A stretch of DNA of 39,381 nt from Candidatus Bathyarchaeota archaeon. GTDB taxonomy: Archaea; Thermoproteota; Bathyarchaeia; 40CM-2-53-6. Shown piece after piece: positions 1 to 39,381 of this stretch. The stretch's first letter is position 1; each line of letters starts with the position of its first letter. The notes beneath the pieces are model-generated. The model was not told the origin of the DNA. It saw only the letters and a program-made list of their open reading frames with translations, and searched no databases. The DNA is taken from NCBI GenBank assembly GCA_005881695.1, contig VBBT01000109.1:1-39381 (forward strand), read 5' to 3'. The translations under genes and the position numbers were made by a program.

Positions 1-2
1 CC

Positions 3-344
3 AGACACTTCTTCGCCTGGGGCATATTCGCGCTAGTCGCCGTTGTCGTGGCATCAATAGCAGTCTCAGCATTGCTATTCGCAACACGCCCTCCCCCCGT
101 CGCAGGCACATACTACCCGTACTTCTTCTTCCCATTCCCGCTATTCTTCATCTTCGGAATATTCGCATTCTTCTGGATTGTCAGATGGCTAATCTTCCCA
201 TGGAGAGTAGGATGGGGCTACCGAGGAAGATACTGGCGATACCAAGACGAGTCCTATTACATCATTCGAGAAAGATACGCCAAGGGAGAGATCACCAAAG
301 AACAGCTCGAACAGATGATGCGCGACCTACAGCAACACATCTAA
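3..344 (+). CDS. SHOCT-domain membrane protein, 5'-partial
   Basis: The frame is open to the left edge. A GTG at 48 is the first start codon in the window, but it lies inside a hydrophobic stretch that begins upstream, so the gene probably starts before base 1. Two hydrophobic segments are visible, one ending near the ATRPPP turn and one around FFIFGIFAFFWIVRWLIF. The C-terminus, YAKGEITKEQLEQMMRDL, is a typical SHOCT (short C-terminal) motif, a roughly 30-residue helical tail common on small prokaryotic membrane proteins and thought to mediate oligomerisation. The function is unknown. A T-rich tract follows the stop. Confidence 0.7.
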   Translation, partial: RHFFAWGIFALVAVVVASIAVSALLFATRPPPVAGTYYPYFFFPFPLFFIFGIFAFFWIVRWLIFPWRVGWGYRGRYWRYQDESYYIIRERYAKGEITKEQLEQMMRDLQQHI

Positions 345-387
345 AGCACGACCCCTCCCGAACATGCGGTGGGCTATACCAATAGTC

Positions 388-408
388 CACTCTTTTTTCT
401 CTTCTTCC
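388..408 (+). terminator. T-rich archaeal-type terminator
   Basis: A pyrimidine run (CTCTTTTTTCTCTTCTTCC) lies about 45 nt after the SHOCT gene stop. Archaeal RNA polymerase terminates at such T-rich tracts without needing a hairpin, so this probably ends the upstream transcript. Confidence 0.5.
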
Positions 409-543
409 ATAACATCGTATAGTCAAATGGCCAGATAACTTAGGCGCCTACCAGGGCAAGATGGCCCAAAAATGACCCTTAAGTGGAGAGGAATCATAAT
501 CTCCGAGAGCCTAAGATAACCGAGCCTCCTTAACGAGTTCGAC

Positions 544-834
544 GTGTACAAAGCCCGAATCTCTGAACACGATGAACCCGTCGACGATCTAGGAACCAAG
601 GGGAGATGGCACCTTTACTGGGTACAAGTGAAAGAAGAACAGATCGAAGCTCTCTCAAGCGAGATCAGGAAAAGCTGGTATGCTCACTTTTGGAAGGGTC
701 AAAGACTCATGGCAGTCTTTCCAGGTAGGAAGTTCGACTTTCAGGCCGTAGACAAGTCTACGTGGAAAGAAGTTATCGAATACGGCAGGTCCGTTGGAAT
801 TCCAGAAGAACAACTAGACTTTCCGACCGATTAA
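544..834 (+). CDS. Conserved hypothetical protein, 96 aa
   Basis: A small soluble protein with a GTG start. It is rich in aromatic residues (WHLYWVQV, SWYAHFWKG) and charged residues, with no membrane segment and no cysteines. The frame has the composition of a real gene: mixed alpha/beta propensity and an acidic end at PEEQLDF. I recall similarly shaped short hypothetical proteins from archaea and bacteria but cannot name a family. It stands alone, with 199 nt upstream and a convergent gene downstream. Function unknown. Confidence 0.6.
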   Translation: MYKARISEHDEPVDDLGTKGRWHLYWVQVKEEQIEALSSEIRKSWYAHFWKGQRLMAVFPGRKFDFQAVDKSTWKEVIEYGRSVGIPEEQLDFPTD

Positions 835-879
835 GCCTCCAAACCGACACGGCAGGTATGCTCAACCGTATCATGGTGA

Positions 880-1245
880 CTAGCTAAGATACTTGCGAAA
901 CATTGGCCTCGCAATGCCGACGCCGAGAACCTCCAAGAGCAGGATCATGCCTAGCAACACCAACAGCAAGCTGCCTAGATTATTGAACTGTCCGAGGACC
1001 AGGATACCTCCGACCAGGCTGCCAATCCCCAGAATGACCAACGCGATCGTTGCCACGATCCCTAGCGATTCAGTCCTTCGTACCACCCTTCTCTCTTTGC
1101 GCTCTTCTTCTGCCATCTCAGCAGCCTGATCGCGTTCTATCTGCCCCATCGACTCATACGAGGCTTCGGCGAGGCTTCCTCCACAAACCCCGCATTCCAC
1201 CTCATTATTCAGCGAAACCGAGCCGCATGTTGGACACCTCTTCAA
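880..1245 (-). CDS. Zinc-ribbon membrane protein
   Basis: The protein has an N-terminal zinc ribbon (CPTCG then CGVCG), a charged helical linker rich in E and R, and two C-terminal hydrophobic helices (IVATIALVILGIGSLVGGIL and a second around LLLVLLGMILLLEVLGV). The frame stays open to an ATG at 1374, but I prefer the TTG at 1245. It gives the start MKRCPTCG, usual for this architecture, has a weak GTGAG upstream, and removes the 5' overlap with the divergent gene at 1345. The ribbon probably faces the cytoplasm. Function unknown; many archaeal membrane proteins carry such a ribbon. Confidence 0.65.
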   Translation of the reverse strand: MKRCPTCGSVSLNNEVECGVCGGSLAEASYESMGQIERDQAAEMAEEERKERRVVRRTESLGIVATIALVILGIGSLVGGILVLGQFNNLGSLLLVLLGMILLLEVLGVGIARPMFRKYLS

Positions 1246-1344
1246 TTGATGGAACTCACTGTTGGCAGTATCGACCTGCAATTTTAGCGTGCCGCAGGGG
1301 TAATGACTAACTACTTCACCCGCTAAAGAGGTGGGAGAGCCGCG

Positions 1345-1620
1345 TTGGTCCTGGAAGAATGCCCCTTCTGCCATAGGTTTCTTGCCGCTCAGCTAGTGTC
1401 AAGGGAAGAGGTAGACACGGGCGAGATTCTCAAAGAGAAAGACGTAATTTTTAGAATGGGTATCTCCATAGAAACCGGCGAAAGAATCGCCGACCAGCCA
1501 GAGGCATTCATCACCTACAAGTTTACTTATCGATGCAAAGACTGCGGGAAGGAATGGACTAAGTTCTCCGTCAAAGAAGTCGGCCTTCCAGAGGAATATG
1601 TACAGGACGAACTAGAATAG
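1345..1620 (+). CDS. Zinc-ribbon protein, 91 aa
   Basis: A TTG start gives MVLEECPFCH. Two CxxC pairs (CPFC near residue 6 and CKDC near residue 63) are separated by about 55 residues, which suggests one four-cysteine zinc site closing a small beta domain. The second half (TYRCKDCGKEW) resembles the end of the 53-residue zinc protein at 23612-23773 (TYRCFDCEKE), so the two may belong to one family. It diverges from the zinc-ribbon membrane protein. No enzymatic motif is visible. A nucleic-acid- or protein-binding role is possible but unproven. Confidence 0.65.
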   Translation: MVLEECPFCHRFLAAQLVSREEVDTGEILKEKDVIFRMGISIETGERIADQPEAFITYKFTYRCKDCGKEWTKFSVKEVGLPEEYVQDELE

Positions 1621-1732
1621 ACAGAATACGACACTGACAAGGAAGAAGAAGAGGCAAGAGAAAGGGAAGCATGACGCCCGGGCGCAAACCCTCCACAGAC
1701 AAAACGTCAAAACGATGTCCGCCTTTGTTTAA

Positions 1733-1954
1733 ATAGAATCTACAGCCCCGACGGTCAAGCACCGAGTAGAGATCAAGTCCACGGAAAACGGGCCGAATCC
1801 AGTGTACCTGGACGGCAAGGTATTCACCGCATTGTGCAGATGCGGAGGCTCTAACAGTAAGCCCTTCTGCGACGGTACCCATGCAAAGATTGGATTCCGT
1901 GCGAAACCCGCAGAACTAAAAGTCCTCACGGAGCACTCCAAAGTAGAAGCATAG
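1733..1954 (+). CDS. CDGSH-type [2Fe-2S] protein, start unclear
   Basis: This frame encodes [16 protein letters not shown], a full match to the CDGSH iron-sulfur signature C-x-C-x2-S-x3-P-x-C-D-G-T-H, with three Cys and one His holding a [2Fe-2S] cluster. The preceding stretch ([18 protein letters not shown]) fits the family's N-terminal strand region, so it is probably coding. Yet between the upstream stop (TAA at 1730) and GTG at 1802 there is no ATG, GTG or TTG. The given start is the first in-frame codon, ATA; a rare start or a sequence error is possible. Starting at GTG 1802 would keep the cluster motif but drop the conserved strand. A TTTAAATA box lies at 1728-1735. Confidence 0.7.
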
Positions 1955-2111
1955 GGTTAGAAGAACTAGAACCCTCGTTAGGTTGTACCTAAATGCTCGA
2001 CGACCTCGCCTAGCGCTTTATGGGAAAGAGTGAGAGCGAAGCCGCCGACGTGCCCTGCTTCTGGAAGAGGCCGATGGTATTATTAGGCTCCTATATTTGT
2101 AGTAGATTGCT

Positions 2112-3005
2112 ATGGCGAAACTCGGGTACCTAGCAGTAGCTCTCTCCATATTCCTAATAGTCAGCATCATTCCCTTGCCCTTGCTCGGCCCCATAGTCCC
2201 AAAGATTCCAAGAGCACAAGCGGCCACCGTCCCTATTACTCTAAGCGGATTTGCAACAACCGGATGGGACGGCTCCACGAATCCTAACCCGACGATAACG
2301 GTTCGCGCTTTCGACACAGTCAAACTAAGCCTAAGCAGCGCCGATGGCGCACCTCACCAGTTCTTACTGGACGGTAACAGGGACGGCAGCGGCACGGTGG
2401 ATTGTCCCTCACCAGACCCGTGCTCCGCGGTGTTTCCGCCCAGCACGATCTACTCTTTCTCCGTTAGCAACATTGCCGCTGGCACCTATACTTACTACTG
2501 CACCATTCATCCCACAAGCATGTTCGGAAGTTTTGTGGTGGCACCGGATTTCTCAATCAACGCCAACCCCTCAACCCTAAACATTCCCGCGGGCAGCTTT
2601 GGAACCTCTCAGATCACTCTGAACAGTAACGGCTTTTCCGGAACAGTCTCACTGTCTTCCACAGTCGTCCCCAGCACCCCCACGATAACTACCACGCTGA
2701 AACCCACATCTGTCCTTCTCAACCCCGGCGGATCGGGAACCTCAACCCTCAACGTGACGACGACTTCATTCACACCGCTAGCGACTTACAATGTAAATGT
2801 AACAGGGACCAGCGGTGCTCTATCCCACTCAACCCAAGTAACCGTCACAGTTACCAGTGGCACTATCGGCGGGACGGCCACAACAAACCCACGGGGATTG
2901 ACCCTCCCACTCATCGGAGTCGCAACCGTGATCGCTTCCGCAATCGTGCTGACTGGGATCTACGTCAGGCGTGCTAGAGCAAAGAGAATCCACAAGCCTA
3001 AGTAA
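2112..3005 (+). CDS. Exported membrane-anchored cupredoxin
   Basis: An N-terminal signal peptide ends near ARAQA-type residues (33-38). A plastocyanin-like cupredoxin domain follows (about 40-145), with type 1 copper ligands His82 (in APHQF), Cys130, His133 and Met137 in the usual C-x2-H-x3-M arrangement. Cys98 and Cys104 could form a disulfide. Residues 147-250 look like an Ig-like beta domain rich in Ser and Thr. A C-terminal transmembrane helix (about 264-285) is followed by a basic cytoplasmic tail. It probably carries electrons on the outer membrane face, as small blue copper proteins do in thaumarchaea and haloarchaea; the partner is unknown. Confidence 0.82.
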   Translation: MAKLGYLAVALSIFLIVSIIPLPLLGPIVPKIPRAQAATVPITLSGFATTGWDGSTNPNPTITVRAFDTVKLSLSSADGAPHQFLLDGNRDGSGTVDCPSPDPCSAVFPPSTIYSFSVSNIAAGTYTYYCTIHPTSMFGSFVVAPDFSINANPSTLNIPAGSFGTSQITLNSNGFSGTVSLSSTVVPSTPTITTTLKPTSVLLNPGGSGTSTLNVTTTSFTPLATYNVNVTGTSGALSHSTQVTVTVTSGTIGGTATTNPRGLTLPLIGVATVIASAIVLTGIYVRRARAKRIHKPK

Positions 3006-3055
3006 ATCCACGAACCAAACAACTAGGCAACGACCTCAAGGGATAGTGGAGAGTC

Positions 3056-3820
3056 TTGAAATTAGAGAGAAATTCCGCCCCCGCGATAATCTTGACTCTA
3101 GTGCTTGCAGGTTCATTTCTATTACTCGTCCGAAGCCCGCTGTTCTACTCCCCGGTCGAAAGAACCCGCCCCCTCAGAGCTGCCCTGGTAGACGAGGTTT
3201 CAGCGACAATCCCGGATCCCTACTTCACAGCGAACGTGACAAACACGTTGACAAGAATCGGGTACACGGTTGACTACTACGCGCCGAAGGACGTTACCGT
3301 TGACCTCTTCAAGAACCTGCCCTCCAAGGGATACGGGATTATTATTCTGAGAAATCACTCGACGGGGTTAACAGGAGACGTGATCGCCCTCGTCACTTCA
3401 GAACCATTCGACCACGGAAAGTATGTGAACGAGCAACAGGCCGGCTTGGTCGTAGAGGCCTGGTTAGGCTCAAGCAACACCACATACTTCAGCATCACTC
3501 CAACTTTTGTCCGGGAAGCAATGCAGGGAACTTTTCCCAACACACTTCTAGTTGTAATGGGCTGTGCGGGACTGATGAACTCGGAGATGGCCCAGGCCTT
3601 CGTAGCTAGAGGCGCTGAAGTCTACGTAAGCTGGGACCAGATCGTCCTCGCAAACCAGAGCGACGGAGGCGCCATCCTCCTCATACAATCCATGACAACC
3701 GGACACACGGTCGATGACGCGGTGACATCAGCCACGGAGAATGCGCCTTCGAGTCCTCTGTATTCCAGCCAGTTAAGATACTATCCGTTGGATAGAGGAG
3801 GAGTAGTTCTCAGCCTCTGA
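3056..3820 (+). CDS. Membrane-anchored caspase/CHAT-like protein
   Basis: TTG start. One N-terminal membrane helix (residues 9-25) places the rest outside the cell. The soluble part has features of the caspase-like (clan CD) fold: a strand ending in histidine (IIILRNHSTG, His101) and a later strand ending in cysteine (LLVVMGCAG, Cys170), followed by a helix and MAQAFVARGAEVYVSWD, which closely mimics the strand after the catalytic cysteine in CHAT and gingipain-type peptidases. His101/Cys170 would be the dyad. The family assignment is inference from motif order. It lies 50 nt after the cupredoxin and may be cotranscribed with it. Confidence 0.55.
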   Translation: MKLERNSAPAIILTLVLAGSFLLLVRSPLFYSPVERTRPLRAALVDEVSATIPDPYFTANVTNTLTRIGYTVDYYAPKDVTVDLFKNLPSKGYGIIILRNHSTGLTGDVIALVTSEPFDHGKYVNEQQAGLVVEAWLGSSNTTYFSITPTFVREAMQGTFPNTLLVVMGCAGLMNSEMAQAFVARGAEVYVSWDQIVLANQSDGGAILLIQSMTTGHTVDDAVTSATENAPSSPLYSSQLRYYPLDRGGVVLSL

Positions 3821-3925
3821 ATTTGAATCAGGCTCAAACCTCTTCATATGCGCTTCAAAATGGAACCACGGATTTAGAAAGGAAAGACCGATAAGCTCTT
3901 CATTATCGAAGATAAACCGACGCTA

Positions 3926-4336
3926 TTGACAGATCAGAGCCAAGTCGAGAGACGGGGCGTGATCAAGAGGCCCACGGCGTCATTCCTATTTTCCTTAGCA
4001 GCGGGAATCGCGACGGTCGCGTACTCAACAGGCCTTGCCAACTATACGCAGTATTATTTCATAACAACAGTCCTGGTTCAGAACTCATTCATTATCGGCC
4101 TAGTCACCATCTTCGTTGGGGCTCTGACCTACGTTAGGCCCGACGAACATTCCGTATGGAGTCTAGTTATGGTGTCAATGGGCATTAGCGAGCTAGTGTT
4201 AGTAACAAGCACCTCGTTGACGATTCCCTTCCTAGAGATCTCCCCCATAGGTCCTGCTGCCGGAATACTGGCACTAATTAGCGGTTTTCTCGGGCTCATA
4301 TTCAAGCCAGGGATCATCAGATTCGCCACCAGCTAA
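3926..4336 (+). CDS. Four-helix membrane protein, 136 aa
   Basis: TTG start. After a short polar N-terminus (MTDQSQVERRGVIKR), hydrophobic segments lie at about residues 18-40, 45-66, 80-100 and 107-129. No catalytic or binding residues stand out. The spacing resembles small archaeal four-helix membrane proteins of the DUF6114 kind, but I cannot confirm that. The gene converges on purM with a 47-nt gap. Function unknown. Confidence 0.6.
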   Translation: MTDQSQVERRGVIKRPTASFLFSLAAGIATVAYSTGLANYTQYYFITTVLVQNSFIIGLVTIFVGALTYVRPDEHSVWSLVMVSMGISELVLVTSTSLTIPFLEISPIGPAAGILALISGFLGLIFKPGIIRFATS

Positions 4337-4383
4337 TCATCCGAAAATCAACACGCACCTAACATGGGTGAACTGTGAGTCCC

Positions 4384-5418
4384 TTAGTCGATCTGCGCGT
4401 CCTCAATCCAGACCCCGCGCTTCTTCTGAACACGTCCTAGTTCGAAGACCGGGTGCCCATGTCTCTTGAATAGGCGATCTACACGGGTCACCTCTTCATC
4501 AGGGCAGACTAAGACAAAACCTACACCCATGTTGAATGTCCGTCGCATCTCTAGATCTGTCACATGCCCTTTCTCTTGTATCAGCTGGAATATGGGCGGC
4601 GTCGGTGGCAGCTGATCAATCCTTGCCCCTAGCTTGGCCTGGCCGAGGATCCGCTCAAGCTTCCCAAAAGAACCGCCAGTAATGTGGGCAAGGCCGTGGA
4701 TTTGCGTATTCGCGATTGCTTCCAGAACAGGTTTTACGTAGATTAGGGTAGGTTCGAGTAGTTCCTCGCCGACGCTGCGACCGAGTTCTGGAACTCTCTC
4801 CTGAAGCTTGTATTCCTTGAGAAGAATTTTCCTTGCGAGAGTCAGACCATTCGAGTGAATTCCTGAACTGGCTACTCCGATCAGCGAGTCCCCGTTTTGG
4901 ATCTTGTTTCCGAGAATCAGGTCTTTATTTCTGCATATTCCAGCTGCCATTCCCACTAGGTCAATCCCGGGGTCGCTGGAGAGAAGGTCTGGGACAATGG
5001 CGGTCTCGCCCCCAACTATTGCCATTCCTGCCTGTTTTGCCCCCTCTACCAGTCCAACTGCGATTTCGTTGACGATGCGACGATCGTGCTTGGCCATTGC
5101 GAGATAGTCGAGAAAGCTGATAGGTTCTGCACCTGTGCAAATCAGATCATTCGCGCACATCGCGACGCAATCTATCCCGATGGTGTCGTACTTCCGCATC
5201 AACTGAGCTATGATGACCTTGGTCCCGACGTTATCGGTATGCAGGCTCAGGACACGGCCATCGTTGAGGTCAACGAGACCTGCGTAATGGCCAATCGGGA
5301 AAATTGGATGCCCGACTCTCCCTTTACGAGTTTTGAATGTAGATTCCAGCAGTCGCGCAAGGGCCTCGTGGGATTTCCTGACTTGGGAAACGTCGACTCC
5401 TGCTCTGGCGTAGGTCAT
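4384..5418 (-). CDS. purM: Phosphoribosylformylglycinamidine cyclo-ligase (AIR synthetase)
   Basis: PurM closes FGAM to 5-aminoimidazole ribonucleotide using ATP, the fifth step of purine synthesis. The ATG at 5418 gives MTYARAGVDV, the family's standard beginning; a TTG at 5433 would add five extra residues. Diagnostic stretches include HTDNVGTKV (ATP/Mg site), CANDLICTGAEPISFLDYLA, the VGGETA loop and SSGIHSNGLTLAR. The length of 344 residues is normal. It is the last gene of the purine operon, 17 nt after purC, and converges on a membrane-protein gene. No strong terminator is visible after it. Confidence 0.95.
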   Translation of the reverse strand: MTYARAGVDVSQVRKSHEALARLLESTFKTRKGRVGHPIFPIGHYAGLVDLNDGRVLSLHTDNVGTKVIIAQLMRKYDTIGIDCVAMCANDLICTGAEPISFLDYLAMAKHDRRIVNEIAVGLVEGAKQAGMAIVGGETAIVPDLLSSDPGIDLVGMAAGICRNKDLILGNKIQNGDSLIGVASSGIHSNGLTLARKILLKEYKLQERVPELGRSVGEELLEPTLIYVKPVLEAIANTQIHGLAHITGGSFGKLERILGQAKLGARIDQLPPTPPIFQLIQEKGHVTDLEMRRTFNMGVGFVLVCPDEEVTRVDRLFKRHGHPVFELGRVQKKRGVWIEDAQID

Positions 5419-5435
5419 GCGGGACCTAGGCAAAC

Positions 5436-6302
5436 CTAGAGCTTCAGTCCCGTCAAGCGCTCGTAAGCGATCATGTACCGCTTACTCGTTTCATCAATCA
5501 GATCCTTGGGAAGGCCAGGCGGTCTCGGGGTTGGCTGGCCAGCTTTTCGCGCCTCATCAAGCATCTTCTTGTAACCAACCTTGGAAAGCCAATCTCGGAT
5601 CAACTGCTTATCATAACTCTCTTGGTTCTTGCCCGGAGAATAGTTCTCTTTCGGCCAGAGCCGAAACTCGTCAGGCCCAATCGAGTCCGCTAGAACGATG
5701 TTGCTTTCGTCGTCGAGACCAAACTCTAGTTTGAGATCGGCAAGGACAAAGCCGGCCTTGTCCGCGCGCTCGGACATTTTCTTGTAGATATTGAGGCTGC
5801 GATCTTTGAGCGCGATGATCTCTTCAGTGTCCAACCAGCCCTCGTCCACAATCTGGTCGACCGTGACAGGCTCATCTTTCACGTCAGACTTGGTGGTTGG
5901 ATCGAAGTATGGTTCAGGAAGTTTGATAGCGTTGATTGGCTTCACGGGTAGGTTGACCTCTCCCTTGACAAGTCTCTCGTAGAGACTGCCGTAGAGATAA
6001 CCTCGGACAACGCACTCCACTGGGATCATCTTCAGTTTCCGGACAATCATACGGTTCGCGTTCTCAACGCGGACCATATGATGGGGGACCTTCAGATAGT
6101 TGAACCAGTACTCCGCAAGCTTGCAGAGCACTTCCCCTTTTCGAGGAATGGTAGAAGGAAGGACAATATCATAGGCGGATACCCGGTCGGTAAAAACGAA
6201 CAAGAGCTCCTCGCCGTCGAGCTCGTAGATGTCCTTTACCTTGCCATGCTTGAATGGCATCGACGACAATTCGTTCTCAGGGTCATTAACGTGTTCTTGC
6301 AT
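5436..6302 (-). CDS. purC: SAICAR synthetase
   Basis: PurC joins aspartate to CAIR with ATP, giving SAICAR. Visible motifs are KHGKVKDIYE (nucleotide loop), the substrate motif ECVVRGYLYGS, LADLKLEFGLD and ADSIGPDEFRLWP, followed by SYDKQLIRDWL. At 288 residues it is longer than the roughly 240-residue bacterial form and resembles the longer PurC group also found in yeast-like enzymes. The ATG sits directly after the purE TAG stop with no gap, so the two are probably translated in series. PurE upstream and PurC together make SAICAR from AIR. Confidence 0.95.
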   Translation of the reverse strand: MQEHVNDPENELSSMPFKHGKVKDIYELDGEELLFVFTDRVSAYDIVLPSTIPRKGEVLCKLAEYWFNYLKVPHHMVRVENANRMIVRKLKMIPVECVVRGYLYGSLYERLVKGEVNLPVKPINAIKLPEPYFDPTTKSDVKDEPVTVDQIVDEGWLDTEEIIALKDRSLNIYKKMSERADKAGFVLADLKLEFGLDDESNIVLADSIGPDEFRLWPKENYSPGKNQESYDKQLIRDWLSKVGYKKMLDEARKAGQPTPRPPGLPKDLIDETSKRYMIAYERLTGLKL

Positions 6303-6737
6303 CTAGACACGACCACCACGGTATTGCTGGAGGGTCTTTGCGAGTTCTGAGTCGGAGAGTGCAAGAATCTCAGCGGCGAGGAGTGCCGCGTTCGTTCCAT
6401 TGTCCAGGCCGACGGTACCAACCGGGACGCCTGATGGGAGCTGAACGATCGACAGGATCGAGTCGAGGTTGAGCTTGCCCGAGACCGGGACCCCAATCAC
6501 TGGCTTGTTGGTTAGGGACGCCACGAAACCAGGTAGGCCAGCGCTGAGCCCGGCAATTGCAATGAAAATATCAGACTTGGAACCCTCGACGTACTTGTCA
6601 AGCTCTTTGTGGTTGCGGTGACTCGAGAGAACCTTCGTTTCGAAGGGAATGCCAAGCTTCTCAAAAATGGTCTCAGCCTTCTTGGCGATCTCCCGATCGC
6701 TCTCCGAGCCCATGACGATGCTAACGCTTTTGGTCAA
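6303..6737 (-). CDS. purE: AIR carboxylase / mutase PurE, class II-like
   Basis: PurE carboxylates 5-aminoimidazole ribonucleotide. MGSESD near the start and LSSHRNH mark the active site. I choose the TTG at 6737 because it overlaps the preceding stop as TTGA, as elsewhere in this operon; a GTG at 6746 would add three residues. The class I motif AGxAAHLPG is replaced by AGLSAGLPGF, lacking its histidine and resembling the AGRSNxLxGF loop of class II enzymes, which use CO2 directly. No purK is present, which agrees with class II. The first motif keeps R rather than the K of metazoan class II, so the class call is tentative. Confidence 0.9.
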   Translation of the reverse strand: MTKSVSIVMGSESDREIAKKAETIFEKLGIPFETKVLSSHRNHKELDKYVEGSKSDIFIAIAGLSAGLPGFVASLTNKPVIGVPVSGKLNLDSILSIVQLPSGVPVGTVGLDNGTNAALLAAEILALSDSELAKTLQQYRGGRV

Positions 6738-7309
6738 CTGTGACACCGCACAACTCGAGATTCTGTGACTACCGTGTTCGCTGGTAAATCAAACTGATCC
6801 CGAGGAACGCGACTGACAAGCTGAAGATTGAACGATAGACCGATCGACCGAACATGTTCTGGAAGCGTTTTGAGAATGCGGTCAAAATATCCTCTGCCCC
6901 AGCCGAGACGGTAGCCTTCCTTGTCCCAGACGATCCCGGGAATGAACATAACGTCGACTGCATCGAGGCTCTCGGGCCGTAGAAACTCTGGTCTGGGCTC
7001 GGGAATGTTGAAGCTTCCAGGCGCGAGCTCTTTCCCGAGGTCTTTGATTTCGGAGAAGAAGAGGTCAATGTCTCCTTTCTTCACAACGGGAACAAGAACT
7101 CGCTTGTTGCTATCCAAGGCCTTTCGGATGAGTGGACGAGTGTCAACCTCGCTACCCTTGCTGACGTAACAGGCAATACCTCTCGCGCGGACATACTCGT
7201 GAAGATGCAGAACCTGATCCAGGATCTCCACACTCTTCTGATCTATGTCTCGAGTAGACTGTCGATCTCTGAGGCGCAAAATGTATCGTCGAAATTGTTC
7301 TTTCTCCAC
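6734..7309 (-). CDS. 5-formyltetrahydrofolate cyclo-ligase
   Basis: This ATP-dependent enzyme returns 5-formyl-THF to 5,10-methenyl-THF and so feeds formyl groups back to FolD and PurN. The signature IPGIVWDKEGYRLGWGRGYF is the family's C-terminal substrate/Mg motif, and KEQFRRYILRLRDR is its N-terminal helix. The frame opens at an ATG (7384), but that would overlap folD by 58 nt. GTG at 7309 gives MVEKEQFRRYIL, the normal family start, 17 nt after the folD stop. Its stop overlaps the purE TTG. Position between folD and purE ties it to folate supply for purine synthesis. Confidence 0.9.
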   Translation of the reverse strand: MEKEQFRRYILRLRDRQSTRDIDQKSVEILDQVLHLHEYVRARGIACYVSKGSEVDTRPLIRKALDSNKRVLVPVVKKGDIDLFFSEIKDLGKELAPGSFNIPEPRPEFLRPESLDAVDVMFIPGIVWDKEGYRLGWGRGYFDRILKTLPEHVRSIGLSFNLQLVSRVPRDQFDLPANTVVTESRVVRCHS

Positions 7310-7326
7310 AGCAGTCTTTGCTTCGG

Positions 7327-8187
7327 TCAAACTTTCAATCCAATCTGGATACTTGAGGCCAGTATAGTGTTCTCTAGTAGACATGCGACCGTCATAGGTC
7401 CAACCCCTCCCGGAACCGGCGTAATATAGCCGGCTACTCTGCTGACCTTCTCAAAATCCACATCCCCCCGGAGCTTTCCGTCGACCCTTGTCAAGCCAAC
7501 ATCGACTACAGCCGAGTTAGGTTTCACGTGGTCGGCGCGAATCTGGAAGATTTCCTTTCCAACTGCACTGACTAGAATGTCAGCGGTCCGTGTCATCCCT
7601 GAAAGGTTGGCCGTCTTGGAGTGGCAGACGGTAACGGTCGCGTCTCTGTTGAGGAGGAGGTTAGCCAGGGGTCTGCCCACCAGATTGCTTCTGTTGATGA
7701 TAACTGCACGTGATCCAGCGACCGGAACTTTGTAGTAGTTTAGCAGCTTGATAACGCCTTTCGGCGTGCCCGGAACCAGTTCCTCATGACCTGAGGCCAG
7801 TTTGCCAGCGTTGATGGGATGCAGTCCGTCTACATCCTTGTAGGGGATGATTCTCTCGATTACCTTTTCCTCGTTGAAGCCTGGGGGTAGTGGCAACTGG
7901 ACGAGTATTCCGTTGACCTTGGGGTTAGTGTTGAGCTGGCCGAGCAAAGCTTCCAGTTTGTCCTGGGATGTGTCAGCGGGTAGATGGTGGCTCTCAGACC
8001 TTATTCCAACCTCATCAGCGGCCTTGTGCTTGGCTTTGAGATAGGAGGCGCTGGCAGGGTCGTCGCCGACTTGAACCGTGGCGAGGAAAGGCTTAGTGCC
8101 ATGTTTTTCTAGTTGTTGGACGTTTTGAGCAATCTGTTTCTTGACTTCACTAGCAACCAGTTTACCGTCCATGAGGATGGCTGTCAA
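7327..8187 (-). CDS. folD: Methylene-THF dehydrogenase / methenyl-THF cyclohydrolase
   Basis: FolD interconverts 5,10-methylene-THF, methenyl-THF and 10-formyl-THF. The active-site pair is Tyr49 and Lys53 in ASASYLKAKHKA, aligned with Tyr52/Lys56 of the E. coli enzyme. Other motifs are GILVQLPLPPG, KDVDGLHPINAG, the nucleotide-binding INRSNLVGRPLA and the ending ITPVPGGVGPMTV. The TTG start overlaps the purN TGA as TTGA, and the length of 286 residues is standard. Lying directly after purN, it makes the 10-formyl-THF that PurN consumes. Confidence 0.95.
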   Translation of the reverse strand: MTAILMDGKLVASEVKKQIAQNVQQLEKHGTKPFLATVQVGDDPASASYLKAKHKAADEVGIRSESHHLPADTSQDKLEALLGQLNTNPKVNGILVQLPLPPGFNEEKVIERIIPYKDVDGLHPINAGKLASGHEELVPGTPKGVIKLLNYYKVPVAGSRAVIINRSNLVGRPLANLLLNRDATVTVCHSKTANLSGMTRTADILVSAVGKEIFQIRADHVKPNSAVVDVGLTRVDGKLRGDVDFEKVSRVAGYITPVPGGVGPMTVACLLENTILASSIQIGLKV

Positions 8188-8807
8188 TTCTTGAAAAGCA
8201 CCCTCCTTCCTTCAAACCTCAATTGATCCTCTGTGAGGAGTCTGATTGCTTCGGGAAGAATTCGGTGCTCTTCCCTGAGGATTCGGCTGGAAAGAGTTTC
8301 TGCAGTGTCGTCGTCACGGATCGCGACTGCTGTTTGAAGAATTATGGGACCGTGGTCAACCTCTCTGTCGACAAGGTGGACGGTGCAACCCGTGACCTTG
8401 ACGCCGTGGTCGAGGGCTTGCCTCTGCGCCTCCAAACCAGGAAAGGATGGAAGTAGAGCAGGGTGTACGTTGATGATTCTACGAGGGTACAGATCGACGA
8501 ACTGCTCGCTAAGAATCCGGAGATAACCTGCCAGTACAATCAGCCCGTTTTTCGGCGCCACCCCGCGTGACTGGAGAGCGGCGATAGTTTTCTGGTCGTA
8601 GTCCCAGCTTTTCTTGGGGACACCCTTGTCGTCCAGGGTGATCGTTTGGACATGATGTTTCTTGGCTATGTCGAGAGCTGGCGCGTTGGGTCTGTTGCTG
8701 ATTACAATCTTGGCCTCGCACTTAGTGAGGTAGTGATTATCGACCGCGTCTAGTACGGCATCAAGGTTTGAACCTCGTCCTGACGCCAAGACGCCAATCG
8801 GGACCAT
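8184..8807 (-). CDS. purN: GAR formyltransferase, folate-dependent
   Basis: PurN moves a formyl group from 10-formyl-THF to glycinamide ribonucleotide, the third purine step. Catalytic Asn113 and His115 are seen in INVHPALLPSFPG and Asp151 in EVDHGPI; the N-terminal LASGRGSN loop binds the phosphate. The length of 207 residues is typical. The ATG at 8807 is 4 nt after the purD stop, and the gene ends in a TTGA overlap with folD. Use of PurN rather than the formate-dependent PurT found in many archaea means that this organism needs folate cofactors. Confidence 0.96.
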   Translation of the reverse strand: MVPIGVLASGRGSNLDAVLDAVDNHYLTKCEAKIVISNRPNAPALDIAKKHHVQTITLDDKGVPKKSWDYDQKTIAALQSRGVAPKNGLIVLAGYLRILSEQFVDLYPRRIINVHPALLPSFPGLEAQRQALDHGVKVTGCTVHLVDREVDHGPIILQTAVAIRDDDTAETLSSRILREEHRILPEAIRLLTEDQLRFEGRRVLFKN

Positions 8808-8811
8808 TCAA

Positions 8812-10344
8812 CTAGGCCTTTTCTGGTCCATGCATCTCTTTCAGCAACAGTTGTGAAGTGTCGATCCTGCCAAGATTTGGAACCCATCCCATTCTGCTTC
8901 CAAGAATCCCGTGTTCTTCCCTGTACTTGTAGAGTCGACGGACTCTTTCAGCCGCGTCACGTCGCTTCGCGAGAAGTCGGTCTGTGCCTATGTCGCTTCG
9001 ATGATAAAGGCCCCATCCATCAGTGAGTTGAACACTGGACACCGTTTTCTCGATCCTCGCACTGGCCGGCGGTAGAGTATGGTCCATCGCCATTAGCGCG
9101 AGAAGGCGAGAACCTCCCGTGACAACTTGCTGGTCTTCTTGGAGATCAGCACTTCCCCAGAACAAGTAGCACCCATTTCGTTTGATGTTTGTCTCGAAAA
9201 CCTGAACCGGGTGACCCTTGGCTTTCTCCCGTTTCTCGGGATATCCATTAGGAGCGACGACCTTTACAACCGCCGCGTCCTCATTGGTGAATTCGAGCTT
9301 CAGCCTAGACAGCCGTCTCTCAGCTATGGCTTGGAAGATGTCGACGATGTCTGTTTTGAGCATCGAAAGCATGTTGATGGCTTCGGGATCACCCAGCCGA
9401 GAGTACATCTCGATAATTGTCGGTCCCTCGTTTTCCGTGAGCATCATCTGCCCGCCGACCATGCCGTGGTAGGCTTTGCCGGTTTTTTTCTGGACGGCCT
9501 CAACGATTCCCTCAACGATCTTGAGCGACTTGTCATACTCTTCCCTAGTAATGAATGGGAGGGTCATGTCGGGACCTGAGATGCTGCCCATTCCGCCTGT
9601 CTCGGGTCCGCTGTCGAAGTCGTGGGCGCTCTTGTTGTCCTGGACGAGAGGGGTGCCAAGAACGGTTTTGCCATCTGTGAAGCATTGCAGAGAATACTCG
9701 GGACCCCATGCCTTCTCCTCAACCAGAATCTTGTCTTCGATGTCAGAGTAGGCAGCCATGCTGGCCTGGAGAGAATCGAAGTAGGCTTCTTTGAAACGCT
9801 CCTTCTCATCGTGTAGATAGATCTGCTGGTCTTCAATCAGCTTGACACCCTTACCGCCGGACTGACGGGCAGGCTTGATGACGATGTTTTGTAGCCAGGG
9901 TTGAGTGTCGATGTTTTTCCGGATATAGCCCGAGGCCTCCCGCGCGTTCTTGAAGGTTCGGAAGAGAAGCTTACCCGGGAGATTGTTCTCCCACTGCAGG
10001 CGTCGGAGGTCTGCTTTGGAACGTTCTATGATTGAGAGTTCTTGGCTAGCACCGATGCACTGGATGCCTTCCTTTTCAAGTGCGTCTGGTATAGCGTGAA
10101 AACCAGGCTCCTCGGGTCCCACTACCACTATGTCGATTCCCCAGCCGCGGGCAGACCTGACAATCGTCTTCGGGTCTGTTGTTCTGCCGATACGAAGTTC
10201 TCCCTTGTAGTCCCTGCAGATCTTGTGAATACCCGGATTCCGATTTTCAGCGATCCAGAATATCTCTGGTTTGTGATCGCTGAGACTCAACTTCCAAGCA
10301 AGCGCGTGTTCGCGTGCACCTCCGCCTACACCCATTACTCTCAT
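8812..10344 (-). CDS. purD: Phosphoribosylamine-glycine ligase (GAR synthetase)
   Basis: PurD ligates glycine to phosphoribosylamine with ATP, the second purine step. It is an ATP-grasp enzyme: N-domain GVGGGAREHALAWKL, grasp region IVIKPARQSGGKGVKLIED, VEEKAWGPEYSLQ, and the metal-site motif YSRLGDPEA. At 510 residues it is longer than the usual 420-440, with an extended C-terminus from about residue 440 (RSDIGTDRLLAKRRDAAER). That resembles some archaeal forms. ATG overlaps the previous stop as ATGA. The placement next to the PurF-like gene fits, because PurD uses the unstable product of PurF. Confidence 0.94.
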   Translation of the reverse strand: MRVMGVGGGAREHALAWKLSLSDHKPEIFWIAENRNPGIHKICRDYKGELRIGRTTDPKTIVRSARGWGIDIVVVGPEEPGFHAIPDALEKEGIQCIGASQELSIIERSKADLRRLQWENNLPGKLLFRTFKNAREASGYIRKNIDTQPWLQNIVIKPARQSGGKGVKLIEDQQIYLHDEKERFKEAYFDSLQASMAAYSDIEDKILVEEKAWGPEYSLQCFTDGKTVLGTPLVQDNKSAHDFDSGPETGGMGSISGPDMTLPFITREEYDKSLKIVEGIVEAVQKKTGKAYHGMVGGQMMLTENEGPTIIEMYSRLGDPEAINMLSMLKTDIVDIFQAIAERRLSRLKLEFTNEDAAVVKVVAPNGYPEKREKAKGHPVQVFETNIKRNGCYLFWGSADLQEDQQVVTGGSRLLALMAMDHTLPPASARIEKTVSSVQLTDGWGLYHRSDIGTDRLLAKRRDAAERVRRLYKYREEHGILGSRMGWVPNLGRIDTSQLLLKEMHGPEKA

Positions 10345-11642
10345 CGTTTCGCGCCTCCGTTCTCGAAGCAGCGCATGCAGAGATTCTGTCTTGGAAGCCC
10401 GATGGCGTGCTGGAGTTCTTCAGCGGTCATGAACGATATACTGTCAGCCCCGACATTATTCGCGAGTTCTTTCTCGCTCAGGCTGCCAGAAATCAGTTCG
10501 TCTCTGGGCGGGATCTCAACTCCGTAGGGACATGGTGAGACGAGTGTCGGGCTTCCAATTCGAACGTGTATCTGTTTGGCGCCGCTGCGTTTGAGATTCA
10601 GAACAGTGTTTCGCAGAGTATTTCCCCTGACGACGCTATCGTCCACCAATACCACGTCTTTGCCTTCGACCGCGCTCTTGATGGGGTTGAGTTTGAGCTG
10701 GACTCCTACGAGACGTTCTTTCTGTGTTGGTTCGAGAGCCGCACGGATGTTCTCTCCGGTTCGCATGAAGCCGGGTTCCTGGGGCATGCCGGACTCTTGA
10801 CTGTATCCATTGGCAATCGGGAGCGCTGTCTCTGGAACGCCAATTACAACGTCGGCTTTGACCGGGTGAGTCTTGGCTAGCTCTCTCCCGATGCTGTTTC
10901 TGACCTTGGCTACCGGAAGAGAATTGACTTGACTGTCGAGTCTTGCTAGGTAGACGTATTCGTAGCTGCAGAAGTTACCAGCGTCAGTTGCGGGCGTATT
11001 TCCGCGAATATCCTCGGGACTGAACATGATGACCTCTCCCGTTTCAACGGATCCAGTCTGGTCAATGCCCATCACGTCGAGAGCGCAGGTCTCGGATGCA
11101 ACGGCTGAAATGTCGAAGCCTACGCTCCCGGTCTCGAGCGGTTTTACCCCGAGCGGGTTTCTTCCTGTGATGAGTTCTTGCTTGTGGGTCAGAGCTGCGA
11201 AGGAGTATCCCCCTCCTATCTTATTGATGAGCATCGAAGTTGCTTTGAGCGGTTCTTTCTCGCTGTGGAGGAGCTGTGAGAGTTGGCGTGCGAAGAGCTT
11301 GGTGGCTTCGCCGCGGTTTTCGTGAAGATCTGTCGTGCCGTCAAGTGCGAGAACCATCTCGTAAGGCGTTTTAACGTGGACGAGGTAGTCCTCTAGGTAG
11401 GAGGATGTCTGTCCGATTCCGATGAAGCCTTTCGGAATACTTGCCCTGTTTTTCTGGAAGAATTCTTCAACACCTCCTTTTCCTGAGAGAGTGTGTAAGG
11501 TGTTTCCCTGTCCGATTGTTGCCAGGCTGACAGATTCTTGCCCCCGTCCTTGGAGCGCGTTCAGCCCGTAGTGGATGAAGTGGGACGCGTCCCAGTTTTC
11601 TCGTCCTTCGCCAAACGTGTAGAATCCTATCAGACCCGGCAT
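10341..11642 (-). CDS. PurF paralogue with degenerate glutaminase domain
   Basis: This is an amidophosphoribosyltransferase homologue of 433 residues directly after the canonical purF. It starts MPGLIGFY where active PurF has C-G-I-x-G, so the N-terminal nucleophile cysteine is replaced by Pro2. The glutamine-site arginine (GHVRYST in its neighbour) is Gln78 in GIGQTSS, and the NG motif is Asp101-Gly. The phosphoribosyl half is intact: PRPP loop VVLVDDSVVRGNT (330-342) and four cysteines (225, 371, 422, 425) matching the [4Fe-4S] ligands of B. subtilis-type PurF. It should not hydrolyse glutamine. It may use ammonia, regulate, or pair with PurF. ATGA overlap with purD. Confidence 0.88.
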   Translation of the reverse strand: MPGLIGFYTFGEGRENWDASHFIHYGLNALQGRGQESVSLATIGQGNTLHTLSGKGGVEEFFQKNRASIPKGFIGIGQTSSYLEDYLVHVKTPYEMVLALDGTTDLHENRGEATKLFARQLSQLLHSEKEPLKATSMLINKIGGGYSFAALTHKQELITGRNPLGVKPLETGSVGFDISAVASETCALDVMGIDQTGSVETGEVIMFSPEDIRGNTPATDAGNFCSYEYVYLARLDSQVNSLPVAKVRNSIGRELAKTHPVKADVVIGVPETALPIANGYSQESGMPQEPGFMRTGENIRAALEPTQKERLVGVQLKLNPIKSAVEGKDVVLVDDSVVRGNTLRNTVLNLKRSGAKQIHVRIGSPTLVSPCPYGVEIPPRDELISGSLSEKELANNVGADSISFMTAEELQHAIGLPRQNLCMRCFENGGAKR

Positions 11643-11649
11643 TGCTGGG

Positions 11650-13080
11650 TTAGGCCTTCATTTCTTCCCGGGTTCGAAGCACAGGATCTTTCTTTAGACC
11701 CAGATACTCACCAGTAACGCAGGCGAAGCACATTTCGTCCTTGCCAAGGCCGATTCCCTCGCTAAGACCGTTGATATCGTTGTAGCCGAGACCGTCGACG
11801 CCGATTTCAAGGGCGACTTTCTTGTTGAGGTCAGAGATGTTAAGGGTCTCGCCGTCTGCTTTGTTCGCGAGCAATTCTTCCCTTGTTGGGAAATCGATGC
11901 CCATGTAACATGGGTGGCGGATGGGCGGGAAGGTGACGACCATGTAGACTTTCTTCGCTCCTGCGTCTCGGAGGGATTGGACGATGTTTCTGCTGCTGGT
12001 TCCACGGACAATGCTGTCATCGACCACGATAACGTCTTTGCCGTCAACGACGGGTTTGATGATGATGATCTCTCGAACTATCTCTTCCCGGCTCTTGGCC
12101 GTTGGCTCGATGAAGCTGCGCATGTTTCCCTTTCTCCGGTATCGGTCTTTCATCAAACCCTCTTCCATTGGAATACCACTCTCCTCAGAGTAACCCAGAG
12201 CTGCAGGTCTTGCCGAGTCGGGGACGGGAATGACAACATCGGCCTTGAACGGGTATTTTCTGGCGAGGACTCTACCAAGCTTTCGTCGTGCGTCGTATAC
12301 GTAGTGGTCATCGATCTTGCTACTGGGATGACCGAAGTAAGTGTACTCGAATGGACAGTGATAGTGGCGTGGTGCGTCCGCGAATCTTGTTATTTTGAGA
12401 CCATCTTTGGTCAGACTGACGAGCTCGCCGGGTTGAACATCTCTGACAAGGTCTGCGTGGAGGGCTGTGAGGGCGCAGCTCTCGCTAGCAACGATGTGAG
12501 TGTCCGTTTCAGGATCATATCCGAGACAGAGGGGTCTGTACCCTGCTTCGTCCCTAGCCGCTAGTACCTCGCCGCCGTGTGTTATCATGACGAAGCTGTA
12601 GGAGCCGCTCAGCTCTTTGCTCAATTTGTGAAACGCACGGGTCCAATCCTGCTCAGCGCGATAGTGTTGCAGGAGACGATATCCAGCGAGCTTCGTGTCT
12701 GTCGTCGAGCCTAGTATTGGAAATTCTTTTTCGACGATTGGTTCAAGGTCTTCCGTGTTTGCGATGGTCCCATTCTGGGCGATGGCGAATTCGCCGCGAA
12801 TGTCGAGCGGATGCGCGTTCTCTAGTGTCGTCCGTCCGCGGGTCGAATAGCGTACGTGTCCTATTCCGCGATTGCTGGTGAAGCTGAGAATCTTCTTCGC
12901 ATTCGCATCCGCACCCTGTCCAATTAGGCCTAAGCCCTTGAGGATAGGCTCGCCGGGTACTGCTATTCCCCACGACTCCTGGCCTCGGTGTTGGAGGGCT
13001 GCGAGCCCTTTGACGATGCGCTCGGCAATGGGTTGGTTTTCCATCGAATATACGGCCAGGACGCCACAGTGTTCTTTCAT
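11650..13080 (-). CDS. purF: Amidophosphoribosyltransferase
   Basis: PurF makes phosphoribosylamine from PRPP and glutamine, the committed purine step. The ATG at 13080 overlaps the purL stop as ATGA and gives MKEHCGVLAVY, so a four-residue propeptide would be removed to expose Cys5 as the glutaminase nucleophile. GHVRYSTRG and AQNGTIAN bind glutamine; DVIVVDDSIVRGT binds PRPP. Cysteines in YHCPFEY, HPCYMG and the terminal CFAC pair match the [4Fe-4S] ligands of the Bacillus-type enzyme, which make such PurF oxygen-sensitive. The length of 476 residues is normal. The paralogue follows after 7 nt. Confidence 0.97.
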   Translation of the reverse strand: MKEHCGVLAVYSMENQPIAERIVKGLAALQHRGQESWGIAVPGEPILKGLGLIGQGADANAKKILSFTSNRGIGHVRYSTRGRTTLENAHPLDIRGEFAIAQNGTIANTEDLEPIVEKEFPILGSTTDTKLAGYRLLQHYRAEQDWTRAFHKLSKELSGSYSFVMITHGGEVLAARDEAGYRPLCLGYDPETDTHIVASESCALTALHADLVRDVQPGELVSLTKDGLKITRFADAPRHYHCPFEYTYFGHPSSKIDDHYVYDARRKLGRVLARKYPFKADVVIPVPDSARPAALGYSEESGIPMEEGLMKDRYRRKGNMRSFIEPTAKSREEIVREIIIIKPVVDGKDVIVVDDSIVRGTSSRNIVQSLRDAGAKKVYMVVTFPPIRHPCYMGIDFPTREELLANKADGETLNISDLNKKVALEIGVDGLGYNDINGLSEGIGLGKDEMCFACVTGEYLGLKKDPVLRTREEMKA

Positions 13081-15326
13081 AGCGTCGCCTCCATCGCCCG
13101 GGGAATCGTTCCGGACCACGCCCTTGAAGCTTCAGCCAAGGGGATTGTGATGATGGCTTGTCCCTTTGAGAAGAACTGGATTCCGTTGTCCGTTACTGTC
13201 CCGACCTTTGCTGCAGGTATTCCGAGTCGTTTGAACGAGTTGACTATTCTAGTTGTGTTATTGGGTTTTGTTTCGAGGACGAATCGCGATCTTGATTCTG
13301 AGAATAGCAAGTTGTCCGTTCTGCTGGTCATGTTTGGAACCTTGTCGATGTCTATGGTTGTGCCTTTGCGGCCTTGAACTGACATCTCGGCTACCGCGAC
13401 GGCTAATCCACCTTTCGAGATATAGTGTAAGCTTTCTACTCCTCCTCTTCTCAGAGTCCTCAACAGCGCTCGCAAGAGCGTCTTCTCTTTCTTCAAGTTG
13501 ACCCTTGGGACCCGGCCGCCTGTGAGCTTGTGTATGTGTTCGTAGTATTCGCTTCCACCCATCTCATCGGAGGTGTTTCCGACGATGATGAGATCGTCTC
13601 CTTCTCTACTGAGAGCCTGTAGTACCTTCGGAGTTTTGGATTCTGCGAGTCCTATTGCGGCAATGACAGGCGAGGGCTTAATCGCCCTGCGACTCACAGA
13701 GTCTTCGTTGTAGAAGCTAACCTTCCCTCCGACACAGGGCACTCCGAGAGCCTTAAGATAGTTGGAGATGGCTCGAATGGCTTCTTTGAAGGTCCAGTAG
13801 ACCTCAGGATTACCAGGGTCTCCAAACTGCAAGTGATCGACGACCGCAACAGGTTCCGCGCCGGCAGCGGCTAGATTGCAGAATGCTTCCGAGACAACCC
13901 CCGCGGTTCCCCAGTAGGGGTCAACATAGCATTGTTTACTGTTGCCGCAGGTGGTGAAAGCAAGAGAACGCTTGTTTGGAAGACGCAGTAGTGCGGAGTC
14001 GGCTTGTCCCGGTTTAACGATGGTCCGGATTCCGACCTCGTGATCATACTGGCGATAGATCCATTCCTTGCTGGCGATATTCGGGTTAGTGAGTAGATCG
14101 ATGAGTGATTGACCGAAGTCTTCAGGCAGAGCTGGCTCAGATACCTCTGCGAGAGCATCGAGATATGGAGGACGCTTTGCTAACCTGGGTGCGAGTGGTG
14201 CCTCAGCGACGAACATAGCCGGCGCTTTCGCCACAATCTCGTTTCCCAGCCGGATGGTTAGGAGGCCGTCCTTGGTGACTTGTCCTATCTTCGCGTAGCC
14301 TACCTCCCATTTCTCTAGGATACTGACGAGTTTTCTCTCGTCTTTCTCTCGGATTAGGAGAACCATTCTCTCTTGTGATTCGGAGATCATGATCTCTTCG
14401 GGTTGCATGTCGGGCTCCCGTGTCTGGATCTTGTCCAGATCGATCTCTATCCCTGTTCCAGCCTTCGCGGCGATCTCTGATAGTCCGCAGGTTAGGCCTC
14501 CCCCGCCGAGGTCTTTCATTCCCTGGATGAGGTTCGCCTCTACAGCTTCTAGTATCGCTTCGATGATGAGCTTCTTTGTGAATGGATCGGGGACTTGGAC
14601 GGCAGATCGTTCTGTGTCGGACCTGTCTGTCAGTGTCTTGCTGGCGAAGCTTGCTCCGCGGATCCCGTCTCGTCCGGTTCTTCCTCCGATGAGGTAGATG
14701 AGGTCACCTGGGTGGCGAGCTTCGCCTAGGACAAGCTTGCCTTTTCGTCCGAGGCCAACGCATGCGACATCAACGAGGCAGTTTCGTTCGAAGGATGGGT
14801 CGAACTCCACCTCCCCACCGACTATTGGGACGCCTATGCAGTTGCCGTAGTCTGCTATTCCCCTGACCACATTGTCGAAGAGCCAGCGGGTGTGAGGGCT
14901 CTCTATTGATCCGAACCTGAGAGGGTCGAGGAGAGCGATGGGACGTGTTCCTAGACTGAGGATGTCGCGGACGACCCCGCCGACGCCAGTGGCCGCTCCA
15001 CCATACGGGTCGATGGCACTAGGGTGGTTGTGTGATTCGATGTGGAGGGTCACGACCCAACCGTCGCCGACGTCGATGACCCCGGCGTCGAAACCGGGTC
15101 CGACGAGAACTCTGGGTCCCTTGCTGGGAAGCTGTTTGAGGAGTGGTTTGCTGGATTTGTAGCTGCAGTGCTCGGACCACTGCGCTTCGAGCATCGCCCA
15201 TTCAACCTCGTTAGGCTCGCGCTGAAGCTTCTTCACAGCGTACCGGATCTCCTCATGGGTGAGATTGGGCTTCGGAACTTCCACTAGGATCAAGCTTTGA
15301 GACTCCGCGACGACGGATCGTGTCAA
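13077..15326 (-). CDS. purL: FGAM synthase subunit PurL (small type)
   Basis: PurL is the ATP-dependent synthetase subunit that converts FGAR to FGAM using ammonia channelled from PurQ, held together by PurS. Its 749 residues fit the small PurL of archaea and Gram-positive bacteria. WSEHCSYKSS (50-59) contains the conserved catalytic histidine. ESHNHPSAIDPYGGAATGVGG is the signature of the first ATP/Mg site (only its flanks need checking), and DLGGGGLTCG and VGGKVSFYNE follow in the second half. TTG start overlaps the small membrane protein stop as TTGA; the end overlaps purF. purS and purQ lie upstream in the same operon. Confidence 0.96.
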   Translation of the reverse strand: MTRSVVAESQSLILVEVPKPNLTHEEIRYAVKKLQREPNEVEWAMLEAQWSEHCSYKSSKPLLKQLPSKGPRVLVGPGFDAGVIDVGDGWVVTLHIESHNHPSAIDPYGGAATGVGGVVRDILSLGTRPIALLDPLRFGSIESPHTRWLFDNVVRGIADYGNCIGVPIVGGEVEFDPSFERNCLVDVACVGLGRKGKLVLGEARHPGDLIYLIGGRTGRDGIRGASFASKTLTDRSDTERSAVQVPDPFTKKLIIEAILEAVEANLIQGMKDLGGGGLTCGLSEIAAKAGTGIEIDLDKIQTREPDMQPEEIMISESQERMVLLIREKDERKLVSILEKWEVGYAKIGQVTKDGLLTIRLGNEIVAKAPAMFVAEAPLAPRLAKRPPYLDALAEVSEPALPEDFGQSLIDLLTNPNIASKEWIYRQYDHEVGIRTIVKPGQADSALLRLPNKRSLAFTTCGNSKQCYVDPYWGTAGVVSEAFCNLAAAGAEPVAVVDHLQFGDPGNPEVYWTFKEAIRAISNYLKALGVPCVGGKVSFYNEDSVSRRAIKPSPVIAAIGLAESKTPKVLQALSREGDDLIIVGNTSDEMGGSEYYEHIHKLTGGRVPRVNLKKEKTLLRALLRTLRRGGVESLHYISKGGLAVAVAEMSVQGRKGTTIDIDKVPNMTSRTDNLLFSESRSRFVLETKPNNTTRIVNSFKRLGIPAAKVGTVTDNGIQFFSKGQAIITIPLAEASRAWSGTIPRAMEATL

Positions 15327-15526
15327 GACGGTCGCTCTCTTGCTCGATTAGCTAGAAGTATTGCACGCGAACCTGTGACTACTCCTATGATGAAGGCGAT
15401 GATGAACCCGACGAGGCCGGCGATGAGATAAGCAATTAGACCTGCGACAACTCCGGCGATAAGTCCTCCCACGATGGCGGCGGCGCGCGGATACGTTCTC
15501 TTTTTCGCGGAGGGTTCTTCTGTCAA
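15323..15526 (-). CDS. Small membrane protein in purine operon, 67 aa
   Basis: TTG start gives MTEEPSAKKRTYPRAA. One long or two short Gly/Ala-rich hydrophobic helices occupy about residues 15-55 (IVGGLIAGVVAGLIAYLIAG, then FIIAFIIGVVTGS), with basic residues at both ends. The stop overlaps the purL TTG, so it is translationally coupled to purL. It is not a known PurLQS component. Its N-terminus, TEEPSAKK, resembles that of the adjacent small membrane protein (TEETRSTRR), so the pair may have arisen by duplication. Function unknown; a membrane anchor for the purine enzymes is speculation. Confidence 0.68.
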   Translation of the reverse strand: MTEEPSAKKRTYPRAAAIVGGLIAGVVAGLIAYLIAGLVGFIIAFIIGVVTGSRAILLANRARERPS

Positions 15527-15529
15527 GTC

Positions 15530-15736
15530 TTATGGAATCTCCTCTTTCTTATGCTCCTTTTTCGGAAGGATCAGGCCCACGCCCAGTGCTATCAATATGA
15601 GACCGTAGAAACCGCCGAGAAAACCGATTCCTGCGATATAGGCGATGGAAAAGAATCCAACGAGAGAGATGATGCCTAGGGCGATGGAGAATATGCCGAG
15701 AACCAGACGGCGAGTAGAGCGAGTTTCTTCGGTCAG
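15530..15736 (-). CDS. Small membrane protein in purine operon, non-canonical start
   Basis: A clear two-helix hydrophobic protein reads LGIFSIALGIISLVGFFSIA and a second helix around GFYGLILIALGVGLILP, ending in PKKEHKKEEIP. Between the upstream in-frame stop and the first helix there is no ATG, GTG or TTG. The best candidate is CTG at 15736, giving (M)TEETRSTRRLVLG, with a GGGAG about 20 nt upstream. Alternatively a 9-codon reading frame from TTG at 15769 enters this one by a frameshift or sequence error. It lies between purQ (34 nt) and the other small membrane gene (3 nt). Function unknown. Confidence 0.5.
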   Translation of the reverse strand: MTEETRSTRRLVLGIFSIALGIISLVGFFSIAYIAGIGFLGGFYGLILIALGVGLILPKKEHKKEEIP

Positions 15737-15770
15737 TGGTCTATTTCTTCTCCCTTTCTCGCAGCTTCAA

Positions 15771-16481
15771 CTATCTTCCTCCTTCGAGAGTTTCGATCAT
15801 CGAGTCGAAAATCATCCTTCCTTCTGAGTGATTGTCCGGGGTTAGAATGGGTATGGAGGCGCGTTCGGGGTGGGGCATGAGCCCCATCACGTTTCCTTCC
15901 TTGTTGCAGATTCCGGCAATGTTGTCCATGGAGCCGTTAGGGTTCGAATCCTCCGATGGAATATTGTTCTCGTCAACGTATCGTAGAACGATCTGCTCTC
16001 TCTTCTCAAGTTCAGCAAGCTGGCCGTTATCGAGATAGTATCGGCCTTCGTTGTGAGCGATTGGAATTCGCAGTGCCTGATCTTTGTTTGCGAGTTTTGT
16101 GAACGGTGTTCTGGTGGATTCTATTCTGAGCCGTGTCCACTTGCAGACGAATCGTAACCCGGTGTTTCGAAGTACAGCGCCGGGTAGGATTCCGGCCTCG
16201 ACTAGTATCTGGAAGCCATTGCATATTCCGAGAACTGGCTTGCCTCTCTCAGTTGCCTCTCTGATAGTTTCTAGGCTTGGGCTGGTCGCGGCTATTGCGC
16301 CAGCGCGGAGGTAGTCGCCGTAGGAGAAGCCTCCCGGTAGGATGTAGGCGTCATATTGATCATTTTTCAGGGCTTGGTGCCAGACTAGGTCTGTTGGGAC
16401 CTTGATGGTTTTTTGGAGAATTTCTAGCGCGTCTAGGTCGCAGTTGCTTCCAGGGAATTGTACTACTGCGACCCTTGCCAT
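15771..16481 (-). CDS. purQ: FGAM synthase glutaminase subunit
   Basis: PurQ is the class I glutamine amidotransferase that supplies ammonia to PurL. The ATG at 16481 gives [15 protein letters not shown], the family start; upstream codons to 16541 are not expected to be translated. The catalytic triad is Cys87 (GICNGFQ), His204 and Glu206 (MPHPERA). [19 protein letters not shown] is the PurQ oxyanion and hinge region. At 236 residues it is a stand-alone subunit, not fused as in large PurL. It follows purS with a 129-nt gap that may hold its own promoter. Confidence 0.96.
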
Positions 16482-16511
16482 TATCCTAGTTTCCCAAAGT
16501 AGTTGATTTCG

Positions 16512-16525
16512 ATGCCTATTAAGCC
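16512..16525 (-). promoter_or_regulatory. Candidate TATA box for purQ
   Basis: On the minus strand an A-rich stretch precedes GGGCTTAATAGG about 38 nt before the purQ ATG, within the unusually long purS-purQ gap. An archaeal TATA box here would give a leader of about 10 nt. It would let purQ and the rest of the operon be transcribed without purS. The call rests on position and composition only. Confidence 0.3.
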
Positions 16526-16610
16526 CTTTTTTGACAGGCATATGTCAACGGAGGAGAGTGCTGAAAAATGAGACTTCAGGCGGAAAATTACGACCTGATA
16601 GCTCGCTTCG

Positions 16611-16874
16611 TTAGCTTACAACCCTGACCTGGCAGGTGTGTGCTGCAGGATTGTAGATCCGGAGATCGTCACAGAGTTTCCGAACAAGTTGTTTAGCGTC
16701 CTCCGGGGAGCTGGCCTCAACACTCATCCGCAACAGCTTACCAGCACGAACGTTTGTCACCTGTGAATAGCCACCTTTCAGGATCAGATTGTGGTGGATC
16801 GTCTCTCCTTCAGGGTCCCGAGCTAGAGGTTTGTTCTCTACGACGACCTCGACAGTGAAGGTTGCCGGTGACAT
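16611..16874 (-). CDS. purS: FGAM synthase subunit PurS
   Basis: PurS is the small dimeric protein that bridges PurL and PurQ. FTVEVVVENKPLARDPEGET followed by VTNVRAGKLLRMSVEA and a final VRKLCDDL helix matches the family throughout. The ATG at 16874 gives MSPATFTVEVVVENK and an 87-residue product, the normal length; in-frame ATG 16952 and the frame opening at 17006 would add residues unlike the family. A CTTAAG element about 30 nt upstream (16901-16906) could be its TATA box. It is the first gene of the operon and diverges from the gene at 16982. Confidence 0.92.
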   Translation of the reverse strand: MSPATFTVEVVVENKPLARDPEGETIHHNLILKGGYSQVTNVRAGKLLRMSVEASSPEDAKQLVRKLCDDLRIYNPAAHTCQVRVVS

Positions 16875-16981
16875 TGCAAGCAGCTTGCTCTGTGAGCCTC
16901 CCTTAAGCTCTTTTTCGTTGAGGGTCCCAACGCGAGTCCGAAGAGTTGACATTCTAGGTAAGTAGGCTAATCGGAGTCTAG

Positions 16982-17548
16982 TTGACGCCCACAGAATTCT
17001 TGCCACGCGCCCACTCTAGGAGGTTGGGGGAACTCGACGTTTCTAACTGGAAAGATCTGGCTAAAGGAAGAAACGCATCTCGCATCGACCCGGCCATACG
17101 AGAGATCGTATCGTCACTGAACGACAAGGGATACAAGACGTTCTCATCTTGTAGCGGAGGCCACAGAGCAAATCTTCGCCGGAGATTCGACCGTCACGAG
17201 AGCGGCTACATCGCCTTCTCTCCACCTTCAAGGATTCCTTTCGCCCTTTATCTCGCCCTTCGTAGACGGAATCAAAACTTCATGTTCGAAGCGGAAGCTG
17301 TCATCCACGATGGAAATGGGGATAGAAGAGAGACAATGTACACGCAGCTAGACTGGCAGCTCGTGGATCAAAGGAAACACAGTCTGGCGTACTACGAGAA
17401 GCTCTTCCTCGAGATGAAGAGAGTTATCAATCGCCTTCCCGGACAACCAGATGATCACAAGAAAGTCTTGACCGGGCTGCTGGGAAAACCAAACCTGACA
17501 CTAGCCTCGAGAATTGTGAACGGTCAGATGAAACGGTTTGGCACGTAG
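16982..17548 (+). CDS. Hypothetical protein with TFSSCSGGH motif
   Basis: TTG start, 188 residues, soluble and basic. The central stretch IREIVSSLNDKGYKTFSSCS followed by GGH, then GYIAFSPPS, resembles small prokaryotic domains with a glycine-tyrosine-threonine, serine-cysteine, glycine-histidine pattern. It also weakly recalls the SCSGR loop of Tyw3-type wybutosine enzymes. The match is too short to assign a function. It diverges from purS. Downstream, 192 nt contain no recognisable gene. Confidence 0.55.
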   Translation: MTPTEFLPRAHSRRLGELDVSNWKDLAKGRNASRIDPAIREIVSSLNDKGYKTFSSCSGGHRANLRRRFDRHESGYIAFSPPSRIPFALYLALRRRNQNFMFEAEAVIHDGNGDRRETMYTQLDWQLVDQRKHSLAYYEKLFLEMKRVINRLPGQPDDHKKVLTGLLGKPNLTLASRIVNGQMKRFGT

Positions 17549-17740
17549 CTAGACGAAACGGGGCAACCTATCCAAGGGGGTGGGACGTTCTCCTTAAGGT
17601 CCCTTGGTCGTTTGTCGGCCTTCTTCGCTCTTCTAAAAGGGCCTCCGTGAGGGGAAGCTCAGGATCAACCAGGCTTTCCGAATAGTAAGTTTTGCCTTCG
17701 GCAACGACTAAAAGCGCGCTCGGTACAAGTCTTCCATGCC

Positions 17741-18415
17741 TTGACCAACACTGGGGTATTGAGAGTTGCCGAGGACCTCCTGCGGAGAAGAAAGGAAGTC
17801 TTCGCGAATATCAAGACTGGTCAGAACCTTAACAGGTTTCTTCTGAACGCGAACCTCTGCACGATTCTCTTCGCGGCAATTTACGGAGCGACTATGGGAG
17901 CCTACCCTGGTGGGCTTCAGATTCTCTACAGCGTCATCAAGATACCACTTCTGTTGCTCATCAGTCTCTACGTTGCACTGCCGACCTATTATGTGCTAGA
18001 CGCTTTTTCAGGGGGCGACATCAGCCTCAGACAGACAGCAGCCGTGATCCTATCCAGTTTCAGCATCATGTCCATAGTGCTACTTGCCTTTGTCCCGGTG
18101 AACCTCTTCTTCATCCTGACCACGCCTGGCCAGGGCTTCCAGACTTACGCCTTCATCGTTCTCCTCAACGTTGGAATATTTGCAATCGCGGGAATCGCTG
18201 GCCTAGTGTACCAGTTCGCAGGAATGGAGAGCATTCACTCTAACAGTCGCTGGGTGGAAGGCTTTCTCATCAGCCTCTTGGTCCAAGTGTTTGTTGGCAC
18301 ACAGATGGCCTGGGTTCTTAGGCCCTACTTCGATACCGGGCCGTTCCTGAGACCGTTGGAGGGGAATTTCTACATCGCGATGTTCAAACTGCTCGCACGG
18401 GTTCTAGGCGGATAA
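17741..18415 (+). CDS. Polytopic membrane protein, Yip1-like
   Basis: TTG start, 224 residues. After an amphipathic N-terminus (VLRVAEDLLRRRKEVFANIK), about five transmembrane helices follow near residues 35-55, 65-88, 100-130, 138-160 and 175-198. The layout of a charged N-terminus and five or six helices is that of the Yip1 superfamily of archaeal and bacterial membrane proteins, but no family motif is decisive. Nothing in the neighbourhood suggests a substrate. It converges on the RAM-domain gene with a palindrome in between. Confidence 0.55.
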   Translation: MTNTGVLRVAEDLLRRRKEVFANIKTGQNLNRFLLNANLCTILFAAIYGATMGAYPGGLQILYSVIKIPLLLLISLYVALPTYYVLDAFSGGDISLRQTAAVILSSFSIMSIVLLAFVPVNLFFILTTPGQGFQTYAFIVLLNVGIFAIAGIAGLVYQFAGMESIHSNSRWVEGFLISLLVQVFVGTQMAWVLRPYFDTGPFLRPLEGNFYIAMFKLLARVLGG

Positions 18416-18431
18416 TCGATAGATTTAGCTT

Positions 18432-18445
18432 TCAAACATGTTTGA
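18432..18445. repeat. 14-bp perfect palindrome
   Basis: TCAAACATGTTTGA is a perfect dyad lying 16 nt after the stop of the membrane-protein gene and about 80 nt before the convergent RAM-domain gene stop. It has no loop, so it is a better protein-binding dyad than a hairpin. No role is evident. Confidence 0.4.
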
Positions 18446-18525
18446 CAGACGGTAATCTCTGGTGGAAAATCCTCTGCGTGAGACGAAAGAAAAAGGGAGG
18501 TTGGTCTTAGAGCTAACGGGTTTGC

Positions 18526-19035
18526 TTACTGTTTGAAGAGGGGTGTGGGTGCGAGAAGTGTTTCGCTGCGGGCGATACCTTGTAGTGTTGGGAACTTCTC
18601 GAAGGCGGACTTGACGATCTCGTCAGAGGTCCTTGCCTGCCAGAGTGCTACGATGTCGAACTGGCCTGGAGTGGTCCATGCCTCGATGAGGCCTGGGAAG
18701 CTCTTGAGCTGGTTGACGAATGTCTCGATTGGGCTGGTGACGTTGAAGAGGCTGATGCCGAGTGGCATCTGGTTCTGGAAGTGAGCGCCGTTGATGCCGT
18801 TGAAACCGAAGAGTGTCTGAGTAGTCTGGATGCCTTGTACTTTGCGGATTTGGCTGACGAGTTGTACGATTTGTTCCGGGGTATTCTGCTTTAGTCGTAG
18901 TGCTAGGTCGAAGCGTCCTGTGACTGGTGCGATGAGGTCGATGTTCGGGTTGTTCTTTAGCTCCTCGACCACGTTCTTCGTCATACCGTGATTGACGGTT
19001 GCGAAGACGTAGGCGGGATAGTTTGTGTTTTGCAT
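18526..19035 (-). CDS. Tandem RAM-domain (Lrp/AsnC ligand-binding) protein
   Basis: The protein consists of two Lrp/AsnC effector domains (RAM, beta-alpha-beta-beta-alpha-beta) in tandem: the first from YPAYVFATVNHG to TQTLFGF, the second from PLGISLFNVTSP to ARSETLL. Each keeps the GRFD/GQFD turn (VTGRFDLALRLK, TPGQFDIVALWQ). There is no helix-turn-helix, so it cannot bind DNA as a normal Lrp does; it may sense amino acids or modulate other Lrp proteins. A predicted transcript start near 19055 leaves ATG 19044 or 19035 as starts; GTG 19065 would lie upstream of it. I give 19035 (MQNTNYPAYVF). Confidence 0.78.
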   Translation of the reverse strand: MQNTNYPAYVFATVNHGMTKNVVEELKNNPNIDLIAPVTGRFDLALRLKQNTPEQIVQLVSQIRKVQGIQTTQTLFGFNGINGAHFQNQMPLGISLFNVTSPIETFVNQLKSFPGLIEAWTTPGQFDIVALWQARTSDEIVKSAFEKFPTLQGIARSETLLAPTPLFKQ

Positions 19036-19057
19036 AGATATCATCTTATTGCAACTG

Positions 19058-19090
19058 AGTAACACATGTTACTTTGTATATAAACCTTTT
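19058..19090 (-). promoter_or_regulatory. Promoter with TATA box and dyad operator
   Basis: On the minus strand AAAAGG (BRE-like) and TTTATATAC form a strong archaeal core promoter (19076-19090). Immediately downstream, between TATA box and expected start, lies the inverted repeat AGTAACA-N2-TGTTACT (19058-19073). A repressor bound there would block polymerase, so the RAM-domain gene is probably regulated at this site, perhaps by an Lrp-family protein. Confidence 0.6.
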
Positions 19091-19126
19091 AACTCGGAAC
19101 CGCAGGTATTACAGTAGGAGAAGCGA

Positions 19127-19846
19127 TTGAGATTGCCAGCTCTCACCTCGAAAAATGTGACAGTTCCAGAGGCCGTGAGACAGATCCTCACCAAAAACTA
19201 CCCCATCTACCAATGCCTCAAAATGAAGCTCACAAACTTCCACTCAGTCGCCGAACTAATTCAGCCACACGTCGAACAACTGACAGGCCGAAAACCTACC
19301 ATCAACACGCTGGTCGTAGCGATCAAAAGATTCTCAGACACGCTAGCCGAACTGAAATCCTTGGACCCAGTCCGAGCCTTAGAAAACACCAGGATGTCTT
19401 TATCAAACGGAATAGCGGATGTAACTGTAAAAGCTCCCCGCGCCGAGTTTCCCAAGATACTCAACGAACTCTCAGAAATCTCCGTATCACTAGGAGAGTT
19501 TCCCCACATATTCCCACTAGCCAACTCGATCAAGATCATATTACCATCCGAAGACTACGAGCTGATCAAAAAGAAACTGCGCCACCTCAATATCGTCACT
19601 GTACAACCGAACGTGGCCAAGCTCTCGCTCTACCTCCCCACCAACGCCTGGGACACGCCCGGAATAGCATCATACATCACAGAACTCCTCTACCGGAACG
19701 GGGTCAACATCATCGATGCCTTCCTCGGCCATGGAGACATCATAATAGTCGTCAACGAACCCGACGGACACGCAGCCTACGACGCATTGCGACGAGAAGT
19801 CGCACGTGAAGAACTTCAGCCGGAAGCTAGCTACCGGAAATCCTGA
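19127..19846 (+). CDS. ACT-domain regulatory protein
   Basis: TTG start preceded by GTAGGAG at a good ribosome-binding distance. The N-terminal 70 residues (VPEAVRQILTKNYPIYQCLK, then GRKPTINTLVVAIKRF) are helical and may form a winged-helix unit. The C-terminal part contains an ACT-like domain (about 168-232: LSLYLPTNAWDTPGIASYI, then LLYRNGVNIIDAFLGHGDII), the small-molecule sensor of amino-acid enzymes and regulators. It diverges from the tandem RAM protein, so two ligand-sensing proteins face each other across about 60-90 nt, which suggests a shared amino-acid response. Confidence 0.65.
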   Translation: MRLPALTSKNVTVPEAVRQILTKNYPIYQCLKMKLTNFHSVAELIQPHVEQLTGRKPTINTLVVAIKRFSDTLAELKSLDPVRALENTRMSLSNGIADVTVKAPRAEFPKILNELSEISVSLGEFPHIFPLANSIKIILPSEDYELIKKKLRHLNIVTVQPNVAKLSLYLPTNAWDTPGIASYITELLYRNGVNIIDAFLGHGDIIIVVNEPDGHAAYDALRREVAREELQPEASYRKS

Positions 19847-19877
19847 TAATCCCAAGGATACCTCAACCCGAGGTCCT

Positions 19878-20945
19878 ATGGACGAACCAAATTCTTCGTC
19901 ATCAATCGACAAAACAGCGGAGAGCTTCCGATACTATGCGGCCACGGTTTATCCATGTGGTTCCCCGCTTTACGTAAGCCTCGCGGTGAGGGTTGCCGAA
20001 GACCCGGAGCTTCTCGGGGTGGCCGCTCAGGCTTGGGAGAAAAACGCGTTGCCGAACCTGTTCTTCGGCGCGGTTCACTTTCTTCTACTCAAGGGCGAAC
20101 GTCATCAAGTTGCCGCGTTCTACCCCAGTCTCAATAATGCCTCGCGGCACGACGACTACGTCTATCCATATTTTCGTAGCTTCGTCCTCGAACGCAAAAA
20201 CGAGATAGCCGAGATCATCACGACCCACTCGGTCCAGACGAACGAGGTGGGACGATGCGCAGCCTTGATTCCAGCCTTCGAACTTGTGGCCCGTCAAGGC
20301 GAAAATCGGCCACTGGCTCTGATCGAGATTGGCTCAAGTGCAGGTTTGACGCTGCTTTGGGACCACTACCACTACCGATATGACGAAAACTTGCAGTGTG
20401 GACCCCCGAACTCACCAGTACAAATCGAGTGTCAACTGCGGGGAGGAAAGCGACCTCCAGTTCCCAATCGGTTTCCGGAAATCGCTTCACGCCTTGGAGT
20501 AGATCTAAATCCCCTTGACTTGAACGACTCCGAGAGTGTTCAATGGCTTCGGGCTTTGGTGTGGCCTGAGCAGCGGAAAAGAGCCAATCAACTCGAGCGC
20601 GCCATCGCGGTGGCAAGACAAGACCCTCCGCAAATCATTCGCGGAGATGCTCTAGAGCTTTTGCCCAGTCTAGTAGATCGCGTCCGAAGCGGCTTTCACC
20701 TGTGCGTCTTTCACTCTTTTACTCTCTCCCTTGCAAGCGGAAAGGATAGAGAAAGGCTGGAGTCCCTCCTAGCCAAAGTGTCCGAGAAGAGAAACCTGTT
20801 TCAAATCAGCTTGGAATGGGCAAAAAGCTCCGAAACTCCCCTCCTCACCCTCGCTTCGTTCAACGGAGGAGCGAAGACCGAGAAAATACTGGCAAAAAGT
20901 CAACCGCACGGCGAGTGGTTAGAGTGGCTTTCAGATTCCGAATAG
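19878..20945 (+). CDS. DUF2332-family protein
   Basis: The ATG at 19878 gives MDEPNSSSSIDKTAESFRYYA; an upstream GTG (19806) would overlap the previous gene and add atypical residues. Family features are SPLYVSLAVRVAEDPELLG, LPNLFFGAVHFLLLKGERH, FYPSL, the glycine motif LIEIGSSAGLTLLWD and GGAKTEKIL near the end. The IEIGSSAGL loop looks like a SAM- or nucleotide-binding motif, but the biochemical role of DUF2332 is not established. The family is best known from bacteria, so transfer into this archaeon is possible. The length of 355 residues is usual. Confidence 0.75.
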   Translation: MDEPNSSSSIDKTAESFRYYAATVYPCGSPLYVSLAVRVAEDPELLGVAAQAWEKNALPNLFFGAVHFLLLKGERHQVAAFYPSLNNASRHDDYVYPYFRSFVLERKNEIAEIITTHSVQTNEVGRCAALIPAFELVARQGENRPLALIEIGSSAGLTLLWDHYHYRYDENLQCGPPNSPVQIECQLRGGKRPPVPNRFPEIASRLGVDLNPLDLNDSESVQWLRALVWPEQRKRANQLERAIAVARQDPPQIIRGDALELLPSLVDRVRSGFHLCVFHSFTLSLASGKDRERLESLLAKVSEKRNLFQISLEWAKSSETPLLTLASFNGGAKTEKILAKSQPHGEWLEWLSDSE

Positions 20946-21035
20946 GTTTCCTATATTTATCCGATACCGTATTTTGCCGTCCTAGGTGACGCGTCTCTTA
21001 ATGCTAAGGCTCTTTGTGCGGAATATTGACCGCTA

Positions 21036-21593
21036 ATGCGCGAGACCGTTTTTGACGAGTCGTACAATGTACGAGAAGTATTGGACGATGTTATCGAAAG
21101 AGTTGCTCTCCGCGAGAAGCTCTTGGGTACAGCGAAACAGTTTGCAGAGAAAAAGAGAGAAGAAAAATTCACCCTCGCTATCCGACAATTCGAGAGTCTC
21201 ATGGTCGACTTTCTACGTCTCTACCAACCTATACTAGACAGACTCCGTAGCTACCGGGAAGGGATGCAGAAGGAGATTACCAGTTTAAGATCATCGCTCG
21301 CCACGGTTAACGGAATGCTTGAGGTCTCTAAGGGAATAGAAGGACTCGCGCCCAGAGTACAACAGCTGGAGGCCGACGGTCAAGAGCTTGACGCGAGAAT
21401 CAACGAGAAAATGAAGATGGCAAACAAGATCGACGACCTGTTCAACAGAGTCCGGCCCTTCCAGACCGCGGGTCCAGGACAGATGGGACGAGATTCCTTG
21501 TCGGATGTACTATCCGGGATGCCGAAGGACCTTTTCCCCGAGCCTCCAGAGTCAGGAAACGAGAAGACTAGGAAAGCAGCGGGACGAAACTAG
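21036..21593 (+). CDS. Coiled-coil protein, 185 aa
   Basis: An ATG-start, highly charged helical protein. Residues about 20-145 carry heptad-like patterns (REKLLGTAKQFAEKKREEKF, then ISEL-like stretches and LAPRVQQLEADGQELDARIN), ending in a Pro/Gly-rich tail. No catalytic motif is visible. It lies 91 nt upstream of the GHKL ATPase on the same strand with a pyrimidine-rich tract (21611-21627) between them, so cotranscription is uncertain. It could be a structural partner of the ATPase, but that is inference from adjacency only. Confidence 0.6.
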   Translation: MRETVFDESYNVREVLDDVIERVALREKLLGTAKQFAEKKREEKFTLAIRQFESLMVDFLRLYQPILDRLRSYREGMQKEITSLRSSLATVNGMLEVSKGIEGLAPRVQQLEADGQELDARINEKMKMANKIDDLFNRVRPFQTAGPGQMGRDSLSDVLSGMPKDLFPEPPESGNEKTRKAAGRN

Positions 21594-21684
21594 AAGCGAA
21601 TCGATCCTTTCCCTTTCTTAGACGATAGCGGTTACAGCACTCCATTATTCGGCCGACTTTCCATACGACAAAGACGCAAGACCC

Positions 21685-23199
21685 TTGGCAACAAGACGAC
21701 CAGCGCATTCAGCGAGAGCAGTGCACTCGATAGTCGACGAGGATCTAAGAGTCTCTACTCACAAGAGTATCATCAAGACCCTGGGACGACAATACACCGA
21801 CGCAGCACAATTCTTCGTCGAGCTCGTGGTGAACTCGTGGATGTGGGGAGAAGCAACAAGGGTCGAGATCAAAATCGTCGACTCAGGCTCCCAGATCGAA
21901 TACGAGGAATGGGGCCATGGAATGGACCTCGACGGCCTACGCGAATTTCTCACCAAGGGAAAAACAACAGGCGAGGGTTTCTCGCCGAAATACAAGCGCC
22001 CGATACGTGAATCCTATGGGATGGGAAGCCTCGCCTGGCTAACTCTAGGTCGTGAGCTGGAGCTCCAGGTTCACAAGGGACGCTTCGACCGGACCATCAT
22101 GCTTACAGAGAACCTAATCGATCGTCATTGGGCTCCGACAGACCAGTCCACCTGGAGACCCTTGAGGGTGATCCAGGCACCGTTGGATCATGACGGTTTG
22201 AGGATCAGGATTCGATCGTTGACGAAAAAGACTGACCCTGGAGATGTCCGCAGAGCCTTACTTGCAAGAGCCAACGTCCTTGCATTGCGAGGATACGGGC
22301 CGTTCGAAGTCTTCGTCAACGGGGAAGCTGTAAAGCCGGAAGAACTCCGTGGCGCAACTCTCCTGCCGGTCAATATTGCCACAGAATACGGGAAGATCAC
22401 TGGCGAAGTTTTGATCCTTCCCATCTCGAAAACACGCGCTGGAATCTCCGAAGCAGGCATGAGCGTCCAGCAGAAACATATCACCTGTTTACAACACCAG
22501 TTCTTCGGACTCGACCAGTACCGTATACACGGACTCAGCCGGATACAAGGATGGGTCAACGCCGACTTTCTCCGTCGATTGCCCGGAGGTAACGAATTCG
22601 AGCGAGACAGTGCACAGTGGAGGGTGTTCGAAAGGGCCATGCGGGGCTTTGTCCGGAACCGGGTCTACAAGTTTCTCAGACAGACAGCCAGCCGCAGAGA
22701 ACTTCGCAGCATTCAATATCTGAACCGGGAGATTGCGGAGAGATTGCGGCGTAGTATCCGGCGAAACATCGAGATACTCTCGAAAGCAATGATCAAAGCC
22801 AAGGCATCGTCAAAAACTAGTCAGGCTGCTTGTCACGTGGCGAAGAAGGAAAACGAGTCAGGCCATCGGAAAGGGCGGAAGTCGAAGACGCATCCTCGAG
22901 ATGCAACCCGCAGCGTCATACATCTAAAGGACCAGGTCCTAGCCTTCGACATTGCCCATGGTGGAGACAGGGGTCAGGCGTATGTTGAGACGGACAAGAA
23001 TGGTGTTCGCACTGTCTTCGTCAACATGGACCACCCGATGTGGAACGTCGAGGCAAGCATGACACCAACAAAGCTCCGGTACTGCATCCGCCAAATCCTT
23101 GAGAGGTCGATCGCTGAGGATATCCTGCCAGCGAATCCTTCGACCCCTGAGGAAGCGTACTCCGTACTGGACGCACTATACAACGATGCCCTAGCATAG
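21685..23199 (+). CDS. GHKL-type ATPase (Hsp90/MORC-like fold)
   Basis: TTG start, 504 residues. The N-terminal ATPase has a Bergerat-fold set: N-box FFVELVVNSW (Glu46, Asn50), G1 box EEWGHGMD (75-81), lid loop TKGKTTGEGF, and G2 box RESYGMGS (Gly112, Gly114). The DNG of the usual G1 motif is EWG here, so ATPase strength is uncertain. A transducer-like domain follows (PLDHDGLRIRIRSLTKK and FEVFVNG). A basic linker (380-410) precedes a C-terminal domain with VFVNMDHPMWNVEAS and helices. It is not TopoVI-B, MutL or a histidine kinase. Function unknown; chromatin, repair or defence roles are all possible. Confidence 0.75.
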   Translation: MATRRPAHSARAVHSIVDEDLRVSTHKSIIKTLGRQYTDAAQFFVELVVNSWMWGEATRVEIKIVDSGSQIEYEEWGHGMDLDGLREFLTKGKTTGEGFSPKYKRPIRESYGMGSLAWLTLGRELELQVHKGRFDRTIMLTENLIDRHWAPTDQSTWRPLRVIQAPLDHDGLRIRIRSLTKKTDPGDVRRALLARANVLALRGYGPFEVFVNGEAVKPEELRGATLLPVNIATEYGKITGEVLILPISKTRAGISEAGMSVQQKHITCLQHQFFGLDQYRIHGLSRIQGWVNADFLRRLPGGNEFERDSAQWRVFERAMRGFVRNRVYKFLRQTASRRELRSIQYLNREIAERLRRSIRRNIEILSKAMIKAKASSKTSQAACHVAKKENESGHRKGRKSKTHPRDATRSVIHLKDQVLAFDIAHGGDRGQAYVETDKNGVRTVFVNMDHPMWNVEASMTPTKLRYCIRQILERSIAEDILPANPSTPEEAYSVLDALYNDALA

Positions 23200-23266
23200 A
23201 CAATCTAGTCGCAAAATCGACCCAGCCAGAATGCTCAAAGCACAATTGTCTATTCGTCCGTGTTCC

Positions 23267-23277
23267 GTAACTGTTAC
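23267..23277. repeat. GTAAC-T-GTTAC palindrome
   Basis: A perfect 11-nt dyad with half-sites GTAAC and GTTAC lies in the 192-nt gap after the GHKL gene, about 115 nt before the next gene. The same half-sites occur in the promoters at 19058-19073 and 35361-35373 with different spacing. Role unknown. Confidence 0.3.
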
Positions 23278-23400
23278 AAACCCAAAAAATTGGCACACTG
23301 ACAAACTCTGCAAGCTAAGCTAGCCTCTTACAAAGAAGAGCACCGCACCGCCTTCCATAGAACTTTATACTCAAGACGTGGGTAGAGGGACTTGATCATA

Positions 23401-23577
23401 ATGCCCCAGAAGACTGAATCCTCACCTTCCTCTCTTGCAGAGGTCTTGGAGAAAATGGCTGAGAAAGACTACGCTTTCAATTTCGATGTGACCATGGAAC
23501 TCGCAACGTCATCCTTGCGAGTCGGAACTGTAAGAGTCCATGGTAAGGTCGAATCCGCGGCTCTAAAGAAGAGATAG
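23401..23577 (+). CDS. Small hypothetical protein, 58 aa
   Basis: A short protein (MPQKTESSPSSLAEVLEKMA and onward) with a helix followed by beta-prone residues (FNFDVTMELATSSLRVGTVR) and a basic end. A TATA-like box, ACTTTATAC (23362-23370), lies about 25 nt before a possible TTG start at 23392, which would add three residues; the ATG at 23401 would then have a short leader. No family recognised. The good promoter and composition support a real gene. Confidence 0.5.
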   Translation: MPQKTESSPSSLAEVLEKMAEKDYAFNFDVTMELATSSLRVGTVRVHGKVESAALKKR

Positions 23578-23611
23578 ACTCGATATCAAGCCCGAATCTG
23601 CCCGCGCCTTT

Positions 23612-23773
23612 CTAAGGTGCGCCTAGTCCCAGTAGGGCTTCTTTCTCGCAGTCAAAACACCTGTAAGTACGTTCTGTCTTCCATTTTCCAGCCGGATCAA
23701 GAATCTGTTTTTCCTGCGCGTTAAGCTCACTATATTCGAACTGCCCGCCACACCTGTCGCAAACATGTTCCAC
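23612..23773 (-). CDS. Zinc-ribbon microprotein, 53 aa
   Basis: Reading the minus strand from GTG 23773 gives VEHVCDRCGGQFEYSELNAQ, a helical middle, then TYRCFDCEKEALLGLGAP. The two CxxC pairs (Cys5/Cys8, Cys39/Cys42) make a complete four-cysteine zinc site in a protein too short for usual length cut-offs. A TTG at 23785 is also possible and lies about 26 nt downstream of a TTTATGA box (23809-23815), which would make a leaderless message. TYRCFDCEKE resembles the end of the zinc protein at 1345-1620. Function unknown. Confidence 0.62.
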   Translation of the reverse strand: MEHVCDRCGGQFEYSELNAQEKQILDPAGKWKTERTYRCFDCEKEALLGLGAP

Positions 23774-23873
23774 TAAGATTACCAACTGGTGAGCCAGGTA
23801 TCGCTACTCATAAACAGTCGCTACTAGACCCCGCAACACATTTACCGGACACGGTCTCTTTCAACACGCACCA

Positions 23874-24281
23874 TTGTCAGCTAGTTCAAACACGGAGAAG
23901 AGTAAGCGAATAGAACAAACGTTTGACGAATTCAACGAGTCCTGGCTTGTCTACTGGAACGCCTACATAGACCTACAAAACCAATTGTATGAGAGCTTGA
24001 AGACAGCGCGAGAAGTGACCTGGTTAGGCGCGACCGACTCCGCCAAGATGAGCGAGATCAACGCCGCCCAACGACAATTGTTCGCCACCATGCCACGCCG
24101 CCTGGACTATGTCCCATTGGGACAGATCAACCGGAGTATGGATTATGCGCTTAGCAAGATCAACGAGCTGCTGGCAGCACTTTTCTCTGAGAAGGAGAAA
24201 TGTAAGAGGTTGGAAGACGCGATAGACATCCTAACAGACAAGGCCAACAAGACCAAGCAAGAATTACAATCTGAGTCGTAG
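23874..24281 (+). CDS. Helical hypothetical protein, 135 aa
   Basis: TTG start. Almost entirely alpha-helical: FDEFNESWLVYWNAYIDLQN with aromatic residues, a middle segment, and a C-terminal coiled coil (FSEKEKCKRLEDAIDILTDK). The aromatic N-terminal helix recalls the PhaE subunit of polyhydroxyalkanoate synthase, but without a PhaC nearby this is only a resemblance. It starts just beyond the divergent zinc microprotein and converges on the GNAT gene with a 14-nt gap. Confidence 0.6.
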   Translation: MSASSNTEKSKRIEQTFDEFNESWLVYWNAYIDLQNQLYESLKTAREVTWLGATDSAKMSEINAAQRQLFATMPRRLDYVPLGQINRSMDYALSKINELLAALFSEKEKCKRLEDAIDILTDKANKTKQELQSES

Positions 24282-24295
24282 CCAGTAGGATCCCC

Positions 24296-24790
24296 CTACG
24301 CAGGAACCTGGATGCTCTCTCCCCCATATTTCGAATAGAGGTATTTCGCCGCCGGTATTCCTTGAATGGTTTCCACTTCCGCGCTTCGAAGGCCTCCCTT
24401 CTTCAGGTCCAAGAGTGTTCGGTGAAGAAGTAGAGACCCGATTCCTTGCCTTCGACAGTTAGGCGAGACCACTATTCCGGTGAAAAACCGTCCTTTGCCT
24501 GAGTTTCTCTCAGAGATTATCCCGTTGATCCCAACAATCTTCTCCTCCCTCTCTGCGAGCAACATTTTCGCGCCCAGTCGTTTCTCGGAGTCCAGAAACC
24601 ATCTTGCGGCGCTGCTCGGTGTCCATTTCTTTAGATAATTCTCCCAAGGAGAATCCTCCTCCTCTCTGAGACCCTCGTACCATACTTCAGCTGCAGCTCC
24701 TATTTCGCCTTCTGATGCAAACCTGATTCGTACCCCTGCGGTTTGATGAGGATCAGGGTAGTTGAACTTCGATAGATCCCATCTGAACAC
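24296..24790 (-). CDS. GNAT acetyltransferase
   Basis: GTG start, 164 residues. The GNAT fold is shown by an N-terminal VRIRFASEGEIGAAAEVWYE, the central strand EEKIVGINGIISER, and the acetyl-CoA motif VVSPNCRRQGIGSLLLHRTL (Arg-Arg-x-Gly-x-Gly type), ending with AKYLYSKYGGESI. The substrate cannot be told; small amines, peptides or protein termini are all possible. It is the third gene of a minus-strand run with HAD and Trm56, 30 nt after HAD. Confidence 0.85.
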   Translation of the reverse strand: MFRWDLSKFNYPDPHQTAGVRIRFASEGEIGAAAEVWYEGLREEEDSPWENYLKKWTPSSAARWFLDSEKRLGAKMLLAEREEKIVGINGIISERNSGKGRFFTGIVVSPNCRRQGIGSLLLHRTLLDLKKGGLRSAEVETIQGIPAAKYLYSKYGGESIQVPA

Positions 24791-24820
24791 GCAATAGAAA
24801 GGACCGAAAGGAGACGTTTA

Positions 24821-25498
24821 CTATTCACTTTCTCCCTGCTGTGAATCTCGTTCGGACATTTTCTTCTGAAGAGAGGTGACCACTTCTGTGAAATTGGCAA
24901 CAATAGTCGTCTGAGTCTCCTGCTCTTTGCAGAGCTTAGCGAGCTTAGAGTTCTTTATCGCGAACCTCAAGTCTGCGTTTCTCAGGGCCTGTAGATCCCA
25001 TCGTCCATCACCGATGTAGGCGACTGTATCAGCCCTCGTCTTATAGTGCCTGACCGTGTCGTCTTTGAAGTTCATGGACTGCTTATCCTTTAGTTTGGGA
25101 AAATCGAATTTGATACCCATCGGCATGCATTCCGCCACTGCCGCGAACAATTCCACCTTGTCCATCAAATTCTCGCGCGTTAGAAAGTATTTGATGACGA
25201 AATCCCGACCTGCGCTGACAAGAACGAGCGGATAGTGGTTTGTTTTGCAGTATTCGGCTAGGTTGTCGAAGCCGGGCCTGAACTTGGTAACTCGGTCCAG
25301 TTCGTGCAAGATCTGGGATTTTGACGCTCTTACCATTGCGCCTTCTCTTCGGAGGCATTCCTCTAGTGTCATCTCTCCCTTGACGTATTGGTCGTCAACA
25401 GCCCTCCAGTCGCCCTCAGCGAATTTTTCCGCAACATTCTCGAACGTGTCGTTGAGAGCAACCGCGCCATCAAAGTCGCTTAGTACCGCAAGCTTCAT
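24821..25498 (-). CDS. HAD-superfamily phosphatase, MtnX/SerB-like
   Basis: ATG start. HAD motif I is SDFDGAVAL with nucleophile Asp8 and acid Asp10; the usual Thr of DxDGT is Ala. Motif II is LVLVSAGRDF, and motif IV IGDGRWDLQALRNADLRFAI binds Mg. A helical cap between motifs I and II (NVAEKFAEGDWRAVDDQYVK, then LEECLRREGAMV) matches the HAD-IB cap of phosphoserine phosphatase and of MtnX in methionine salvage. The exact substrate is unknown. It lies 39 nt after trm56 and before the GNAT gene. Confidence 0.8.
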   Translation of the reverse strand: MKLAVLSDFDGAVALNDTFENVAEKFAEGDWRAVDDQYVKGEMTLEECLRREGAMVRASKSQILHELDRVTKFRPGFDNLAEYCKTNHYPLVLVSAGRDFVIKYFLTRENLMDKVELFAAVAECMPMGIKFDFPKLKDKQSMNFKDDTVRHYKTRADTVAYIGDGRWDLQALRNADLRFAIKNSKLAKLCKEQETQTTIVANFTEVVTSLQKKMSERDSQQGESE

Positions 25499-25537
25499 TT
25501 CAATCGGGGCTTCTGTGATTTCTCTTTCCCCAGCAGT

Positions 25538-26083
25538 TCAGCCTTCCTCTGGCTCAACTTGCTGCACGTTTTTTCGATCATGGGATGGCACGATTCGGAT
25601 CTGTGCATTTGGAAAGGCTGTGTCGAAGGCGTTGTGTTTGTGGTGCCAGTCGAGGAAGACTGCGAGAGCTGCGACCTCACTCATCGGCTGGTTCGTCACC
25701 GAGACATTCCAGTCAGCAAGTTTGAAGACCTCTCCAGGCATCTTCTCGGACCCCACTACAACAAGAAGACCTCCTGAAGTCTGCTGGATCTCCTGAATCA
25801 CTTCGGGCAATGGCAAGCCATAGGCAGTTAGATGGACGACCTTTCCACCGTTATGCCTCCACTCTCGAATACTCGTCCTCCAAGGTTTCCCAGATTCGAT
25901 CGAGAAGTGTCCGCCGAACCGCTTTCCAACTTCCCTGATAGTAGCTTCAACCGTCTTATCCTGCCTATCTGCTATGATTACACCGTCAGCGCCGAGCGCG
26001 CGAGCTGTGAGACAGACATGAGTCGTAACCCTCGAATCCCTGAAGAACCTGTGCCCGATGCGAAGCACAACAAGTCTTCCCAT
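25538..26083 (-). CDS. trm56: tRNA (cytidine-56-2'-O)-methyltransferase, aTrm56-type
   Basis: This SPOUT-fold enzyme methylates the ribose of C56 in the tRNA T-loop, a modification known from archaea. The N-terminus VLRIGHRFFRDSRVTTHVCL followed by TARALGADG is its signature. The knotted C-terminal part contains LLVVVGSEKMPGEVFKLADW and NVSVTNQPMSEVAALAVFLD, the SAM-binding loop. At 181 residues the length is normal. A TATA-like TTTAATG (26114-26120) lies about 34 nt before the ATG, and the gene diverges from tfe. It is the first gene of a run with HAD and GNAT genes. Confidence 0.92.
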   Translation of the reverse strand: MGRLVVLRIGHRFFRDSRVTTHVCLTARALGADGVIIADRQDKTVEATIREVGKRFGGHFSIESGKPWRTSIREWRHNGGKVVHLTAYGLPLPEVIQEIQQTSGGLLVVVGSEKMPGEVFKLADWNVSVTNQPMSEVAALAVFLDWHHKHNAFDTAFPNAQIRIVPSHDRKNVQQVEPEEG

Positions 26084-26166
26084 GGCTCCGAACGGGTCTC
26101 TAGAGCCTAATACATTAAATCGTAGAACCGCACAATACAGGGTGTTAACGAGGGATTTTTGGGAGT

Positions 26167-26694
26167 ATGGTGTCTAATCATGATGATCTTGCACGACTGG
26201 CAAGCTTCTTTGGGGGGCAGGAGGCTCTCAGCGTAGTCCAGGCACTATCCGACGCTGGAACGACTACCGATGATATTATCGCGGTCAACGCGAACGTTAA
26301 GCTGAATGCTGCCCGCAGAGTGCTCTACAAGCTCTACAATCACGCTCTGGTCACGGTTGTCCGGAGTAGGGATGAGAAGACGGGCTGGTTCATCTACCAC
26401 TGGAAACTTCAGCCTGACCAGCTAGACGCGTTCGTTCGAAGCCGGAAGAAGAAGGCGTTGGAGAAGATGCGTTCACGCCTCGAGTACGAGAAGGGACACA
26501 GCTTCTTCATGTGCAAAGGCTGCCTCACCGTTAGAGTGACTTTCGAAGAGGCCATGGAGTCGGCCTTCCGGTGCAGTAGCTGCAACGGCTCGCTAATCAG
26601 CGAGGACAACAGCAGAACCGTCCAGGTGCTAGAGGATTTATCGCGAAAGCTAGAGTCTGAGCTTCAGGAACGTCCTGCCGCTTTCGCACCCTGA
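26167..26694 (+). CDS. tfe: Transcription factor E, alpha subunit
   Basis: TFE-alpha is the archaeal counterpart of TFIIE-alpha and helps open promoter DNA together with TBP, TFB and RNA polymerase. Residues 1-90 form the winged helix (DDIIAVNANVKLNAARRVLY, then WFIYHWKLQPDQL). A coiled linker (KKKALEKMRSRLEYEKGHSF) leads to a zinc ribbon with Cys116, Cys119, Cys136 and Cys139 (FMCKGC and FRCSSCNG). The length of 175 residues is standard. It precedes the DUF2110 gene by 30 nt, a common archaeal arrangement. Confidence 0.95.
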   Translation: MVSNHDDLARLASFFGGQEALSVVQALSDAGTTTDDIIAVNANVKLNAARRVLYKLYNHALVTVVRSRDEKTGWFIYHWKLQPDQLDAFVRSRKKKALEKMRSRLEYEKGHSFFMCKGCLTVRVTFEEAMESAFRCSSCNGSLISEDNSRTVQVLEDLSRKLESELQERPAAFAP

Positions 26695-26724
26695 TAAAAT
26701 CTGTTTTTTCAGGGGCGAGAATAA

Positions 26725-27483
26725 GTGGTGGAGGGATGGCAGGTCGCCACCCTCGCCGAGAAAATTCCTCCACATGCTCTCAGGCAAGGCTCACATTTTC
26801 TGCGAAACAATCTGGTGAAGCAAGCTAAAGGCCTCAATGTAGAGTCCGAGTTTAGCCTCGAGGGATATTGGCTTCAGATCAGGGCTAAAGGTGAAGATGC
26901 GGACGCATTTCTCAACCTCCTCAAACAAGAATATGGCGAGCCGCCAGTCTCCCGTTCTAGGCTAGAAAAGTGGGATGTCGTTAACGGCTTCGTAACGGGT
27001 GCTGGTCGAATTGGTTACGGGGTCTACATCGATATTGGAATCAAGGACCCTGCGCCTAAAGATGCTCTTTACCCGCTTCACAGGATGAGGGCGCAATTGG
27101 CTGATGGAGAAGCTAGGTCGTCCAGAGAGATTCTGGATGAGAATGCTTTGGTCGACTATGTGCCCTTGAAGGTGATTGTGACGGAGCTTGAGGGTGAGAA
27201 GATCTCGGTGGAACTGAGCGATGGGGCGAGAGATCGTCTTGTTTCGTGGAGAAAATATCCCTTTGACAGGGTAATTGTGGTCGGAGCTGACAAGATACAA
27301 GTAGAGACCGCTGTGAGAGCCGCGGGATTGCAGAGCGATATTGTGAAGGTGGAAAGCCTCTCCCTCTTTGTCCAATCCCTTCTGTGCAAGATTGGCACTG
27401 ATGCTCCAGGAGTGATTGTGAAGATCGGTAATCGGCTTAGAGGTATTGGCTTGAGCTCCTATAGAACCCCTGTCAGATTGTAG
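26725..27483 (+). CDS. DUF2110-family protein
   Basis: GTG start, 252 residues. The sequence matches the archaeal DUF2110 family as I know it: LRNNLVKQAKGLNVESEF near the start, then an S1/OB-like stretch VVNGFVTGAGRIGYGVYIDI followed by GIKDPAPKDALYPLHRMRAQ, and the C-terminal FDRVIVVGADKIQVETAVRA. The OB-like core suggests nucleic-acid binding. The gene commonly lies beside tfe in archaea, as here, so a transcription-linked role is likely but unproven. The region after its stop is structured and non-coding-looking. Confidence 0.85.
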   Translation: MVEGWQVATLAEKIPPHALRQGSHFLRNNLVKQAKGLNVESEFSLEGYWLQIRAKGEDADAFLNLLKQEYGEPPVSRSRLEKWDVVNGFVTGAGRIGYGVYIDIGIKDPAPKDALYPLHRMRAQLADGEARSSREILDENALVDYVPLKVIVTELEGEKISVELSDGARDRLVSWRKYPFDRVIVVGADKIQVETAVRAAGLQSDIVKVESLSLFVQSLLCKIGTDAPGVIVKIGNRLRGIGLSSYRTPVRL

Positions 27484-27488
27484 AGCGC

Positions 27489-27777
27489 GTGACAGTCCGG
27501 GAGGAACCGGACCTGTGTCGTAAGATGCCTGTGCAAGACTTCATCAAGTTGTTTGCATTAAGGGGAAAGGCCGAACATGCGACGCGAGACTGGGTCGCTA
27601 AGACCTCCTATTTTCTAGAACACTCGCTGTCTGCCCATGATAATGGGCGAGACAGGCGATTCAGGGCGCAATATAGGCTTGGACAGTTCGGCGAAAAACG
27701 TGATTAGCCCAGTGAATCTAGGGGTGATCTTGAAGACACCTCCCCGACCGCCAAACCGGGTTGATTCTGGGCTAATC
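27489..27777 (+). ncRNA. Candidate structured RNA downstream of DUF2110
   Basis: Three strong stems follow the DUF2110 stop. (1) GACAGTCCGG, loop GAGGAA, CCGGAC and CTGTGTC (27491-27519). (2) CTGTCTGCCCA, loop TGATAA, TGGGC-G-AGACAG (27627-27655): 11 pairs with one bulged G. (3) GATTAGCCCAG (27702-27712) with CTGGGCTAATC (27767-27777): 11 perfect pairs, extended by AATC/GATT after a 2-nt bulge, enclosing GGGGTG/CACC. A 72-codon frame from GTG 27489 also spans the first two stems, so coding is not excluded. No match to RNase P or SRP RNA was convincing. Strand is assumed from the upstream gene. Confidence 0.4.
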
Positions 27778-28215
27778 TGGATAAGCCTCAACACGTCTTC
27801 AGATCTTGAAATGCCAGGATGAGTGACCTTGTTAGATTGTCAGTGTGTTCTCTTCTATAGGGTTGCCAAGAATCGAGTTCTCAAGAGTGTCGTGAGGATT
27901 CTCGCTGTTCAACCGACCCTCTCGAGATCCCGTTCCCTTTCCTTTGGCTAGTCTGTTTTTCAAAACTGGAATCTTCCAAAGTGATGGAACGCTTCTTGGG
28001 ATAATAAGCTCGTTTTCGTGTTTCCGCATCCACGTGTCTTTCGGAACGAAAGAACGAAAATTTCTTCTGCAATGCAACCTCATCTATTCAATTGTTCATC
28101 GTTCCACGCTGAGTCACATTGACTTTGCCCGGTTTTTGCGCAGGTAGAGCCGTAGGACCGGTTACTCTGTTCTTAAATCCGAGAATTTAGGTATAACTGG
28201 TTTTGTTGAGATGCG
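27778..28215. other. Region without convincing gene
   Basis: About 440 bases between the structured region and the next gene. The part from about 27940 to 28140 is visibly richer in A and T than its surroundings. Open frames of 60-83 codons exist on both strands (for example 27832-28083 minus), but they overlap each other and show no recognisable motif. A small hairpin, CTTTCG-GAA-CGAAAG, lies at 28038-28052. It may be decayed sequence or hold an unrecognised RNA. Confidence 0.4.
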
Positions 28216-28803
28216 TTGACAAGTGGCACGTTTGCGAGAGTAAGGCTCTTCACCGACATTGAAGACATAACACTTGAGAAATGGCTCGACGCCGAAAATG
28301 CCGGGCAGGATGAGACTGCGAAGAAGATCCTCGACGCCGGCCTCTTGGTAGAGCACATGGTAGCCGAGATCCCGCTAGACCAGAACCTCGCCGATAACAG
28401 CGAGCTAAGACAGCTTACCGACAATGCAAACACGACCTTCGGCCTCATCGTTTGCTTCGGATGCAACAGGGCCTTCGAAACCAAGGACGAGCAGGTAAAG
28501 AACTGTCCCAACTGCGGAGCCAAAATATCGAGCCTGGCATTGACCCCGCCCCAGAGTAAGAAGAATCAGACTTCAGAAAAACCGAGGAAGACGAAGACGA
28601 CGACACCACTACCAGAGAAGAAGACGAAAAGACAAGACAAGCAGAAGGAAACCGAGAAACCGGAGAAACAGCCAGCTCAAAAGGGAAAGCATAGCACTTC
28701 AACGCTAGCCTCACCTTCACACCCAGGAGATGAAGCGAAAGAGGACTGGTTTGACAGCGCCGGCCAGGAGACCTCGGGAAGGCACGCTGTAAGATCGAAA
28801 TAG
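28216..28803 (+). CDS. Zinc-ribbon protein with charged tail
   Basis: TTG start, 195 residues. Residues 1-75 are helical (FTDIEDITLEKWLDAENAGQ). A zinc ribbon follows at about 80-101 (CFGCNRAFETKDEQ, then CPNCGAK), with four cysteines. From residue 110 to the end the chain is a lysine-, threonine-, proline- and glutamate-rich disordered tail (KPRKTKTTTPLPEKKTKRQD). The layout suggests a nucleic-acid- or protein-binding adaptor. No family name can be given, and it stands alone on its strand. Confidence 0.65.
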   Translation: MTSGTFARVRLFTDIEDITLEKWLDAENAGQDETAKKILDAGLLVEHMVAEIPLDQNLADNSELRQLTDNANTTFGLIVCFGCNRAFETKDEQVKNCPNCGAKISSLALTPPQSKKNQTSEKPRKTKTTTPLPEKKTKRQDKQKETEKPEKQPAQKGKHSTSTLASPSHPGDEAKEDWFDSAGQETSGRHAVRSK

Positions 28804-28996
28804 CAGAAAAAACTCCCGTTCATTGATCAGCCCCGTCACCATAGCCTCGGTGTAGGAACCCCTAAGGGCAGGTTTGGTTATCTCAGTTGGCTATCTAGAC
28901 CCTGTTCAAGTCTCTGAAGGGCAGGCCGCAAATAGTGTCTCGCTATCTCTGTTGAACATCCACTCCGCATGAGCCGGGTGTGCCAGAGAGCGCGAT

Positions 28997-29605
28997 CTAT
29001 ATCCGGTCAGGGATGATTCTACTCGTGTTCGTGGTTTCGACCGTGGTTCCGATGTAACGGTCGCTGTATTTTTGCCGGCCATCCCCATGGGTCCCGAGAC
29101 CTGCCGCCAAGTCGATGACCAGTAGCACGAAAGAGAGCTTGGAGATGTTCCTGACAAATGAGGACCATAGGTCCACGTGCTTACCGTCCAGCCTTGTCAC
29201 TTTCAAGCCCAGCAGCTCCTTCCCGAGGGTCCGCTCGAACGCTGCCTCGGCTAGAACAAAGTAGGCTAGAACGATCAAGGATGCGATTCCACCTAGTCAG
29301 AACCCCCAGAACCATACAAAGGGGAGTGTCTGGCCAAAGAAGACCGCCGGAACAATTGCGAAAGCTGCGACAAGCAGAAGAAAATAGACCGCAACCGATA
29401 CCGCGACTACGTCGATTACGTAGGCGACAATACGTTTCACCCATTGGTCCTGAAACTCTTTGTCGTCTTTCAGGCGTTCGAACCCGGTTTGGGCTCCTAT
29501 AGCGGAAGTGGGAGAGGGTTTGGCTGAGGCCCCACAGCTATGGCAGTAGGAGGAGTTGTCGTAAAGCTGTGCGCCGCACCTCCAGCAGTAAGCCAATCCT
29601 ATCAA
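28997..29605 (-). pseudogene. RDD-family membrane protein split by in-frame TGA
   Basis: A TTG-start frame encodes a zinc ribbon (YCWRCGA at 6-12 and YCHSCGA at 20-26), then an RDD domain (QWVKRIVAYVIDVVAVSVAV, Arg58 and Asp65). It meets TGA at 29297-29299 after residue 102 in a loop between helices. The same frame then continues with LGGIASLIVLAYFVLAEAAF and the RDD motif GKELLGLKVTRLDG to a stop at 28997, for about 202 residues in all, the normal length. One base change would restore it. It may be a recent pseudogene, a sequence error, or read through (context TGA-CTA). RDD proteins are of uncertain, possibly transport, function. Confidence 0.75.
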
Positions 29606-29730
29606 CTTGCAACGATAGTGTCTTCCTCTATTTGACTGTGAGGCTTGTAAGAAAGCGTCCTATCATTTTACCCGAGGGAGTCGATTCTAGAAAACCCATT
29701 CGACTCTAGTATTTTGACCCGAGTCCGAGT

Positions 29731-30462
29731 CTAGGATAGTGCGTGTGTCTCGATAAGGGCCCGGAATTTGTGGTTCTTTGTAAGCTCGTCAGCAATCGTG
29801 TCGTCTTCTTTGCCTTCGCGGTTCCACACAACGTATCGTCTCTCTCCGCCGCGAACAAGTTTTGCAATGAAAAAGGGCATGTAGAACAAGGTCCCGTCCA
29901 AGAGCTCTAGCTTGTCTAGATCGAGCCTCGGTGAAAGCTGCAGTCCGTCGGCAAACATCTTCCATCGCAACAGCTTCGTTTTCCTCAAAAATTCAATATT
30001 CTCTTTCAGGCTTTCTCTCGCAGGACTTTCTTTTGGGAGAGCCTCATACTGTTTCAGCCTCTCTTCAGATTGCACCTCATACTCCCTCAAGAGATTCTTG
30101 AGCTCCGCTAGTCGCTCGCTCACTAAGACGGTTGAGTCAACGCCGCTAACGACCGATTTGGGGTCCTCCTTCATATCAACAAGCATCGGAGCCAGCGCAA
30201 CCAGCCTCGGGTCGAAACCGAGGTTCGCTTCTCGCAAAGCCAGCATCGTTGATCGGCCTTCCGTGATCACTGTCTGCTTTGACAAAAGGCCCCTTTCCGT
30301 CGGAAAGCGATAGGTAAAGTCTAGATAGGGCAGAAAGATGGTTTTGGCGAAAATGATCCTTTCTTCCGACCCGCCGAGGAGACCTTTCTTGGCCCGTTTT
30401 CGGTCTGTATCTCGTAAGAAAGCCTCTTCAGGCACTGCTAGTAGCGCTGCTCTCACTGTCAT
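29731..30462 (-). CDS. Hypothetical protein, about 243 aa
   Basis: The ATG at 30462 gives MTVRAALLAVPEEAFLRDTD. The frame is open to 30618, but the extra part overlaps the end of the DUF996 gene and its first residues look like a frame shadow; sequence just before the ATG (LARLWAYEEGAYRNTQAPEK) does look protein-like, so a start somewhat upstream remains possible. Visible parts are a beta-rich N-terminus (IIFAKTIFLPYLDFTYRFPT), a charged central coiled coil (ERLAELKNLLREYEVQSEER) and a C-terminal beta segment (GTLFYMPFFIAKLVRGGERR). No catalytic motif or family was recognised. It follows DUF996 on the same strand. Confidence 0.6.
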   Translation of the reverse strand: MTVRAALLAVPEEAFLRDTDRKRAKKGLLGGSEERIIFAKTIFLPYLDFTYRFPTERGLLSKQTVITEGRSTMLALREANLGFDPRLVALAPMLVDMKEDPKSVVSGVDSTVLVSERLAELKNLLREYEVQSEERLKQYEALPKESPARESLKENIEFLRKTKLLRWKMFADGLQLSPRLDLDKLELLDGTLFYMPFFIAKLVRGGERRYVVWNREGKEDDTIADELTKNHKFRALIETHALS

Positions 30463-30560
30463 CTTTTCGGGAGCCTGCGTGTTGCGATAGGCTCCTTCCT
30501 CATAAGCCCAAAGGCGGGCTAGATGTTCGCCGCGTAACGAGGGAGGTCTCGTAGGGGACC

Positions 30561-31190
30561 CTATTGTGCAGGGGCTTGAGACGGAGGCATCGGGGCGGGT
30601 GGTGCTGGTGGTCCCCAAGTTTGCTGCGGAGGCATGGATGGTGGAAGCTGTTCAGGTATTGAGAAGAATGCTACGATTTGAAGTATCTCAGCTATGAGCA
30701 AGATCAGAAATCCAACGAGGACTATGGTCAGGGCGGCACCGATGAGGTAGAGAAGGCCGGTTGTCTGGAACATGTTCACGTTCAATCTCACACCAATCCT
30801 CTCGTAGCTCCTCCGAAGGAATATTGCTGACACGAGATAGAAGACCCAGACGACCACGAGTCCCACAATGAGGAGACCTATGGCTCCCAGGATACTGGGC
30901 GGAATGGTTCCTGGGGTCCCAAGCTGGGACCCGGAGCTGAGGAACGAGAAAAATGCTACGACCACTATTACGCCGAAAACCACCAGTCCAACTATTGTTA
31001 GGAGAACTGCAATGATCATGTCGTTGAAAATGCCGGGCTCGTTAATGGATTCAGAGACATTCTTGACGGCTACAAGGATCAGGATGAAGCCTACGATTGC
31101 GAGGACGAATCCCACGTTGGGAATCGCGCCGAGAAGGACAAGTATGGAGCCTACTCCACCGAGGGTCTTTGCCTGGCTGAGGGGAGCCAT
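30561..31190 (-). CDS. DUF996-family membrane protein
   Basis: ATG start. MAPLSQAKTLGGVGSILVLL with IPNVGFVLAIVGFILILVAV is the signature of the archaeal DUF996 family. Four to five transmembrane helices are visible (about 12-42, 58-83, 103-125 and 143-175), followed by a proline-rich cytoplasmic tail (PPAPPAPMPPSQAPAQ). The family is widespread in archaea and has no known function. At 209 residues it is full length. An upstream hairpin and T-rich region separate it from mbf1 on the same strand. Confidence 0.82.
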   Translation of the reverse strand: MAPLSQAKTLGGVGSILVLLGAIPNVGFVLAIVGFILILVAVKNVSESINEPGIFNDMIIAVLLTIVGLVVFGVIVVVAFFSFLSSGSQLGTPGTIPPSILGAIGLLIVGLVVVWVFYLVSAIFLRRSYERIGVRLNVNMFQTTGLLYLIGAALTIVLVGFLILLIAEILQIVAFFSIPEQLPPSMPPQQTWGPPAPPAPMPPSQAPAQ

Positions 31191-31312
31191 GATAGTTGCG
31201 AGGCTATTTCATGGTAAATAATGCTTTACGAGAGAATCACCTATCACTAGACAGATGTGGTCAAGACTGGGAAAAGAGGCCGATTTCGTGGAGGGCGGGG
31301 CGCGGGAAAATC

Positions 31313-31436
31313 GACCACCCCGGGGGGTCATAGATTAGTTAGCGGAAAAAGAATAGTTAGCACAAAAAGAGAAAGTTGCGAGAAAGAATAGTTACAGAAA
31401 AGGAAAGCTTGCAGTAAGGGAAAGATACGGGAAGTG
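31313..31436 (-). terminator. Pyrimidine-rich degenerate repeats and GC hairpin
   Basis: Downstream of mbf1 on its strand lies a series of pyrimidine-rich units. Read on the plus strand they are GATTAGTTAGCGGAAAAA, GAATAGTTAGCACAAAAA, GAGAAAGTTGCGAGAAA, GAATAGTTACAGAAAA and two weaker copies (31333-31436), each giving a T run on the minus strand. A GC hairpin, GACCACCCCGGGGGGTC, lies at 31313-31329. Multiple T tracts are a plausible archaeal terminator for mbf1. The regular 16-18 nt unit length is unusual. Confidence 0.45.
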
Positions 31437-31468
31437 GGTTTGTAGGGTCGGCTATATCCGAGGTTATG

Positions 31469-31981
31469 TTACTTGTTCTCTGGGTCCCGATGCCTTACGA
31501 GTGCGATGTCGCCGAGGGTAAGTTCTCTTGGCCCGGCCTGCCTCACCGGAACAGTTGAGATCTCAAGCTCTGCTCTCGGCGCGAGCAGCTTGACGCGTAG
31601 AATGTGTTCCAGTTCCTTGGTCAATCGCATCGTCGGCAGTATCTTGCCCAGCTCGATCTTCTGGATCACCGTCACCTTCTCCTTCGCCTTGAAGGCGAGA
31701 TCCATCTGTGACAAGCCTAGCTTCTCACGGCCTTCCTTTACGATCTCAGGATAATCCTCGACTAGATCCGACTCTTCTACCGCTTTCGGGAGGCTCTCTA
31801 TCGGAGTTCTAGTATGGGACGGCACCGGACCGCTCCTAGCCGGACGTGGCTTTCTCTCGGGAAAACCCGGAAGCTCCTTCCCCAGGCTCGAACACTGCTG
31901 GCAAACAATCAGGGTCGCACCTTCCACAAGAGACCTGCCGGGCTTACCGACTATCTCGCTCCCGCAAACCTCACAGTACAA
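31469..31981 (-). CDS. Multiprotein bridging factor 1 (MBF1)
   Basis: Archaeal MBF1 has an N-terminal zinc ribbon and a C-terminal Cro/XRE helix-turn-helix. Here MYCEVCGSEI with VCQQCSSLG gives Cys3, Cys6, Cys27 and Cys30. A proline-rich linker leads to the HTH (EIVKEGREKLGLSQMDLAFK, then VTVIQKIELGKILPTMRLTK), followed by a short C-terminal extension with GDIALVRHRD. In archaea it associates with ribosomes and transcription. The length of 170 residues is typical. It diverges from the PUA-domain gene across 77 nt; a CTATTTC element (about 32014-32020) may be its TATA box. Confidence 0.92.
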   Translation of the reverse strand: MYCEVCGSEIVGKPGRSLVEGATLIVCQQCSSLGKELPGFPERKPRPARSGPVPSHTRTPIESLPKAVEESDLVEDYPEIVKEGREKLGLSQMDLAFKAKEKVTVIQKIELGKILPTMRLTKELEHILRVKLLAPRAELEISTVPVRQAGPRELTLGDIALVRHRDPENK

Positions 31982-32058
31982 TGGCTGTTACAAGACCTCG
32001 CGGCGAGAAACAGTAGAAATAGGCTCCGACCCCCGCTTAATTAGCTATCGGAACAAAG

Positions 32059-32550
32059 ATGCCCCTCCTACCCGTCAAACCCCAGCTCCACGAGCTACGC
32101 CGGATAAGAGCCGTAGCCGCCTACCAGTTCGGCAAAGGAGCTGAGAAGGCCTTTCCCCCCTCAATACTAATCGTGCGATCCCCTAACACGCACAGGATAC
32201 GCCATGTCTACAATGACGGGAAATTACTGGCAACCTACCGTCCCAAGGACGGGCTGCTGGCATTGACCGTGAACGGAGGCCTCGCACTAAAGCGGGTTTT
32301 CAAGGCTCCAAAGCTAAGGGTCAAGGTTACCCCGGGAGTAGAGCCGTTCATCAGGAAGGGTGGAAACGTATTCGCCAAACACGTTATCGGCGTGGATCCT
32401 GAGCTACGGCCTGAAGAGGAGGTGCTGGTGGTGGACAAGAGAGACCGGTTGTTGGCTGTCGGAAGATCCTTCTTCAACGCGATAGAAATGCAGAGCTTCA
32501 AGATTGGTATAGCTGTGAAGGTCCGGCACGGAGCAGCTGATTCTGAATAG
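32059..32550 (+). CDS. PUA-domain RNA-binding protein
   Basis: ATG start, 163 residues. The N-terminal half (RRIRAVAAYQFGKGAEKAFP, RIRHVYNDGKLLATYRPKDG) is the domain that precedes PUA in archaeosine tRNA-guanine transglycosylase-like proteins. The C-terminal half is a PUA domain: VEPFIRKGGNVFAKHVIGVD, EEVLVVDKRDRLLAVGRSFF and the end KIGIAVKVRHG. PUA domains bind structured RNA. As a stand-alone copy it may assist tRNA modification or ribosome function. It begins a plus-strand run with NAC 21 nt downstream. Confidence 0.85.
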   Translation: MPLLPVKPQLHELRRIRAVAAYQFGKGAEKAFPPSILIVRSPNTHRIRHVYNDGKLLATYRPKDGLLALTVNGGLALKRVFKAPKLRVKVTPGVEPFIRKGGNVFAKHVIGVDPELRPEEEVLVVDKRDRLLAVGRSFFNAIEMQSFKIGIAVKVRHGAADSE

Positions 32551-32571
32551 GCTTAACAATCACCGGACCCC

Positions 32572-32946
32572 ATGGAAGAGAATGATTTCGCGATGATGCG
32601 CCGAGGAAAAGTCAACCCCCGCGAAGCAAACCGCATGATGCAACGCATGGGCATGCAAGTCGCGCAACTAGACGAGGTCACAAAGGTGATCATGGAAACC
32701 CCCACCAAGAGGATTGTCATCGACAACCCCGAAGTGGCCACTGTGACAGTGCAAGGACAGACGGTCTACCAAGTCGGAGGAGGAACTATGAGAGAGGAAG
32801 GAATAGGTGGAGGTTCTGACGACGACGTGAAACTTGTCGCCTCACAAGCTGGCGTATCCAGTGAAGAAGCGACGAACGCGCTGCGACAATCAGGCGGGGA
32901 CCTTGCGCAGGCCATCATCCTGCTCAAACAGAAACGCAACCCCTGA
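32572..32946 (+). CDS. nac: Nascent polypeptide-associated complex protein
   Basis: Archaeal NAC binds the ribosome exit site and nascent chains as a homodimer. The N-terminal RRGKVNPREANRMMQRMGMQ and the NAC core KRIVIDNPEVATVTVQGQTV followed by YQVGG match the family, and the C-terminal 40 residues form a UBA domain (DDVKLVASQAGVSSEEATNA, LAQAIILLK). The length of 124 residues is normal. ATG start 21 nt after the PUA gene and 9 nt before the Nudix gene indicates one transcript. Confidence 0.94.
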   Translation: MEENDFAMMRRGKVNPREANRMMQRMGMQVAQLDEVTKVIMETPTKRIVIDNPEVATVTVQGQTVYQVGGGTMREEGIGGGSDDDVKLVASQAGVSSEEATNALRQSGGDLAQAIILLKQKRNP

Positions 32947-32955
32947 ATTGTTCCG

Positions 32956-33432
32956 ATGACGATTCAAGCGACCCTATGCTTCATCCTCCACGACAACAGG
33001 GTTCTGTTGCTGAAGAAGAATCCCGGCCTCTTCGGAGCCGGAAAATGGAACGCGCCAGGCGGCAAACTTCAACCCAATGAGACAGCCGAGCATTGCGCCA
33101 TACGAGAAGTTCACGAAGAGACCGGTCTAGAGGTCCGAAAGCCGAGAAAAATTGGAACTCTCATCTTCTTCAAGCACGACAAACACCAAGACCCAGACTG
33201 GATAGCACACGTATTCCTCACGAATGAGTTCCAGGGCACTATCAAGGAGAGCAAAGAGGGCATTCTTCGATGGTATCCAATCGACCATCCTCCCTTTGAC
33301 GATATGTGGGAGGACGACAGATACTGGTACAGACACGCCGTAGAAGGGAGAAGCTTTCAGGGAAATTTCTATTTTAGAGGAGATTTTGAGAAACTAATCG
33401 ACCATAAGATCGAGCTTCTCGAGCCCGTTTGA
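32956..33432 (+). CDS. Nudix hydrolase, MTH1-like
   Basis: The Nudix box GGKLQPNETAEHCAIREVHE followed by ETGLEV carries the metal-binding REVHEE. FGAGKWNAPGGKLQ mirrors the GxGAGxWNxxGGKxQ region of MTH1-type 8-oxo-dGTP diphosphatases, as do PDWIAHVFLTNEF and the DMWEDDRYWY region, which matches the MTH1 substrate-pocket tryptophan and aspartates. It probably cleans oxidised nucleotides from the pool. The length of 158 residues is normal. It follows nac closely and precedes ftcD by 46 nt. Confidence 0.9.
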   Translation: MTIQATLCFILHDNRVLLLKKNPGLFGAGKWNAPGGKLQPNETAEHCAIREVHEETGLEVRKPRKIGTLIFFKHDKHQDPDWIAHVFLTNEFQGTIKESKEGILRWYPIDHPPFDDMWEDDRYWYRHAVEGRSFQGNFYFRGDFEKLIDHKIELLEPV

Positions 33433-33478
33433 CTATTAAGGAGACGACATAGCAGGAGTTGCTTCAGAGGGATCTAGA

Positions 33479-35020
33479 TTGCAGCTAGTCGAATGTGTTC
33501 CCAACTTCAGCGAGGGCCAGAGGAGAGAGGTCATCGAATCCATCGCAGACGCGATAAGAAGCACGCCTGGCGTCATGCTTCTCGATGTGGAATCCAATCC
33601 GGACCACAACCGGTCCGTGATAAGTTTCGTCGGCGAGCCTGGACCCGTGAAAGATGCAGCCCTATCTGCTAGCCAAAAGGCAATCGAACTAATCGACCTG
33701 AGACATCACAAAGGCGAGCACCCACGAATGGGCGCTATTGATGTCGTTCCCTTCGTACCGTTATCTGAAGTAACGATGGGCGATTGCGTTTCTCTGGCCC
33801 GTGCTTTCGGACAGGAGTTCGCTGAGAAATTCCATGTACCTGTTTTCCTGTACGAGGAAGCAGCCACAACTCCTGAAAGAAGGAACCTCGCTGACGTCCG
33901 GGAAGGAGAGTTTGAAGGCCTTCGAGACAAAATTGGTAAGGACCCGGCGAAGAAACCGGACTTTGGCCCCGAGAAGATTCATCCCACCGCGGGCGCAACA
34001 GCTGTCGGAGCCCGAGAGATTCTAATAGCCTACAACGTCAACCTTGGTACGAGCGACCTAGATGTCGCGAAGAAGATCGCCCATCAATTACGTGCAAAAG
34101 ATGGCGGGCTAGCGTTTGTAAAGGCTCTCGGGTTCGAGCTGAAAGACCGTGGAATGGTTCAGGTTTCGATGAACCTGACGAATTATCGCAAGAGCCAATT
34201 GTTCAAGGCGTATGAGTTGGTAAAGCTATTCGCTGATCGCTTCGGAGTCCCAGTTGTTGGGAGCGAAGTCGTTGGGCTCGCGCCCATGGATTCCCTTGTT
34301 GACGCGGCAGAGTTCTATTTGCGCCTAGAGAATTTCAGCGGGGACCAAGTCCTGGAGAGGAAGCTCTTCACACCTCGGGCTTCGACGTTGACGGATCAGA
34401 GTTTGGCTTTGTTCAGCGAGGAAGTCGCTTCCAAGAAGGCGACTCCGGGAGGCGGGAGCGTCTCCGCGTATATGGGAGCGCTTGCTGCTGGTCTTCTCTG
34501 CATGGTTGCACGGATAACGTTGGGAAAGAAAGAAGCGCCTCCAGATGTAGAGGGGCTCAACGAGGTGGTGAAGGAGGGCGACGCTCTTCGCCAGAAACTT
34601 CTACGCCTTGTTGTGGAGGATACGGTGGCCTTTGACTTGGTGACGAAAGCGTTCAAGCTCCCGAGGGATCAGCCTGAGGCTCGAAAAAAGGCGATAGAAG
34701 AAGCGACTGTCAAAGCATCTGAGATTCCGCTCTCAACTCTCGATTGTTCAGTCAGAGTTTTGCGACTGGCTCGGGAGGTCGCGGAGAAAGGATCCACGAA
34801 CGCGTTGTCGGATGTGGTGACTGCTGTTTCTGCAGCGCGTGCGGCTGTTGAAGGAGCTGTCAGCAATGTTCTGATCAACTTGGCAAATCTTGATGATCAA
34901 AAATATGTGGAGAAGATCTCTAAACAGGTCTCCGAGCTTCGGAAGGAAGCTGCTCAGCTTGAGGAACGAGCTGGAAAACTTGTCGAGTCTAGAATTAAGC
35001 AGCCTAGGATTCCAGCTTGA
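33479..35020 (+). CDS. ftcD: Glutamate formiminotransferase / formimino-THF cyclodeaminase
   Basis: A bifunctional enzyme that loads formimino groups from N-formiminoglutamate onto THF and then releases ammonia to give methenyl-THF. The N-terminal transferase (1 to about 300) contains VECVPNFSEGQR, the active-site histidines in HHKGEHPRMGAIDVVPFVP and HPTAGATAVGAREILIAYN. The C-terminal cyclodeaminase (about 325-505) contains ATPGGGSVSAYMGALAAGL. TTG start; 513 residues is full length for the fusion. No histidine-degradation genes lie nearby, so its source of formimino groups is not explained here. Its 3' end overlaps the convergent HxlR gene by 17 nt. Confidence 0.93.
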   Translation: MQLVECVPNFSEGQRREVIESIADAIRSTPGVMLLDVESNPDHNRSVISFVGEPGPVKDAALSASQKAIELIDLRHHKGEHPRMGAIDVVPFVPLSEVTMGDCVSLARAFGQEFAEKFHVPVFLYEEAATTPERRNLADVREGEFEGLRDKIGKDPAKKPDFGPEKIHPTAGATAVGAREILIAYNVNLGTSDLDVAKKIAHQLRAKDGGLAFVKALGFELKDRGMVQVSMNLTNYRKSQLFKAYELVKLFADRFGVPVVGSEVVGLAPMDSLVDAAEFYLRLENFSGDQVLERKLFTPRASTLTDQSLALFSEEVASKKATPGGGSVSAYMGALAAGLLCMVARITLGKKEAPPDVEGLNEVVKEGDALRQKLLRLVVEDTVAFDLVTKAFKLPRDQPEARKKAIEEATVKASEIPLSTLDCSVRVLRLAREVAEKGSTNALSDVVTAVSAARAAVEGAVSNVLINLANLDDQKYVEKISKQVSELRKEAAQLEERAGKLVESRIKQPRIPA

Positions 35021-35357
35021 CAAGCCCTGTCATCTTGTCGGCCCAGACCATCAACGGCGCCACCAACATGGTCAGCTCATTCCCTTCTCTCGTTAGATGA
35101 TATTCCACTCGCGGCGGGATCTCGGCAAAGGCTTGACGCTTAACTAGCCCGGTTCGCTGAAGATCCTTCAGAACCTCTGTCAGAGTCTTCGCACTTATTC
35201 CCGGAAGTTTTTGGGCTAGCTTGTTGAAGCGGAGTGTTCCATCGTTTCCTAGAAGGGCTAGTACGCAGAGGGCCCATTTTTTGCCGATGATCTCGATTAT
35301 TCCTTCGCATGGACAGGGGCAGGCACAGCATGGTTCTCCTTCCTTGGTCCTTACCAT
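35004..35357 (-). CDS. HxlR-family regulator with Cys-rich N-terminus
   Basis: A winged-helix regulator: IIEIIGKKWALCVLALLGND, LRFNKLAQKLPGISAKTLTE, then VLKDLQRTGLVKR and the wing PPRVEYHLTREG define HxlR. The usual single redox cysteine before the IGxKW helix (CP) is expanded to a cluster, CCACPCPC, with Cys10, 11, 13, 15 and 17, plus a cysteine in the first helix. That suggests thiol, oxidant or metal sensing. It is divergently arranged with a cysteine-rich microprotein, and symmetrical sites lie between them, so autoregulation is likely. The 3' end overlaps ftcD. Confidence 0.9.
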   Translation of the reverse strand: MVRTKEGEPCCACPCPCEGIIEIIGKKWALCVLALLGNDGTLRFNKLAQKLPGISAKTLTEVLKDLQRTGLVKRQAFAEIPPRVEYHLTREGNELTMLVAPLMVWADKMTGLVKLES

Positions 35358-35360
35358 CGT

Positions 35361-35414
35361 GTAACTCCGTTACTTTTTGGGTACTTGCCTGTTTAAATAC
35401 TTTAGAAAAGTAAC
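35361..35414. promoter_or_regulatory. Divergent promoter with shared TATA and symmetric operators
   Basis: TTTAAATA (35392-35399) reads as a TATA box on both strands. It lies about 28-35 nt before the microprotein GTG and about 35-42 nt before the HxlR ATG. GTTACTTT (35369-35376) and its exact complement AAAGTAAC (35407-35414) flank it at nearly equal distance. Each is part of a local dyad: GTAAC-TCC-GTTAC (35361-35373) and TACTTT-AGA-AAAGTA (35398-35412). The sites cover the expected transcript starts, which suits repression by HxlR in both directions. Confidence 0.6.
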
Positions 35415-35426
35415 TGACTAACCGAG

Positions 35427-35525
35427 GTGAAGCGTGATTTGAGTTGTTGCTGCTGCGGACCCGGCTGCGGATGCGGCGGATCTATGGAACGAACAAGAGA
35501 AACGGAGACAAAAGAGACCGCGTAA
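35427..35525 (+). CDS. Cysteine-rich microprotein, 32 aa
   Basis: GTG start about six nt after the expected transcript start. The product begins MKRDLSCCCCGPGCGCGGS and ends in a charged Glu/Thr/Lys tail (SMERTRETETKETA). Six cysteines in ten residues suggest metal or Fe-S binding, as in metallothionein-like peptides. There is no signal peptide. It is divergent from the HxlR regulator, whose own N-terminus is cysteine-rich, and shares its promoter region. No known family is recognised, and it is shorter than most gene callers accept. The coding call rests on promoter position, codon-level pattern and context. Confidence 0.5.
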   Translation: MKRDLSCCCCGPGCGCGGSMERTRETETKETA

Positions 35526-35550
35526 ACTACGTGACATCCCGCGGCGGTCC

Positions 35551-36399
35551 TCATCGACCTCCCATCTTTCTTTCCCGTAGCCTCGACTTGGAACGGTAAC
35601 TCGTCTCTCTACGGCCTGACACTATCACCCAGTCAGGGACTTCCAACCCTCCGGTTACCAACCGCAATCTGTATCTCCTCCAGAATGCATCTCTAACATC
35701 CCAGCTGTGGAGGAAACTCCTCACAGCGTCGCCCTTTATGATCAAATTACTCTTGATCTTCTCAGTGTGGATATTTCGAAAGCCTGCTCGTCTTAGCTGT
35801 GATACTACGAGGGCGGGCTTGGGAGAAAACCATTCCTTGGGAGGCGTCTTCGTCCACTTCGGGTTACTATCCGCCTCTATCATCAATCTCTGTCGATGGT
35901 TTCTGGCTATTGGCGAGAGAAATGAGTGAACAGTTATGCCGCCGGGTCTTACAACGCGATAGCATTCCGATAAGAACATGGACAGCTCGTAGGAATCGAT
36001 TTCTGGAAGAAACTCACTCGAAACTACCCCGGCATAACTATCAGAGTACTGATCCCAGAGCCAGGCCAGATAGTCGGCCTTGTACACCTTAACCCGGTTT
36101 TTCAGCCTAGCTTGAAGCAATGCCTTGTTCAACAGCCTCAGAGTCCCCGTGTAGGCGCCTGCGAAAGTGTCCACCACACGGAACCTACAGTGAGGCAGGA
36201 GCCTTGCTACAGGAATTGTAAGCTGCCCTCTACCACATCCGATCTCCGCTAGAATGCCTCTCTTAGATTGGATAACGCGTGAGAACTCTCGCGATAGGTT
36301 CTCATACTGTCGAGCATAGGCCTGCTCCACTTCCAGAGGATCATCAATCACTTTTGTCAATCTCGAACTCTCGCTTTCTCGATTCCCAGTCTGTGACAA
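35551..36399 (-). CDS. Class I SAM-dependent methyltransferase
   Basis: TTG start, 282 residues. The SAM-binding motif I is ILAEIGCGRGQLTIPVARLL, followed by the acidic loop FRVVDTFAGAYTG, motif II-like KVYKADYLAWL and post-motif CYRVVRPGGITVHSFLSP. C-terminal residues (about 180-260) form a substrate domain of unknown target (PPKEWFSPKPALVVSQLRRA). Small molecules are as likely as macromolecules. A palindrome lies 7 nt upstream of its start, between it and the divergent AlkA-like glycosylase. Confidence 0.8.
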   Translation of the reverse strand: MSQTGNRESESSRLTKVIDDPLEVEQAYARQYENLSREFSRVIQSKRGILAEIGCGRGQLTIPVARLLPHCRFRVVDTFAGAYTGTLRLLNKALLQARLKNRVKVYKADYLAWLWDQYSDSYAGVVSSEFLPEIDSYELSMFLSECYRVVRPGGITVHSFLSPIARNHRQRLMIEADSNPKWTKTPPKEWFSPKPALVVSQLRRAGFRNIHTEKIKSNLIIKGDAVRSFLHSWDVRDAFWRRYRLRLVTGGLEVPDWVIVSGRRETSYRSKSRLRERKMGGR

Positions 36400-36405
36400 C
36401 CAGCC

Positions 36406-36419
36406 TGCCTAAGTAGGCA
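36406..36419. promoter_or_regulatory. Palindrome between divergent genes
   Basis: TGCCTA-AG-TAGGCA is a perfect inverted repeat with a 2-nt spacer in the 43-nt gap between the methyltransferase (minus) and the DNA glycosylase (plus). Its position near both starts suits an operator acting on both genes; the protein that binds it is unknown. Confidence 0.45.
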
Positions 36420-36442
36420 ATCATAGGATTATCTCTAGAAGA

Positions 36443-37354
36443 ATGATCCACGAACATGGGTTATACTCTGAAGAGGGCTCTCTACGGCCAACACCGCCTT
36501 TCGATTTCGCAAAATCACTGGACTTTGTTGGAACGTTTCCTCCGATGCACGAAGACCAGACAGTGAGCAAAGTCTCGATGACAAAAGCGGTCCGCGTAGG
36601 CGGCCGAACCATAGTCTTCCAGCTCAACCCAACAGGAACGATCAAAATGCCAGGCTTGAGATACACTCTCTTTGGCGACCATCCATTTTCTCGTGGATTA
36701 GCAGACCTAGTGGTTGATCGGATATCGTTCTTCCTCAGTCTCTCTGATAATCTGGATCAATTCTATCGAACAGCAATCAACGATCCTAGTTTTGCACCGA
36801 TTCTTCAGAAGCTCTACGGGCTACACCAAGTGAAGTTTCTCACTCCGTTCGAGTGTGCCTGCTGGGCCGTGCTGTCGCAGCGAAACCAGCTAAGCGCGGC
36901 ACGACGAGCGAAGCAGGCTTTGCTAGAACGCTTCGGGACAAGTCTCGGAGTGAAGGGCCATGTCTATAGTACTTTTCCGGAGCCGGGCCAGCTTGCCGAT
37001 GCATCGAAGGAAGAGTTGAAGTCGCTAATCAAGCATGAGCGTCGAGAAGAGTATCTGGGAAATGTTATCAGAGCGTTCAATGAGGTTGATGAGAGATTTC
37101 TCAGAACTACCGAGTATGACAAAGTGGAGGAATGGCTGAAGAGTATCAAAGGGATCGGCGAATGGTCCGCGAGACTAATCCTCCTGAGAGGTCTTGGGAG
37201 AATGGAGAAGGTTGCTGTAGAGAAACGTCTGATCGCTGCTGCAGCTAGAGTCTATGGAAAACCGATGACAGAACAGAGGCTTCACGTTATCGTCGAGAAG
37301 TACGGCCGTTGGAAAGGCTATTGGGCCTACTACCTAAGAACCGCGGGAGCTTAG
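36443..37354 (+). CDS. AlkA-like DNA glycosylase (HhH-GPD), catalytic Asp replaced by Glu
   Basis: The domain order is that of AlkA/OGG1-type base-excision glycosylases: a beta-rich N-terminal domain, then the helical HhH-GPD domain (FECACWAVLSQRNQLSAARR to the hairpin LKSIKGIGEWSARLILLRG at 232-250). In AlkA and OGG1 an aspartate follows the hairpin (P-x-D). Here the aligned stretch is KVAVEKRLI, with Glu260 in place of Asp. There is no Fe-S cluster tail. It would remove alkylated or oxidised bases if Glu260 can do the work of Asp. ATG start, 303 residues. It diverges from the methyltransferase gene. Confidence 0.82.
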   Translation: MIHEHGLYSEEGSLRPTPPFDFAKSLDFVGTFPPMHEDQTVSKVSMTKAVRVGGRTIVFQLNPTGTIKMPGLRYTLFGDHPFSRGLADLVVDRISFFLSLSDNLDQFYRTAINDPSFAPILQKLYGLHQVKFLTPFECACWAVLSQRNQLSAARRAKQALLERFGTSLGVKGHVYSTFPEPGQLADASKEELKSLIKHERREEYLGNVIRAFNEVDERFLRTTEYDKVEEWLKSIKGIGEWSARLILLRGLGRMEKVAVEKRLIAAAARVYGKPMTEQRLHVIVEKYGRWKGYWAYYLRTAGA

Positions 37355-37380
37355 AGTACACAGTGTGTGTACAAGCAAGT

Positions 37381-38040
37381 TTATGGAGTGTTTGAAATCG
37401 TAACACTCGTCAGGAAAGGCAGAGGAGGGCTTGGTTGACAGCATACGCCATTGGGTGGTGCAGGGTAGATTGGAACACCCCCTATCGCGTTGACAACGTC
37501 AATGCCGCTAATTACATGGCCGAACACGGTGTACTTCCCGTCAAGATTAGCGCTACTGTCAACAAGATTGATGAAAAATTGGGTGCTACCGCTGTTCGCG
37601 GCTCCTGTGTTCGCCATCGCCATATATCCTGCGTAGTTGTGGAGTGAACTCACTATTTCGTCAGGTATTGTTGTCCCCTGGTATTGTCCCCAAGTGCTGT
37701 TGTTGCCTCCACCATTTTTTGTATTTTCATCTCCGGTCTGGATTACGAATCCCGGCTGGATTCTGTGCCAGACAAGATTGTTGTAAAAGCCGGATTTCGC
37801 GAGGTTAACAAAGTTGTTCACGGTAATTGGAGTTTGGCTGCGATAAAGCTCAACCTCGAAAGTACCCTTCGAGGTATTGAGCGTAGCGTAGATGATGCCC
37901 GGAGGTAGCGACGAGACGTATGCGTACACTCCGACCCCTACAATCACGATGAGGACAACCGCTAGGATAAGATAGAGTAAGCCGCGACTTTTCCTTTTAC
38001 GTGTCCTCTCTAGGACCTTGCGTTTCTGAGCAGAAGGCAA
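37381..38040 (-). CDS. Membrane-anchored cyclophilin-type peptidyl-prolyl isomerase
   Basis: TTG start. A basic N-terminus (KRKVLERTRKRKSRG) and one helix (about 20-43) anchor the protein with the catalytic domain outside. The cyclophilin domain (50 to about 215) shows FYNNLVWHRIQPGFVIQTGD (active-site Arg), GYMAMANTGAANSGSTQFFI and LDGKYTVFGHVISGIDVVNA. A loop with adjacent cysteines (GVCCQPS) lies near the C-terminus. It probably helps fold exported proteins by isomerising proline bonds. It is a single gene, convergent with the glycosylase. Confidence 0.93.
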   Translation of the reverse strand: MPSAQKRKVLERTRKRKSRGLLYLILAVVLIVIVGVGVYAYVSSLPPGIIYATLNTSKGTFEVELYRSQTPITVNNFVNLAKSGFYNNLVWHRIQPGFVIQTGDENTKNGGGNNSTWGQYQGTTIPDEIVSSLHNYAGYMAMANTGAANSGSTQFFINLVDSSANLDGKYTVFGHVISGIDVVNAIGGVPIYPAPPNGVCCQPSPPLPFLTSVTISNTP

Positions 38041-38114
38041 AGGGAACTCGCAGAACTCGTAGTTAATCTACCTGTTGAAATATGATTCGCTTCCAGTTCC
38101 TTCAAGGACCTTCC

Positions 38115-39236
38115 TCACAGCGTGATAGGCTGATACTCGGTTGAGCAGGGCGAACCGATAGTCGCCCAGAATCTCTTGCTGTAAAGATCCATTACTACAG
38201 AGACTATTGTCTCGTACCTCTGATACTCGGGCAGCTTCAAGTTGTTATGTCGACAAATAGATTCCGGTTCTCCGTAATGATCTCTCAACATACTCTGAGC
38301 TTCGGCCAGATCCAGCTTGTGTCCTGTTCGAACCGTATCATTGAGAAGCTTCTGGATTCTGCGATATCGTTGAATTGTCGACAGACGCTCCTCATCCACG
38401 ACCTGTTTGACCCCGAGAATTTTCGGATTAGAAAAATGGTTCGTGTGTCCTACTGCGCCACGGTCCGGGCCGATCTCGCAGACAGCGTCGGGCGCTGATT
38501 CGATATCAACAACTTTCCCGGAGCCTTTCGCTTTCTGTTGTCCCAAGATGAAGTTCGCTGAACAGTTCCTTTGACCTTGAGCAATCACTTTGACCGCGCG
38601 TCCCAGAGTCTTCGATCTGAGTATCTCCCAGCATCGAACATGGAAGGGTTTCTTGAGCCGTGCCCAGTCGTCCTTGCTGGATACAATTCCATTAATTAGC
38701 AAACCGACTCCTTCGGAGTTCAAACCGATCTTGCCTCCGACGACTCCCGCTTCCGTGAACGAGAGGATATCGGGACCGTTTTCGTTTCGGACTTTGAGGA
38801 ACAGCCCCTTGACCTCGGGTATCCAGTCCCAGTTCTGTCCCATCATCAAGTGTCCATTGTCAACTGCGATTGGAAGGGCGGCGAACGCTGTGCAGCCGAA
38901 GGTCTTAGGCATCGGTTTCAATCCGATCTTCGAGAACTGACTATACATCAACTCATAACGAACGTTCAATGCAGTGATGTCGAGAATTTCCTGGCCCGAA
39001 CCGGCAGCAACGCCCTTCATCGTCTCAGCGTATTCAGGGCTGACCTTGTCGATCACTGCCAAGAACTTAGCAGCTCGACCGATGGCGACCTCATAGGAGA
39101 GTTCCGTTTCGGTTTTGAATCGTCGAAAGTAGACGTCAAGGTTATGCTCGATTTCTTGGCGTGCCATCTTTCCGTGTTTGTATCCTATCTGGTAGGGTGG
39201 GCCTTTGAGGGTAACAACTGGGAGACTCGTTTTCAT
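38115..39236 (-). CDS. C45-family NTN hydrolase (acyl-transferase-like)
   Basis: The family includes isopenicillin N acyltransferase and related amidases, which self-cleave before a cysteine to expose the N-terminal nucleophile. Here the site is FGCTAFAA with Gly114-Cys115. Family motifs before it are YQIGYKHGKMARQEI and ITALNVRYEL; after it come GHLMMGQNWDWIP, GVVGGKIGLNSEGVGLLING and AVGHTNHFSNPKI. At 373 residues the length is normal. The natural substrate in archaea is unknown; an amide or peptide hydrolase is likely. It starts 6 nt after the stop of the upstream GNAT gene, so the two are probably cotranscribed. Confidence 0.9.
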   Translation of the reverse strand: MKTSLPVVTLKGPPYQIGYKHGKMARQEIEHNLDVYFRRFKTETELSYEVAIGRAAKFLAVIDKVSPEYAETMKGVAAGSGQEILDITALNVRYELMYSQFSKIGLKPMPKTFGCTAFAALPIAVDNGHLMMGQNWDWIPEVKGLFLKVRNENGPDILSFTEAGVVGGKIGLNSEGVGLLINGIVSSKDDWARLKKPFHVRCWEILRSKTLGRAVKVIAQGQRNCSANFILGQQKAKGSGKVVDIESAPDAVCEIGPDRGAVGHTNHFSNPKILGVKQVVDEERLSTIQRYRRIQKLLNDTVRTGHKLDLAEAQSMLRDHYGEPESICRHNNLKLPEYQRYETIVSVVMDLYSKRFWATIGSPCSTEYQPITL

Positions 39237-39242
39237 TCTGAT

Positions 39243-39381
39243 CTATGCCAGATTCTTCTCGAGGGTTATCCAGCCGACCTCTCGTTTGAAGCCAAGTTTG
39301 ATGTTAATTCCGAGCATGGGTGCGTTTGTCGAGTCGTTCCAGGTCTTGACTTTCTCGTACTTGTTGTTTCTAGCGAACTCG
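39243..39381 (-). CDS. GNAT acetyltransferase, C-terminal fragment
   Basis: The last 45 codons of a minus-strand gene enter from the right edge: EFARNNKYEKVKTWNDSTN then APMLGINIKLGFKREVGWIT ending LEKNLA. The pattern N-x-x-ML-x-IN-x-x-LGF is the typical final motif of GNAT N-acetyltransferases. The N-terminus lies outside the window, so the substrate cannot be judged. Confidence 0.75.
   Translation of the reverse strand, partial: EFARNNKYEKVKTWNDSTNAPMLGINIKLGFKREVGWITLEKNLA

Follow-up and report, generated by a model that had tools for sequence, protein, structure and literature searches.

A PurF paralogue lacking glutaminase residues occurs together with one type of PurD in Bathyarchaeia

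PurF makes phosphoribosylamine and PurD consumes it, and how this unstable intermediate passes from one enzyme to the other is unsettled. A purine cluster from a Candidatus Bathyarchaeota archaeon bears on this question, as it holds two purF-like genes in tandem ahead of purD, the second of which lacks the residues for glutamine hydrolysis. What might such a protein contribute beside a complete PurF? The stretch of DNA analysed here (the window) comprises 39,381 nucleotides of contig VBBT01000109.1 (assembly GCA_005881695.1). The source genome, from a soil archaeon, is a 2.0 Mb draft, 82.5% complete, with Bathyarchaeota MAGs as near relatives. Compared genomes are denoted by group codes (e.g. 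f42).

Identity of the second PurF-like gene

The second purF-like gene (Table 1) is, as judged from its translation, purF', an old duplicate of PurF that appears to have given up glutamine hydrolysis. Its frame, its coordinates and the tandem order of the two genes had been given correctly in the initial annotation, as had the four-base overlap between its stop and the start of purD (cgATGAga). The product shares 32% identity with the canonical PurF of the same cluster over 465 columns. Homology to the B. subtilis Fe-S type of PurF (EC 2.4.2.14; 1ao0, 1gph) spans the full length (profile 3-443, chain 2-449) and includes the PRPP loop and the four Fe-S cysteines, whereas the nucleophile Cys, Arg73 and Asp127 are missing, Asn101 is replaced and the flexible loop that covers the active site has a different sequence. 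In the alignment, Pro2 takes the place of the nucleophile Cys, Ser80 of Arg73, Asp101 of Asn101 and Ala113 of Asp127, and the canonical KNRY..RTFI of the flexible loop becomes a conserved (Q/R)TG...RSAI. The PRPP loop and all four cysteines (225, 371, 422 and 425) are retained. Arg73, Asn101 and Asp127 are numbered as in E. coli PurF, and the Fe-S ligands are assigned as is usual for PurF.

This alignment reproduced most of the residues first picked out (Pro2, Asp101-Gly102, the PRPP loop at 330-342 and the four cysteines). It did not bear out Gln78 as the counterpart of the glutamine-site Arg: Gln78 aligns with the His of HVRYST, and the Arg (E. coli R73) aligns with Ser80. Both R73 and the K326-L350 loop of PurF are described in PMC7953260.

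Table 1. Features of the purine cluster in the window
Feature	Position	Strand	Basis
Purine cluster purS-Q-L-F-F'-D2-N-folD-5FCL-E-C-M (reading order)	4384..17006	-	ORFs, scans, neighbourhoods
Canonical purF, 489 aa including pro-segment	11650..13119	-	Cys, HVRYST, QNG and Asp127 intact; TIGR01134, 363 bits
purF', PurF paralogue without glutaminase residues, 433 aa	10341..11642	-	Library scans, alignment, PurF' group of tree
purF' Cys225, Fe-S ligand position 1	10968..10970	-	Alignment
purF' PRPP loop, residues 330-342, VVLVDDSVVRGNT	10617..10655	-	Alignment
purF' Cys371, Fe-S ligand position 2	10530..10532	-	Alignment
purF' Cys422-x-x-Cys425, Fe-S ligand positions 3 and 4	10368..10379	-	Alignment
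ATGA overlap, purF' stop and purD2 start	10341..10344	-	Sequence
purD2, GAR synthetase type accompanying PurF', 510 aa	8812..10344	-	Library scans, alignment
PurD2 ATP-grasp domain insert, about residues 173-205	9730..9828	-	Missing from other PurD types
PurD2 C-terminal tail, residues 455-510	8815..8982	-	Invariant R469, Y472, R475, W487, P489, G492

Profile searches agreed with the alignment. PurF' scores 257 bits against NCBIfam purF (TIGR01134), below the curated cut-off of 350, and matches Pfam Pribosyltran at 32.7 bits (cut-off 26.3). The Pfam scan found no GATase domain in PurF', while canonical PurF matches GATase_6 and GATase_7. A Cys hidden by a mis-annotated start was ruled out: the stop-to-stop reading frame of PurF' reads RPNPAMPGL, and no upstream in-frame start restores the residue. 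The fold, the pocket for PRPP or ribose 5-phosphate and the Fe-S ligands are predicted to be kept. AlphaFold models of PurF' and PurD2, made from shallow alignments, had mean pLDDT values of 35 and 33, too low for use.

Within the cluster, purN, folD, 5FCL, purE, purC and purM were named from their own sequences rather than by library scan. The genes are tightly packed except at 15327-15770, where about 440 bases between purQ and purL hold no listed purine gene.

Conservation, distribution and descent of PurF'

For 56 sequences the identity as PurF' was checked at the level of single residues; the remaining genomes were assigned from score and copy number. The glutaminase Cys and Arg are absent from all 56 sequences and the Asn remains in 3, while the PRPP-loop residues D, D, S and G together with R332 are kept in every one; three of the Fe-S cysteines are likewise invariant and the first is present in 54. 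With Cys and Arg found in none and D-D-S and G kept throughout, this pattern lies beyond chance. It also speaks against the random decay of the PRPP site that had been named at the outset as grounds for abandoning a functional reading. The exact Pro2/Gln78/Asp101 signature was not conserved: most homologues have A, P, S, T or G at the first position, the Arg site is not Gln78, and D occupies position 101 in 43 of the 56.

Among canonical PurFs the same residues are kept in nearly all of 60 rows. A division of the reaction in which canonical PurF had given up its own PRPP site was ruled out, as the canonical loop is kept and D-D has become E-D in only 3 of the 60.

In the genus of the window, dN/dS of PurF' is 0.105 overall, with 0.106 for the N-terminal half and 0.103 for the C-terminal half; canonical PurF gives 0.029. 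Values near 0.10 in both halves, together with the residue conservation, indicate that PurF' is maintained. Selection constrains the dead glutaminase half as much as the C-terminal one, which suggests that the dead half has a structural role. The earlier proposal of a selective loss with a maintained function is therefore upheld, the same pattern recurring across the phylum.

PurF' was found in 20 of 257 genomes of the class (11 of the 18 examined in the genus of the window, 3 in family f4 and 6 in family f9) and in a further 108 genomes of the remaining phylum sample. This occurrence across class and phylum ruled out an oddity of one genome, which had been considered at first. In the PurF tree, which covers the group-coded genomes, a branch with support 100 sets all 55 Cys-less PurF' rows, those from the rest of the phylum included, apart from canonical PurF, and PurF' of the window's genus groups with the outside families f50, f60 and f45.

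PurF' is of a known kind, encountered here in a lineage outside the report in which that kind was described. Brown et al. (2011; PMC3261824) named PurF' in Crenarchaeota and suggested that it uses ammonia. The two share a second PurF-like protein beside a true PurF, a missing N-terminal Cys, a separate tree cluster and a position near other purine genes. In the genome of the window, too, canonical PurF is encoded, with purF and further purine genes nearby. The present PurF' differs in belonging to Bathyarchaeia and in being linked to a particular type of PurD, which the PurF and PurD sections of their paper do not report. The literature searched, in which coverage of subscription journals was thin, contained no later work on PurF'.

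Several variants were observed. In families f42 and f36 (L118, L119, L135, L136, L149-L151) PurF' is shorter, at about 370-415 aa, with a shrunken glutaminase half and Thr or Ser in place of the PRPP-loop Arg. In one relative (G007, L043:9001-10304) purF' carries a frameshift, which may be an assembly error or real damage. Five genomes of family f14 (G250, G256, G254, G252 and G251; L173, L174, L175, L176 and L177) encode a second, independent Cys-less PurF-like protein that begins QGVI or KGVI, reads LDG and DDSIVRGTVS, and keeps the Fe-S cysteines; Asn101 is again Asp, and the gene adjoins neither purF nor purD. These copies were ruled out as PurF', since they form a separate Cys-less lineage among canonical PurFs in the tree. 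On this evidence glutaminase function has evidently been lost at least twice in the class.

Linkage of PurF' to one type of PurD

The purD gene that overlaps purF' encodes a distinct type of GAR synthetase, PurD2. It matches TIGR00877 at 308 bits (cut-off 288) and shares the domains GARS_N, GARS_A and GARS_C with other PurDs, from which it differs by the ATP-grasp insert and by a conserved C-terminal tail that measures 39-59 residues, compared with 11-19 in other PurDs. The tail was absent from every other PurD examined, and no solved PurD structure covers it, all of them ending before it. Against the PurD of the window, PurDs of genomes with PurF' score 326-1050 bits and those of genomes without it 87-122 bits. 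The exception, G441 (family f63), has an intermediate PurD that reaches 390 bits in the profile search and lacks the tail, in a genome without PurF'. PurD2 forms one group in the PurD tree (the row for G435, labelled 'other' there, is PurD2 by profile search), and PurD2 of the window's genus groups with f50, f60 and f45, as PurF' does.

In a profile search of the 257 class genomes, PurD2 was present in all 20 genomes with PurF' and in 1 of the 237 without, G045, where a contig edge cuts purD2. Outside the class, each of the 108 genomes of the phylum sample with PurF' also encodes PurD2, and pieces of PurD2 without a recognised PurF' occur in two drafts (G337 and G572). Mapped onto the canonical-PurF tree, the two traits change nine times, always jointly, and six independent pairs, taken from well-supported branches, are all concordant (p 0.031 by sign test). 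Five genomes of the window's genus (G002, G003, G009, G010 and G016) illustrate an exchange in place: purF is followed directly by an ordinary purD instead of purF'-purD2, in an otherwise equal cluster whose PurF is orthologous (887-895 bits). G040 of family f9 has neither protein, and its relatives have both.

Where the cluster is broken up, PurF' mostly remains with PurD2. In f36, f28 and G301 (f45), purF is found at a distance of several kilobases or on the opposite strand, and purF' is still beside purD2; in f44 g203, purF is transcribed divergently from purF' and purD2, which lie on one strand. In f44 g137/g153, purF' adjoins purF, with about 2 kb between purF' and purD2, and in f53 the three genes are scattered, yet all present. 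The expectation that the paralogue always lies next to canonical purF thus holds in the class wherever both were assembled and fails in a few lineages outside it.

Tree distances of PurF' over 29 genomes correlate with those of PurD (Spearman 0.88) and PurF (0.85) far more than with those of the two controls, the purine proteins PurL (0.44) and PurC (0.32), which may have histories of their own. Rank partial correlations are 0.65 for PurF' and PurD given PurF, 0.53 for PurF' and PurF given PurD, and only 0.17 for PurF and PurD given PurF', as would be expected if PurF' links PurF and PurD. Similar correlations can arise from co-inheritance of an operon or from foreign copies of PurL or PurC. 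PurD2 as a partner of PurF' appears to be new, as the linkage was not found in the literature searched.

Some further features of these PurD loci were noted. A third type of PurD, far from both ordinary PurD and PurD2, is encoded at L110, L114 and L116 (G040, G024 and G163); it falls below the NCBIfam purD cut-off (223 vs 288 bits in G040) and directly follows purF in several Bathyarchaeia. In one relative (G012, L108:8382-9953) purD2 contains a frameshift, again due either to assembly or to real damage. Members of the genus without PurF' have about 1 kb of DNA separating purD from purN and again folD from a 5FCL-like gene (L112:3611-4860 and L112:1147-2108), which none of the window's purine genes matched.

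Possible roles of PurF'

Since PurF' is conserved and travels with one form of PurD, it probably aids the handover of the unstable intermediate. The model that we favour, at a probability of roughly 0.42, is that PurF' is a non-glutaminase, ribose-phosphate-binding subunit that links PurF to PurD2 and passes on phosphoribosylamine. PurF' would assemble with canonical PurF, which has the same fold, and would dock PurD2, so that phosphoribosylamine made by PurF could reach PurD2 without loss; PurF' and PurD2 would act as one unit, to which PurD2 would bring its own C-terminal tail. The suggestion made at the outset, of a partner that hands phosphoribosylamine to PurD, has in this way gained strong genomic support through PurD2; that the proteins touch, that PRPP or phosphoribosylamine is bound and that channelling takes place is what we infer from sequences and gene context.

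A comparable glutamine amidotransferase is carbamoyl-phosphate synthetase I, in which the glutaminase half has lost its Cys and the rest is still useful. In that enzyme an active synthase that uses ammonia is fused to the dead half, whereas PurF' stands beside a complete PurF.

Transfer between PurF and PurD is believed to occur by transient contact, and the in vitro coupling of the Aquifex enzymes was too weak to be useful, so that transfer may require a further component, as summarised by Brown et al. (2011; PMC3261824). PurF', which lacks the glutaminase residues, retains the ribose-phosphate pocket and is tied to a tailed type of PurD, would fit this missing component. A more specific form of the model makes PurF' a dedicated carrier that uses the PurD2 tail to bring PurF and PurD2 together in a three-protein channelling complex, as the extra protein for which the coupling studies hinted at a need; it can be put forward only tentatively.

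In either form PurF', which always comes with one PurD type, is a concrete candidate component of the transfer, and the unexplained PurF' of 2011 gains a partner in PurD2. The PurF'-PurD2 system is probably present in culturable archaea too, and the PurD2 tail is a testable, putative docking element. Annotators should note that roughly one in two PurF-like proteins of these archaea is no glutamine amidotransferase.

The same linkage would fit equally well the suggestion of Brown et al. (2011) that PurF' is an ammonia-dependent PRPP aminotransferase, here feeding phosphoribosylamine to PurD2 beside a glutamine-dependent PurF. The invariant PRPP-loop residues and R332 agree with this, as does the continued use of ammonia that Brown et al. 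report for E. coli PurF without its Cys (PMC3261824). We consider it the less likely role, as the flexible loop is rewritten, the PRPP-loop Arg has given way to Thr, Ser or Lys in 17 of the 56 PurF' sequences, and canonical PurF is present in essentially every PurF' genome, so that there is no sign of its replacement by PurF'.

PurF' might instead be a regulatory subunit that senses purine nucleotides through the retained pocket and sets the activity of PurF without taking part in the handover. Canonical PurF is subject to inhibition by nucleotides that bind in or next to the PRPP site (PMC7056826), and the strong purifying selection on PurF' and a divergence that tracks PurF (0.85) would suit such a role. 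The exclusive co-occurrence with one PurD type, the PurD2 tail and the persistence of purF' beside purD2 when purF moves would all be left unexplained, which makes this role rather improbable.

Genomic neighbours can also be inherited or transferred jointly without contact between their products. On these grounds purF' and purD2 could be ancestral neighbours that were lost, kept and transferred as a block, with PurF' serving an unrelated role; they are adjacent in the majority of genomes, and the two trees place them with identical outside families, so that a single transfer could account for the pair. In view of nine joint changes, the agreement of all six independent pairs, a pair that stays intact where purF has left and a joint presence even where the genes are scattered (f53), linkage without partnership appears very unlikely.

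Decay of PurF' as a pseudogene, which the frameshifted copy in G007 might bring to mind, is contradicted by the dN/dS of about 0.10 in both halves and by an open frame and conserved residues across the phylum, and has next to no chance of being correct.
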